From a virus: a stretch of DNA of 36,106 nucleotides. Where the stretch lies: IMG/VR virus record IMGVR_UViG_3300028844_003566, positions 1 through 36,106 of that record; one strand, written 5' to 3'. The position numbers were made by a program, and so were the translations under genes. The notes under the pieces were generated by a model, which was not told the DNA's origin, made no database searches, and worked only from the letters and a program-made list of their open reading frames with translations. This document shows positions 1 through 36,106 of the stretch, one piece after another; the first letter of the stretch is position 1; each line of letters opens with the position of its first letter.

Positions 1-84
1 CTATAGCTCTGTTCTTACTGAATCTATTACTGTATATAACACTATAGGCATGATCATTAATATTAGCTTGATTATGTATTTCAT
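1..84 (-). CDS. Tiny predicted membrane peptide (27 aa)
   Basis: A short reading frame whose ATG overlaps the TGA of the upstream zinc-binding protein gene (ATGA). The TAG stop is the first codon of the window. The product is almost entirely hydrophobic (MKYIIKLILMIMPIVLY, then a short polar tail), as expected for one transmembrane helix. No family is recognised. The start overlap suggests translational coupling. The preceding A-AAA-AAG heptamer could also let ribosomes shift -1 from the upstream gene into this frame, which would give that protein a membrane anchor (inference). Confidence 0.5.
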   Translation of the reverse strand: MKYIIKLILMIMPIVLYTVIDSVRTEL

Positions 85-123
85 TTCTTTTTTGTTGTGC
101 CTTCAATTCGGGTTAAATTGGCT
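79..123. repeat. Direct repeat copy 1 (45 bp, encodes shared C-terminal tail)
   Basis: This 45-bp stretch is identical to 2150-2194. A shorter, nearly identical version (29 bp, one extra T) lies at 2746-2774. On the minus strand it encodes the tail NLTRIEGTTKKK and the ATGA stop/start overlap. Confidence 0.9.
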
Positions 124-530
124 GTGCAGCTATCCTTCATTGAGCCGCCACACATAACAACACCTGACAGCGTTTTATCAGAGATGGCTTCATACTCGTT
201 TGTTTCACGCTGACAGACATCGCAGATAGCAGTTGTTTCCATTTTGGAAACATGTGGTTCGCAAGTGCATTCTTGATCAGCATAGCCACCAAAGCAGTGG
301 GCGCACTTGCCGTACCAAGGAAGAGATTTATCTTCTTTGTTCTCCTCATCCTCAACCTCTCCGTCAATACTAACGAGAAACTCTTTGCTGTCTTGTCCCC
401 AAACCATATCGCACTCGTTATCATAAAGATGTTGTGCTAGATCTTCGTGTTCCTTTGCAAGATATTCCACGATAGATTGTTTTAACTCATCTGCTGTGAG
501 GTAGATGGTTTTAAGTGATGTTGTTTTCAT
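81..530 (-). CDS. Cys-rich putative zinc-binding protein (149 aa)
   Basis: No family is recognised. The N-terminal half is acidic and probably helical. The C-terminal half has paired cysteines: CAHC near residue 76, CTC near 88, CDVC near 103, and single Cys near 127 and 135. This suggests one or two zinc ribbons. The last 13 residues (ending NLTRIEGTTKKK) are identical to the C-terminus of the nuclease candidate at 2152-2748 and come from the 45-bp direct repeat. The tail may therefore have been copied between genes rather than belonging to the original fold. The stop overlaps the ATG of the membrane peptide downstream. Confidence 0.75.
   Translation of the reverse strand: MKTTSLKTIYLTADELKQSIVEYLAKEHEDLAQHLYDNECDMVWGQDSKEFLVSIDGEVEDEENKEDKSLPWYGKCAHCFGGYADQECTCEPHVSKMETTAICDVCQRETNEYEAISDKTLSGVVMCGGSMKDSCTANLTRIEGTTKKK
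87..93 (-). other. Candidate -1 frameshift heptamer A-AAA-AAG (copy 1)
   Basis: Read in the zero frame the codons are ACA AAA AAG AAA TGA, so A-AAA-AAG (the heptamer type used in E. coli dnaX) lies one codon before the stop. A -1 slip would enter the frame of the downstream 27-aa membrane peptide. No stimulatory stem-loop was verified. Confidence 0.3.
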
Positions 531-541
531 TTATTCTTCTT

Positions 542-739
542 TTACAGTCCTATAAGCTTCTTGATTCTATCGAATAAAGATGCGCCTTTCTTTTGGATTA
601 CGATCTTTCCACGTTTGCTGGTTACAATCACGTCGGAACCATCATCGATTTGGGCATCATTTAGGTGTGCCTCTGCAACGTCTGTCCAGATGTGCTGCCC
701 CGATCCCGTTGTTTTCTTTACTTTACTCTCTGTGATCAT
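542..739 (-). CDS. Small AbrB/MazE-like protein (65 aa)
   Basis: The C-terminal half (SDVIVTSKRGKIVIQKK) resembles the beta-hairpin of SpoVT/AbrB and MazE-type swapped-hairpin DNA-binding proteins, which act as transcription regulators or antitoxins. I chose the ATG at 739, just after the TAA of the upstream gene and preceded by GATGAAGAA. A longer in-frame start at 787 would overlap the upstream gene by 47 bases. No toxin gene is recognisable next to it. The fold assignment rests on motif resemblance only. Confidence 0.6.
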   Translation of the reverse strand: MITESKVKKTTGSGQHIWTDVAEAHLNDAQIDDGSDVIVTSKRGKIVIQKKGASLFDRIKKLIGL

Positions 740-740
740 T

Positions 741-1379
741 TTATTCTTCATCCTCATCATGATGGCATCGAAACTCTGGATCTCCACATTCGGGGCATTT
801 GAAATCTCTCACCGCTTCTTCTCTTCTATCGCATTTTTCGCAAATGAATACGCCATTATCTTCTCTGATTGGACGCCGGATTCCACAGAAACTACAAGTA
901 GTTACCTCATCATCTTTCTCATCAAATGCTCCGCAATCACAAGCGTGCCAATCTTTATGCCATTTGCATTCTGGTGGGTGCTTATCCCGTCCCGAAGGAC
1001 ATAAATCGCATCCAGAGCCTTGGCATTTTGCACAGTTTAATGGAACATAAAAGCTGGGATGATCAAACTGATACCAACCATCTAAGGTTTTCATTTCCAG
1101 ATTTAGATCGTCATAGTTCTCAACATAGCCACCATTTGTGATTCCATCAAGTCGGTTTAGGAGATTAATAGATGAGAAACCTGCGAAGTATGCCTTATCT
1201 TCTTCTGGATATTCTATTACTTTATTGCCCTCGATGCTTTTGATAATCATATCGTCAAGATCTCTAATCTCTTCGCTTGCTCTGCGATTGAGGGATTTGA
1301 GTTTAATGATTTCTTTTTTTAGTTCCCGATTTTGTTCTCGGAGTTTATCAATTTGGATAAATACGGTTTCGTCATTCAT
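741..1379 (-). CDS. Coiled-coil protein with several zinc-ribbon-like Cys clusters (212 aa)
   Basis: Residues 1-50 are a charged heptad-like helix, probably a coiled coil. From about residue 115 there are many cysteine pairs: CAKCQGSGCDLC, a CDC with nearby His residues, CSFCG, CEKC, and CPEC with a later C and HH. These suggest two or three zinc-binding ribbons of the double-zinc-ribbon or rubredoxin-like type. The acidic C-terminus is HHDEDEE. The start overlaps the TGA of the preceding gene (ATGA). I do not recognise the family. A nucleic-acid or protein adaptor role is plausible but unproven. Confidence 0.75.
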   Translation of the reverse strand: MNDETVFIQIDKLREQNRELKKEIIKLKSLNRRASEEIRDLDDMIIKSIEGNKVIEYPEEDKAYFAGFSSINLLNRLDGITNGGYVENYDDLNLEMKTLDGWYQFDHPSFYVPLNCAKCQGSGCDLCPSGRDKHPPECKWHKDWHACDCGAFDEKDDEVTTCSFCGIRRPIREDNGVFICEKCDRREEAVRDFKCPECGDPEFRCHHDEDEE

Positions 1380-1858
1380 TTATCTAACTCTCGCAAGTTA
1401 TGATTTAAGTTTGCCATTTGCTCTTCTTTGGTTGGCGGCTCCATTCCCAATCGTTCTGCCATTTCTTTGGCCGATTCGGTGTTCCTCTCTCTCGCAGTTT
1501 TTGCTGCTTTGGATCTTCCTTTGGATGGGGGTTGAATGCCATCTTCTTTTATTTCGAAGAACCTATCTCGATAATCATCACAAAGTTCAATCACAAATGA
1601 TTTTCCTGCATTTTCTGGTGCCATTCTGTCTTCGAGCCAGTCAAGCCTATCGCTGCACTCTTTCCAGCAGTGATTCGCCGCTGCGAGTTCTTCTTGCATT
1701 TCCAACTTCCACTGGCACCATTCTTCTTGCTTTTTCAGCAAGGCTTTCTTGAGTTCAACTTCCCATTCAAGCTGCTCCTCAAGTTCTTTGATTCTTAGTT
1801 CCAAACTATCCTCACTTGTGGTTGGGTGGTTACCTTTTGTATCTTTATTATCGCTCAT
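1376..1858 (-). CDS. Coiled-coil protein of unknown function (160 aa)
   Basis: Residues 15-75 are rich in E, L, K, Q and W with heptad spacing, which predicts a long coiled coil. The middle contains an acidic segment (ELCDDYRDRFFEIKEDG), followed by a basic linker (PPSKGRSKAAKTARER). Both ends overlap neighbours by four bases (ATGA), so it belongs to a coupled block with 741-1379 and 1855-2088. AAGGAAGAG precedes the start. No family is recognised. Confidence 0.75.
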   Translation of the reverse strand: MSDNKDTKGNHPTTSEDSLELRIKELEEQLEWEVELKKALLKKQEEWCQWKLEMQEELAAANHCWKECSDRLDWLEDRMAPENAGKSFVIELCDDYRDRFFEIKEDGIQPPSKGRSKAAKTARERNTESAKEMAERLGMEPPTKEEQMANLNHNLRELDK

Positions 1859-2088
1859 TTCTCTTCCTTATAGTAATCTGGGTGTTTTATCTGGCATCTA
1901 TTCCCAGTTAACCTCTCCATCGCTGGTGATAGAAGATGCGCCACTCTTGTCAATGCGATAGCGCCGTTTTCATCGCCGAGTTCTTCACAGAGGGTTTTGG
2001 TTCGATTAAGGAACTCAAAGTTGTATCCTCTCTCAAAGAGTTCTTCAAGCTCTTTTACTTTTTGCTCGATTGCTTGTTCATCGTTCAT
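1855..2088 (-). CDS. Small helical protein of unknown function (77 aa)
   Basis: The product is predicted all-helical (QKVKELEELFERGYNFEF, then an Ala/Leu-rich helix). Start and stop codons both overlap neighbouring frames (ATGA). The C-terminus DYYKEEK resembles the end of the short frame just upstream (DYYGEEK, 2085-2138), and the DNA around both stop/start overlaps is similar. The intergenic piece may therefore be the remnant of a duplicated gene end. Confidence 0.7.
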   Translation of the reverse strand: MNDEQAIEQKVKELEELFERGYNFEFLNRTKTLCEELGDENGAIALTRVAHLLSPAMERLTGNRCQIKHPDYYKEEK

Positions 2089-2138
2089 TTCTCTTCTCCG
2101 TAATAATCACTACTCCAACAATCCTCTCTATCTCTCAC
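2085..2138 (-). CDS. Possible gene-end remnant (17 codons, GTG start)
   Basis: A short frame reading MRDREDCWSSDYYGEEK that stops in an ATGA overlap with the next gene. There is no good ribosome binding site before the GTG. Its ending matches that of the 77-aa gene downstream. It is more likely a decayed fragment than a real gene. Confidence 0.2.
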   Translation of the reverse strand: MRDREDCWSSDYYGEEK

Positions 2139-2149
2139 GTCTGGGTTGT

Positions 2150-2194
2150 TTTCATTTCTTTTTTGTTGTGCCTTCAATTCGGGTTAAATTGGCT
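2150..2194. repeat. Direct repeat copy 2 (45 bp)
   Basis: Identical to 79-123. It forms the 3' end of the nuclease candidate gene, encoding the tail NLTRIEGTTKKK and its stop. Together with copy 3 at 2746-2774 it brackets that gene. Confidence 0.9.
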
Positions 2195-2748
2195 ATCAAT
2201 TCTCGCAAGTGCTCCGTTGGTCGAGCAGGATCAATCTTAGTACAGAGTTGCTTAACTGTCGCCCAGCCAATCTTGGGGTCGTTTAATCCTGCTCGCTTCC
2301 GCAGAACATTGTCGAGACGCTCAATCACTGTCGGATCAATCTGCCCCTCGCAAAGTGATTGAACCTGTTCCCAGTGACCCAAGCCGGCATAAGTTTTAGT
2401 GCCCCACAAGAGCTTATCTTTTTGCTTTTCTAACCATGGCTCAAGATCGCTTCCACGAGCAAAGTAATGCTCGCCCGTGAACTCAAACCCTTCTTCAGTC
2501 TTTTGGTATTGAGAGAACACCCAATGAACCTTTCTATACTCATCGAGCTTTGGTAGTGTCAGGTTCCTCGCTGTTGATACCTGCTTCTTTACTACATCAG
2601 AAGTCTTCAGTTCAATCTTATGCTCAGTACCATCCACGATTAGTGTAGCGTCTGGAATGTATTTGTTTGACCTTCCTTGTAGCGGTGTTAGATCGAATAG
2701 TTTAATCTGTGCATTTTCCCTTGCGTCGTCTTGTGTTGTCCTAATCAT
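2152..2748 (-). CDS. Putative PD-(D/E)XK restriction-type endonuclease (198 aa)
   Basis: The core signature is at residues 32-50: PDATLIVDG, a short strand, then IELKTSD. This matches the PD...(D/E)XK arrangement of restriction-type nucleases, with candidate catalytic residues D33, E47 and K49. Length suits a small type II-like enzyme. The C-terminal half is helical with basic patches. The last residues are shared with the protein encoded at 81-530. The gene is bracketed by copies of a direct repeat (2746-2774 and 2150-2194), as would be left by insertion or duplication of a nuclease cassette. Methyltransferase genes lie upstream at 3363-4901. Substrate and specificity cannot be read from the sequence. 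Confidence 0.65.
   Translation of the reverse strand: MIRTTQDDARENAQIKLFDLTPLQGRSNKYIPDATLIVDGTEHKIELKTSDVVKKQVSTARNLTLPKLDEYRKVHWVFSQYQKTEEGFEFTGEHYFARGSDLEPWLEKQKDKLLWGTKTYAGLGHWEQVQSLCEGQIDPTVIERLDNVLRKRAGLNDPKIGWATVKQLCTKIDPARPTEHLRELIANLTRIEGTTKKK
2158..2164 (-). other. Candidate -1 frameshift heptamer A-AAA-AAG (copy 2)
   Basis: Same context as copy 1: zero-frame AAA AAG AAA TGA at the end of the nuclease gene. A -1 shift here would add only a short tail (the next frame reads MKTTQT and stops), so this copy may be a passive by-product of the repeat. Confidence 0.2.
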
Positions 2749-2801
2749 TTCTTTTTTGTTGTGCCTTTCAATTCACTCTTCTTGCACGGTCGTGAAGGCA
2801 T
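2745..2801 (-). CDS. Possible 18-codon leader ending at the nuclease start
   Basis: The frame reads MPSRPCKKSELKGTTKKK and stops in an ATGA overlap with the nuclease ATG. It repeats the GTTKKK-stop arrangement of the other two repeat copies. It overlaps the 3' end of 2773-3174 in another frame. It could couple translation into the nuclease gene, but nothing beyond this pattern supports it. Confidence 0.25.
   Translation of the reverse strand: MPSRPCKKSELKGTTKKK
2746..2774. repeat. Direct repeat copy 3 (29 bp, one base insertion)
   Basis: Matches the first 28 bases from the ATG side of copies 1 and 2, except for one extra T (tttcaattc instead of ttcaattc). It covers the start codon and leader of the nuclease candidate gene. 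Confidence 0.85.
2751..2757 (-). other. Candidate -1 frameshift heptamer A-AAA-AAG (copy 3)
   Basis: Lies three bases before the nuclease ATG. If the 18-codon leader is translated, a -1 slip would enter the nuclease frame. It may also simply be an A-rich leader. Confidence 0.2.
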
Positions 2802-3174
2802 CCGTAGTGTGCTCGTCAAGCTTGATGCCCATCGAGATTCTAAAGGGTGCTTCCAAGTCTGTGTTGAAGTTGTTGGACTCAATGATCACGTCAATGAATT
2901 CGTCGTTGATGCCGACGATCTCGCCGATCAATTCCCCTGGCTCAAAACGATGCTCCCCGTAGCATTGAAGATCATCACCGTAAAAGCCGCCATGAGGAGA
3001 TTTGCGGGCAGAGCTTTGATTCAGAGAAACATATTTATTTCGTCTCCAAGTTCCTGCTCTTCTGGTATATAAACCTGGGCGTCCTCGCTTGGCTAGTTGA
3101 GCACCTCCACCTCCCTTATGGAAATGGAAAATAAAAGCGTGCTTCTTTGTTGTTAACTTATCACCGATATTCAT
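2773..3174 (-). CDS. Hypothetical protein (133 aa)
   Basis: No family is recognised. The first 65 residues are basic with a Gly-rich run (KGGGGAQLAKRGRPG) and several Arg pairs, which could bind nucleic acid. The C-terminal half looks like a small beta domain (GELIGEIVGI...EFIDVIIES). The start codon overlaps the stop of the small membrane peptide gene upstream (TAATG). Confidence 0.65.
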   Translation of the reverse strand: MNIGDKLTTKKHAFIFHFHKGGGGAQLAKRGRPGLYTRRAGTWRRNKYVSLNQSSARKSPHGGFYGDDLQCYGEHRFEPGELIGEIVGINDEFIDVIIESNNFNTDLEAPFRISMGIKLDEHTTDAFTTVQEE

Positions 3175-3269
3175 TAGTTCTTCTTTCTGTTATTATATAA
3201 ATTAAGTATCCACAAACCTGCGGCATAATATATTATCATTGAGCCAATGGTAATGATAAATTCTTTCAT
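3174..3269 (-). CDS. Tiny predicted membrane protein (31 aa)
   Basis: Reads MKEFIITIGSMIIYYAAGLW followed by a short polar tail ending NNRKKN. It has one hydrophobic helix and a positive C-terminus. The stop overlaps the ATG of the next gene (TAATG), and the start lies two bases after the stop of another tiny membrane protein. No family is recognised. Confidence 0.55.
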   Translation of the reverse strand: MKEFIITIGSMIIYYAAGLWILNLYNNRKKN

Positions 3270-3271
3270 TC

Positions 3272-3373
3272 TTATATTCCAAAAAGTTTCATTAGGATTG
3301 AGCCGATGGCTAGGACTACAGCAATTGCAGCAGCAATCACTATCCAATCAGGATCATCATCATTATACCACAT
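3272..3373 (-). CDS. Tiny predicted membrane protein (33 aa)
   Basis: An acidic N-terminus (MWYNDDDPDW) is followed by one strongly hydrophobic helix (IVIAAAIAVVLAIGSIL) and MKLFGI. The ATG overlaps the last 11 bases of the NPPF methyltransferase gene. Composition is like phage small membrane proteins, but function is unknown. Confidence 0.55.
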   Translation of the reverse strand: MWYNDDDPDWIVIAAAIAVVLAIGSILMKLFGI

Positions 3374-3923
3374 TAAGAGCTACCTTTGTAGTCTTGCGAG
3401 GGACGTTCAGTTCCTTCATAATGATTTGCTTGGGTAGGAAGTTCCAGCAATAATAACTGCTGCTAAACGTAATCTTATTATTATCTCTGCCGTCAGGCGA
3501 AACAAACTTCATACGCTTGTCGAACATCAAAAGCTGTAGATCTCTGTCCTTGAACAACTGTTTTGGAGCAGAGTCATTCAACCAAGTGTTGGTCATAATC
3601 AAAGCGAATGGCTTGTTGAATGACAGAGCCCGCTCGAAGAACTTCCGCTTGTTGGTGAAGGGCGGATTAGAAACAATCACATCCCACTCCTCAGGCTCGT
3701 ACTCAAAGAAGTCCTTACCCTCATCAATATGAGAAGCCACTACAGTATTCTGCTTAGAGATCTGCTTTACAAACTCACTGGTCTGGTCATCGAATGGACA
3801 CCAGACAATTGCACCCTCTGGGATGTATTCAAGGATGGGCTCAACTCCATAGTCAGGAGTATAGCACTCATCGTTGTTACCCTTCGAGTACAGTAGCTTT
3901 TTACTATCAATATCTTTATTCAT
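3363..3923 (-). CDS. Putative DNA N6-adenine methyltransferase, NPPF type (186 aa)
   Basis: Motif IV of amino-methyltransferases is clear (DVIVSNPPFTNK, about residues 82-93), as is an upstream YTP followed by an IVWCPFDDQ segment in the place of the AdoMet-binding motif. This pattern is seen in small phage methyltransferase-like proteins, some annotated only as N6 DNA methylase. The usual DxFxGxG motif I is missing, so activity is uncertain. It lies downstream of the helicase-methyltransferase and nuclease genes and could protect phage DNA against the neighbouring nucleases (inference). The leader contains AAGGGGA and an extended -10 element at 3938-3946. Confidence 0.7.
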   Translation of the reverse strand: MNKDIDSKKLLYSKGNNDECYTPDYGVEPILEYIPEGAIVWCPFDDQTSEFVKQISKQNTVVASHIDEGKDFFEYEPEEWDVIVSNPPFTNKRKFFERALSFNKPFALIMTNTWLNDSAPKQLFKDRDLQLLMFDKRMKFVSPDGRDNNKITFSSSYYCWNFLPKQIIMKELNVPRKTTKVALNVV

Positions 3924-3937
3924 GTGTCCCCTTGATT

Positions 3938-3946
3938 ATTATATCA
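3938..3946 (-). promoter_or_regulatory. Extended -10 promoter candidate upstream of the NPPF methyltransferase
   Basis: TGATATAAT on the minus strand, 15 bases before the start codon region, fits the extended -10 form TGnTATAAT. No good -35 box is present. The site falls in the 27-base gap between two genes. Confidence 0.4.
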
Positions 3947-3950
3947 CAGG

Positions 3951-4451
3951 CTAGATAACCTGTTCACCGTATTCTTGGATCTCTTTCCAAGTTACAGTTG
4001 CAGCCAAACGTGGGTCCTTCTGTTGACTCACGGTATCAAACTTCTTTGCAAGCTTCGGTAATAAGATGTCTACAACCTTTTTACCAGACAGTTTCCAGCT
4101 TTCAGTAAGCTTTCCGTCCTCGAAACGGTTGTAGTAGTGCTCTGGGTATTTACCGAGCTTTTCTGTAACAAGATATTTCTCTTGTTCCCGCCAGTCTTTT
4201 TGGACTGAAATGCCAGTATAAGATCCTTGGCATTTCTTGCCTGTCGTCGATTTGTACTCGACGGGCTGACCTTGTTCGTTGATGCCATCAGCACCAGCGT
4301 ACATAGTTGGACCAGGCATTTGATGGTTTAAAGAACAAGTTGCATAGATCTCTTTAGCTCTTGCATAAGAGAATGGATCACCCCAGTCCTTCTCCTGGCA
4401 GAGATCCCACATTTCTTTGTACAACTCTTGGAACTTTTGCTCTGGTGTCAT
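3951..4451 (-). CDS. Putative PD-(D/E)XK restriction endonuclease (166 aa)
   Basis: The signature GADGI, an eight-residue turn, then VEYKSTTGKK near residues 52-70 fits the PD-(D/E)XK nuclease core with D, E and K as candidate catalytic residues. The following KCQGSYTGISVQ segment is Gly-rich, as in type II enzymes. The ATG at 4451 is preceded by a perfect AAGGAGG at suitable distance. The in-frame GTG two codons earlier overlaps that site and is rejected. The gene lies directly downstream of the methyltransferase-half gene, which supports a restriction-modification-like role. Specificity is unknown. Confidence 0.65.
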   Translation of the reverse strand: MTPEQKFQELYKEMWDLCQEKDWGDPFSYARAKEIYATCSLNHQMPGPTMYAGADGINEQGQPVEYKSTTGKKCQGSYTGISVQKDWREQEKYLVTEKLGKYPEHYYNRFEDGKLTESWKLSGKKVVDILLPKLAKKFDTVSQQKDPRLAATVTWKEIQEYGEQVI

Positions 4452-4487
4452 ATGCACCTCCTTCGTGATAATAGTGTACCACGGGTT

Positions 4488-4901
4488 CTATTCTTGTCCA
4501 GTAAAAATATCTTCTAAGTTTTGTTCTAGAGTATTTGCACATTTAATATTTGATTTTAACGCTTTAGCATGAGGGCGAAAATCTTCAACATTAATTTGTT
4601 TTTTGTTTCCCGTAACTTCCCTTAGAAGTCTTCGCCTACATGTTTGGATATTATCTTCCATAATATCTACGCCATAAGTTGTCTGAAGCGCCTGGAGCGG
4701 GGTTGAGCCGTTCTGAATCTTCCTCTCCAAGACTCTAACCAAGAAGTTTCCATCGCCGCAAGCAGGGTCAATGAATGTTTTCTCTGGATCAGTGAAGACC
4801 TCTTGAGGTAGTTTATCTAGCATTTCGTCTACAAGCCATTGTGGTGTAAAGACTTCTCCGAGGGCATCCGAACGTTTTTTGGATTTTATCAAGCTGCTCA
4901 T
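4488..4901 (-). CDS. Stand-alone N-terminal half of an N6-adenine methyltransferase (137 aa)
   Basis: The sequence contains GEVFTPQWLVDEMLDKLP, motif I DPACGDGNF and a YGVDIMEDNI acidic motif II. This is the classical AdoMet-binding half of gamma-type N6-adenine methyltransferases such as Eco57I or type I HsdM. The protein ends just where the catalytic NPPY motif should follow, so it lacks motif IV and the target-recognition region. The start ATG overlaps the stop of the 1113-aa gene (ATGA), implying coupled synthesis. The segment TP..L.DEMLDKLPQE..D...TF.DPA is shared with that larger protein, pointing to duplication. It may supply the intact motif I in trans (inference). Confidence 0.75.
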   Translation of the reverse strand: MSSLIKSKKRSDALGEVFTPQWLVDEMLDKLPQEVFTDPEKTFIDPACGDGNFLVRVLERKIQNGSTPLQALQTTYGVDIMEDNIQTCRRRLLREVTGNKKQINVEDFRPHAKALKSNIKCANTLEQNLEDIFTGQE

Positions 4902-7900
4902 CTCCAGAACCCTTCCCTGAAGTGCGTGAACATTCTCCAGTCTGTTTGAAAAGTTGACCACTTTGTAGCCTTGATGATTTCCTGAAAGCCTTCGCTCTTA
5001 ACAAACTCCACCAACTTGTCACCGTCCTCACGGGAGTCAATCTCGATGCCAAATGCTAATTCAGAAGTCGCATAATTCCCATCGAAGTCGTTAATCGGCT
5101 GATGCTGCTTTTCGTTTAACGATAAGATGACTTTGGGCACGCCGAAGTGACCTTTTTCGTCGGTGTTTGAATAAAGAAAGACATTTCCGTCTTTTCTCAT
5201 TCCGTAGACAACAGGGTGAATGAACGCACCCTCCTGCTTCCTAGAAATATTCGGTTTATCATTGCCATATTTGCTACGACTGTAAACCACTTTGGCAGTT
5301 GGTTCGCCTTCTTTCGCCAACAGTTCCTCAATTTCTCCGAACATATAATTTGGTAGCCAACCTTTGTCGTAAAGAGGCATGGTGAGCTTATTCCCAAGCT
5401 CGTCCTCAACAAGAGTCCCTACTCCTGGCGATGGTAGACCTTTTTCCACAACAATGCAATCAAATCTGGTGCTGGCTCCAAATACTTCGTTACCCCTCTT
5501 CTTTGAATTTATGTTGAGAAATCTTAAAGTGTTCTCTTTTGTAATCAAGTTCATGAGTTCTTTGACATCGCCCTTTTCAGCAGGTTTTCTCCAAGGCGGA
5601 GGATTTATAGAACAAACATATCCGTTGTCTCTGACCCACTTTTGGATAGCCGAAATAAGGAATTTGTCCCAAAGAGTTCTACCTCCATGACCCCCCTTTC
5701 GACCTTTCTCGTGAACAGGCTTGTTATAAGGCGCATTCATCACTACCACGTCAAATTTCATTTTAATCTCCTCTTCTAAAAGATTATTATAACAAATATT
5801 TGGATTAATGTTAGGTTCTTTTAGGTTATATTCTAGTTCCGCAAGGGCTCTTACGAACAGTCTTGGAACCTCGTTTGTGTCGTAGATAAAGACTTGGTTT
5901 TCTATAATGTGTTTTAGTCGCTCTTCTGAATCTTCAATGACCTCCGACAAGCCTTCCATTAGACGGTCGATAATCAAGAAATAGAAAGAGCCATTCGCAA
6001 AAGCTGGGTCGCAGAAGGTCTTAGTCTTGTCGGACCAAATCTCTTGCGGCAACTTGTCCAGCATTTCATCTGCTAAGAACTTCGGTGTTCCAGGTGAAGC
6101 TTCTTTTGTGTTGCAATAGAGGTTTATGACTTCCCAAATTGCAGCACTTCCCTGACCGATTCCGAGCAACTTGTTGCTGGTGTGCTGGATGCAATCTTTC
6201 TGCCAGTCTCTGTCAATGATGTTGACATCCAAGAAGTGTTTATATTCTTCTGTCGTAACACCAGTGATGTCTTGAAAAATAGAAGAGTCGCTGGCGAGCA
6301 GACTATCCAGGTCAACTGCTCCGAGAACAGTGATTGCAATTGGCAATCTTTTAAGAACAGCCTGAAGTTTTTGTCGTGTTTTCTTAAACTCGTCCTTGTC
6401 GCTCTTCGATGTCAATGAACCGACAATCAGCTTCCGCAGCTTTCCTTTTTCTAAATCAGGATTGTCAGCAATGATTCTTTCAATCTTTTTCTTGCCCGAA
6501 GCAGAGATGCTAGATAGTGCCGCAAGTGCCTTAGCGTCGTAGCAATCCTTGATGCACCATTCAGAAGCAAACCGAGTTGACATATCCGAAATACTGGTGT
6601 TGTAAAAGTCGATAACCTCAGACGGCTTGACTTGAACGAACTTAACTCCAGCCTGAACTAGCACTGGTGCGACCTCAAAGAACTCACCTAGGACAGACTC
6701 CATGTCCTGTCCTGCTTCCTTATCCATCATCGATGTAACATAAACCAACTCCAAAGTTCGATGAGGGTCGAAGTCGAAGACGTAGAAGTCCTCTTTATCC
6801 CAGTACTCTGATTTATGAGGCGTTGAGGCTCTAAAGTTCATCTGATTGTAAGACTCGGGCGACTTGCCTCCATCGAATAAGAACACCGCTCCGAGTTCTG
6901 GAATGGTCACTCCAGTCTCAAACCGCCCGCAAGTGATTGTTACGGTCTTATTGTTTGCTGCAATCTTATTCTTTACTTCTCGAACATTGGTCACTGCGTC
7001 ACCACCCTGACCTGCTGCCAGGATGACTTCGTAATCATCAAGAACTCGGTTGAGCATGGTATGAAGTGCTCGGGCTGAATCGACAGAGTTTGGAACACGA
7101 ACAAGAACGTGGTCTAAGTTCCGCTTGTTCACCCCTTTCATTCTCAAAGGTGACTCAAGCTTCACAGACTTGTCTATATGACCTGCGGGGTCGAACACTC
7201 GCATCATCAAGTCTTCAACATAGGATTCATTCTCGAATTCGCCGTCTGCTGCTGCGAAAAGCTTTGCAATATGAAAGCCGTCTTCTTCGGTGTAGCCCCC
7301 AGCCCGCTGGACTTTTGCCACCTCCTGTGCGACGTCTAGAGAATAGATGTTCATTCTTGGCCCAGGACTGGAACCAAGCTGAGAATCCTTGTAAGTGTAA
7401 AAGTAGGAATTCGCTTGATCAAATAGTCCTGCTCTCCAACTCTTGTAAGGTGTCCCAGAGATGTGAATCTGTCGGGCTATCTCAAAGTGAGATAAAATTT
7501 CATCAGAGATGTTGGTCTTGGAGCCGTAGTGTTCCTCGTCCACCATAACTAAATCAACATCTAAGTCTAAAATCCAAGTTTTGTCAACGGAAGACTCAGC
7601 TTCTAGATACTGAAACGAAGAGAAGAACACGTTCTTTTGCGTGAGGTCAATCTCTTCTCTTGACATGTTCCTTAGATCAATGAAGTTGTAACCCTCAAAG
7701 TCAACGTGTTGCTCCAAGTCTTCTCGCCAACTGGTGCAAACTTCTGGCTTCGCAGTGAGGATGAGTGCATTGCTGTACCCAAGAGTCTTCATTGTCTGAT
7801 AAGCAGTGAATGTTTTTCCAAAGCGCATTACACAAGCGAAGAGGAATCGGTCATAGCCTGCCTCGAAAGAAGCTATGCACTTATCATGGCACTCTTGCTG

Positions 7901-8239
7901 CTCTTTGCGCATTGCAAAAGAATTAGGGCGAATAGAATTGTGAGTAATCTTATGGTAAGCCTTTTTGACATCCTGTGCGCCGCCAGGAATTTCAAACCAC
8001 TCTCGTTCATTTCTTACCTTCTCAAACCCAAGCTCTTGCAAAGATTTATGAAGTTCTTTGTCACTGACCTCTGGTGAGACCCACCAATCGACCAGATCCA
8101 GTGGCTCTGGATTTCCTGTTTTATCTTGCTGCTTTATTCTTTGCTCAACTGTTTCTTGGGTTGTTTCACCAATTTTATACCAGTTTTTTGTCTTATATGT
8201 TTCGGTCGTATAAACATAAATCTTACGGGTCTTGCTCAT
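4898..8239 (-). CDS. Fusion of GIY-YIG/T5orf172-like domain, SF2 helicase and N6-adenine methyltransferase-like domain (1113 aa)
   Basis: Residues 1-100 resemble the T5orf172/GIY-YIG nuclease group (IYVYTTE, WYKIGETT, VEQRIKQQD, EREWFEI). R34 and E80 or E84 are candidate catalytic residues. Residues 105-500 form an SF2 helicase: P-loop VMRFGKT at 137-143, DEEH at 234-237, SGTPYK at 261-266, and a C-terminal lobe with GRFETGVTIP near 438-447. Residues 715-1090 resemble a gamma N6-adenine methyltransferase, but motif I reads DPAFANGSF instead of DPACGSGNF, and motif IV reads NAPY instead of NPPY. The order nuclease-translocase-methyltransferase recalls type ISP restriction enzymes (LlaGI family), but with a GIY-YIG-like rather than Mrr-like nuclease. 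The intact motif I is in the coupled gene downstream. It has its own promoter candidate and GGAGG site. Confidence 0.75.
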   Translation of the reverse strand: MSKTRKIYVYTTETYKTKNWYKIGETTQETVEQRIKQQDKTGNPEPLDLVDWWVSPEVSDKELHKSLQELGFEKVRNEREWFEIPGGAQDVKKAYHKITHNSIRPNSFAMRKEQQECHDKCIASFEAGYDRFLFACVMRFGKTFTAYQTMKTLGYSNALILTAKPEVCTSWREDLEQHVDFEGYNFIDLRNMSREEIDLTQKNVFFSSFQYLEAESSVDKTWILDLDVDLVMVDEEHYGSKTNISDEILSHFEIARQIHISGTPYKSWRAGLFDQANSYFYTYKDSQLGSSPGPRMNIYSLDVAQEVAKVQRAGGYTEEDGFHIAKLFAAADGEFENESYVEDLMMRVFDPAGHIDKSVKLESPLRMKGVNKRNLDHVLVRVPNSVDSARALHTMLNRVLDDYEVILAAGQGGDAVTNVREVKNKIAANNKTVTITCGRFETGVTIPELGAVFLFDGGKSPESYNQMNFRASTPHKSEYWDKEDFYVFDFDPHRTLELVYVTSMMDKEAGQDMESVLGEFFEVAPVLVQAGVKFVQVKPSEVIDFYNTSISDMSTRFASEWCIKDCYDAKALAALSSISASGKKKIERIIADNPDLEKGKLRKLIVGSLTSKSDKDEFKKTRQKLQAVLKRLPIAITVLGAVDLDSLLASDSSIFQDITGVTTEEYKHFLDVNIIDRDWQKDCIQHTSNKLLGIGQGSAAIWEVINLYCNTKEASPGTPKFLADEMLDKLPQEIWSDKTKTFCDPAFANGSFYFLIIDRLMEGLSEVIEDSEERLKHIIENQVFIYDTNEVPRLFVRALAELEYNLKEPNINPNICYNNLLEEEIKMKFDVVVMNAPYNKPVHEKGRKGGHGGRTLWDKFLISAIQKWVRDNGYVCSINPPPWRKPAEKGDVKELMNLITKENTLRFLNINSKKRGNEVFGASTRFDCIVVEKGLPSPGVGTLVEDELGNKLTMPLYDKGWLPNYMFGEIEELLAKEGEPTAKVVYSRSKYGNDKPNISRKQEGAFIHPVVYGMRKDGNVFLYSNTDEKGHFGVPKVILSLNEKQHQPINDFDGNYATSELAFGIEIDSREDGDKLVEFVKSEGFQEIIKATKWSTFQTDWRMFTHFREGFWR

Positions 8240-8265
8240 CGAAGACTCCTCCGCTCTATTACTTT

Positions 8266-8296
8266 ATTATAGTACCTGATTATAGTGATGCGTCAA
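8266..8296 (-). promoter_or_regulatory. Sigma70-like promoter candidate for the restriction-like island
   Basis: On the minus strand TTGACG is followed after 19 bases by TATAAT, about 27 bases before the start of the 1113-aa gene, which also has GGAGG. The spacer is longer than the ideal 17. The site lies in one of the few intergenic gaps of the window. Confidence 0.5.
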
Positions 8297-8304
8297 GTTT
8301 TATT

Positions 8305-8445
8305 TTAGTCTCGGCTATTCTCTTCCGACCTTTTGATTGCCTGTAGGGCAAACTCTCCGAAGATGCCAATCAGTCTAGCGAAGATAAAACCGCCAAAAAC
8401 TGCACCTAGGATCCACAGTATCACATTGTGTTCAAAGTTATACAC
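8305..8445 (-). CDS. Small membrane protein with GTG start (46 aa)
   Basis: The frame begins with GTG directly after the TAG of the lipoprotein gene and has GAGGAG six bases before it. The product has one hydrophobic helix (VILWILGAVFGGFIFARLI) and a charged tail (AIKRSEENSRD). No family is recognised. Its position next to a lipoprotein gene could mean the two membrane-associated products work together, but this is inference. Confidence 0.6.
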   Translation of the reverse strand: MYNFEHNVILWILGAVFGGFIFARLIGIFGEFALQAIKRSEENSRD

Positions 8446-8871
8446 CTAGAACTCCTCACAGTGAATCTCAGTTGGATCACAACTGATGGGTGGGTTCCAA
8501 AAGTCATAGTAAACTCTCCGCCAGGCATCTTTACCCGATACAGGAGTGCTAGACTCCAAATGAGACATTAGATCCTGATCTCGTGGTACTCCGAAAACAA
8601 ACTTACACAGGTTAATCCGTCGCTTCACGTCCTCTTTTACCTTGGGGTCTGTCTCTTTGCGATCCGCAAAGACCATCATCATACAGTAGCGATTGAACTC
8701 TTCCATCTCTTGGAGTCGAGTATCCAAGCGCTCGCAGCATACCTTAGCTTTGTCAGTGTAGACCTTGGAGTGTAGAGCACAGCCAGATAGGTACATCATT
8801 GCGACCAAAAGACTAGCAGCGATACCGAACGCCGTTACCCAGTCAATTAAAGTATAGTTTTTAAAATTCAT
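8446..8871 (-). CDS. Putative lipoprotein, paralogue of 15926-16183 (141 aa)
   Basis: A hydrophobic helix (about residues 12-29) ends in a lipobox YLSGC with Cys31, so export and lipidation are likely. Behind it is a conserved pattern: C..LD.R...M..F...CM, a charged loop, then V.RRI..C.FVFG. The same pattern occurs in the shorter lipoprotein at 15926-16183. The C-terminus is longer here and has two more Cys. Phage lipoproteins of this kind can serve in lysis (spanins) or superinfection exclusion, and the sequence does not decide between them. Confidence 0.7.
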   Translation of the reverse strand: MNFKNYTLIDWVTAFGIAASLLVAMMYLSGCALHSKVYTDKAKVCCERLDTRLQEMEEFNRYCMMMVFADRKETDPKVKEDVKRRINLCKFVFGVPRDQDLMSHLESSTPVSGKDAWRRVYYDFWNPPISCDPTEIHCEEF

Positions 8872-8876
8872 CTTAA

Positions 8877-9239
8877 TTACCAGTCTTCGTCCAGTTTAAA
8901 AAGCGGTACAGTAGGGTCTTCGTCGCCGTCAAGGATCTTCTCCAAAACTAAATGAGATTCTTGGTCACCATAGTCTTCAGTTGCGACGTTCTCGAAAGGA
9001 GCAAACTCCTCCCAAACACTTCGCAGCCCAAAAGGACCTTCAGTGTCTAGATCTTCCATCTTATCCCGAATATCTTCGCACAAAGCTCGCATCTGCCTGG
9101 GTGAAGCACCTTCACGATCAGCTTTGATGATCGCACGGACTTCAGGTCGTAGCTCTGGGTAGCGTTGAGTATCAATCACAAATGATTCAAACTCACGGGT
9201 AACATTTACATTATCTACAGCGTGTACTCTAATTTTCAT
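8877..9239 (-). CDS. Hypothetical protein (120 aa)
   Basis: No family is recognised. The N-terminus looks like a small beta-alpha unit (KIRVHAVDNVNVTREFESFVID), the middle is helical, and the C-terminal 40 residues are strongly acidic (LDGDEDP...FKLDEDW). It is soluble and lies between the lipoprotein gene and a DUF3310 gene. Confidence 0.65.
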   Translation of the reverse strand: MKIRVHAVDNVNVTREFESFVIDTQRYPELRPEVRAIIKADREGASPRQMRALCEDIRDKMEDLDTEGPFGLRSVWEEFAPFENVATEDYGDQESHLVLEKILDGDEDPTVPLFKLDEDW

Positions 9240-9240
9240 T

Positions 9241-9450
9241 TTATTGTCCGGTCTTTCTGATATTCTCTAGATGGCGGTCAAGATACCACTTGGCTTTCTC
9301 AAGGTCCTGAATTTCATCACCCTTGTGGGGTGAGCGTAGCATATACTTAATGACGTTGCCGACATTGAAGTTTAGGTCCCAGCTTTCAATTACGTCGATA
9401 GCTTCAAGACCTTCATTGTAGTGTTTAGGGTGATCTACATTGTTATTCAT
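9241..9450 (-). CDS. DUF3310 family phage protein (69 aa)
   Basis: The pattern VDHPKHYNEG.EAIDVIE...L.F..GNVIKYMLR...K....DLEKAKWYLDRHL is typical of DUF3310, a small family common in phages and sometimes linked to nucleotide metabolism, with no agreed function. The ATG at 9450 is supported by GAAGGAG. A longer frame starting at 9555 would overlap the upstream gene by about 100 bases and adds unrelated sequence. Confidence 0.85.
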   Translation of the reverse strand: MNNNVDHPKHYNEGLEAIDVIESWDLNFNVGNVIKYMLRSPHKGDEIQDLEKAKWYLDRHLENIRKTGQ

Positions 9451-9451
9451 T

Positions 9452-9952
9452 TTATTCTCCTTCGGGGACGAGGTAGAGTTCCTCGCACTCTTTGTTAAAT
9501 TCTTCGATTGGTCCCCATAAGAGGCGATCCAACTCATCCACTTCATCATTCTCATACATTCTCCCCACAGTCTCTGACTCTAGCTGAACTAGGTTGCGAT
9601 CTTGGAGGAGGTCCCTGTCGATCACAGCGACAGCATCTACGTTTGTTTCATCACGAGTGATGGTAGCCATAGTCATTAGTCGGTTTGTGAAAAACTCTGT
9701 ACAACTCGCAGCACGCAACCAACCAACTGGACCATTCCATTTGGTCTGGCAAGAGAACGATAGCTGCTGATTCCACGGATCATATTCAAGATCATCTAGT
9801 TCAATGTGGCTGACTTCACCCCACTCTTTTCTGTGAGGAACTACATCTTCAAAGAAATCTGAGTCGTGGATATTCGTTCCACGCTCCAATCCCTCAAACT
9901 CAGCCTGAGTATAATCATATACGGTGATGTAGCTACGAGTTCCACTGTGCAT
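9452..9952 (-). CDS. Hypothetical phage protein (166 aa)
   Basis: No family is recognised. The sequence is soluble and acidic, with the middle rich in aromatic and charged residues (DPWNQQLSFSCQTKWNGPVGWLRA) and a helical acidic C-terminus (FNKECEELYLVPEGE). The start has AGAGGAG upstream, and an extended -10 candidate lies in the gap before it. Confidence 0.7.
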   Translation of the reverse strand: MHSGTRSYITVYDYTQAEFEGLERGTNIHDSDFFEDVVPHRKEWGEVSHIELDDLEYDPWNQQLSFSCQTKWNGPVGWLRAASCTEFFTNRLMTMATITRDETNVDAVAVIDRDLLQDRNLVQLESETVGRMYENDEVDELDRLLWGPIEEFNKECEELYLVPEGE

Positions 9953-9976
9953 CTTATTCTCCTCTTTCTTGTTGCT

Positions 9977-9985
9977 AGTATATCA
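9977..9985 (-). promoter_or_regulatory. Extended -10 promoter candidate
   Basis: TGATATACT on the minus strand lies in the 56-base gap between 9952 and 10009, close to the start of the 166-aa gene. There is no convincing -35 box. Confidence 0.35.
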
Positions 9986-10008
9986 TCAAACTACCAGGGG
10001 TTAAAGCC

Positions 10009-10539
10009 CTAGTCGTTAATAATCCAACATGCTGTTTTCCAATCAATATGGTTGTGCTGCTGATGGACAACCGCCTCATAAGGCTGAAGTAGTTTTCTTG
10101 TCTCGATCCAATCATTCTGCCCGCAGTAAGGAATAGTATCCTGAAGCCAGTTATCGATAATCAGTGTGCCTCCCTTTTTTAAACTCTTTAGGGCTACGGC
10201 TGTACAAGAGTCTCGCCAAGCACAGGGATCGCCATCAATAACAATACAGTCAAAAAGGTTGTCGCCCGGCTCACACAAACCTAGTGGGTACTCAACAAAC
10301 TCTTTTTCATCACTAACCAAGGTCAAACCCATTTGCTGTGACCATTTTGGGCTAGAGTCAATGGTTATACACTCTCTGACCTTATCTCGCCACCACAGAG
10401 TTGAGAAGCCGCCACCATATTCAAACACTCTCCAGTCACTTATGTCCCAGCCGCTTAACATGTCTAGAAAGCCGTGGGTGTAGTATGGGAAAGTTAACCC
10501 GTTAGACTCGTCTTTAATCTGCCATTCATTTAGATTCAT
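10009..10539 (-). CDS. Class I SAM-dependent methyltransferase (176 aa)
   Basis: The Rossmann-type pattern is visible: VFEYGGGFSTLWW (motif I), an acidic strand end (CITIDSS), then FDCIVIDGDP and a GGTLIIDNW strand near the C-terminus. This resembles FkbM-like methyltransferases found in glycan gene clusters. The ATG at 10539 overlaps the TGA of the next methyltransferase gene (ATGA). It sits in a module with a second methyltransferase, two glycosyltransferase-like genes and an SDR, so methylation of a sugar is the most likely job. DNA or protein as a target is not excluded. Confidence 0.75.
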   Translation of the reverse strand: MNLNEWQIKDESNGLTFPYYTHGFLDMLSGWDISDWRVFEYGGGFSTLWWRDKVRECITIDSSPKWSQQMGLTLVSDEKEFVEYPLGLCEPGDNLFDCIVIDGDPCAWRDSCTAVALKSLKKGGTLIIDNWLQDTIPYCGQNDWIETRKLLQPYEAVVHQQHNHIDWKTACWIIND

Positions 10540-11000
10540 CTTTTTCTCCATACTGTTGTCCAAGGAGTGTGCTCAGTATAATCAGTTTTTTCCCAGGAGT
10601 CATCTAAATTTACTAAGTCCCAGCGGTAACTTGCAGTTTCCGTATCGTGGCTTACAATTATATTAGTATAACTTGCTGCGGTATTGATAGCATCCCAGCG
10701 ACTACTGCCGTGACCATCTACAAAGATTAGATCGAAGTTTTCGCCTAGGTTTCTGAGGTGTTCTATAGCCTCAGATGGACCTATCATACACTCAACCTCT
10801 ACATTATCACAGGCTGCAAACTCTTGCTGGACCCTCTGGTGCCAGCTTTCATCTTGCATCTCGCACGCAATAACTTTTTGTGCTTTTTCAGAAAAAAGCT
10901 TCGTACTGTAAAGACCAGTACCAAATTCAAATACCTTATTAATTTTATTGTTCTTAAGAAGATCTTCCAAAATGGGAAGATGAGTAGAGTATGCATCCAT
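10536..11000 (-). CDS. Class I SAM-dependent methyltransferase (154 aa)
   Basis: Motif I is VFEFGTGLYSTKLF, followed by VIACEMQ as the acidic strand end and FDLIFVDGHG as motif IV-like strand. The arrangement parallels the 176-aa neighbour, so the two may be distant paralogues. It is short for a full methyltransferase but contains the complete nucleotide-binding half and the following strands (IIVSHDTET). It probably modifies a glycan or small molecule together with the adjacent glycosyltransferase-like genes. Confidence 0.75.
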   Translation of the reverse strand: MDAYSTHLPILEDLLKNNKINKVFEFGTGLYSTKLFSEKAQKVIACEMQDESWHQRVQQEFAACDNVEVECMIGPSEAIEHLRNLGENFDLIFVDGHGSSRWDAINTAASYTNIIVSHDTETASYRWDLVNLDDSWEKTDYTEHTPWTTVWRKR

Positions 11001-11014
11001 ATATGTTTTCCTTT

Positions 11015-11779
11015 TTATAGGGTGGTTGTTAGGTTTTTATTTTTATTAAATTGAGTTATTTTCTCAAGGATAACTGAGGCATAACTGGGGTCTTTGCATC
11101 CATGGATCATATGAAAAGAGATCTTCTTATTTTCATAGCCGTGAATAGACAGGACATCACCTTCCCCAATATATGTCTTGTAAGACTCAAAATAAGGGTC
11201 ATAGATATCTGTATAATAGTCTGTAAGTCCATACTTCCACAGCATAACATTAAGCAATGACTCATCCCAGTTTGGCGCATGAACGGTCAGTCTTTTAGAA
11301 ATATTGTAGCACTCCTCAAGAAAGGGAAGACAGCTTCTATTAACAATCATATGTGCGTGTACATATGGCTGTGTCCTCTTGTTGACGCCAAGCTGGGTCA
11401 TAAGGTTGCCCTGGTTCATAACATTGTCCGGATGGACTGGGGACAGTGGAAATTTATCTATTCTTTCGCAGCGATCAAACAATTCATCAACATTATAGTT
11501 AACAATGTCATCACTCTCAACATAAATTAGTTCATCAAAGCCTTCATCTCGCAATGCGTGAATGAGAATATTAAACTTTTGATAAAATATTTGTCCTCCT
11601 GAATACTCTACATCAATCCGCCGTAATATTACATGATCATAGTCTTCACCAAACTGTACGTCCGAATTAATTCCGTAGACAACAATTGGGTATTTCGAGA
11701 ACTGCCCAACGCTCCTAACTGCTACCTCTAGTAGGGGAAAATAATTTGGTGTTGCGAATGTTACAAATGCTCTCTTCAT
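11015..11779 (-). CDS. Putative glycosyltransferase (254 aa)
   Basis: The start MKRAFVTFATPNYFPLLEVA and the acidic pair in IYVESDDIVNYN (a DxD-like metal site) fit a GT-A fold nucleotide-sugar transferase, similar in layout to GT8-type enzymes. Later HPD, NWDESLLN and HMIHGC segments resemble acceptor-side and metal-binding residues. I chose the ATG at 11779. An upstream ATG at 11812 overlaps the previous gene and adds a basic N-terminus of no recognisable role. The ribosome site is weak for both. It works in a glycan module with the adjacent enzymes (inference). Confidence 0.65.
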   Translation of the reverse strand: MKRAFVTFATPNYFPLLEVAVRSVGQFSKYPIVVYGINSDVQFGEDYDHVILRRIDVEYSGGQIFYQKFNILIHALRDEGFDELIYVESDDIVNYNVDELFDRCERIDKFPLSPVHPDNVMNQGNLMTQLGVNKRTQPYVHAHMIVNRSCLPFLEECYNISKRLTVHAPNWDESLLNVMLWKYGLTDYYTDIYDPYFESYKTYIGEGDVLSIHGYENKKISFHMIHGCKDPSYASVILEKITQFNKNKNLTTTL

Positions 11780-11798
11780 TTGAGTTCTATCCCTATTC

Positions 11799-12530
11799 TT
11801 ACTTACATTCACTTGTTAGTAATTGCGCAATTTTATCAATCGAAGATCTGTACTGATGGTAGGGTCGCAATGAATGACAATCAACAAAGCTCTCCAACTC
11901 CTGAAGAGATCCAACAGAGACCCAATTTGAGCGGTCAAGTCTTTCCGACGAGTCTGGAGCCAGCCGCTGGAAAAAATGCAAGTCGGTACCTTGGTATTCC
12001 TCTATACGCTTAGTGCAATATGATTCTTCACGTCCCCATCTCTCAAATCCCATGTGTCGAAAACAAGCCCCGTCAGAGTTATAAACTTCTCTAAGAGACT
12101 TTTCATATGAGTCGCCAAGCTGTAAAACTTTCTTAAACATTGATCCTTTAGCCACATGATAGCATACCGGGATAGGACGATGTTTACCAAACAAGTGTAC
12201 GTACTTGTCGTCATCGACAGGTACCAACTGTTCAACAAATACAGACTTAGAAATGGGCAGCATCTCGATATCACTCACGATATGAACCTCATCTGGGCTT
12301 AGTGTTGTAAACCAAAACCTAGCCCACTGCGCCTGGAAATAGGTAGGAATATCTGAAACAGGGGTAATCTTAATAACCTTTCCAAATGTATCGTCCATCT
12401 CTTTTTCGCCGCAATATATTAACACAGGATCGATGTTGAACCTCTTCTTCCAGATCATAGAACTTATTGCCCAAAAATCGGAGTAAAGCGGATTATCATC
12501 AACCGCCATGATTGCCTTACTAATCTTCAT
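11799..12530 (-). CDS. Putative glycosyltransferase-like protein (243 aa)
   Basis: The product begins MKISKAIMAVDDNPLYSDFW and contains VHIVSDIEMLPI, a DxE-type site in the position of a GT-A DxD motif. Its size and layout match the next gene, but similarity is low. The ATG at 12530 overlaps the last bases of the SDR epimerase gene, so the two are coupled. The sugar donor and acceptor are unknown. No signal peptide or membrane helix is seen, so it should act in the cytoplasm or on a lipid-linked intermediate. Confidence 0.55.
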   Translation of the reverse strand: MKISKAIMAVDDNPLYSDFWAISSMIWKKRFNIDPVLIYCGEKEMDDTFGKVIKITPVSDIPTYFQAQWARFWFTTLSPDEVHIVSDIEMLPISKSVFVEQLVPVDDDKYVHLFGKHRPIPVCYHVAKGSMFKKVLQLGDSYEKSLREVYNSDGACFRHMGFERWGREESYCTKRIEEYQGTDLHFFQRLAPDSSERLDRSNWVSVGSLQELESFVDCHSLRPYHQYRSSIDKIAQLLTSECK

Positions 12531-13419
12531 TAGCAAGCCAGCCCTGGATAGAGATCGTGGGCTTCCAGTCCATCATGCTATTGATCTTTCGGGCATCAGC
12601 TAGGGTCACACGAGATTCTCCTAGGCGCTCAGGAATATGGACTACTTCATCGCCAATCAAACTTGCTAGCTCCAAGACAGATATGTTTGTCCCTGTACCA
12701 ACATTAAAAGTCTCCCCAAAAATCTCACTATTGACCGAGGTCATAGCGAGAAAATTAGCATTAGCCACATCTTTTACGTAGGTAAAGTCTCTTTTCTGCC
12801 CACCATCACCCACAATTGTCATTGGCTCACCAGCGGCGACCTGTCGTTGAAAAATACCAACAACTGGAGCATATTGCCCCTTAAGAGGTTGTCGCTCACC
12901 GTAAACATTAAAGTAGCGGAGGATAACCGTGTTCAAGCCGAACAGATTAGTATACATTTTGCACAACTCTTCGCCCGCAACCTTGGTTACAGAGTAAGGG
13001 TTAAGGCAGTCATTAGGCATGTCCTCTCGCAGCGGAGGAGTATTCTTCCGACCATATGCTGATGAGGTGCTAGAATAGATAACCCTATCGATGCCGTGAG
13101 TCCTGGCTGCCTGGAGAACATTGCACGTACCTAGAACATTAACAGATGCAGCACGGGAGGGGTTTTTAATCGCCGGCTGAATCCTAGCTTCAGCCGCAAA
13201 GTGGAACACGCCGGTCACCCCCTCAAACAAAGGAGCCAAAGATTCATAGTCAGTAATATCGACTTTGTAATTCTCCGCACGCTTATCCCAGAAGAACTCT
13301 TCGTTGCTGTCTGCTGACTCATCATCTACAACAACAACTTGATGCCCCTCATCAAGAAGTCTCTCAACTAGGTGACTACCAATAAAACCAGCCCCGCCTG
13401 TAACTAAGTACCTTGTCAT
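12520..13419 (-). CDS. NAD-dependent sugar-nucleotide epimerase/dehydratase, extended SDR (299 aa)
   Basis: The NAD-binding motif TGGAGFIG is at residues 7-14, with VVVVDD as the acidic strand end. The catalytic S-Y-K triad is complete: YSSTSSAYG near 115-122 and Y142-x3-K146 in NPYSVTK. The downstream segments RYFNVYGERQ and RDFTYVKDVA are typical of UDP-glucose/UDP-glucuronate 4-epimerases and related dehydratases. Length is normal to slightly short (300-330 expected). It would make an activated sugar for the two glycosyltransferase-like proteins encoded right after it. The exact sugar cannot be told from sequence. Confidence 0.88.
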   Translation of the reverse strand: MTRYLVTGGAGFIGSHLVERLLDEGHQVVVVDDESADSNEEFFWDKRAENYKVDITDYESLAPLFEGVTGVFHFAAEARIQPAIKNPSRAASVNVLGTCNVLQAARTHGIDRVIYSSTSSAYGRKNTPPLREDMPNDCLNPYSVTKVAGEELCKMYTNLFGLNTVILRYFNVYGERQPLKGQYAPVVGIFQRQVAAGEPMTIVGDGGQKRDFTYVKDVANANFLAMTSVNSEIFGETFNVGTGTNISVLELASLIGDEVVHIPERLGESRVTLADARKINSMMDWKPTISIQGWLANED

Positions 13420-13446
13420 AATGTTCCTTCAAACCCTTTCTTAATA

Positions 13447-13698
13447 TTAATCCCGAACAACTAGTTCGACATCAGTAGTGTCGGTGTCCATCTCAATCCA
13501 CACTCTCGCTCCACAACTCAGTGGCTTGTGCGGACTATAGATGACCCTTCCTAATTCTACACCATCTTTTGTTTTGATTATAGCCTCGTGGGCATAATTA
13601 TTTTCTTTATATGTTTTTACCGTCAATACTGGCTCGTCAGTGCCGTGCTTTGTGTTGCGCTTGATGACGTGCTGATTGACGTGGATGATCTTTTTCAT
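13447..13698 (-). CDS. Conserved small phage protein (83 aa)
   Basis: The pattern MKKIIHVNQHVIKRN, then VLTVKTYKENNYAHE, YSPHKPLSCGARVWIE, is one I associate with a small uncharacterised protein common in aquatic phages. It looks like an all-beta domain with one conserved Cys. GAGG precedes the start. Function is unknown. Confidence 0.75.
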   Translation of the reverse strand: MKKIIHVNQHVIKRNTKHGTDEPVLTVKTYKENNYAHEAIIKTKDGVELGRVIYSPHKPLSCGARVWIEMDTDTTDVELVVRD

Positions 13699-13702
13699 TG
13701 TA

Positions 13703-13816
13703 TTACCTCAGTGCTGTGACGATTACTAATGTATTTATGATATACATCGCCGTAAAGTAAAGGAGAAGGGTTCCATCGCTCCAACTGCGGACCCAATCAT
13801 CAAACTTCTTTTTCAT
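13703..13816 (-). CDS. Small membrane protein (37 aa)
   Basis: A basic N-terminus (MKKKFDDWVRSW) is followed by a hydrophobic helix (LLLYFTAMYIINTLVIVTAL). The ATG overlaps the stop of the upstream gene (TAATG). No family is recognised. Confidence 0.6.
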   Translation of the reverse strand: MKKKFDDWVRSWSDGTLLLYFTAMYIINTLVIVTALR

Positions 13817-13992
13817 TATGCGTTCCCAAGCTTGTGCCATCCCCGACGGCGTTCAAAATCATTATGAAGGAAAGAATCCCAAAAGTCATCGTTATCCATA
13901 AGCTGATCATAGCTCCCTGGTGAGAGCTTTTCATGCTCCTTCCAGATCATAGAATATGCTTCGATACGTGCGATAAGTAGTTCATTTTCCAT
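13816..13992 (-). CDS. Small hypothetical protein (58 aa)
   Basis: A soluble, helical product starting MENELLIARIEAYSMIWKEH and ending RRRGWHKLGNA. It has a good AAGGAGA site before the ATG. It is coupled to the 37-aa membrane protein by a TAATG overlap. Its size and charge pattern resemble small phage proteins, but no function is known. Confidence 0.65.
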   Translation of the reverse strand: MENELLIARIEAYSMIWKEHEKLSPGSYDQLMDNDDFWDSFLHNDFERRRGWHKLGNA

Positions 13993-14003
13993 AGCTTTTC
14001 TCC

Positions 14004-14930
14004 TTAGCCGTGCATGCTTCGTAATTCAGGGGCAACCTCAAGGACGATCTTCTTTACCTCTCGTCCAAACTTCTTGTCTAGGAACTTCTCACCCCAGATG
14101 TGAACCGACTTCTCTACGGGGAACTTGTTGTCTCCCTCGTAGCCGTTAAGGTTCACGCTGGAGCCAAGAACAGGACCGATGAGCGAGTAGTTATCGCTGT
14201 TCATCCCGTGATAGTACTCGGTCTGCTGCTCAAAGTTGCGGGGCACCTGTACATTACTGACTTCACCGCTAGGTTTACGCATCTTGAGAACGTTGCCTCG
14301 GAAGATCCAAGTCTCAAGCCCTCGCTCAAGACCGTGGTCAATATCTTCGTCTTGCTTACCGATCTCGCTCCAGTTGATGGCTTGGATGAAGCCAACTTGG
14401 TTGGTATACTCACGGGTGTTGTAGTCCCACACTCTGTACTGAACCAGAGCACCGGGAACAATCCCAGACTTTTCAAAGGTATGGCGAGCAACTCGGTGAG
14501 CCAGAGCTTTCATTGCTCGGCAATCACGCTTATGCTTCTCAAGCTTTTCGCACTTGCGACGGTTGTGACCAGGCTTACCGCAAAAGCCGCAGCGGCGGTT
14601 GCTCTTCACGCCGTTCTCTTTGTTCCAACGCTTTTGGGCTTCACGCTCTTCAACCTCTTGCCACCACCAAGCCTGGCGGCTGCCGGTGTAGTCATCAGGA
14701 GCTACATCATATAGCTCATGAACATCTTTGACGCCATGACTATTTGCAGCCATTTCGTTCAGAGCATCTACCCAAGAGTAGACAGGCCTGGAAGGATCGG
14801 CTTCAATACCGTACTTCTCCAGACGTGCTTTAATGGCAGCGTGAGCTTCCTTGATAGTGGGGCAACTCCGACGATTGTGACCATATTGACCACAAACCTG
14901 GCATTGATTCTTACGACCCGTCCAACCCAT
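14004..14930 (-). CDS. Protein with two CCHC zinc knuckles (308 aa)
   Basis: Two zinc-knuckle motifs C-x2-C-x4-H-x4-C are complete: CQVCGQYGHNRRSC at residues 10-23 and CGFCGKPGHNRRKC at 114-127. They are separated by a charged helical region. The C-terminal 180 residues are rich in Trp, Asn and Arg and include VQYRVWDY, a possible SH3-like strand set (GALVQYRVWDYNTREY, VGFIQAI). CCHC knuckles bind single-stranded nucleic acid in retroviral NC and eukaryotic proteins and are uncommon in phages. An RNA- or DNA-binding role is likely. What it binds is unknown. Confidence 0.75.
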   Translation of the reverse strand: MGWTGRKNQCQVCGQYGHNRRSCPTIKEAHAAIKARLEKYGIEADPSRPVYSWVDALNEMAANSHGVKDVHELYDVAPDDYTGSRQAWWWQEVEEREAQKRWNKENGVKSNRRCGFCGKPGHNRRKCEKLEKHKRDCRAMKALAHRVARHTFEKSGIVPGALVQYRVWDYNTREYTNQVGFIQAINWSEIGKQDEDIDHGLERGLETWIFRGNVLKMRKPSGEVSNVQVPRNFEQQTEYYHGMNSDNYSLIGPVLGSSVNLNGYEGDNKFPVEKSVHIWGEKFLDKKFGREVKKIVLEVAPELRSMHG

Positions 14931-14943
14931 AACATTATCTCCC

Positions 14944-15060
14944 TTACAACGGGCAGTGATAAGTCAAGCCTTGCTTCAGTTCTATCTCAACCATACAACT
15001 TACAATGTAATTATTATTCCTTGCTCCCGTTGAGGTGCAAATATAAATAGCAGTATCCAT
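14944..15060 (-). CDS. Small hypothetical protein (38 aa)
   Basis: The frame reads MDTAIYICTSTGARNNNYIV and continues to a C-terminus HCPL. The ATG has a proper AGGAG site. There are three Cys and a beta-like composition. No family is recognised. Confidence 0.5.
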   Translation of the reverse strand: MDTAIYICTSTGARNNNYIVSCMVEIELKQGLTYHCPL

Positions 15061-15068
15061 TTTGGCTC

Positions 15069-15338
15069 CTATTTTACTTTTGGGATGCCTCCAAAATCAA
15101 ACATCATATTATAATACCAGTCATCAAAAGTGTTCGACTTGGTACGCTTGCGTTTGGTTGGGGTCCATTTCATTTGACGGAGAACTTCACGTAAAACTCG
15201 TGGATCAGTCCTCTTTAGATAATTTGTTATTTGATTGGCGTGCCGTTGAACCTGGCGGCTATCCATATAGGGACGCTTACCGTGATTAGGGGCGGCTAAA
15301 CTAGTCGCTAAAAGCGTAGCTAGAACGATTTTAATCAT
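15069..15338 (-). CDS. Small secreted basic protein (89 aa)
   Basis: The N-terminus MIKIVLATLLATSLA looks like a cleavable signal peptide, with cleavage likely before APNHGK. The mature part is basic (RQVQRHANQI, PTKRKRTK), with aromatic residues near the end. It may be an exported phage product acting in the periplasm. The start overlaps the end of the HTH gene upstream. No family is recognised. Confidence 0.65.
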   Translation of the reverse strand: MIKIVLATLLATSLAAPNHGKRPYMDSRQVQRHANQITNYLKRTDPRVLREVLRQMKWTPTKRKRTKSNTFDDWYYNMMFDFGGIPKVK

Positions 15339-15645
15339 AATTAACCTTCTTTGGGTCTAGGTTGTTAAGCTCTTCTTCGGTCATGTCTTCGGCGATCAGA
15401 TCGTAGATAGAAACAGCGTCTTCTTTTTGAGCGTGTCGTCTTCCACTGAAAATATGGTGAACCATTGAAGGGGACACCTTATAAATATAATGAGTCTGTT
15501 CCTGAAACCACTTCGCAGTCTTACGAACAGATTGCTTACCCTTTTGGGAGCGGATCATCTCAACGTGACGCTTGGTTAGCTTATAGGTTTTCTTTTTTGC
15601 CCTGATTCTATCCTTGCGGGGCTTTGTCTTCTTCTCTTCAGCCAT
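15331..15645 (-). CDS. Basic HTH protein (104 aa)
   Basis: A Lys/Arg-rich N-terminus (EEKKTKPRKDRIRAKKK) precedes a helix-turn-helix-like part: KLTKRHVEMIRS, then VRKTAKWFQEQ, and VSPSMVHHIFSGRRH as candidate recognition helix. The pattern resembles small phage HTH proteins that read 'L....V..IR....S...A..F.VS...V..I..GRR'. The C-terminus is acidic. It probably binds DNA. The targets are unknown. Confidence 0.6.
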   Translation of the reverse strand: MAEEKKTKPRKDRIRAKKKTYKLTKRHVEMIRSQKGKQSVRKTAKWFQEQTHYIYKVSPSMVHHIFSGRRHAQKEDAVSIYDLIAEDMTEEELNNLDPKKVNYD

Positions 15646-15922
15646 TTTTCCTAGCCTTTCGTTGCTTGTAGAGAGCCATCACTGCCGTGGAGAGGTTACC
15701 GATGAAGATATGCCCACAGATGACCAGAGTAGCCAGACGGTCTCCGTTGACGATATACATATAAAGTCCTGAAATTGCTCCAATACAAAAGAATGTAAAT
15801 TGAGCAGGGACATTGATTGCGTCAGCCTTGGGCGATCGCCAGACAGTCAGCAATGCGGGTATGTATATAAAGAATACAAGAGATTGAGAGCCAGCGTAAA
15901 GATATGTTAAGAACTGATCCAT
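15638..15922 (-). CDS. SemiSWEET/PQ-loop-like membrane protein (94 aa)
   Basis: Three hydrophobic segments at about residues 10-27, 38-58 and 64-83 match the three-helix bundle of SemiSWEET sugar transporters. YIPALLTVWRSPKADAINVP fits the PQ-loop region with a PA in place of PQ, and IGNLSTAVMALYKQR fits the third helix with its Asn. SemiSWEETs work as dimers and move small sugars across the membrane. The length is typical (about 90-100 aa). A different small membrane role is possible, since similarity is judged by pattern only. Confidence 0.5.
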   Translation of the reverse strand: MDQFLTYLYAGSQSLVFFIYIPALLTVWRSPKADAINVPAQFTFFCIGAISGLYMYIVNGDRLATLVICGHIFIGNLSTAVMALYKQRKARKNG

Positions 15923-15925
15923 CTG

Positions 15926-16183
15926 TTAATCATTCCCGTAGACATAAGAGCAGACTCTCATTCCCTCGCTAACTTCACGGCGGATGTTAGCATCATCAAA
16001 GTGTCTTGCTCCAGCGTAGGCGATAGCCATACACAAGATACGAAACTTATTCATCTGATCTTCTCTTGCATCAAGCACTGCCTGGCAAGAGTCTTCGCAC
16101 TGCTTAGGAACTGGTCTGAGATGCGGAGTAGTGCAACTCAAGGAAACCAGGGCTAATATCATTAAAACTCTAAGCACAACCAT
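15926..16183 (-). CDS. Putative lipoprotein, paralogue of 8446-8871 (85 aa)
   Basis: A hydrophobic leader (LRVLMILALVSLSC) ends in a lipobox SLSC with Cys17, followed by TTPHLRPV. The rest carries the pattern C..VLDAR..QM..F..LCM, then RREVSEGMRVCSYVYG. This lines up with C..LD.R...M..F...CM and V.RRI..C.FVFG of the lipoprotein at 8446-8871. The shared cysteines may form disulphides. The role is unknown: spanin-like lysis or exclusion at the outer membrane are options. Confidence 0.7.
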   Translation of the reverse strand: MVVLRVLMILALVSLSCTTPHLRPVPKQCEDSCQAVLDAREDQMNKFRILCMAIAYAGARHFDDANIRREVSEGMRVCSYVYGND

Positions 16184-16247
16184 AAACTTTCACAATAAAT
16201 AAAATAAAGGCAACTATAAAAAGAAGATCCAAAGAGTCAAATCGCAT
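16170..16247 (-). CDS. Tiny membrane peptide (25 aa)
   Basis: Reads MRFDSLDLLFIVAFILFIVK and then VYGCA. It has one hydrophobic helix. Its ATG overlaps the stop of the 53-aa gene (TAATG), and its end overlaps the lipoprotein start. This could be an inner-membrane partner of the lipoprotein (inference). Confidence 0.45.
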   Translation of the reverse strand: MRFDSLDLLFIVAFILFIVKVYGCA

Positions 16248-16408
16248 TAGACGGTCTCTTTGATTAGCCTTCCAGGGGCGTAGAATATAAATTCTCCTCT
16301 AGCAATCTCGCCAATCCCCATAAATTCATCATACCTAAGAAGCAATCCAGTCTTCCACTCTTCTTGACCATCAAAAGTCTTGAACATCACTATTTTTCCG
16401 GGTTCCAT
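16247..16408 (-). CDS. Small hypothetical protein (53 aa)
   Basis: The product begins MEPGKIVMFKTFDGQEEWKT and has an all-beta look (TGLLLRYDEF, IGEIARGEFIFYAPG). The start lies inside the end of the preceding gene (38-base overlap), with a weak ribosome site. An ATG at residue 8 is an alternative. It may be an SH3-like fold. No family is recognised. Confidence 0.5.
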   Translation of the reverse strand: MEPGKIVMFKTFDGQEEWKTGLLLRYDEFMGIGEIARGEFIFYAPGRLIKETV

Positions 16409-16715
16409 CTTCAGGTTCCCCCACAAGTTTAAAGTATTTTTTGGCTAAAACATATTTTATAAACATAACGTCTTGACCTATTTGTACTTTATAACCTAGC
16501 GGTTGATCTAGCCGATTCCTTAAAACTTTGACGATTAACCCCACCTTTGATTCAAGGGAATAAAAATAATCATAAAAGTCTGGGGGAATAGCTGTTGGAA
16601 CATACTCCCGGACTCCTCCTCCCATACCTCCTCGATCTTTGTGGGGAGTGCAAACACTCCAACCATTGTCGTTAACGAACCTTACAAGTTCGCCCTCTTT
16701 ATAATTAGTCTTCAC
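16371..16715 (-). CDS. Hypothetical protein (114 aa)
   Basis: No family is recognised. The beginning (YKEGELVRFVNDNGWSV) and the segment VGLIVKVLRNRL look like small SH3-like beta strands, which are common in phage host-interaction proteins. A Gly-rich stretch (DRGGMGGGVREY) separates them. It overlaps both neighbouring genes. Confidence 0.6.
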   Translation of the reverse strand: MKTNYKEGELVRFVNDNGWSVCTPHKDRGGMGGGVREYVPTAIPPDFYDYFYSLESKVGLIVKVLRNRLDQPLGYKVQIGQDVMFIKYVLAKKYFKLVGEPEDGTRKNSDVQDF

Positions 16716-16986
16716 CTTCTAGTTTCTGGGAAAGCAGGAAGCCTTTTACCAGCCCAGAGAAGCTACTCAACTGGTCGCTCATCTCACGAGAAAGAGCAGC
16801 AGTCTCTTCTAGAACTTCAGGATCTAGTGCATCTTCTACGGCTCGGTTGTACCCAACCTGAATCAACTCCTCCACAAACCGTTGAGTTTCGTGGGAAAGA
16901 TCTGCATAGTGACGGGGAAACTTAAGAAGTTCCTTCGTGATATCATCGATCTGATCTTCATAAATCTGTTGGAAATTAATATTCAC
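16705..16986 (-). CDS. Helical protein with GTG start (93 aa)
   Basis: The GTG start overlaps the TGA of the basic 52-aa gene (GTGA). The product is acidic and predicted all-helical (FQQIYEDQIDDITKELLKF, ETAALSREMSDQLSSF). No family is recognised. Confidence 0.6.
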   Translation of the reverse strand: MNINFQQIYEDQIDDITKELLKFPRHYADLSHETQRFVEELIQVGYNRAVEDALDPEVLEETAALSREMSDQLSSFSGLVKGFLLSQKLEGED

Positions 16987-17141
16987 TTGCCTTGCCCCCG
17001 ATACTTCTTGCGGTACCCTTTACTTACAGTATTCTTATCCGATCCCTTCCCAGGGAACTTTGAGTACTTGCCGTTACCTTGACGAGTCTTCTTGGGACTC
17101 TTAGCCTTGAGGGCAACCTTATTACCTTGTCTTCTAGCCAT
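16983..17141 (-). CDS. Small very basic protein with SPKK motif (52 aa)
   Basis: About a third of the residues are Lys or Arg (ALKAKSPKKTRQGNGKYSKF, then GYRKKYRGQGK). An SPKK-type motif, which in histone H1 contacts the DNA minor groove, is present. GGAG precedes the ATG. I associate the KSPKKTRQGNGK...RGQGK layout with a small protein seen in several aquatic phages, with no known function. Nucleic-acid or ribosome binding is plausible. Confidence 0.6.
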   Translation of the reverse strand: MARRQGNKVALKAKSPKKTRQGNGKYSKFPGKGSDKNTVSKGYRKKYRGQGK

Positions 17142-17155
17142 GATTGGCTCCTTTC

Positions 17156-17500
17156 TTATTTCTTATTATAAAGGACAGCGTGCCCTTCGTTTAGTAATAA
17201 ATCATTTAAATTTTTGCTAACAGGTCCATCGAGCATAAAGATCTCCGCAATGTACCTGCCGTACTTCCCCCGCTTATCCTTTTCAGTCTTTACGAGTATT
17301 TTTTCGCCAACAGGAATTAATTCGGCAACTCTAGCCTTTGCGAGCTTGCCCTTAGCTTTATGTTCCCCACGGGTTTCCCAGGCATTGATGCGTGAGAAGC
17401 GTAGTCGTTCCTTGCGATGGACTCCCATCCCGAGGTCAACCATCACGTCAATGGTGTCGCCATCAACAATCTTTAGAACAGTTGCGTGATATTCAAACAT
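17156..17500 (-). CDS. SNase-family thermonuclease (114 aa)
   Basis: The staphylococcal-nuclease core is recognisable: VLKIVDGDTIDVMVDLG, RLRFSRINAWETRG and KDKRGKYGRYIAEIF. It cuts DNA or RNA with Ca2+ in characterised members. Aligned with Staphylococcus nuclease, Asp21, Arg35, Glu43 and Arg87 have counterparts. The calcium-ligand Asp40 is Asn (INAWE instead of IDAPE), which some homologues also show. There is no signal peptide, so it should act in the cytoplasm, perhaps in host DNA degradation or recombination. Confidence 0.85.
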   Translation of the reverse strand: MFEYHATVLKIVDGDTIDVMVDLGMGVHRKERLRFSRINAWETRGEHKAKGKLAKARVAELIPVGEKILVKTEKDKRGKYGRYIAEIFMLDGPVSKNLNDLLLNEGHAVLYNKK

Positions 17501-17666
17501 TTTTTTCTTCCAATATCTTTTTCATCTTTGTTACATCCCCAAGGGTTGCTCCACCCTGTTCGATAAGAACATCGAGCAAGTCGAGAACTCTTTGGGTGCC
17601 AGGGTGTTGACCGCTGTTGAGTTCTTCTTTTATTTGTTTAAGCAGTTGGGACTTGGTTAGCTTCAT
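17493..17666 (-). CDS. Small protein with N-terminal LTKxQL..IKEEL tag (57 aa)
   Basis: The N-terminus MKLTKSQLLKQIKEELNSG is the helical tag motif found on several proteins of this window (30340, 32457), with an IKE site. The remainder is a short helical domain (TQRVLDLLDVLIEQ, VTKMKKILEEK). The gene overlaps its neighbours on both sides. If the tag targets the phage head, this could be an internal virion protein (inference). Confidence 0.6.
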   Translation of the reverse strand: MKLTKSQLLKQIKEELNSGQHPGTQRVLDLLDVLIEQGGATLGDVTKMKKILEEKNV

Positions 17667-17913
17667 TCTTTATATAGGGTTGAATTTCATTATGATACAT
17701 CCACCACTCTCGACCGCCTACAAAATTAACTAGGAACTGTCGAGGGCGAGCTTGGTCAGGGCGTTGAATAATTATACCAACGGTGCCCATAGGGATGTTC
17801 TTGGTCGATGCATCGGCGTGATAAACTGGGTCCCCAGCAGGAAGGGTAGGGATCTCACGACAAGTCATAACGAGAGAGCCTACTTGCATAGGTAGGGATT
17901 CTTTAGCTCTCAT
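17638..17913 (-). CDS. Hypothetical protein (91 aa)
   Basis: No family is recognised. The middle has GSLVMTCREIPTLPAGDPVY and MGTVGIIIQRPDQARPRQFL, a probable small beta barrel, followed by VNFVGGREWWMYHNEI. The ATG at 17913 is preceded by GAAGGA. An upstream in-frame TTG is rejected. Confidence 0.6.
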   Translation of the reverse strand: MRAKESLPMQVGSLVMTCREIPTLPAGDPVYHADASTKNIPMGTVGIIIQRPDQARPRQFLVNFVGGREWWMYHNEIQPYIKNEANQVPTA

Positions 17914-18448
17914 GTGGTCCTTCGGGTCCAAAATGATTTACTTCTAGCCAGGTGTTGTTCCAGTTAGTTGGCTTTGGAACATCAGAGAACTTCTCGTATT
18001 TTGTGCCCGACGATACCAAGCGGCTCAAAACTTCGGGAGACATATCCGACTCCATATGTAGAGTCTTGACGATGCCGGCGAGGCGTAGAGCGTAGGCGAT
18101 CCATTCGGAACAATACCAGCCGTTCTTGTGCTTGATGTGGAAGGGAACGAGTTGAGAAGCAAGCAGCCCGACCCAATCATACTGTTGCGTTTTTGTTTGT
18201 TCATAAAACTTCTCGATAATGTTCAGTTGATGTGGGTTGACCGGCACGCAGATGAAATCCCATTCTTCCTCATTCTCCATAGCGAATGGCTCTCGGTGGA
18301 TACCCTTCAAGCTAAATGGGAAAATGGTTATTGAGGTTTGATCGGGTAGGATAAGTTCTGCGTGTGAATAGATGCTCTTGGTCCATCGCCTTACAATGGC
18401 GTTATGAAGGCGTCCTTCGCCTTTATACAAACCAATACATATATTCAC
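17903..18448 (-). CDS. Permuted papain-fold (YiiX/NlpC-P60-like) hydrolase (181 aa)
   Basis: The circularly permuted NlpC/P60 layout is visible: a histidine in YSHAELIL (H29) precedes the catalytic cysteine in NGWYCSEWIAYAL (C113). In this family (YiiX, YaeF, DUF830) the Cys/His pair hydrolyses amide or ester bonds in peptides or lipids. It lacks a signal peptide. The start is GTG with a GGGG-type ribosome site. In phages such proteins may act on the host envelope or on ubiquitin-like or lipid targets. The substrate is unknown. Confidence 0.65.
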   Translation of the reverse strand: MNICIGLYKGEGRLHNAIVRRWTKSIYSHAELILPDQTSITIFPFSLKGIHREPFAMENEEEWDFICVPVNPHQLNIIEKFYEQTKTQQYDWVGLLASQLVPFHIKHKNGWYCSEWIAYALRLAGIVKTLHMESDMSPEVLSRLVSSGTKYEKFSDVPKPTNWNNTWLEVNHFGPEGPHES

Positions 18449-18509
18449 TGCTTTACCCCATACTATATAACTATTCCCGACCTTCTAAAATGTGCAGTAT
18501 TTTCTGTAT

Positions 18510-18686
18510 TCATTGCGTTTGGCTGCCTTTGTCTGTGTTGCCGGCTTGTTGTTCCGCCGCATACTCCATTAGCTGTGAAAAAATTTTGCGGCGAACTTCG
18601 TCACTAAATTGGAACTTTTCTAATATTTCCTGAATCTCTTTCCCGAATTTCTCTTGATCGAAGACGGGGAAAAACTCTTCTGTCAT
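18510..18686 (-). CDS. Small helical protein (58 aa)
   Basis: The product begins MTEEFFPVFDQEKFGKEIQE, then LEKFQFSDEVRRKIFSQLME and a polar tail. It is predicted helical and soluble. It overlaps the stop of the 78-aa gene by four bases. The following 60 bases before 18448 hold no supported gene. Confidence 0.55.
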   Translation of the reverse strand: MTEEFFPVFDQEKFGKEIQEILEKFQFSDEVRRKIFSQLMEYAAEQQAGNTDKGSQTQ

Positions 18687-18919
18687 TTTCCAAATACCTC
18701 CATAGCTAGATCCTCGGACGCTTGGTCCAACTCGGTGCGAGCCTTTTCTAGTACTTTGCCCAATAAGTGGAGCGTGACCTCTGCCTTGCAGCCGGGTTGG
18801 AACTCACGTGAGAACTCCTCTGCTGCGGTGACCCAACCGATTGTGTCTTCGAGTCGTCCGCTCGCTTCCGTGAACGAGGTGAATGTTTTATCCAATAGTC
18901 TTCCGGGTCGTGTAGCCAT
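18683..18919 (-). CDS. Hypothetical protein (78 aa)
   Basis: All-helical and acidic (ASGRLEDTIGWVTAAEEF, HLLGKVLEKARTELDQASED). GGAGCC precedes the ATG, and a promoter candidate lies at 18942-18969. No family is recognised. Confidence 0.6.
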   Translation of the reverse strand: MATRPGRLLDKTFTSFTEASGRLEDTIGWVTAAEEFSREFQPGCKAEVTLHLLGKVLEKARTELDQASEDLAMEVFGK

Positions 18920-18941
18920 GGCGGCTCCTTTCGTTGTCCCT

Positions 18942-18969
18942 ATTATACTACTTAGCGAAGAAATAGCAA
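18942..18969 (-). promoter_or_regulatory. Sigma70-like promoter candidate
   Basis: TTGCTA, 16-base spacer, then TATAAT on the minus strand, 23 bases upstream of the 78-aa gene. The -35 part lies in the end of the upstream gene. It would add an internal start point to the long transcription unit. Confidence 0.45.
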
Positions 18970-19154
18970 GTTAAAAATCCTGCTAAAAAGAAAACAGGAT
19001 GCAACATCATATGAATTTGCAACCGTCGATAAACAGTACCCACAACCACAATCATTTCCAAGACCATGCCACGCAAAAAATTTGGGTCCGTGGAATTCAT
19101 CACCTGTAGGAGATATTTCTCTCCTAACTTCTTCTCATCTAAATCATTGCTCAT
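18948..19154 (-). CDS. Small membrane-anchored protein (68 aa)
   Basis: A polar N-terminus (MSNDLDEKKLGEKYLL) leads to a hydrophobic segment (LRGMVLEMIVVVGTVYR) and a C-terminal helix (MMLHPVFFLAGFLTCYFFAK). Two membrane passes are likely. The ATG at 19154 follows the stop of the upstream gene directly; longer starts overlap that gene. No family is recognised. Confidence 0.55.
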   Translation of the reverse strand: MSNDLDEKKLGEKYLLQVMNSTDPNFLRGMVLEMIVVVGTVYRRLQIHMMLHPVFFLAGFLTCYFFAK

Positions 19155-19155
19155 C

Positions 19156-19512
19156 TTACTTCTTAAGCCACGCAGGGTCTTTGACCTTTGCAGCACCTTT
19201 CCTAATCTTGAGTAAGCGAGCAACAGGTGGAATGTTCATCCACTCTAGGTCATAGCAACCTTCGAAGTCTCCCGTTTGTGTAGGGACACAACCAAGCTTA
19301 ATCAGCTTCTTGTTTAGGTATGTAAATTGACGTTGGCTTTCACGGGTCACGTAGACTCCGATAGTGCCGTCCTTGAAGTTGCAGAAGAAATGGTCTTCGG
19401 CGAACTTACCGATGGCTTTAGCGATCGGCAATCCATCTCCGGCTTCCTTTAGGCGTAGTCGGTTGTTACGACAGAAAATCTTAAAGTTCTCTGTTTGCTT
19501 TTGAAAATCCAT
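19156..19512 (-). CDS. Hypothetical protein (118 aa)
   Basis: No family is recognised. The start ATG at 19512 has GAAAGGAA before it. The product is basic with a mixed alpha/beta look (FKIFCRNNRLRLKEAGDG, HFFCNFKDGTIGVYVTRES). The C-terminus RLLKIRKGAAKVKD is strongly basic. It may be a small nucleic-acid-binding protein, but this is guesswork. Confidence 0.6.
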   Translation of the reverse strand: MDFQKQTENFKIFCRNNRLRLKEAGDGLPIAKAIGKFAEDHFFCNFKDGTIGVYVTRESQRQFTYLNKKLIKLGCVPTQTGDFEGCYDLEWMNIPPVARLLKIRKGAAKVKDPAWLKK

Positions 19513-19523
19513 TTTATTTCCTT

Positions 19524-19781
19524 TCAAGAAATACCTTTTTTATTGTTCCGCTCTTTTAAATCTCGGGCAAACCAAGCAAGCGGGCGATCATTGCAGACAA
19601 TTTCTTTCTCATAAATTGGGTTGCCCTCTGCAAGGGGTTTGTAAAAGTTGACCCATATACTCCACTCTTCTTCACAGATTTGCTCCATCATTCTTTCATT
19701 TAGTTGGTGGTTTACTTTGCTTAAGGACGCTGAATCTGTTGCACAGGACAGCAAGAATTGGCTTCTTTTATTAACTCTCAA
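19524..19781 (-). CDS. Hypothetical protein with TTG start (85 aa)
   Basis: The TTG at 19781 has GAGGT six bases before it, which supports this unusual start. The product starts MRVNKRSQFLLSCA. The later part (EEWSIWVNFYKPLAEGNPIY, DRPLAWFARDLKER) is aromatic-rich. No family is recognised. An inner ATG near residue 31 would be an alternative. Confidence 0.55.
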   Translation of the reverse strand: MRVNKRSQFLLSCATDSASLSKVNHQLNERMMEQICEEEWSIWVNFYKPLAEGNPIYEKEIVCNDRPLAWFARDLKERNNKKGIS

Positions 19782-19784
19782 ATG

Positions 19785-20246
19785 CTACCTCGTATACATA
19801 TCGGCGATGTCTGCCGCCCAGGCGTCTGGTTTAATAAGGACAGGATAACCCATCCCCTTGATCATACCCATTATAGCATCAGCTACACGATTACTTAAGT
19901 TTTCTTTATCAGGATTTACGTCTGCGTGGATAGTTGGGACAAGAGCGCTGACCTCCTTAACCTCTTCGGCAATCTCTAGCGATACTACAGTCTCGTGCAA
20001 TAGTCGCTCCAACACGTTGCTGAAGAAGTTGATGCTTCTCTTTTGATAAAAGACAACAGCACCCTTGCTTTGCTCTCGGAAACATATGGTCGTGATTAGA
20101 GTAGTAGAGTCGTTATAGGGCTTGGTGTCTGTCCCGATGTGCATCGTGTATTTCTTTTGGGAAGAGTACTTTTTTATTTCGTCCCGTATATCCCCGACTT
20201 CAGTGCCGTTAAGAGTACGCCATCGTGATTCGTCTAGGGGCTTCAC
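19785..20246 (-). CDS. YkuK/DUF458-like RNase H-fold protein (153 aa)
   Basis: The pattern HIGTDTKPYNDSTTLITTI, then VSLEIAEE, HADVNPDKENLS and IKPDAWAADIADMYT matches the YkuK (DUF458) family, which adopts an RNase H-like fold with conserved Asp residues. Characterised activity is lacking, but nuclease action on RNA-DNA hybrids is a natural guess. The start is GTG, overlapping the TGA of the small membrane protein upstream (GTGA). Confidence 0.75.
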   Translation of the reverse strand: MKPLDESRWRTLNGTEVGDIRDEIKKYSSQKKYTMHIGTDTKPYNDSTTLITTICFREQSKGAVVFYQKRSINFFSNVLERLLHETVVSLEIAEEVKEVSALVPTIHADVNPDKENLSNRVADAIMGMIKGMGYPVLIKPDAWAADIADMYTR

Positions 20247-20350
20247 TTATCTTTGACCAGCGAATTGGCGGCGGTCATAGCACCGAGCAAGGCAAGGAAG
20301 GCAAACCCAACAGCAGTGTTCCACACAACTTGAACACCTTTATTAATCAT
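20243..20350 (-). CDS. Small membrane protein (35 aa)
   Basis: Reads MINKGVQVVWNTAVGFAFLA, then LLGAMTAANSLVKDK: a single hydrophobic helix with charged ends. It overlaps both neighbours by a few bases. No family is recognised. Confidence 0.55.
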   Translation of the reverse strand: MINKGVQVVWNTAVGFAFLALLGAMTAANSLVKDK

Positions 20351-20573
20351 TTCTTTTACGCCAAAACCGATGAGACCTGGGGAGGTTTAAGTGGATAGCC
20401 CGTTCCAATAGATTAGCTAGCTCAAAAGCCATCTCGTCTTTGGTCATTGTGTCTTTGCGAGTAATTGCACAAAGCAGTTCGCCAACCTCTTCATCACAAA
20501 CTACTTTAAAACTTAGAGTTTCAGCCAACTCATTATGTTCAACGTCCCAGACGTTTACAAGCTTGTTACTCAT
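20343..20573 (-). CDS. Hypothetical protein (76 aa)
   Basis: The product begins MSNKLVNVWDVEHNELAETL and ends in a basic helix (HLNLPRSHRFWRKRND). It has two Cys and no membrane helix. It overlaps the small membrane genes on both sides, which suggests coupled translation. No family is recognised. Confidence 0.6.
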   Translation of the reverse strand: MSNKLVNVWDVEHNELAETLSFKVVCDEEVGELLCAITRKDTMTKDEMAFELANLLERAIHLNLPRSHRFWRKRND

Positions 20574-20766
20574 CTTCCATTCCTTTCAATAATTCTTTTG
20601 CTTCCCGAAGTCGAAGCCACATATAAATGAAAGCCCCAACGTACCCGAAAGTAAATCCTGTAATAGTTCCCATATAAAAATCAAAGGCAGTGCAAGCTAC
20701 TAGAAAACATAGCGAGAAATAATAAAATGCTAAATACTTTAGTTGCTTATTAGGGATATTCCACAT
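20566..20766 (-). CDS. Small two-helix membrane protein (66 aa)
   Basis: Two hydrophobic segments (LAFYYFSLCFLVACTAFDF and ITGFTFGYVGAFIYMWL) are followed by a charged tail (REAKELLKGMEDE). The layout is compatible with a small holin, but there is no family match to confirm it. It is encoded two genes downstream of the lytic transglycosylase. Confidence 0.55.
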   Translation of the reverse strand: MWNIPNKQLKYLAFYYFSLCFLVACTAFDFYMGTITGFTFGYVGAFIYMWLRLREAKELLKGMEDE

Positions 20767-21068
20767 TCTCTTAAATCCTCCACTGCTTCATCGGCGTTGT
20801 CCGATAGTAACGATAAAGTTTCTACCTGCTTCTTAGTAAGTATAACAAGCTCACCATCATCTGTCAAGTTTTCTAGGTTTATCTCGCTAGTCATATAGGT
20901 TAGCTGGTTCATCAGGGCGACGACAGCGTTGCTATATTCTACCGCATCTGGTATCTGATATTCCTCAACTGGATACTCGATAAGACTGCAAAGAAACTCA
21001 AGGTCTTCGCCAACAGTCCTTATACCATTCATCAGGTTGTCTAGCCTCATCCCGTACTGTTCTTTCAT
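20739..21068 (-). CDS. Helical acidic protein (109 aa)
   Basis: The ATG at 21068 overlaps the TGA of the transglycosylase gene (ATGA). A longer frame would overlap it by 130 bases and is rejected. The product is all-helical and acidic (NLMNGIRTVGEDLEFLC, LTKKQVETLSLLSDNADEA). It is coupled to the lytic enzyme upstream. No family is recognised. Confidence 0.65.
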   Translation of the reverse strand: MKEQYGMRLDNLMNGIRTVGEDLEFLCSLIEYPVEEYQIPDAVEYSNAVVALMNQLTYMTSEINLENLTDDGELVILTKKQVETLSLLSDNADEAVEDLRECGISLISN

Positions 21069-21571
21069 TGTTTCTTTTGTGCCCAGCTTTTGTGACCCTT
21101 GAGGAATTGCTGCCGCTTTCGATGAACACGGCGAGCATAAGTCGCAATCTTGTCTATGTTCTTGGACTTCATCCACGCTGGTCCACCGTTGTAGCAAGCG
21201 TAAAGATTAATCCCCCGACAGGTTTTATATAGTCGCATCTCACGCAGTACCATAACCGCCGCCAGAGTAGCGTGTTCTGGGTTGTCCATATCTTCTACGA
21301 ACTGTTTGTAGGAAGTATATTTCCATATTTTCTTGCCCCAGAACCGCCAGTTAATCTGGAAGATGCCGACATCACCAGTGTGCGAAGTCTTTCCCTGCTG
21401 GATGCGTGACTCATGCCATGCAATAGCTAGCAACGTATGGGGATCCTCCCCTAGTTTATGTGCCTCATCAATAACCTGGCGAGCGATTTTCTTCTGCGAA
21501 CTATCAAAATAGATAGGCATACTGTGGCTCGACGCCATCAAAGTTAAAGCTACACTTATAAACTCTATCAT
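21065..21571 (-). CDS. Lytic transglycosylase with signal peptide (168 aa)
   Basis: The N-terminus (MIEFISVALTLMASSHS) looks like a signal peptide or signal anchor. The SLT-type core follows: catalytic Glu54 in AIAWHESRI, GDVGIFQIN at 66-74, and YACYNGGPAWM near 124-134. Such enzymes cut the MurNAc-GlcNAc bond of peptidoglycan. The C-terminus is very basic (RRVHRKRQQFLKGHK), which may aid wall or membrane binding. It may be the endolysin or a virion-borne entry enzyme. It is coupled to ClpP upstream by a four-base overlap. Confidence 0.85.
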   Translation of the reverse strand: MIEFISVALTLMASSHSMPIYFDSSQKKIARQVIDEAHKLGEDPHTLLAIAWHESRIQQGKTSHTGDVGIFQINWRFWGKKIWKYTSYKQFVEDMDNPEHATLAAVMVLREMRLYKTCRGINLYACYNGGPAWMKSKNIDKIATYARRVHRKRQQFLKGHKSWAQKKQ

Positions 21572-22170
21572 TCGAAGTCGATATCCACATCAATCTTGAT
21601 AGACATTTTAGGAACTCGTAAATGATTTACTAGCCCGTGACGTTTTGCCTCGGTTCCATCCATAAACCAGTCGGCGTGTTTCTTGTTGAATACTTTCTTC
21701 TTAAAGTAGTCGTCTTTCTTCCCGCAGTTACGAGCCATCATCGTAAAGATCTTCTCGTCTAGGCGGTCAGCTTCAGCAACATCTGCCTTAAGCTCTTCGA
21801 TCTTCCCACGACCACCACTGCTTACGTCGTGAATCATGACAGTAGCGTCAGGGTCAGCGAATCTCATACCCTGTTCACCGAAGGAAAGAAGAACAGCACC
21901 GCAAGACATAGCCTTGCCTTCTACGATAGTTGCAACTGGAATCTCGGAGGACTTGATTGCGGAGATCATAGACATCAAAGAATAAACCTGTCCGCCGTAT
22001 GAGTCAATTATCACAGGGACAACCTTTTGTCCCGTGCTCTGGGCAGCAGCCATCTTGTTGTTGAAGTCTTGAGCAGCCTTCTCATCAAACTTATTAACAC
22101 GAATAATAACTGGTTGGTGCTTCAACTCAAAATCTTTAAGAAGAGGAGAGAACTCTGTTTTCCATAGCAT
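21568..22170 (-). CDS. clpP: ClpP-like serine protease (200 aa)
   Basis: The ClpP/crotonase-fold core is clear: VIIDSYGGQV at 53-62, Ser89 in GKAMSCGAVLL, His114 in VMIHDVSSGG, and Asp167 in ADWFMDGTEAKRHGLV, so the catalytic triad is complete. The Gly-rich loop after the His matches the oligomerising handle helix region. Length agrees with ClpP (about 195-210). No ClpX/ClpA partner gene is visible here, so it may use a host ATPase, act alone, or serve as a head-maturation protease, as ClpP-type proteases do in some phages. The neighbours are a glutaredoxin and the transglycosylase. Confidence 0.88.
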   Translation of the reverse strand: MLWKTEFSPLLKDFELKHQPVIIRVNKFDEKAAQDFNNKMAAAQSTGQKVVPVIIDSYGGQVYSLMSMISAIKSSEIPVATIVEGKAMSCGAVLLSFGEQGMRFADPDATVMIHDVSSGGRGKIEELKADVAEADRLDEKIFTMMARNCGKKDDYFKKKVFNKKHADWFMDGTEAKRHGLVNHLRVPKMSIKIDVDIDFE

Positions 22171-22176
22171 ATTGTT

Positions 22177-22434
22177 TTATCCTTTTAGTAATTGTTTGCC
22201 GTTGCTCAAGTATTCCTTGAGGTCAGTGAACCCACCGATGAACTTTTCTTGTCCTTCTGTGATCTCTACAACAACTGGAACGGTTCGCCAGTTGTATGTA
22301 CTTTGTATCTCATTGAGTAGTTCTGGCTGTTTGTCCAAACCGTATAACTCAAATTCTTTTTTACTTTCCGTTAAAAGCTGAACTGCTGCATGGCAGTATG
22401 GGCAATTAGATTTTGTATATAATCTAAACTTCAT
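22177..22434 (-). CDS. Glutaredoxin (85 aa)
   Basis: The thioredoxin-fold active site CPYC is at residues 11-14. RTVPVVVEI gives the cis-Pro loop and FIGGFTDLKEYL the glutathione-binding tail. Length is typical (about 80-90). Glutaredoxins supply electrons to ribonucleotide reductase and reduce mixed disulphides. In phages they often lie near nucleotide-synthesis genes, but no reductase gene is visible here. Confidence 0.92.
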   Translation of the reverse strand: MKFRLYTKSNCPYCHAAVQLLTESKKEFELYGLDKQPELLNEIQSTYNWRTVPVVVEITEGQEKFIGGFTDLKEYLSNGKQLLKG

Positions 22435-23305
22435 TCAAAACCTCCAATTGTATCGGGTGTACCTGTTCATAAATAGTTTCCGCAAAGCTAACTCGGTAAA
22501 GTTCTCTGCCTGAATGTGGTGAAATATTACGAGAGCGTCCCAACACAATGCCCACAGGGTGTTTAGCTAGGGGCTCTTCTTCACACCAATCCCTGAAGCC
22601 CTGGAACAAATCAAGCAGGGCTTTGTCGGTAGTGATGTAGTCTCTGCCGGATAGGTAAGAGATCAGATCACCCCTCTTGTTGTTAAGGGCACTCTCATCA
22701 CAATACAAGCCAGACAGTTCTGATATCTTTTCCTTTAGCTTATCAATCTTTGGTATAAAGAATCCCATACGGGGCTGAACCAAGGTGCCTGGTCGGTAAG
22801 GAGTATAGCTAGCAATGTATTCAGCGAACTCGTCGAGGGAACTCCAGTTGTACTCGTCGCTCCGCTTCATTATCTTGAGACATTCTCTACAATTAAAGAC
22901 TGAAGAAAAAGAGGAAAATACTTTATTATAGTTCCGAAAGAAGGAGTTGTTATTGATAAATATATTCCCAGGTATTACGAGAACGTCTCTCTCCGTAACT
23001 ATAAACCTCTTCTTGCCTTTGCCGATCGTGAAAGATAGCCGTCTTAAGCTATCTTTATTTATTCCTTCGTACCGCAGATTCTTACACCAAACAAATCTTC
23101 CGTTGCGTAGCAAGGTTTTGTTGGTGCTATCCTCTCCTGCCGACTGAAGAAACACAAGGCGGACAGCACCAGGCGTGCTCTTCTTTGCATAGTTATAACG
23201 ACGAGCGGCGAGCCGCTCAAAATACTGGTTGTCTCCGCCGTCGAGGAGGGACTTTTCCCTAGCACAGAAATGATCTGCGAGGTCATACCAAGCTTTGGTG
23301 GTCAT
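22424..23305 (-). CDS. Hypothetical protein (293 aa)
   Basis: No family is recognised. The product is soluble and mostly basic, with mixed alpha/beta character. It has FNCRECLKIMKRSDEY (two Cys) in the middle, LVQPRMGFFIPKIDKLKEKI later, and the C-terminal VGIVLGRSRNISPHSGRELY, which looks like a small SH3-like end. It overlaps the glutaredoxin start by 11 bases. Confidence 0.7.
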   Translation of the reverse strand: MTTKAWYDLADHFCAREKSLLDGGDNQYFERLAARRYNYAKKSTPGAVRLVFLQSAGEDSTNKTLLRNGRFVWCKNLRYEGINKDSLRRLSFTIGKGKKRFIVTERDVLVIPGNIFINNNSFFRNYNKVFSSFSSVFNCRECLKIMKRSDEYNWSSLDEFAEYIASYTPYRPGTLVQPRMGFFIPKIDKLKEKISELSGLYCDESALNNKRGDLISYLSGRDYITTDKALLDLFQGFRDWCEEEPLAKHPVGIVLGRSRNISPHSGRELYRVSFAETIYEQVHPIQLEVLNEV

Positions 23306-23308
23306 AAG

Positions 23309-23608
23309 TTACTTTAGAATTTTCTGCATCTCTTGAAAGGAAGAGACTACAATGAGTTCAGATGAGCGGAATGTGTTACCATCAACAATTACTCGTGAAA
23401 AGAGGCTGTCTTCGAGACCTTCTTTAGCGAGCATCTCCGTCTCCACTGAAGAGGTGAATTCGTGAGGGACGATTCGAACGACGAAATCTTTGTTAAGCAA
23501 GCAATCCCGTGTGCTAAACTTCTTCTTTGTGCGGATCTGCAAAGAGCCGTCTGGCTTTTCTACAGAGTTCTTTACTACCTCTTCGTATAATTCTACTACT
23601 TTAATCAC
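23309..23608 (-). CDS. Hypothetical protein with GTG start (99 aa)
   Basis: The GTG at 23608 has GGAGG eight bases before it, which favours it over a longer frame starting at 23665 that overlaps the upstream gene by 65 bases. The product (MIKVVELYEEVVKNS, KKKFSTRDCLLNKDFVVRIV) looks alpha/beta. No family is recognised. Confidence 0.6.
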   Translation of the reverse strand: MIKVVELYEEVVKNSVEKPDGSLQIRTKKKFSTRDCLLNKDFVVRIVPHEFTSSVETEMLAKEGLEDSLFSRVIVDGNTFRSSELIVVSSFQEMQKILK

Positions 23609-23825
23609 TGGACAAAACCTCCATTGTATCGATTGTCCTGACATACCACTCGTTACCAAGTACATGGACCCTGTGGTATATGTTTTCGTTATTTACGTTT
23701 GGGTCGGTGACGACGCCCAAACAAGGCTCATCAACACTAATCCACTTCTTTACCTCAAAGTTATCAATGAGTGTAATATTGGATGGAAGATAAACTAGAT
23801 CACCCTTCTTGGGTCTGTAGCTCAT
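23601..23825 (-). CDS. Small SH3-like protein (74 aa)
   Basis: The start MSYRPKKGDLVYLPSNITL and the segment EPCLGVVTDPNVNNENIYHR match small phage proteins with an SH3-like beta barrel. The ATG at 23825 is preferred over one ten codons upstream because the domain begins there. No family name is certain. Confidence 0.6.
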   Translation of the reverse strand: MSYRPKKGDLVYLPSNITLIDNFEVKKWISVDEPCLGVVTDPNVNNENIYHRVHVLGNEWYVRTIDTMEVLSSD

Positions 23826-24249
23826 CGGTAGATTCCTCTTCTTGTGCTGACTCATTCAGCCTATCCACAAAAGAACCAAACTCATTCATTGCTCCAAGGG
23901 TTGATTGTAGCTCTTTAATATTTCGAACCATTTCGCCTGCACTTAGCTTAGGAGCTTCGGTGCGAGGCGTTGCCTGCACAGGAGTTGTTGCTGGTGCTTC
24001 TTGCGGCAACATAGTCTGGAATTTAGCCTGCTCAAAAGAAGTGAGCATATCCCTATACTGTAGTAACTGTGAAGTTGTTTCCTGTAGAAGATCTAATGCT
24101 TCTGTGACTTCTTGCAACAGTGGTCCGTGACCTAGGTTGTCTAAAATATTAGCAGTGACGTGTAGGGTCGCAGCCTCTTGGGACACGAGTGTCGCCATAG
24201 TATCTTCAACCCTATCAAGATCGATATCAAAATTAATCGTTGCTCGCAT
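23800..24249 (-). CDS. Helical protein with Pro/Thr/Ala linker (149 aa)
   Basis: AAGGAGGA precedes the ATG. The N-terminal 80 residues are helical (VSQEAATLHVTANILDNLGH, LLQETTSQLLQYRDMLTSF), followed by a flexible linker (APATTPVQATPRTEAPKL) and an acidic helical tail. This is a typical layout for phage virion or scaffolding proteins, but no family is recognised. Confidence 0.65.
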   Translation of the reverse strand: MRATINFDIDLDRVEDTMATLVSQEAATLHVTANILDNLGHGPLLQEVTEALDLLQETTSQLLQYRDMLTSFEQAKFQTMLPQEAPATTPVQATPRTEAPKLSAGEMVRNIKELQSTLGAMNEFGSFVDRLNESAQEEESTDELQTQEG

Positions 24250-24270
24250 TTACGAGTCCTCCTTTTTATC

Positions 24271-24276
24271 ATTATA
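24271..24276 (-). promoter_or_regulatory. -10 candidate (TATAAT) before 23800-24249
   Basis: A perfect TATAAT preceded by GATG lies 21 bases before the ATG, in the 51-base gap below 24301. No clear -35 box is present, so this is weak. Confidence 0.3.
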
Positions 24277-24300
24277 CATCATCATTTGATGTTTATTAAG

Positions 24301-24939
24301 TTATTTCTTTTTCTTCTTTGCCGCAGCTTTCAAGCAGCGGTCTTGAAGCTTAACGTTCTCGCCATTTACAAGGATGGTTGAAGAAGCGTAGAGCCCCTTG
24401 GCGTGGTTAGCAACCACTAGACCCATCTGGTCGTGAAGCTTAGGATTACTAACCAAGTTGAAGTTCGCACGTACCTTGCACAAAGAGCCAACAGGGAAGG
24501 CAGGCGGTTCAGTCGCAGCCTTGATAGCCTTCTGGGCATACTTGTTTTTGGTCATAGCATTGAATTGCTTTTCAGTAGGAACGAAGTTCTCATCGGAGCC
24601 AATCTTGAGAGAGAGGTCACGGAAGTACATCGTTGTGATGTAGTAGTTTGCTACGATGAGAGCGGTGGGGCGGTGCTCTGCCTTGTAGGACATTTCCCAC
24701 TGCTGGCGTTTCAGCACAGATGCCGGGGAGTAACGCTGTTCCATACGGTCAAGGCACTCAATCTGCTTAGGGGAAAGTTTGCCCTGGTCTTTGAGTTGTG
24801 CATCCATGGATTCTGCGAACTTACGGTCGCCATCCTTGAGGTCTTTAGCCATCAAAGCTTCGAAGCGAGCTTCGCCGTTAGGAACTTCTACACGCTCGGA
24901 GCGTTGTTGTTTAGGATACATTTGATGCCAGTAGCTCAT
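24301..24939 (-). CDS. Hypothetical protein with Lys-rich tail (212 aa)
   Basis: No family is recognised. The N-terminal half is helical and charged (ARFEALMAKDLKDGDRKFA, KLSPKQIECLDRMEQRY). The C-terminal half looks like a small beta barrel (FPVGSLCKVRANFNLVS, MGLVVANHAKGLY). The end is AAAKKKKK. It has its own strong sigma70-type promoter (24961-24988) and a GGGAGAAGAG ribosome site, so it is probably made early or in quantity. A nucleic-acid-binding role would suit the basic tail (inference). Confidence 0.7.
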   Translation of the reverse strand: MSYWHQMYPKQQRSERVEVPNGEARFEALMAKDLKDGDRKFAESMDAQLKDQGKLSPKQIECLDRMEQRYSPASVLKRQQWEMSYKAEHRPTALIVANYYITTMYFRDLSLKIGSDENFVPTEKQFNAMTKNKYAQKAIKAATEPPAFPVGSLCKVRANFNLVSNPKLHDQMGLVVANHAKGLYASSTILVNGENVKLQDRCLKAAAKKKKK

Positions 24940-24960
24940 ATCTCTTCTCCCTACATATGT

Positions 24961-24988
24961 ATAATATCATAGGGACCGAGTGTGTCAA
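24961..24988 (-). promoter_or_regulatory. Strong sigma70 promoter candidate
   Basis: A perfect TTGACA, 16-base spacer and TATTAT with an extended TGA just before the -10. This is the best host-type promoter in the window, in a 57-base gap and directed at the 212-aa gene. Confidence 0.65.
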
Positions 24989-24996
24989 GCTTTTAT

Positions 24997-25356
24997 TTAA
25001 ACTTTATAATCCCAGATCCAAGCCCAGCGTTCTCGGCGGTTGGTATAGAATTCTGATGAAGCTTTGTGATAGGCTTCCTGTTCTGCTCGGATACTGTGGT
25101 AGGCTATTTTGCCGTGTCTATATTTTATATATCCCTTCAAATAGTCCCAGTAATAAAGGATCACAAAGCCAATTAGAAAAGTCTCAAGCATTTGCTGGAA
25201 GTGTATGTACTCGTGTCTCTTTGTTTCTTCACTGATTGTTCCACGACTGAACACTAGGAAGAATAAAGTGATGGCTCCAATGTTGATCGGGGCAACTTTA
25301 GATAACCACACGGGTATCCTGCTATTCTCAATGTATATTGGCTTCCAATTTCTCAT
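24997..25356 (-). CDS. Membrane protein with HExxH motif (119 aa)
   Basis: HEYIHFQQMLE near residue 48 is a zinc-metalloprotease-like HExxH motif, flanked by hydrophobic segments at about 25-37 and 57-73. The later RAEQEAYHKASSEFY has Glu residues that could be a third zinc ligand. I associate a similar layout with small uncharacterised proteins of aquatic phages. The N-terminus (MRNWKPIYIENSRIPVWLSK) is basic. Protease activity is possible but not shown. Confidence 0.55.
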   Translation of the reverse strand: MRNWKPIYIENSRIPVWLSKVAPINIGAITLFFLVFSRGTISEETKRHEYIHFQQMLETFLIGFVILYYWDYLKGYIKYRHGKIAYHSIRAEQEAYHKASSEFYTNRRERWAWIWDYKV

Positions 25357-25357
25357 C

Positions 25358-25492
25358 TTATTCTCCCCAGTCTTCCCACATCCAGCGGGTTTCTATGTGT
25401 CTTTTTATTTTTCTTTCCGCTTCTTTGAGCTTGATGCGATAGTAAACTGTGGGAATAGAAAAAACAATTGCTGTAATTATATACCCAATCAT
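25358..25492 (-). CDS. Small N-terminally anchored protein (44 aa)
   Basis: MIGYIITAIVFSIPTVYYRI forms a membrane helix, followed by a long charged helix (KLKEAERKIKRH) and the acidic end WEDWGE. The layout resembles inner-membrane accessory lysis proteins. The start overlaps the end of the coiled-coil gene upstream. Confidence 0.6.
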   Translation of the reverse strand: MIGYIITAIVFSIPTVYYRIKLKEAERKIKRHIETRWMWEDWGE

Positions 25493-25947
25493 TTCATCAT
25501 CAAGTCCATAAAGTGCTTAACCCACATACCACCAGCAGCAGTAGCGATGAGCCAGATGACTCGCTGAGCACCCTGCTTCCAATCCTGAAGCTTGGCAAAC
25601 TCAATCTGCATCTTCTCGAAGTCTTCCAGGTCTTTGTCGGCTTTCTTCTTCCAAAGCTGAAGCTCCTTCGCAAACTCAAGGGCTGGCTTGGTCTCCTGGA
25701 CATATGCCGCACGGACCTTAGATTCAGACTCAAGTTCTTTAACACGACTGAAAAGACCAGAGTCAGGTTCATAAAGATTTTGTTTAACTCCACGAACCCC
25801 GTCTAGGATATCGTTTTGTGTGTCCTTGATATGCTCAACTTCTATCATCAACTTGTCGAATCCACCGTTCATGGACTTGGCATTAGATATTTTAGTCTCC
25901 ATCTTTTCAACTTTGTCTAAAACAATTTTTAAAATTTCATCGCTCAT
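25489..25947 (-). CDS. Coiled-coil protein with C-terminal membrane helix, holin/XhlA-like layout (152 aa)
   Basis: The ATG at 25947 is preceded by AGGAG. Residues 1-120 form a coiled coil with the segment NLYEPDSGLFSRVKELES, a motif seen in phage coiled-coil membrane proteins. The C-terminal VIWLIATAAGGMWVKHFMDL is one membrane helix. The layout recalls XhlA-type lysis-associated proteins, with a small anchored protein encoded next to it. It lies just after the terminator that ends the GroEL gene. Confidence 0.55.
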   Translation of the reverse strand: MSDEILKIVLDKVEKMETKISNAKSMNGGFDKLMIEVEHIKDTQNDILDGVRGVKQNLYEPDSGLFSRVKELESESKVRAAYVQETKPALEFAKELQLWKKKADKDLEDFEKMQIEFAKLQDWKQGAQRVIWLIATAAGGMWVKHFMDLMMK

Positions 25948-25964
25948 TTTTGGTGCTCCTAAAC

Positions 25965-25995
25965 AAAAAAGACCAGCACACAATGATACTGGTCT
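25965..25995 (-). terminator. Rho-independent terminator downstream of groEL
   Basis: On the minus strand AGACCAG, a 12-base loop, then CTGGTCT followed by TTTTT. The seven-base stem is perfect and the T-run follows directly. It lies 46 bases after the GroEL stop and just before the next start. Confidence 0.8.
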
Positions 25996-26041
25996 CTTAT
26001 GATGTAACCGACTGTTCTAATTAGTCGCTAGACTTGCAAAT

Positions 26042-28071
<2,030 letters not shown>

Positions 28072-28072
28072 T

Positions 28073-28993
28073 TCATTCTCCTCTTTCTTTAGGATAGGGC
28101 AGGTTTGCCCGCTTAGGATTATATTGTACAAACAAATTGCGTAAGTGTTTAGTTTCTTTTTTTGATCTGCCCAAAATATAGCAGTACTTGTGTTTTGAGG
28201 GCACGATTCGGCACTCGCAACTCTCTCGGTACAGCTTCTCTTGTTCCTTGACCTTCTCTTTCATTCCATAAGGCATCGTGTCCCATTTAGGAGTGTACTT
28301 ACCTAGGTATTTTTTCCATTCCTCGTAGGGAATGCCTACTGCTTCAGCATAGCGTCGGTATTTAGATTTCTTGCGGAATTCTCGGTCGCTAAACCATCCC
28401 TTCTCAAGAGCGTTGGGATCCCGATACATCTTCACCGTGCCTGATGTTTGACCGAGATAGGTCCAGTTCAGTGCTTGGTAGATTGTTCCCAGTTCTTTGG
28501 CGAGTGGATCACTGTACGCTTCGAACATCCTGAAGTCAGTATTCTGGACCATCCACTTGCAGGCTCGGGATACAATCCACGACCCCAGGTTCTTTGGAGC
28601 CCAGCTAATTGATGCTCCTCTTGATACTAATTTTATGATGTCCCTGTTTTCTTTGCCGAGGGCAAAACTGAATGTGTTGGGTGTCGCCATCACAACCACG
28701 CCAGCCAGGACACCACTGTTCTTAAGTCGAGCAGTGAAGCGGTGGGTTGGTCGGTTGGGTAGGATCCCCAGGAACTCATGGCGTTCAATGAACGCTTTGA
28801 TTTCAGCACACTGTGCCTTGGCGGTCTTATCAACATAGGCAAAGTCGAAGTCGTCAGTCCGTAGGTCTGCTGCCCACTGCTCGTCTTTCCCTATTTCTCG
28901 TAAGTCTTTTCTGCTGTTCCGAAGTCTTACTTCGTATTGCCAGCAGTGATTTTCTTTTAGATCTTTGAATCGTTCAAATGGATCGGCTCTCAC
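28073..28993 (-). CDS. Mom-like GNAT-fold putative DNA-modification protein (306 aa)
   Basis: The central part (about 65-195) carries the pattern of phage Mom-type proteins: F.ARLKNSGVLAGVVVMATPN, SRGASISWAPKNLGSWIV, then FEAYSDPLAKELGTIYQA and NWTYLG. Phage Mu Mom is a GNAT-fold enzyme that modifies adenine (methylcarbamoyl-adenine) and shields phage DNA from restriction. The long basic C-terminus (FRKKSKYRRYAEAVGIP...) is not part of Mom and may bind nucleic acid. It overlaps the 449-aa gene by four bases. Acetyl transfer to another target is an alternative. Confidence 0.6.
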   Translation of the reverse strand: MRADPFERFKDLKENHCWQYEVRLRNSRKDLREIGKDEQWAADLRTDDFDFAYVDKTAKAQCAEIKAFIERHEFLGILPNRPTHRFTARLKNSGVLAGVVVMATPNTFSFALGKENRDIIKLVSRGASISWAPKNLGSWIVSRACKWMVQNTDFRMFEAYSDPLAKELGTIYQALNWTYLGQTSGTVKMYRDPNALEKGWFSDREFRKKSKYRRYAEAVGIPYEEWKKYLGKYTPKWDTMPYGMKEKVKEQEKLYRESCECRIVPSKHKYCYILGRSKKETKHLRNLFVQYNPKRANLPYPKERGE

Positions 28994-30339
28994 AAGCCCT
29001 CGCTTTCTTGTGGTTCTAATTCCAGCCCTTCAGGCTCGGCTGGATCTTCTTGCGGCTGTTGGTTCATGGTAGCGAGCATCGCCTTGATACCACGGGGACC
29101 CTCAACTTCATCAAGAGTATAAGGACTTGGCGCAACATCTTTAGATCTAAACCTGGGAGTGACTCCGTAGGACCCACCGTAGTGTATAACTTTGTCTTCA
29201 GGGTCAGATGGTGAAGACCAGGTTTTATATATTTTTTCACCGGTTTCTTGATCGATTGTACCGTCTCGCCCTGCTGGACGGGGGCGCAACTCAACGGTTA
29301 TTTCGCCATCAAAGTGTGGCACGGGGAGATTGGCTGGGTTAGCACCCATATAATAAAGCCCCTTTCCGCCGACTTGTATGTAATAGATTTTCTCAAAGGA
29401 GTACATCTTGTCAATGAATCCAGGTGGGGCTTTTCTTAATGGTAGCTTACCGAACCCAGCACTAGCTTTATTCTGAAGACCTGATTTTTTAGCGTCCTGA
29501 TACTTTCTATACGTTGTCTGGAAACCCAAAGCTGTCTTGCCTGGAACAAAGGCTCCGTCCTCGTTTCTCCACTTAGAACTAGCGGGTCTAGCAGGGTCTA
29601 TCAGTGCCGTCACCCAGGCTAGGATGTCATCTTCTTTTTCCTTCAAGATAGCACGGGTCGCAACCCATCCCTGCTCATCCATTTTTTCAGGGTTCGCAAG
29701 TCTAAACCGCTCGCCGTCAGGATTTCCTGGATAGTACCGGACTGTTCCTCCGCCCATCTGAGCGTTTGTGTTCTCCTTGACTTCCAAGTCATAGGGCTTG
29801 CCATCAATAATAAACTGACCGTCTGGTCCGTTACTATTGGCGTCAGCAACCAATATATTACCTACTATGCCAGCCGCAGAAAGACTGTCTATTATATCTT
29901 GTTCATACTTTATGATTTTGGCACTAGCGGGACCTTCTGTAATCAATTTCTCTACCTGCTGATCAATCATCTCGTTCAAGAACCCAAGGCTCTCGCTGAT
30001 CTTCACAGTCATATCGGGAAGCATCTCTTGTTGTTTTTCTATTTCCCTCATCAACACTGGGGAGTGATGGTGTAGGTCTTCCTCTGTGTCTGGGCATCCG
30101 CAGCTTTCGACTGCTCCCTGGACATAATGCTCTGGACTTGTAGCACAATCGCCTGTTAGGAATAGGTTATCTATAAAGATACCCTGCTGATGGTCCGTCA
30201 GTGTGTCCCACTGCTGATAGTTTAGACCATTCATCTTCAGGCGGCGGTCGATCTCCTTAATCTTTTGGGAGAACTCTTCTCGAACAGGTCCGCTCCCGAT
30301 TAGCATCTCGATCTGTTGTGGCTTTAATTGTCCGTGCAT
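28990..30339 (-). CDS. Large hypothetical protein with nuclease-like motif (449 aa)
   Basis: The N-terminal 130 residues are mostly helical with a Cys/His-rich bit (SCGCPDTEEDLHHHSP). In the middle, GQFIIDGKPYDLEVKENTNAQ has the D...(D/E)xK spacing of PD-(D/E)XK nucleases and is followed by MGGGTVRYYPG. The C-terminal part contains FEKIYYIQVGGKGLYYMG and ends in an acidic Pro/Glu tail. Its position suggests a virion-related role. A nuclease packed in the particle is one idea, but no family is recognised. Confidence 0.6.
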   Translation of the reverse strand: MHGQLKPQQIEMLIGSGPVREEFSQKIKEIDRRLKMNGLNYQQWDTLTDHQQGIFIDNLFLTGDCATSPEHYVQGAVESCGCPDTEEDLHHHSPVLMREIEKQQEMLPDMTVKISESLGFLNEMIDQQVEKLITEGPASAKIIKYEQDIIDSLSAAGIVGNILVADANSNGPDGQFIIDGKPYDLEVKENTNAQMGGGTVRYYPGNPDGERFRLANPEKMDEQGWVATRAILKEKEDDILAWVTALIDPARPASSKWRNEDGAFVPGKTALGFQTTYRKYQDAKKSGLQNKASAGFGKLPLRKAPPGFIDKMYSFEKIYYIQVGGKGLYYMGANPANLPVPHFDGEITVELRPRPAGRDGTIDQETGEKIYKTWSSPSDPEDKVIHYGGSYGVTPRFRSKDVAPSPYTLDEVEGPRGIKAMLATMNQQPQEDPAEPEGLELEPQESEGL

Positions 30340-30615
30340 TTATAAATTCTTAAGTTCTTGTTGGATAAGGGTGCGGATAGAATCTAGGGATTCTTTGTTT
30401 ACCTTCTTGGGAGATTCTTCGTCTTCGCAAGGGACGTGATCACACTTCTCGTCCTTGCCATCACCGTCGTCATATTTTCCTTTGACTTTAGGTTCGTCAC
30501 GGTTTCCAGCATGGTCGCCGCCGCAGTGAGCTTCATCTGTACGCTCCATGGCTGCGTCATACTCTTCTTTAATGATTTCTGCTAACCGTTTCTTTGTAAT
30601 TTTGTATTGGGACAT
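30340..30615 (-). CDS. Acidic protein with N-terminal ITKKRLAEIIKEE tag (91 aa)
   Basis: The tag MSQYKITKKRLAEIIKEEY (IKE site) is followed by a hydrophilic, highly charged stretch with His, Cys and Asp (DEAHCGGDHAGNRDEP, DDGDGKDEKCDH) that may bind metal. The C-terminus SIRTLIQQELKNL repeats a tag-like helix. The stop is adjacent to the start of the 449-aa gene. Internal virion or scaffold-like role is inferred from the tag only. Confidence 0.65.
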   Translation of the reverse strand: MSQYKITKKRLAEIIKEEYDAAMERTDEAHCGGDHAGNRDEPKVKGKYDDGDGKDEKCDHVPCEDEESPKKVNKESLDSIRTLIQQELKNL

Positions 30616-30629
30616 TGTTTTTTCTCCGT

Positions 30630-31442
30630 TTAAAAGTTTGTAGCCTGTAGCCTAAGGCTTTCACCTACTTTAATCCATTTATTAAATAAGGATGCGGCAT
30701 CCGAATCACCACCAGCAGCCTGGGTCAGTGTCTGGTCAACCACATCAAATGCTCCTTGGACCGCTGGAGCAAGATCTTTTAAATCAACTGTTGCGCCTGA
30801 GCTATGTGCTCGCTCCAGCGCAACCTGTGCCTTGCCGATAACCATAGCATAATCAGGGTCTCGTGCCGCATCGTTAAGCGCACCTTGCATAGCTTGATAA
30901 GTCGTATCATCCAGTTGGACGCCGCCTACCTCAACAGCAGCCTGCGCACTAGATGCCCCAAAGACTGAATATATAATTAAAGCTATCACCAACCCGTAAA
31001 TAACCTTATAAAGGATGGGGTGCTTTTCCTTAAATTTATCTATAGCGGCGAAGATCTTGCTAGCATATTTGGCGAACTTTTGACCGCCGGCCTGAGCCAA
31101 CTGCATGGCTTTTAGGACCATATCTAAATAAAAGTTATTTACTTTCTGCCAAGCTGCTTTAACTTTGTCGCCTAATTCTCCAGCAATCTTGCCGGCCTTG
31201 TTGTAACCCTGAGCGACCAGATCTAACAAACCCTCTTCTAGAAGTTGACGCTCGCCATATTCAAAAGATCTCTCAAATAGTACATAAGCCTGGGCTGGAG
31301 TCGCCTTGCCGGTGCGGACATCCTCTACTAAATTATTAAAATTTAACCTGCGAGTAACGCCGAGGCGCTCATATATTAATTGCCCTGAGGGCTCTTGGTC
31401 CGCAAACTTCCGCCAAGTTTCCATGATTAGTTTATGTTTCAT
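30630..31442 (-). CDS. Membrane protein with METWRKF tag (270 aa)
   Basis: The N-terminus (MKHKLIMETWRKFADQE) resembles the first residues of T4 internal proteins (MKTYQEFIAEA), with LIYE near residue 23. Then comes a helical region, a hydrophobic helix at about 142-165 (ILYKVIYGLVIALIIYSVFG), and a polar domain (DDTTYQAMQGALNDAARD...). AGGAAA precedes the ATG, and a TATTTATA-like element lies just upstream. A virion or membrane-entry protein is likely, but no family is recognised. Confidence 0.65.
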   Translation of the reverse strand: MKHKLIMETWRKFADQEPSGQLIYERLGVTRRLNFNNLVEDVRTGKATPAQAYVLFERSFEYGERQLLEEGLLDLVAQGYNKAGKIAGELGDKVKAAWQKVNNFYLDMVLKAMQLAQAGGQKFAKYASKIFAAIDKFKEKHPILYKVIYGLVIALIIYSVFGASSAQAAVEVGGVQLDDTTYQAMQGALNDAARDPDYAMVIGKAQVALERAHSSGATVDLKDLAPAVQGAFDVVDQTLTQAAGGDSDAASLFNKWIKVGESLRLQATNF

Positions 31443-31466
31443 TTTGTGTTTCCTAGGAAAGGTTTA

Positions 31467-31478
31467 ATATAAATAGTC
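31467..31478 (-). promoter_or_regulatory. ACTATTTATATT element before the membrane protein gene
   Basis: Shares ACTATTTATA with the element at 33869-33880. It overlaps the previous gene's stop and lies 25 bases before the start. The reverse strand reads TATAAATA, the T4 late-promoter box, in the opposite direction. Meaning uncertain. Confidence 0.25.
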
Positions 31479-32181
31479 ACTTATCTGTGTGTTTTCTTAA
31501 CTCTTGTTCAGTTACTAGTGTATATGAAAATGAATTTCCGTATAGGGCTGATGAATTTTTACACAATTCCATAAACTCTTTGTAGTCTTCAATCTTCTGG
31601 AAGACCTGGCAGCCAGCACTCCATCTATTGACCAAGTACGATTGAGTGTAGGGGTTGCTACGATGAATGTTAATCCCAAAGTATCCTTCGTTGACGAGCT
31701 TTAGCTGCTGATAATCTATGACCTCATCTTTGTTATTATCTCGCCAAACCTTTACTGGTTTGCGTTGGACAAGGGCTTCGTAGTTATTCTGGTGCTTGCC
31801 TAGTTTCCAAGTGCCTCGGTATTGTCCTGGGACGAGAACGGCAGTGCCTTTAGGGTTGATAGGATGCTTGAGCCAGTGCTCGCCTGGGTCTGTTGTGATC
31901 GGGTAGATCTTACAGACTTCTTTAAGGCCTTCGCTTTTATATAATACAACCATAAAATCATCAAATTTATTTGTTCCGGCATTGTCCCTGCGTATCCCTA
32001 TTAAGTTTAAATTAAATTTCTTGTTGCCGTCAAAAAAGGTGTAACCTTCTTTATTCATCAGGCTCCGAAGGTTGCGAGTATTGATCAGCTTCTCTAGTGG
32101 AGCTTTCTTTTTGGTAATGGGCAATTTCATCTGGGCGGTGGAACTCGCCAAGAGGTTGAGAATTATTTTCAGAAAGTTCAT
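31477..32181 (-). CDS. L,D-transpeptidase-like (YkuD-type) protein (234 aa)
   Basis: The signature INIHRSN (His173) followed by RWSAGCQVF (Cys191) resembles the H...S(x)GC arrangement of YkuD-type L,D-transpeptidases. Earlier parts (NLNLIGIRRDN, TTDPGEHWLKHPIN, GTAVLVPGQYRG, VWRDNNKD) match a phage-associated variant I recognise by pattern. The first 17 residues (MNFLKIILNLLASSTAQ) look like a signal peptide, and GGAG lies nine bases before this ATG. A start at 32058 would avoid the 131-base overlap with the upstream gene. The enzyme may work on peptidoglycan during entry or lysis. Confidence 0.6.
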   Translation of the reverse strand: MNFLKIILNLLASSTAQMKLPITKKKAPLEKLINTRNLRSLMNKEGYTFFDGNKKFNLNLIGIRRDNAGTNKFDDFMVVLYKSEGLKEVCKIYPITTDPGEHWLKHPINPKGTAVLVPGQYRGTWKLGKHQNNYEALVQRKPVKVWRDNNKDEVIDYQQLKLVNEGYFGINIHRSNPYTQSYLVNRWSAGCQVFQKIEDYKEFMELCKNSSALYGNSFSYTLVTEQELRKHTDK

Positions 32182-32443
32182 CTATTGCATCTCCAGTTCG
32201 CTTGTGCCCATTATACCTATATAGTAGCTCGCCATCCTCAAGCTTTAAATCCGCCATGCCCAACTTATAGTAAGTAAGGGCGACCAAGTAAGCGTGAAGG
32301 TCAAATTTGGGCTCTATTGCTTTCTCTCTTATCCAGGCGACAGCACGATACCCAAAGAAGGCTCGTTCTGCATTAATAATATTACTATCTTCTGGGAAGG
32401 TTATGAATCCTTCTTTTATCAAAAGCTCTTTGATGCTTTGCAT
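32051..32443 (-). CDS. Hypothetical protein (130 aa)
   Basis: The N-terminus MQSIKELLIKEGFITFPEDS is helical. The middle (FFGYRAVAWIREKAIEPKFD, LVALTYYKLGMADLKLEDG) is aromatic and helical, and the C-terminal third is hydrophilic (SSTREADQYSQPSEPDE). The 3' end overlaps the next gene by 131 bases in a different frame if that gene uses its long start. No family is recognised. Confidence 0.65.
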   Translation of the reverse strand: MQSIKELLIKEGFITFPEDSNIINAERAFFGYRAVAWIREKAIEPKFDLHAYLVALTYYKLGMADLKLEDGELLYRYNGHKRTGDAIDELSENNSQPLGEFHRPDEIAHYQKESSTREADQYSQPSEPDE

Positions 32444-32456
32444 CGGTCAGCCTTTC

Positions 32457-33290
32457 TTAATTTTGTTTTTTCTTTTCTAGTTCGCCCTGAATCCAGGCTT
32501 GACCCAATGGGTTTTCTACAGGAGAATCCACAAAGCTATTAAGGCTCTTGATGACCTCTTGGGGTGGTGGTCCATAGACCGAGTTCTCAACTATGGCGAA
32601 GTTATCTCCGAATAGTTCTTTAAATCTTTCTTTGTTATCTTGTACGTTCTGCCAGATGCTTTCAACAATCTCTGGTCCAAGGGTGCGGTCACGCTTGGCG
32701 TCACGCTCAATAGCTACTGGTAAAGATGTGTCTACAAAAAGCATGTAAGTGTCGTAGCCCATAGCCTCGGCAAGACTCTTCTCTCTGACCATCTTGTCGT
32801 ATTTACCGCCGGTGCCGTCGATCAACATCCCAAGGCGACCTTCTTCAAAGTAGCCTCTTAGTTTTTTTAGTTTACCCTTGGCTATGCTACGAGCGGATTC
32901 TGGCTCATCGCCAGATTGAACTATATCCCACAGTTCATCGCTTGGTAAATCTGAAATATCCTGAAGGTCCTTTGGGTTGATCCCTAGCTTTCCTAGCTCT
33001 CGCTCAAAGAAGCGATCGGAATTAACATACTTAAGTCCGTTGGCTCCAATGAAGCTCGCATTTTCAAAGAATGGTTTGGCGTTGGCTGTACGAACACCGA
33101 AGACCACATCAGCTAGATAGGACTTGCCGCTCCCAGGACCGCCGGCTGTAAAGACAGCCTTAAGGATCCCTGGATCATATACACCCTCTTGGATTACTTT
33201 AGGAGCACACAAGATAGACGAATGCCGCCGTTCCGTGATAACCTGGCGAACTAATTGTCGCAAGTTGGCAGAAGACAGCGGCTTCGTCAT
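32457..33290 (-). CDS. Zeta-toxin/AAA-like P-loop kinase with N-terminal tag (277 aa)
   Basis: The Walker A motif GGPGSGKS is at residues 50-57 and is followed by a zeta-toxin-like layout: YVNSDRFFEREL, GRLGMLIDGTGGKYD, MLFVDTSLPVAIERDAKR and the closing FAIVENS. Zeta-like kinases phosphorylate UDP-N-acetyl-sugars or other small molecules. Several phage members have no known substrate. The first 20 residues (LSSANLRQLVRQVITER) form the helical tag motif with an ITE site. It lies next to the acidic repeat protein in the presumed virion region. Confidence 0.7.
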   Translation of the reverse strand: MTKPLSSANLRQLVRQVITERRHSSILCAPKVIQEGVYDPGILKAVFTAGGPGSGKSYLADVVFGVRTANAKPFFENASFIGANGLKYVNSDRFFERELGKLGINPKDLQDISDLPSDELWDIVQSGDEPESARSIAKGKLKKLRGYFEEGRLGMLIDGTGGKYDKMVREKSLAEAMGYDTYMLFVDTSLPVAIERDAKRDRTLGPEIVESIWQNVQDNKERFKELFGDNFAIVENSVYGPPPQEVIKSLNSFVDSPVENPLGQAWIQGELEKKKQN

Positions 33291-33309
33291 TTAAAGAACC
33301 TCTCTGTGA

Positions 33310-33828
33310 TTAGTTCTTTTTAAGTAGGCGTTCTACGACACGAGCAAGAACAGCTTCGGTAAGAGCTTCATCATCGACTACTTCGAGTTCGAGATCTTCG
33401 TCAGAACGGTTGTAGGCATCACGCATAGATGGATCTTCGTCACGCATTTCGGCGTCGGCGTCGAGTTCCATTTCCATTTCTGGCTCTTCGCCAGCAGGCT
33501 CGGCGTCCATTTCCATCTCTTCGCCGCCGGCTTCGCCTTCGACTTCGATCTCGACACCAGTCTCAGCAGAGATAGCATCTACGACAGCTTGTACGATATT
33601 TTCTACAGCTTCTTGCTCCTCTGGTGATGCTTCTGGTTCAGCGTCCATTTCCATTTCTGGCTCGTCACCAGCAGGCTCAGCGTCCATTTCCATTTCTGCT
33701 GCTTCTACTTCTTCCTCTTCTTCTTCGAGGGTATCGATGAAGTTTTCGGTTAAAGCAGGCATGTTAGCTAGCTTGCCCCAGCGGCGGATAACGTTCTCAT
33801 TGATTAGCTTTGAAGCTTTCTTAGTCAT
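33310..33828 (-). CDS. Acidic repeat protein, scaffold-like (172 aa)
   Basis: After a basic N-terminal stretch (KLINENVIRRWGKLANMPAL, with LTE) comes a long acidic part with repeats of EMEMDAEPAG. The repeat is encoded by two nearly identical 50-bp units. Between them is a helical segment (AVENIVQAVVDAISAETG), and the end is helical (ALTEAVLARVVERLLKKN). Very acidic, low-complexity proteins with a short basic tag are typical of phage scaffolds or internal head proteins. AAGGAG precedes the ATG. It may be processed after LTE by the head protease (inference). Confidence 0.65.
   Translation of the reverse strand: MTKKASKLINENVIRRWGKLANMPALTENFIDTLEEEEEEVEAAEMEMDAEPAGDEPEMEMDAEPEASPEEQEAVENIVQAVVDAISAETGVEIEVEGEAGGEEMEMDAEPAGEEPEMEMELDADAEMRDEDPSMRDAYNRSDEDLELEVVDDEALTEAVLARVVERLLKKN
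33467..33516. repeat. 50-bp direct repeat within the acidic gene (copy A)
   Basis: Nearly identical to 33644-33693, with a few substitutions. It encodes the EMEMDAEPAG(E/D)EPEMEM repeat, which probably arose by duplication of this block. Confidence 0.8.
33644..33693. repeat. 50-bp direct repeat within the acidic gene (copy B)
   Basis: Partner of 33467-33516, in the same reading frame. Such repeats can expand or contract by slippage or recombination. Confidence 0.8.
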
Positions 33829-33868
33829 TTTAATTCACTCCTTGTTATGTACGACGCCAGAGGCAATC

Positions 33869-33880
33869 ATTATAAATAGT
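33869..33880 (-). promoter_or_regulatory. ACTATTTATAAT element before the acidic gene
   Basis: Contains TATAAT on the coding strand and shares ACTATTTATA with 31467-31478. It lies about 40 bases before the start in a 72-base gap. There is no recognisable -35 box. The reverse strand carries TATAAATA. Confidence 0.35.
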
Positions 33881-33900
33881 TTAGTATATTGGAAAAGGAA

Positions 33901-34233
33901 CTATTCATCTTCCAATTCTTTAATTACTCCCATATCCTTAAGTTTCTTGAAGGCTCCGTGCTCAATTTGGCTGACCCTCGGGAAGCTTACACCCATTCTA
34001 TCAGCAACTTCTCGCAAGCTTAAGCCCGTTGGGAATTTTCTTGCACAGACCATTGCACAGTTTAGATCACCTTCGAAGTCCATCCAGTTGCGACACTGGG
34101 TTTGGTCGCACTCTACTTCCCATTTCTCATGGACCTCGAAGCATTTTGGCTCGGCTCCGTACTGTGTCTCCTCTAGGGATGGAGTGCTGTTAATTTCATC
34201 TTGTTGTTCTCTGCCGTCTTTACGATAAAACAT
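33901..34233 (-). CDS. Cys-rich protein with sigma-region-4-like HTH (110 aa)
   Basis: The C-terminal half carries LSLREVADRMGVSFPRVSQI and EHGAFKKLK, which matches the sigma70 region 4 / HTH_XRE-like helix-turn-helix. Before it, CFEVHEKWEVECDQTQC and LNCAMVCARK hold five Cys that could bind zinc. I associate the combination with small proteins in aquatic phages. The ATG at 34233, four bases after the enzyme gene's stop, is favoured. The longer frame reads through the end of that gene. It may be a phage transcription regulator or sigma-like factor for late genes (inference). Confidence 0.65.
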   Translation of the reverse strand: MFYRKDGREQQDEINSTPSLEETQYGAEPKCFEVHEKWEVECDQTQCRNWMDFEGDLNCAMVCARKFPTGLSLREVADRMGVSFPRVSQIEHGAFKKLKDMGVIKELEDE

Positions 34234-34234
34234 T

Positions 34235-35290
34235 TTATTTCTTCCGTCCATTCTGGGAAGTGAGGATGTGGGTGCCGCTCTCGATAGTGCCGGCTGAAGT
34301 CTGTCGTGCCCACTCTGCTTTGTGTGTGAGTTCGGTGATTGTTCGGGCACCGGTGTAAGATAGCCCGCTACGAATACCGCCTTCAAGATCGGCAAGGATA
34401 TCCGCAACACTGCCCTTATAAGGAATGTATGAAGCAACTCCTTCTGGGGTTGATGACTTGTTCCGCCAATCCATCTGGGCATCTTTGGACGCCATCCCTC
34501 GGTACTCTTTCATTCGGCTGCCGTCGGGCAGTGAGATAACTTGACCTGGGCTTTCCTCGGTTCCAGCCAACAATGAGCCGCACATTACGAAGTCTGCACC
34601 GGCTGCTAAAGCTTTAACAATATCTCCCGAGGTTTTGATACCGCCGTCGGCGATGATTTTGACGTCCCTGTCCGTCCTCGCACAGTCGAAGATCGTTTGG
34701 AGACCGGGTAAACCGTGCCCTGTGACAATCCGAGTAGAACAAATGGAGCCGCCACCAATGTTGCACCGTACAGCATTAGCTCCCCAATCAGCAACATCGT
34801 TAACACCCTCCAGAGTACAGACGTTTCCAGCAATAATATAAATATCATCGCCGAATGCTTTCCGCAATTCCTGAAGAGCGTTTTTCATCATAATATGATG
34901 TCCGTGTGCTACATCTACGCAAAGTACGTTTGCCCCAAGGGCAACGACAGTTGTGGCTCGCTCTAAATAATCTCCAGTCACACCGATAGCAGCGGCGACC
35001 ATAGGATCAACAGTGATGTTGCTGATAGCAGCGGCTGCAAGTGATACTAGGCGTCCTTGTTCGACGATGCTATTATACCTATGGATGACTGCAAGTCCTC
35101 CGGCTTTCGCCATCGCCACAGCCATATCAACTTCAGACACGGTGTCCATCGGTGACGCCATAATGGGTAATTGTAACGCCGATGTCACATTAAGAGCGTT
35201 TGAAATATCTACTTCGCTCCGGCTCGTGATATCACTGTACTGAGGTACAAGCAACATATCATCATAGGTGACCGCTTCTTTAAACTTCAT
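34235..35290 (-). CDS. IMP dehydrogenase / GMP reductase family enzyme (351 aa)
   Basis: The TIM-barrel signature is complete: MASPMDTVSE, GGGSICSTRIVTG with catalytic Cys184, IIADGGIKTSGDI and EYRGMASKDA. The tail STPEGVASYIPYKG is IMPDH-like, but there are no CBS domains, and the length (351) is that of GMP reductase. IMPDH makes XMP for GMP synthesis, and GMP reductase turns GMP back to IMP. Which reaction is used is not decided by the sequence. The IMPDH flap RY pair is not evident. It probably tunes the purine pool during infection. Confidence 0.85.
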   Translation of the reverse strand: MKFKEAVTYDDMLLVPQYSDITSRSEVDISNALNVTSALQLPIMASPMDTVSEVDMAVAMAKAGGLAVIHRYNSIVEQGRLVSLAAAAISNITVDPMVAAAIGVTGDYLERATTVVALGANVLCVDVAHGHHIMMKNALQELRKAFGDDIYIIAGNVCTLEGVNDVADWGANAVRCNIGGGSICSTRIVTGHGLPGLQTIFDCARTDRDVKIIADGGIKTSGDIVKALAAGADFVMCGSLLAGTEESPGQVISLPDGSRMKEYRGMASKDAQMDWRNKSSTPEGVASYIPYKGSVADILADLEGGIRSGLSYTGARTITELTHKAEWARQTSAGTIESGTHILTSQNGRKK

Positions 35291-35522
35291 TCTCTTCTCT
35301 CCATTCCTCTAGGATCTTATCTGCGATAGGACGCCAGTACCACATTAACTTTAATGATTCAGAGTATCCAGCGTTTTTAGAAATAATATTCTCTTGTCCG
35401 ATTGTTCTTAGCTCTTGCTCGATGTCGATCTCAAAGCAGTACTTGCTGCTCTTCTTCACCCAAGCACGGGCTTCCTCTTCCGTATTCTCAAGTAGCTTCT
35501 TCTGCTTCCTGTTCAGTAGCAT
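35280..35522 (-). CDS. Small hypothetical protein (80 aa)
   Basis: The ATG at 35522 has GGAGG just before it, so it is preferred over an upstream TTG. The product is helical and charged (LENTEEEARAWVKKSSKYCF, LKLMWYWRPIADKILEEWRE). It overlaps the enzyme gene by 11 bases and lies in the zinc-protein end upstream. No family is recognised. Confidence 0.65.
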   Translation of the reverse strand: MLLNRKQKKLLENTEEEARAWVKKSSKYCFEIDIEQELRTIGQENIISKNAGYSESLKLMWYWRPIADKILEEWREENEV

Positions 35523-35793
35523 CTTGTTCCTCCACAAGCTTGCTGGCTTTCTCTAGGCAGGCAGGGCAGAAAAGACGAACCTGTTGCTCTTCATTGCGAA
35601 CAACCACTTTCCAAGACATATGAGCTTCACGAGTCTTTGGAAAGTCCTCCCCACAAGTGTTACATGCTTTGGGCAATCGGTCAAACATATTCATCTGATT
35701 ACGCATCTTTTGATCTTGCTCTTGGGCTTGCTTCTTTTCATTCTTTTTCTTTGCTGCCCGCTTAAGCTGCTTCTTGTGTTTCTTATTTGTCAC
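35488..35793 (-). CDS. Small zinc-finger protein with basic N-terminus (101 aa)
   Basis: The first 35 residues are Lys-rich (KKHKKQLKRAAKKKNEKK), followed by CNTCGEDFPKTREAHMSW and CPACLEKASK, a four-Cys zinc ribbon-like pair. The tail is acidic. The protein may bind nucleic acid. It overlaps both neighbouring genes. Confidence 0.7.
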   Translation of the reverse strand: MTNKKHKKQLKRAAKKKNEKKQAQEQDQKMRNQMNMFDRLPKACNTCGEDFPKTREAHMSWKVVVRNEEQQVRLFCPACLEKASKLVEEQDATEQEAEEAT

Positions 35794-35941
35794 TTGGAAG
35801 TCCTTCCCTTAGCTTGCGATGTACGCTATCTACAAATTCTCGGTCATCTGGGGGGGCAGCATTACCATACTTCTGTTCATAGTATTTCATCTTTGCGTAC
35901 CAAGTAATGATCTCTCGGTATTCCTCTAGGGTCAAACTCAT
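35783..35941 (-). CDS. Small hypothetical protein (52 aa)
   Basis: Reads MSLTLEEYREIITWYAKMKY, then AAPPDDREFVDSVHRKLREG. It is helical with no Cys and overlaps the zinc-finger gene by 11 bases. No family is recognised. Confidence 0.6.
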   Translation of the reverse strand: MSLTLEEYREIITWYAKMKYYEQKYGNAAPPDDREFVDSVHRKLREGLPSDK

Positions 35942-35950
35942 TAGGCTTCC

Positions 35951-36106
35951 TTACGCTACTACTTCGAATGGTTCGGTGCGATAATCATATACCCACTCTG
36001 GGATCTTGTCAACTGGATAACGCAAGCGAGGCTTCGAAGCGTAGAACTTGCGGTAAGCTACGACAGGATTGCTGGAGCGGAACTCGTCAGGCATAGCAAG
36101 ACGAAG
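35951..36106 (-). CDS. C-terminal part of a phage protein (partial, 51 codons)
   Basis: The frame runs in from the right end of the window. It reads MPDEFRSSNPVVAYRKFYAS, then KPRLRYPVDKIPEWVYDYR. A pattern of this kind (AYR.FY...K, KIPEWV) is seen in small conserved aquatic-phage proteins, but I cannot name the family. The true start lies outside the window or at the internal Met. Confidence 0.6.
   Translation of the reverse strand, partial: LRLAMPDEFRSSNPVVAYRKFYASKPRLRYPVDKIPEWVYDYRTEPFEVVA

What the first reader, a model, noticed from the sequence alone, without database searches (positions are those of the whole stretch)
3363..8239. Restriction-modification-like island with a GIY-YIG/T5orf172 - SF2 helicase - N6-methyltransferase fusion
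Seen: one 1113-aa protein joins a T5orf172/GIY-YIG-like N-terminus, a complete SF2 helicase (RFGKT, DEEH, SGTP) and a methyltransferase-like part. It is followed by a half-methyltransferase, a PD-(D/E)XK protein and an NPPF methyltransferase. Known: type ISP enzymes such as LlaGI put Mrr-like nuclease, translocase and methyltransferase in one chain. Inference: this may be a phage-borne relative with a different nuclease and split methylation function, used against host or rival phage DNA. I know of no described system with this exact make-up.
Basis: partly seen in the sequence, partly recalled or inferred. Interest (0 to 1): 0.8.

Follow-up and report, generated by a model that had tools for sequence, protein, structure and literature searches.

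The report
Phage restriction enzyme with split methyltransferase
A virus of bacteria carries a DNA-cutting motor protein whose DNA-marking enzyme seems to be divided over two separate proteins; the same divided design turns up in hundreds of bacterial genomes and many phages, and I found no published description of it.

Summary
Window 4898-8239(-) encodes one 1113-aa chain: GIY-YIG/MUG113 nuclease, complete SF2 translocase, and an Eco57I-type methyltransferase (MTase) part. Its stop overlaps (ATGA) the start of a "half-MTase" (4488-4901). Then come a PvuII-fold PD-(D/E)XK protein (3951-4457) and an NPPF MTase (3363-3923).

The half-MTase is not a remnant. It belongs to a large, conserved family ("HALF") carrying only the SAM-binding motifs (motif I Gly 100/99%, motif II acid 100% in 116 members). 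It sits beside NPPY partners whose own SAM site is mostly lost (Lys for Gly in 91%) or absent; in seven phage loci the partner begins at motif IV. In other phages the two halves are one circularly permuted chain.

In bacteria the set is a three-gene operon, HALF - NPPY partner - GIY-YIG/translocase (49 of 56 testable loci, many phyla). Plasmids and some phages fuse the last two, as the window does. REase and NPPF MTase are a separate marine-phage pair.

Best reading: an ATP-driven restriction-modification system working like Type ISP, with GIY-YIG in place of Mrr and a two-polypeptide adenine MTase. PADLOC holds the fused form as putative Type IIG. No activity is shown.

The parts
4898..8239 (-). 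1113-aa fusion: GIY-YIG/MUG113 nuclease - SF2 translocase - coupler - Eco57I-type MTase part
   Evidence: AlphaFold2; best PDB match LlaBIII
7940..8239 (-). GIY-YIG (MUG113/T5orf172-like) domain, residues 1-100; Y8, Y10, K22, G24, R34, E80 conserved
   Evidence: Pfam MUG113 3.6e-7; columns over 133 homologues; pLDDT 75-90
6560..7942 (-). SF2 helicase/translocase, residues 100-560: MRFGKT, DEEH, SGTP, TCGRFxTGVT, QMNFR
   Evidence: ResIII 1.1e-14; motif conservation
5795..6115 (-). cis copy of the SAM-binding half (residues ~709-815), degenerate motif I
   Evidence: HALF profile match 709-840; 48% identity to the separate half over 50 residues
5984..6010 (-). degenerate motif I DPAFANGSF
4901..5767 (-). 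catalytic half and probable target-recognition region (residues ~825-1113)
   Evidence: Eco57I/phrog_3689 matches; 32% identity over 425 aa with L246
5726..5737 (-). motif IV, NAPY instead of NPPY
   Evidence: also NAPY in L246
4488..4901 (-). HALF: stand-alone SAM-binding half-MTase, 137 aa, ATGA overlap with the fusion stop
4743..4769 (-). intact motif I DPACGDGNF of HALF
3951..4457 (-). PvuII-fold PD-(D/E)XK restriction-endonuclease-like protein (phrog_35715); likely start ATG 4451 after AAGGAGGTG
4251..4289 (-). predicted catalytic D57...E67-x-K69 of the PvuII-like protein
   Evidence: invariant in 32 homologues
3363..3923 (-). NPPF MTase of the phrog_799 type; partner of the PvuII-like gene in marine phages
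2152..2748 (-). possible second PvuII-like endonuclease, weak match; not shown to belong to the system
   Evidence: Pfam Endonuc-PvuII E 0.0034, below cut-off

Best explanation
The fusion and the HALF protein form one ATP-driven restriction-modification enzyme. HALF binds S-adenosylmethionine and docks onto the catalytic/recognition half at the fusion's C-terminus, making an adenine-N6 methyltransferase from two polypeptides, which marks the phage's own target sites. When a target is unmethylated, the SF2 domain translocates along DNA, as in Type ISP enzymes, and the N-terminal GIY-YIG domain cuts. The phage would use this against host DNA or competing phages. The adjacent PvuII-fold endonuclease and NPPF MTase are a second, independent R-M-like pair. 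Shown: domain make-up, conservation of the nuclease and motor active-site residues, the near-constant pairing and division of MTase motifs, and the natural permuted fusions. Inferred: docking of HALF, methylation, translocation, cleavage, biological use.
For: Domains and motifs; LlaBIII best PDB match. HALF keeps motifs I, II and III in 116 members while the NPPY partner keeps NPPY (97-100% per position) but has Lys for the motif-I Gly (91%) and has lost the motif-II acid. Seven viral loci have partners that begin at motif IV (NPPY at residue 9-11, at most 16 codons to the upstream stop) with HALF next to them. Single-chain permuted forms, NPPF half then HALF: L243, L258, L259, L262 and Aeromonas phage 65.2. 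Three-gene operon complete in 49 of 56 bacterial loci with enough sequence. T4-like phages pair HALF with a different GIY-YIG (LEM-3 type) fused to an NPPF/NPPY half. ATGA overlap in the window.
Against: The window's own motif IV is NAPY and its cis motif I is degenerate, so methylation by this copy is uncertain. Some aquatic-phage partners (L019, L020, L024, L026, L022) keep an intact SAM site in cis, so HALF is not always the only SAM-binding half. In 20 of 72 viral HALF-only loci my strict search found no partner within 1.5 kb. The MTase part folded poorly (pLDDT < 50 for 872-1113). The locus ranking used a query that includes the MTase part, which may favour complete operons. No biochemical data.
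Confidence: 0.66

Rival explanations
1. Ordinary Type IIG/Type ISP relative: the fusion is a complete enzyme on its own and HALF is a dispensable leftover of gene duplication.
For: PADLOC files the fused form under REase_MTase_IIG; LlaBIII is the best fold match; some phage partners have an intact SAM site.
Against: HALF motifs are near-invariant across phyla, HALF is nearly always present, partners starting at motif IV cannot bind SAM alone, permuted fusions exist.
Confidence: 0.13
2. HALF is a regulatory or assembly subunit (pseudo-heterodimer, SAM sensor) rather than the SAM-donating half of the active site.
For: Partners often keep a whole, altered SAM-like half with a conserved Lys, so HALF need not complete the fold; some orphan HALFs lack a partner nearby.
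Against: Partners without any SAM half and single-chain permuted versions make complementation the simpler account.
Confidence: 0.15
3. In the window the MTase is dead and the protein is only a nuclease-translocase that destroys DNA, the phage being protected otherwise (for instance by its Mom-like modification or by the NPPF MTase).
For: NAPY and DPAFANGSF; a Mom-like gene at 28073-28993.
Against: NAPY also occurs in the distant relative L246 with 32% identity over 425 aa, and the window's HALF is intact, which argues against decay.
Confidence: 0.12

Closest known systems
Type ISP enzymes LlaGI / LlaBIII
   Same: Single chain with N-terminal nuclease, SF2 helicase-like ATPase, coupler and N6-MTase; LlaBIII 4xqk aligns over about 1000 columns. 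Make-up of Type ISP taken from PMC4666363.
   Different: Nuclease is GIY-YIG, not Mrr; the MTase needs (by inference) a separate SAM-binding polypeptide; cis motif I is degenerate.
PADLOC PDLC03626 REase_MTase_IIG (1359-aa model)
   Same: Same helicase and NPPY half: L072 proteins match 148-801 and 1009-1359 of the model; probably built from the fused plasmid form.
   Different: Filed as Type IIG; the separate HALF gene that sits next to the fused form in L234-L236 is not part of it.
Split cytosine-C5 MTases such as M.AquI (own knowledge)
   Same: One MTase fold divided over two polypeptides.
   Different: Those are cytosine-C5 enzymes; here the motifs are those of adenine-N6 MTases, in permuted order in the fused forms.
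Circularly permuted M.EcoKI-like DAMs of jumbo phages (PMC7824862)
   Same: Permuted versions are noted there for some jumbo phages (example APU01582.1).
   Different: The passages read do not describe a two-gene split or a GIY-YIG/translocase partner.
PvuII restriction endonuclease
   Same: Fold and D-x9-E-x-K spacing of the 3951-4457 protein.
   Different: About 16% identity; specificity unknown; partner MTase is of another family.

Membership tests
Type ISP | N-terminal Mrr-like PD-(D/E)XK nuclease in the same chain | tested here: not met
   N-terminus is MUG113/GIY-YIG
Type ISP | SF2 helicase-like translocase in the same chain | tested here: met
Type ISP | complete N6-MTase in the same chain | tested here: not met
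   motif I DPAFANGSF, motif IV NAPY; intact SAM half is a separate gene
Type ISP | C-terminal target-recognition domain | tested here: inconclusive
   region 870-1113 present, but low-confidence model
Type ISP | ATP-driven translocation before cleavage | not testable with these tools
   needs biochemistry
Type IIG | nuclease and MTase in one chain without an ATPase motor | tested here: not met
   complete SF2 motor
Split MTase | SAM-binding and catalytic motifs on different polypeptides | tested here: met
Split MTase | activity only when both polypeptides are present | not testable with these tools
   needs co-expression
GIY-YIG superfamily | conserved Tyr, Gly, Arg and Glu of the active site | tested here: met
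   Y8, G24, R34, E80 100% in 131-133 proteins
PvuII-fold endonucleases (3951-4457) | PvuII fold with D...ExK | tested here: met
PvuII-fold endonucleases (3951-4457) | sequence-specific cleavage | not testable with these tools
   needs assay

The most novel reading that the evidence does not exclude
A so far undescribed class of restriction-modification systems, widespread in bacteria, plasmids and phages, in which an obligate two-polypeptide adenine MTase (a stand-alone SAM-binding half that can serve different catalytic/recognition halves) is coupled to a GIY-YIG/SF2 motor nuclease.
Probability: 0.5. Interest if true: 0.75.

Novelty: new variant of a known kind. Interest (0 to 1): 0.62.

Why it matters
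If true, hundreds of genomes carry an R-M system that annotation now splits into a 'GIY-YIG nuclease' or 'DEAD/DEAH helicase', an 'Eco57I methylase' and an unnamed 'N-6 DNA methylase' or 'hypothetical protein', so that methylomes and defence catalogues miss it. Splitting the adenine MTase into a shared SAM-binding half and a replaceable catalytic/recognition half would be a ready-made way to change specificity; L255 has two catalytic halves beside one HALF. Cultured phages (Klebsiella PKO111, Shigella PSD9, Vibrio PVA23) and gut bacteria carry versions, so it can be tested now.

Tried and rejected
Half-MTase as a sequencing frameshift or pseudogene of the fusion: rejected, it overlaps the fusion stop as ATGA and is conserved as a separate gene across phyla. 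Single-query viral scans with the fusion (2 hits) and with the PvuII-like protein (no relatives) failed; alignment queries worked. Phmmer of the PvuII-like protein against the PDB found nothing credible; only the fold search did. AlphaFold2 of the whole fusion did not give a usable MTase part. A helicase tree could not say how often the fusion arose: the window sits on a long branch with weak support; fused forms are scattered, so several origins are likely but not shown. The neighbour scan for defence genes (AriA, AbiLi, SoFic, GmrSD, other MTases, resolvases among housekeeping genes) had no control set and is only suggestive. Literature searches found no description of the system; only open-licence papers are held.
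Full report
What is there. The window is a 36,106-base virus record, with the main genes on the - strand. The fusion 4898-8239 reads MUG113/GIY-YIG (residues 21-94, 3.6e-7), ResIII helicase (108-265, 1.1e-14) and Eco57I-type MTase (810-907, 2.3e-5, slightly under the Pfam cut-off). The next gene, 4488-4901, is a 137-aa half-MTase with motif I DPACGDGNF and nothing after motif III; its ATG overlaps the fusion's stop as ATGA. Next are a 168-aa protein with no Pfam hit and an NPPF MTase.

The PD-(D/E)XK claim. An AlphaFold2 model from 32 sequences (the window's and 31 viral relatives) has mean pLDDT 92.5 and its twelve best PDB matches are all PvuII endonuclease (E from 3.7e-6). D57, E67 and K69 are invariant, the D-x9-E-x-K spacing of PvuII (own knowledge: D58, E68, K70). 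It is a PvuII-fold endonuclease-like protein.

Two units, not one island. Relatives of the PvuII-like protein were found in 393 candidate stretches of viral contigs. In 53 of 76 testable loci the NPPF MTase starts within -60 to +400 nt of its stop, in 7 more it overlaps further, and in 6 it lies about 1 kb on. The same pair is in Prochlorococcus phage P-TIM68. Only L193 puts the PvuII-like gene beside a split-MTase unit.

The fusion's family. In bacteria the genes are HALF (200-280 aa), an NPPY partner (about 500-550 aa) and GIY-YIG/translocase (about 800-1060 aa), in that order; 49 of 56 loci with at least 3 kb upstream hold all three, four lack a detected HALF, three hold the motor gene alone. 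Hosts range over Actinomycetota, Bacillota, Bacteroidota, Pseudomonadota, Chloroflexota and a Heimdallarchaeota bin. Aquatic phages have translocase - NPPY partner - HALF (L020, L024, L026). Fused forms are in the window, L022, L023, L066 and L068, and on plasmids of Enterococcus, Lactiplantibacillus and Lysinibacillus, where a 1326-1445-aa chain follows a 248-306-aa gene matching HALF.

Active sites. Over 133 nuclease-translocases Y8, G24, R34 and E80 of the GIY-YIG domain are 100% conserved and K22 99%; the translocase has K142, D234-E235, H237, G262-T263, Q466 and R470 at 100%.

Division of labour in the MTase. In 116 HALF proteins the motif-I glycines are 100% and 99%, the motif-II acid (D/E) 100% and the motif-III D/N 100%. 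In their NPPY partners N, P, P and Y are 97-100%, but the first motif-I glycine is Lys in 91% and the motif-II acid is Ala or Gly in 84%. The Lys is conserved, so this looks like a changed function, not random decay. Aquatic-phage partners L019, L020, L024, L026 and L022 keep an intact cis motif I, which limits the claim. The window's cis motif I is DPAFANGSF, and its motif IV is NAPY.

Direct evidence for a split enzyme. A HALF-centred scan gave 72 of 80 loci with HALF as a separate short gene. In L240, L241, L242, L248, L252, L255 and L293 the neighbouring partner begins at motif IV (MKFDVVIGNPPY and the like), with 0-16 codons to the upstream stop, so it has no SAM-binding half. L243, L258, L259 and L262 hold single chains with the NPPF half first and motif I last, as does Aeromonas phage 65.2 (L009): natural fusions of the two halves, in circularly permuted order. 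In L255 two NPPF halves stand next to one HALF.

Different nucleases with the same split MTase. T4-like phages (PKO111, PVA23, PSD9) have an NPPF/NPPY half fused to a LEM-3-type GIY-YIG domain (2.7e-15, 6e-16, 3.8e-9), without a translocase in that chain, followed by HALF. L246 shares the window's NAPY MTase part (32% over 425 aa, E 3e-49) but has a motor that BLASTP does not align.

How it probably works. The best structural match of the fusion is LlaBIII (4xqk, E 2e-16), with LlaGI, ZorD and SauUSI further down; TM-scores are low, at least partly because the MTase part is poorly modelled (pLDDT < 50 for 872-1113). I infer a Type ISP-like cycle: recognition by the MTase/TRD part, methylation with SAM held by HALF, translocation from unmethylated sites, cleavage by GIY-YIG. 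Membership in Type ISP fails on the nuclease and on the self-contained MTase; 'works like Type ISP' stands as inference.

Novelty. The fused form is catalogued by PADLOC as REase_MTase_IIG and by PGAP as an Eco57I methylase. No held paper that my searches reached describes the split MTase or the three-gene system; the closest is a remark on permuted M.EcoKI-like DAMs in jumbo phages (PMC7824862). Subscription papers and REBASE could not be searched, so priority is not proven.

Noticed in passing
window 26042-27628 (-): GroEL-like chaperonin (phrog_5725, 4e-142), with a dehydrogenase (34235-35290) and nucleotide-sugar epimerase-like gene (12520-13419): the record looks like a fragment of a larger phage.
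   Followed up: no
window 28073-28993 (-): Mom-like DNA modification protein (phrog_1384, 3.5e-18): the phage may carry another DNA modification besides the R-M-like genes.
   Followed up: no
window 2152-2748 (-): Weak PvuII match (E 0.0034): possibly a second PvuII-like endonuclease near the first.
   Followed up: no
L255 282-2562: Two different NPPF halves (315 and 291 aa) beside one HALF: one SAM-binding subunit may serve two specificities.
   Followed up: partly
L275-L287: A set of 198-aa HALF proteins, several copies in isolate 2823261200, with no partner found within 1.5 kb; L013 also has HALF without a partner in 12 kb.
   Followed up: no
L234 830-8793: On an Enterococcus faecium plasmid the HALF plus fusion pair lies directly downstream of the resistance gene optrA.
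   Followed up: no
L005 2818-14383: Gut phage NatCom_35866: the three-gene set is flanked by a large AAA-type ATPase gene upstream and genes resembling McrB and McrC downstream (by eye), like a defence island.
   Followed up: no
L012 5923-6414: Prevotella phage Lak-B4: the HALF frame was read with TAG as Gln (one such codon).
   Followed up: no
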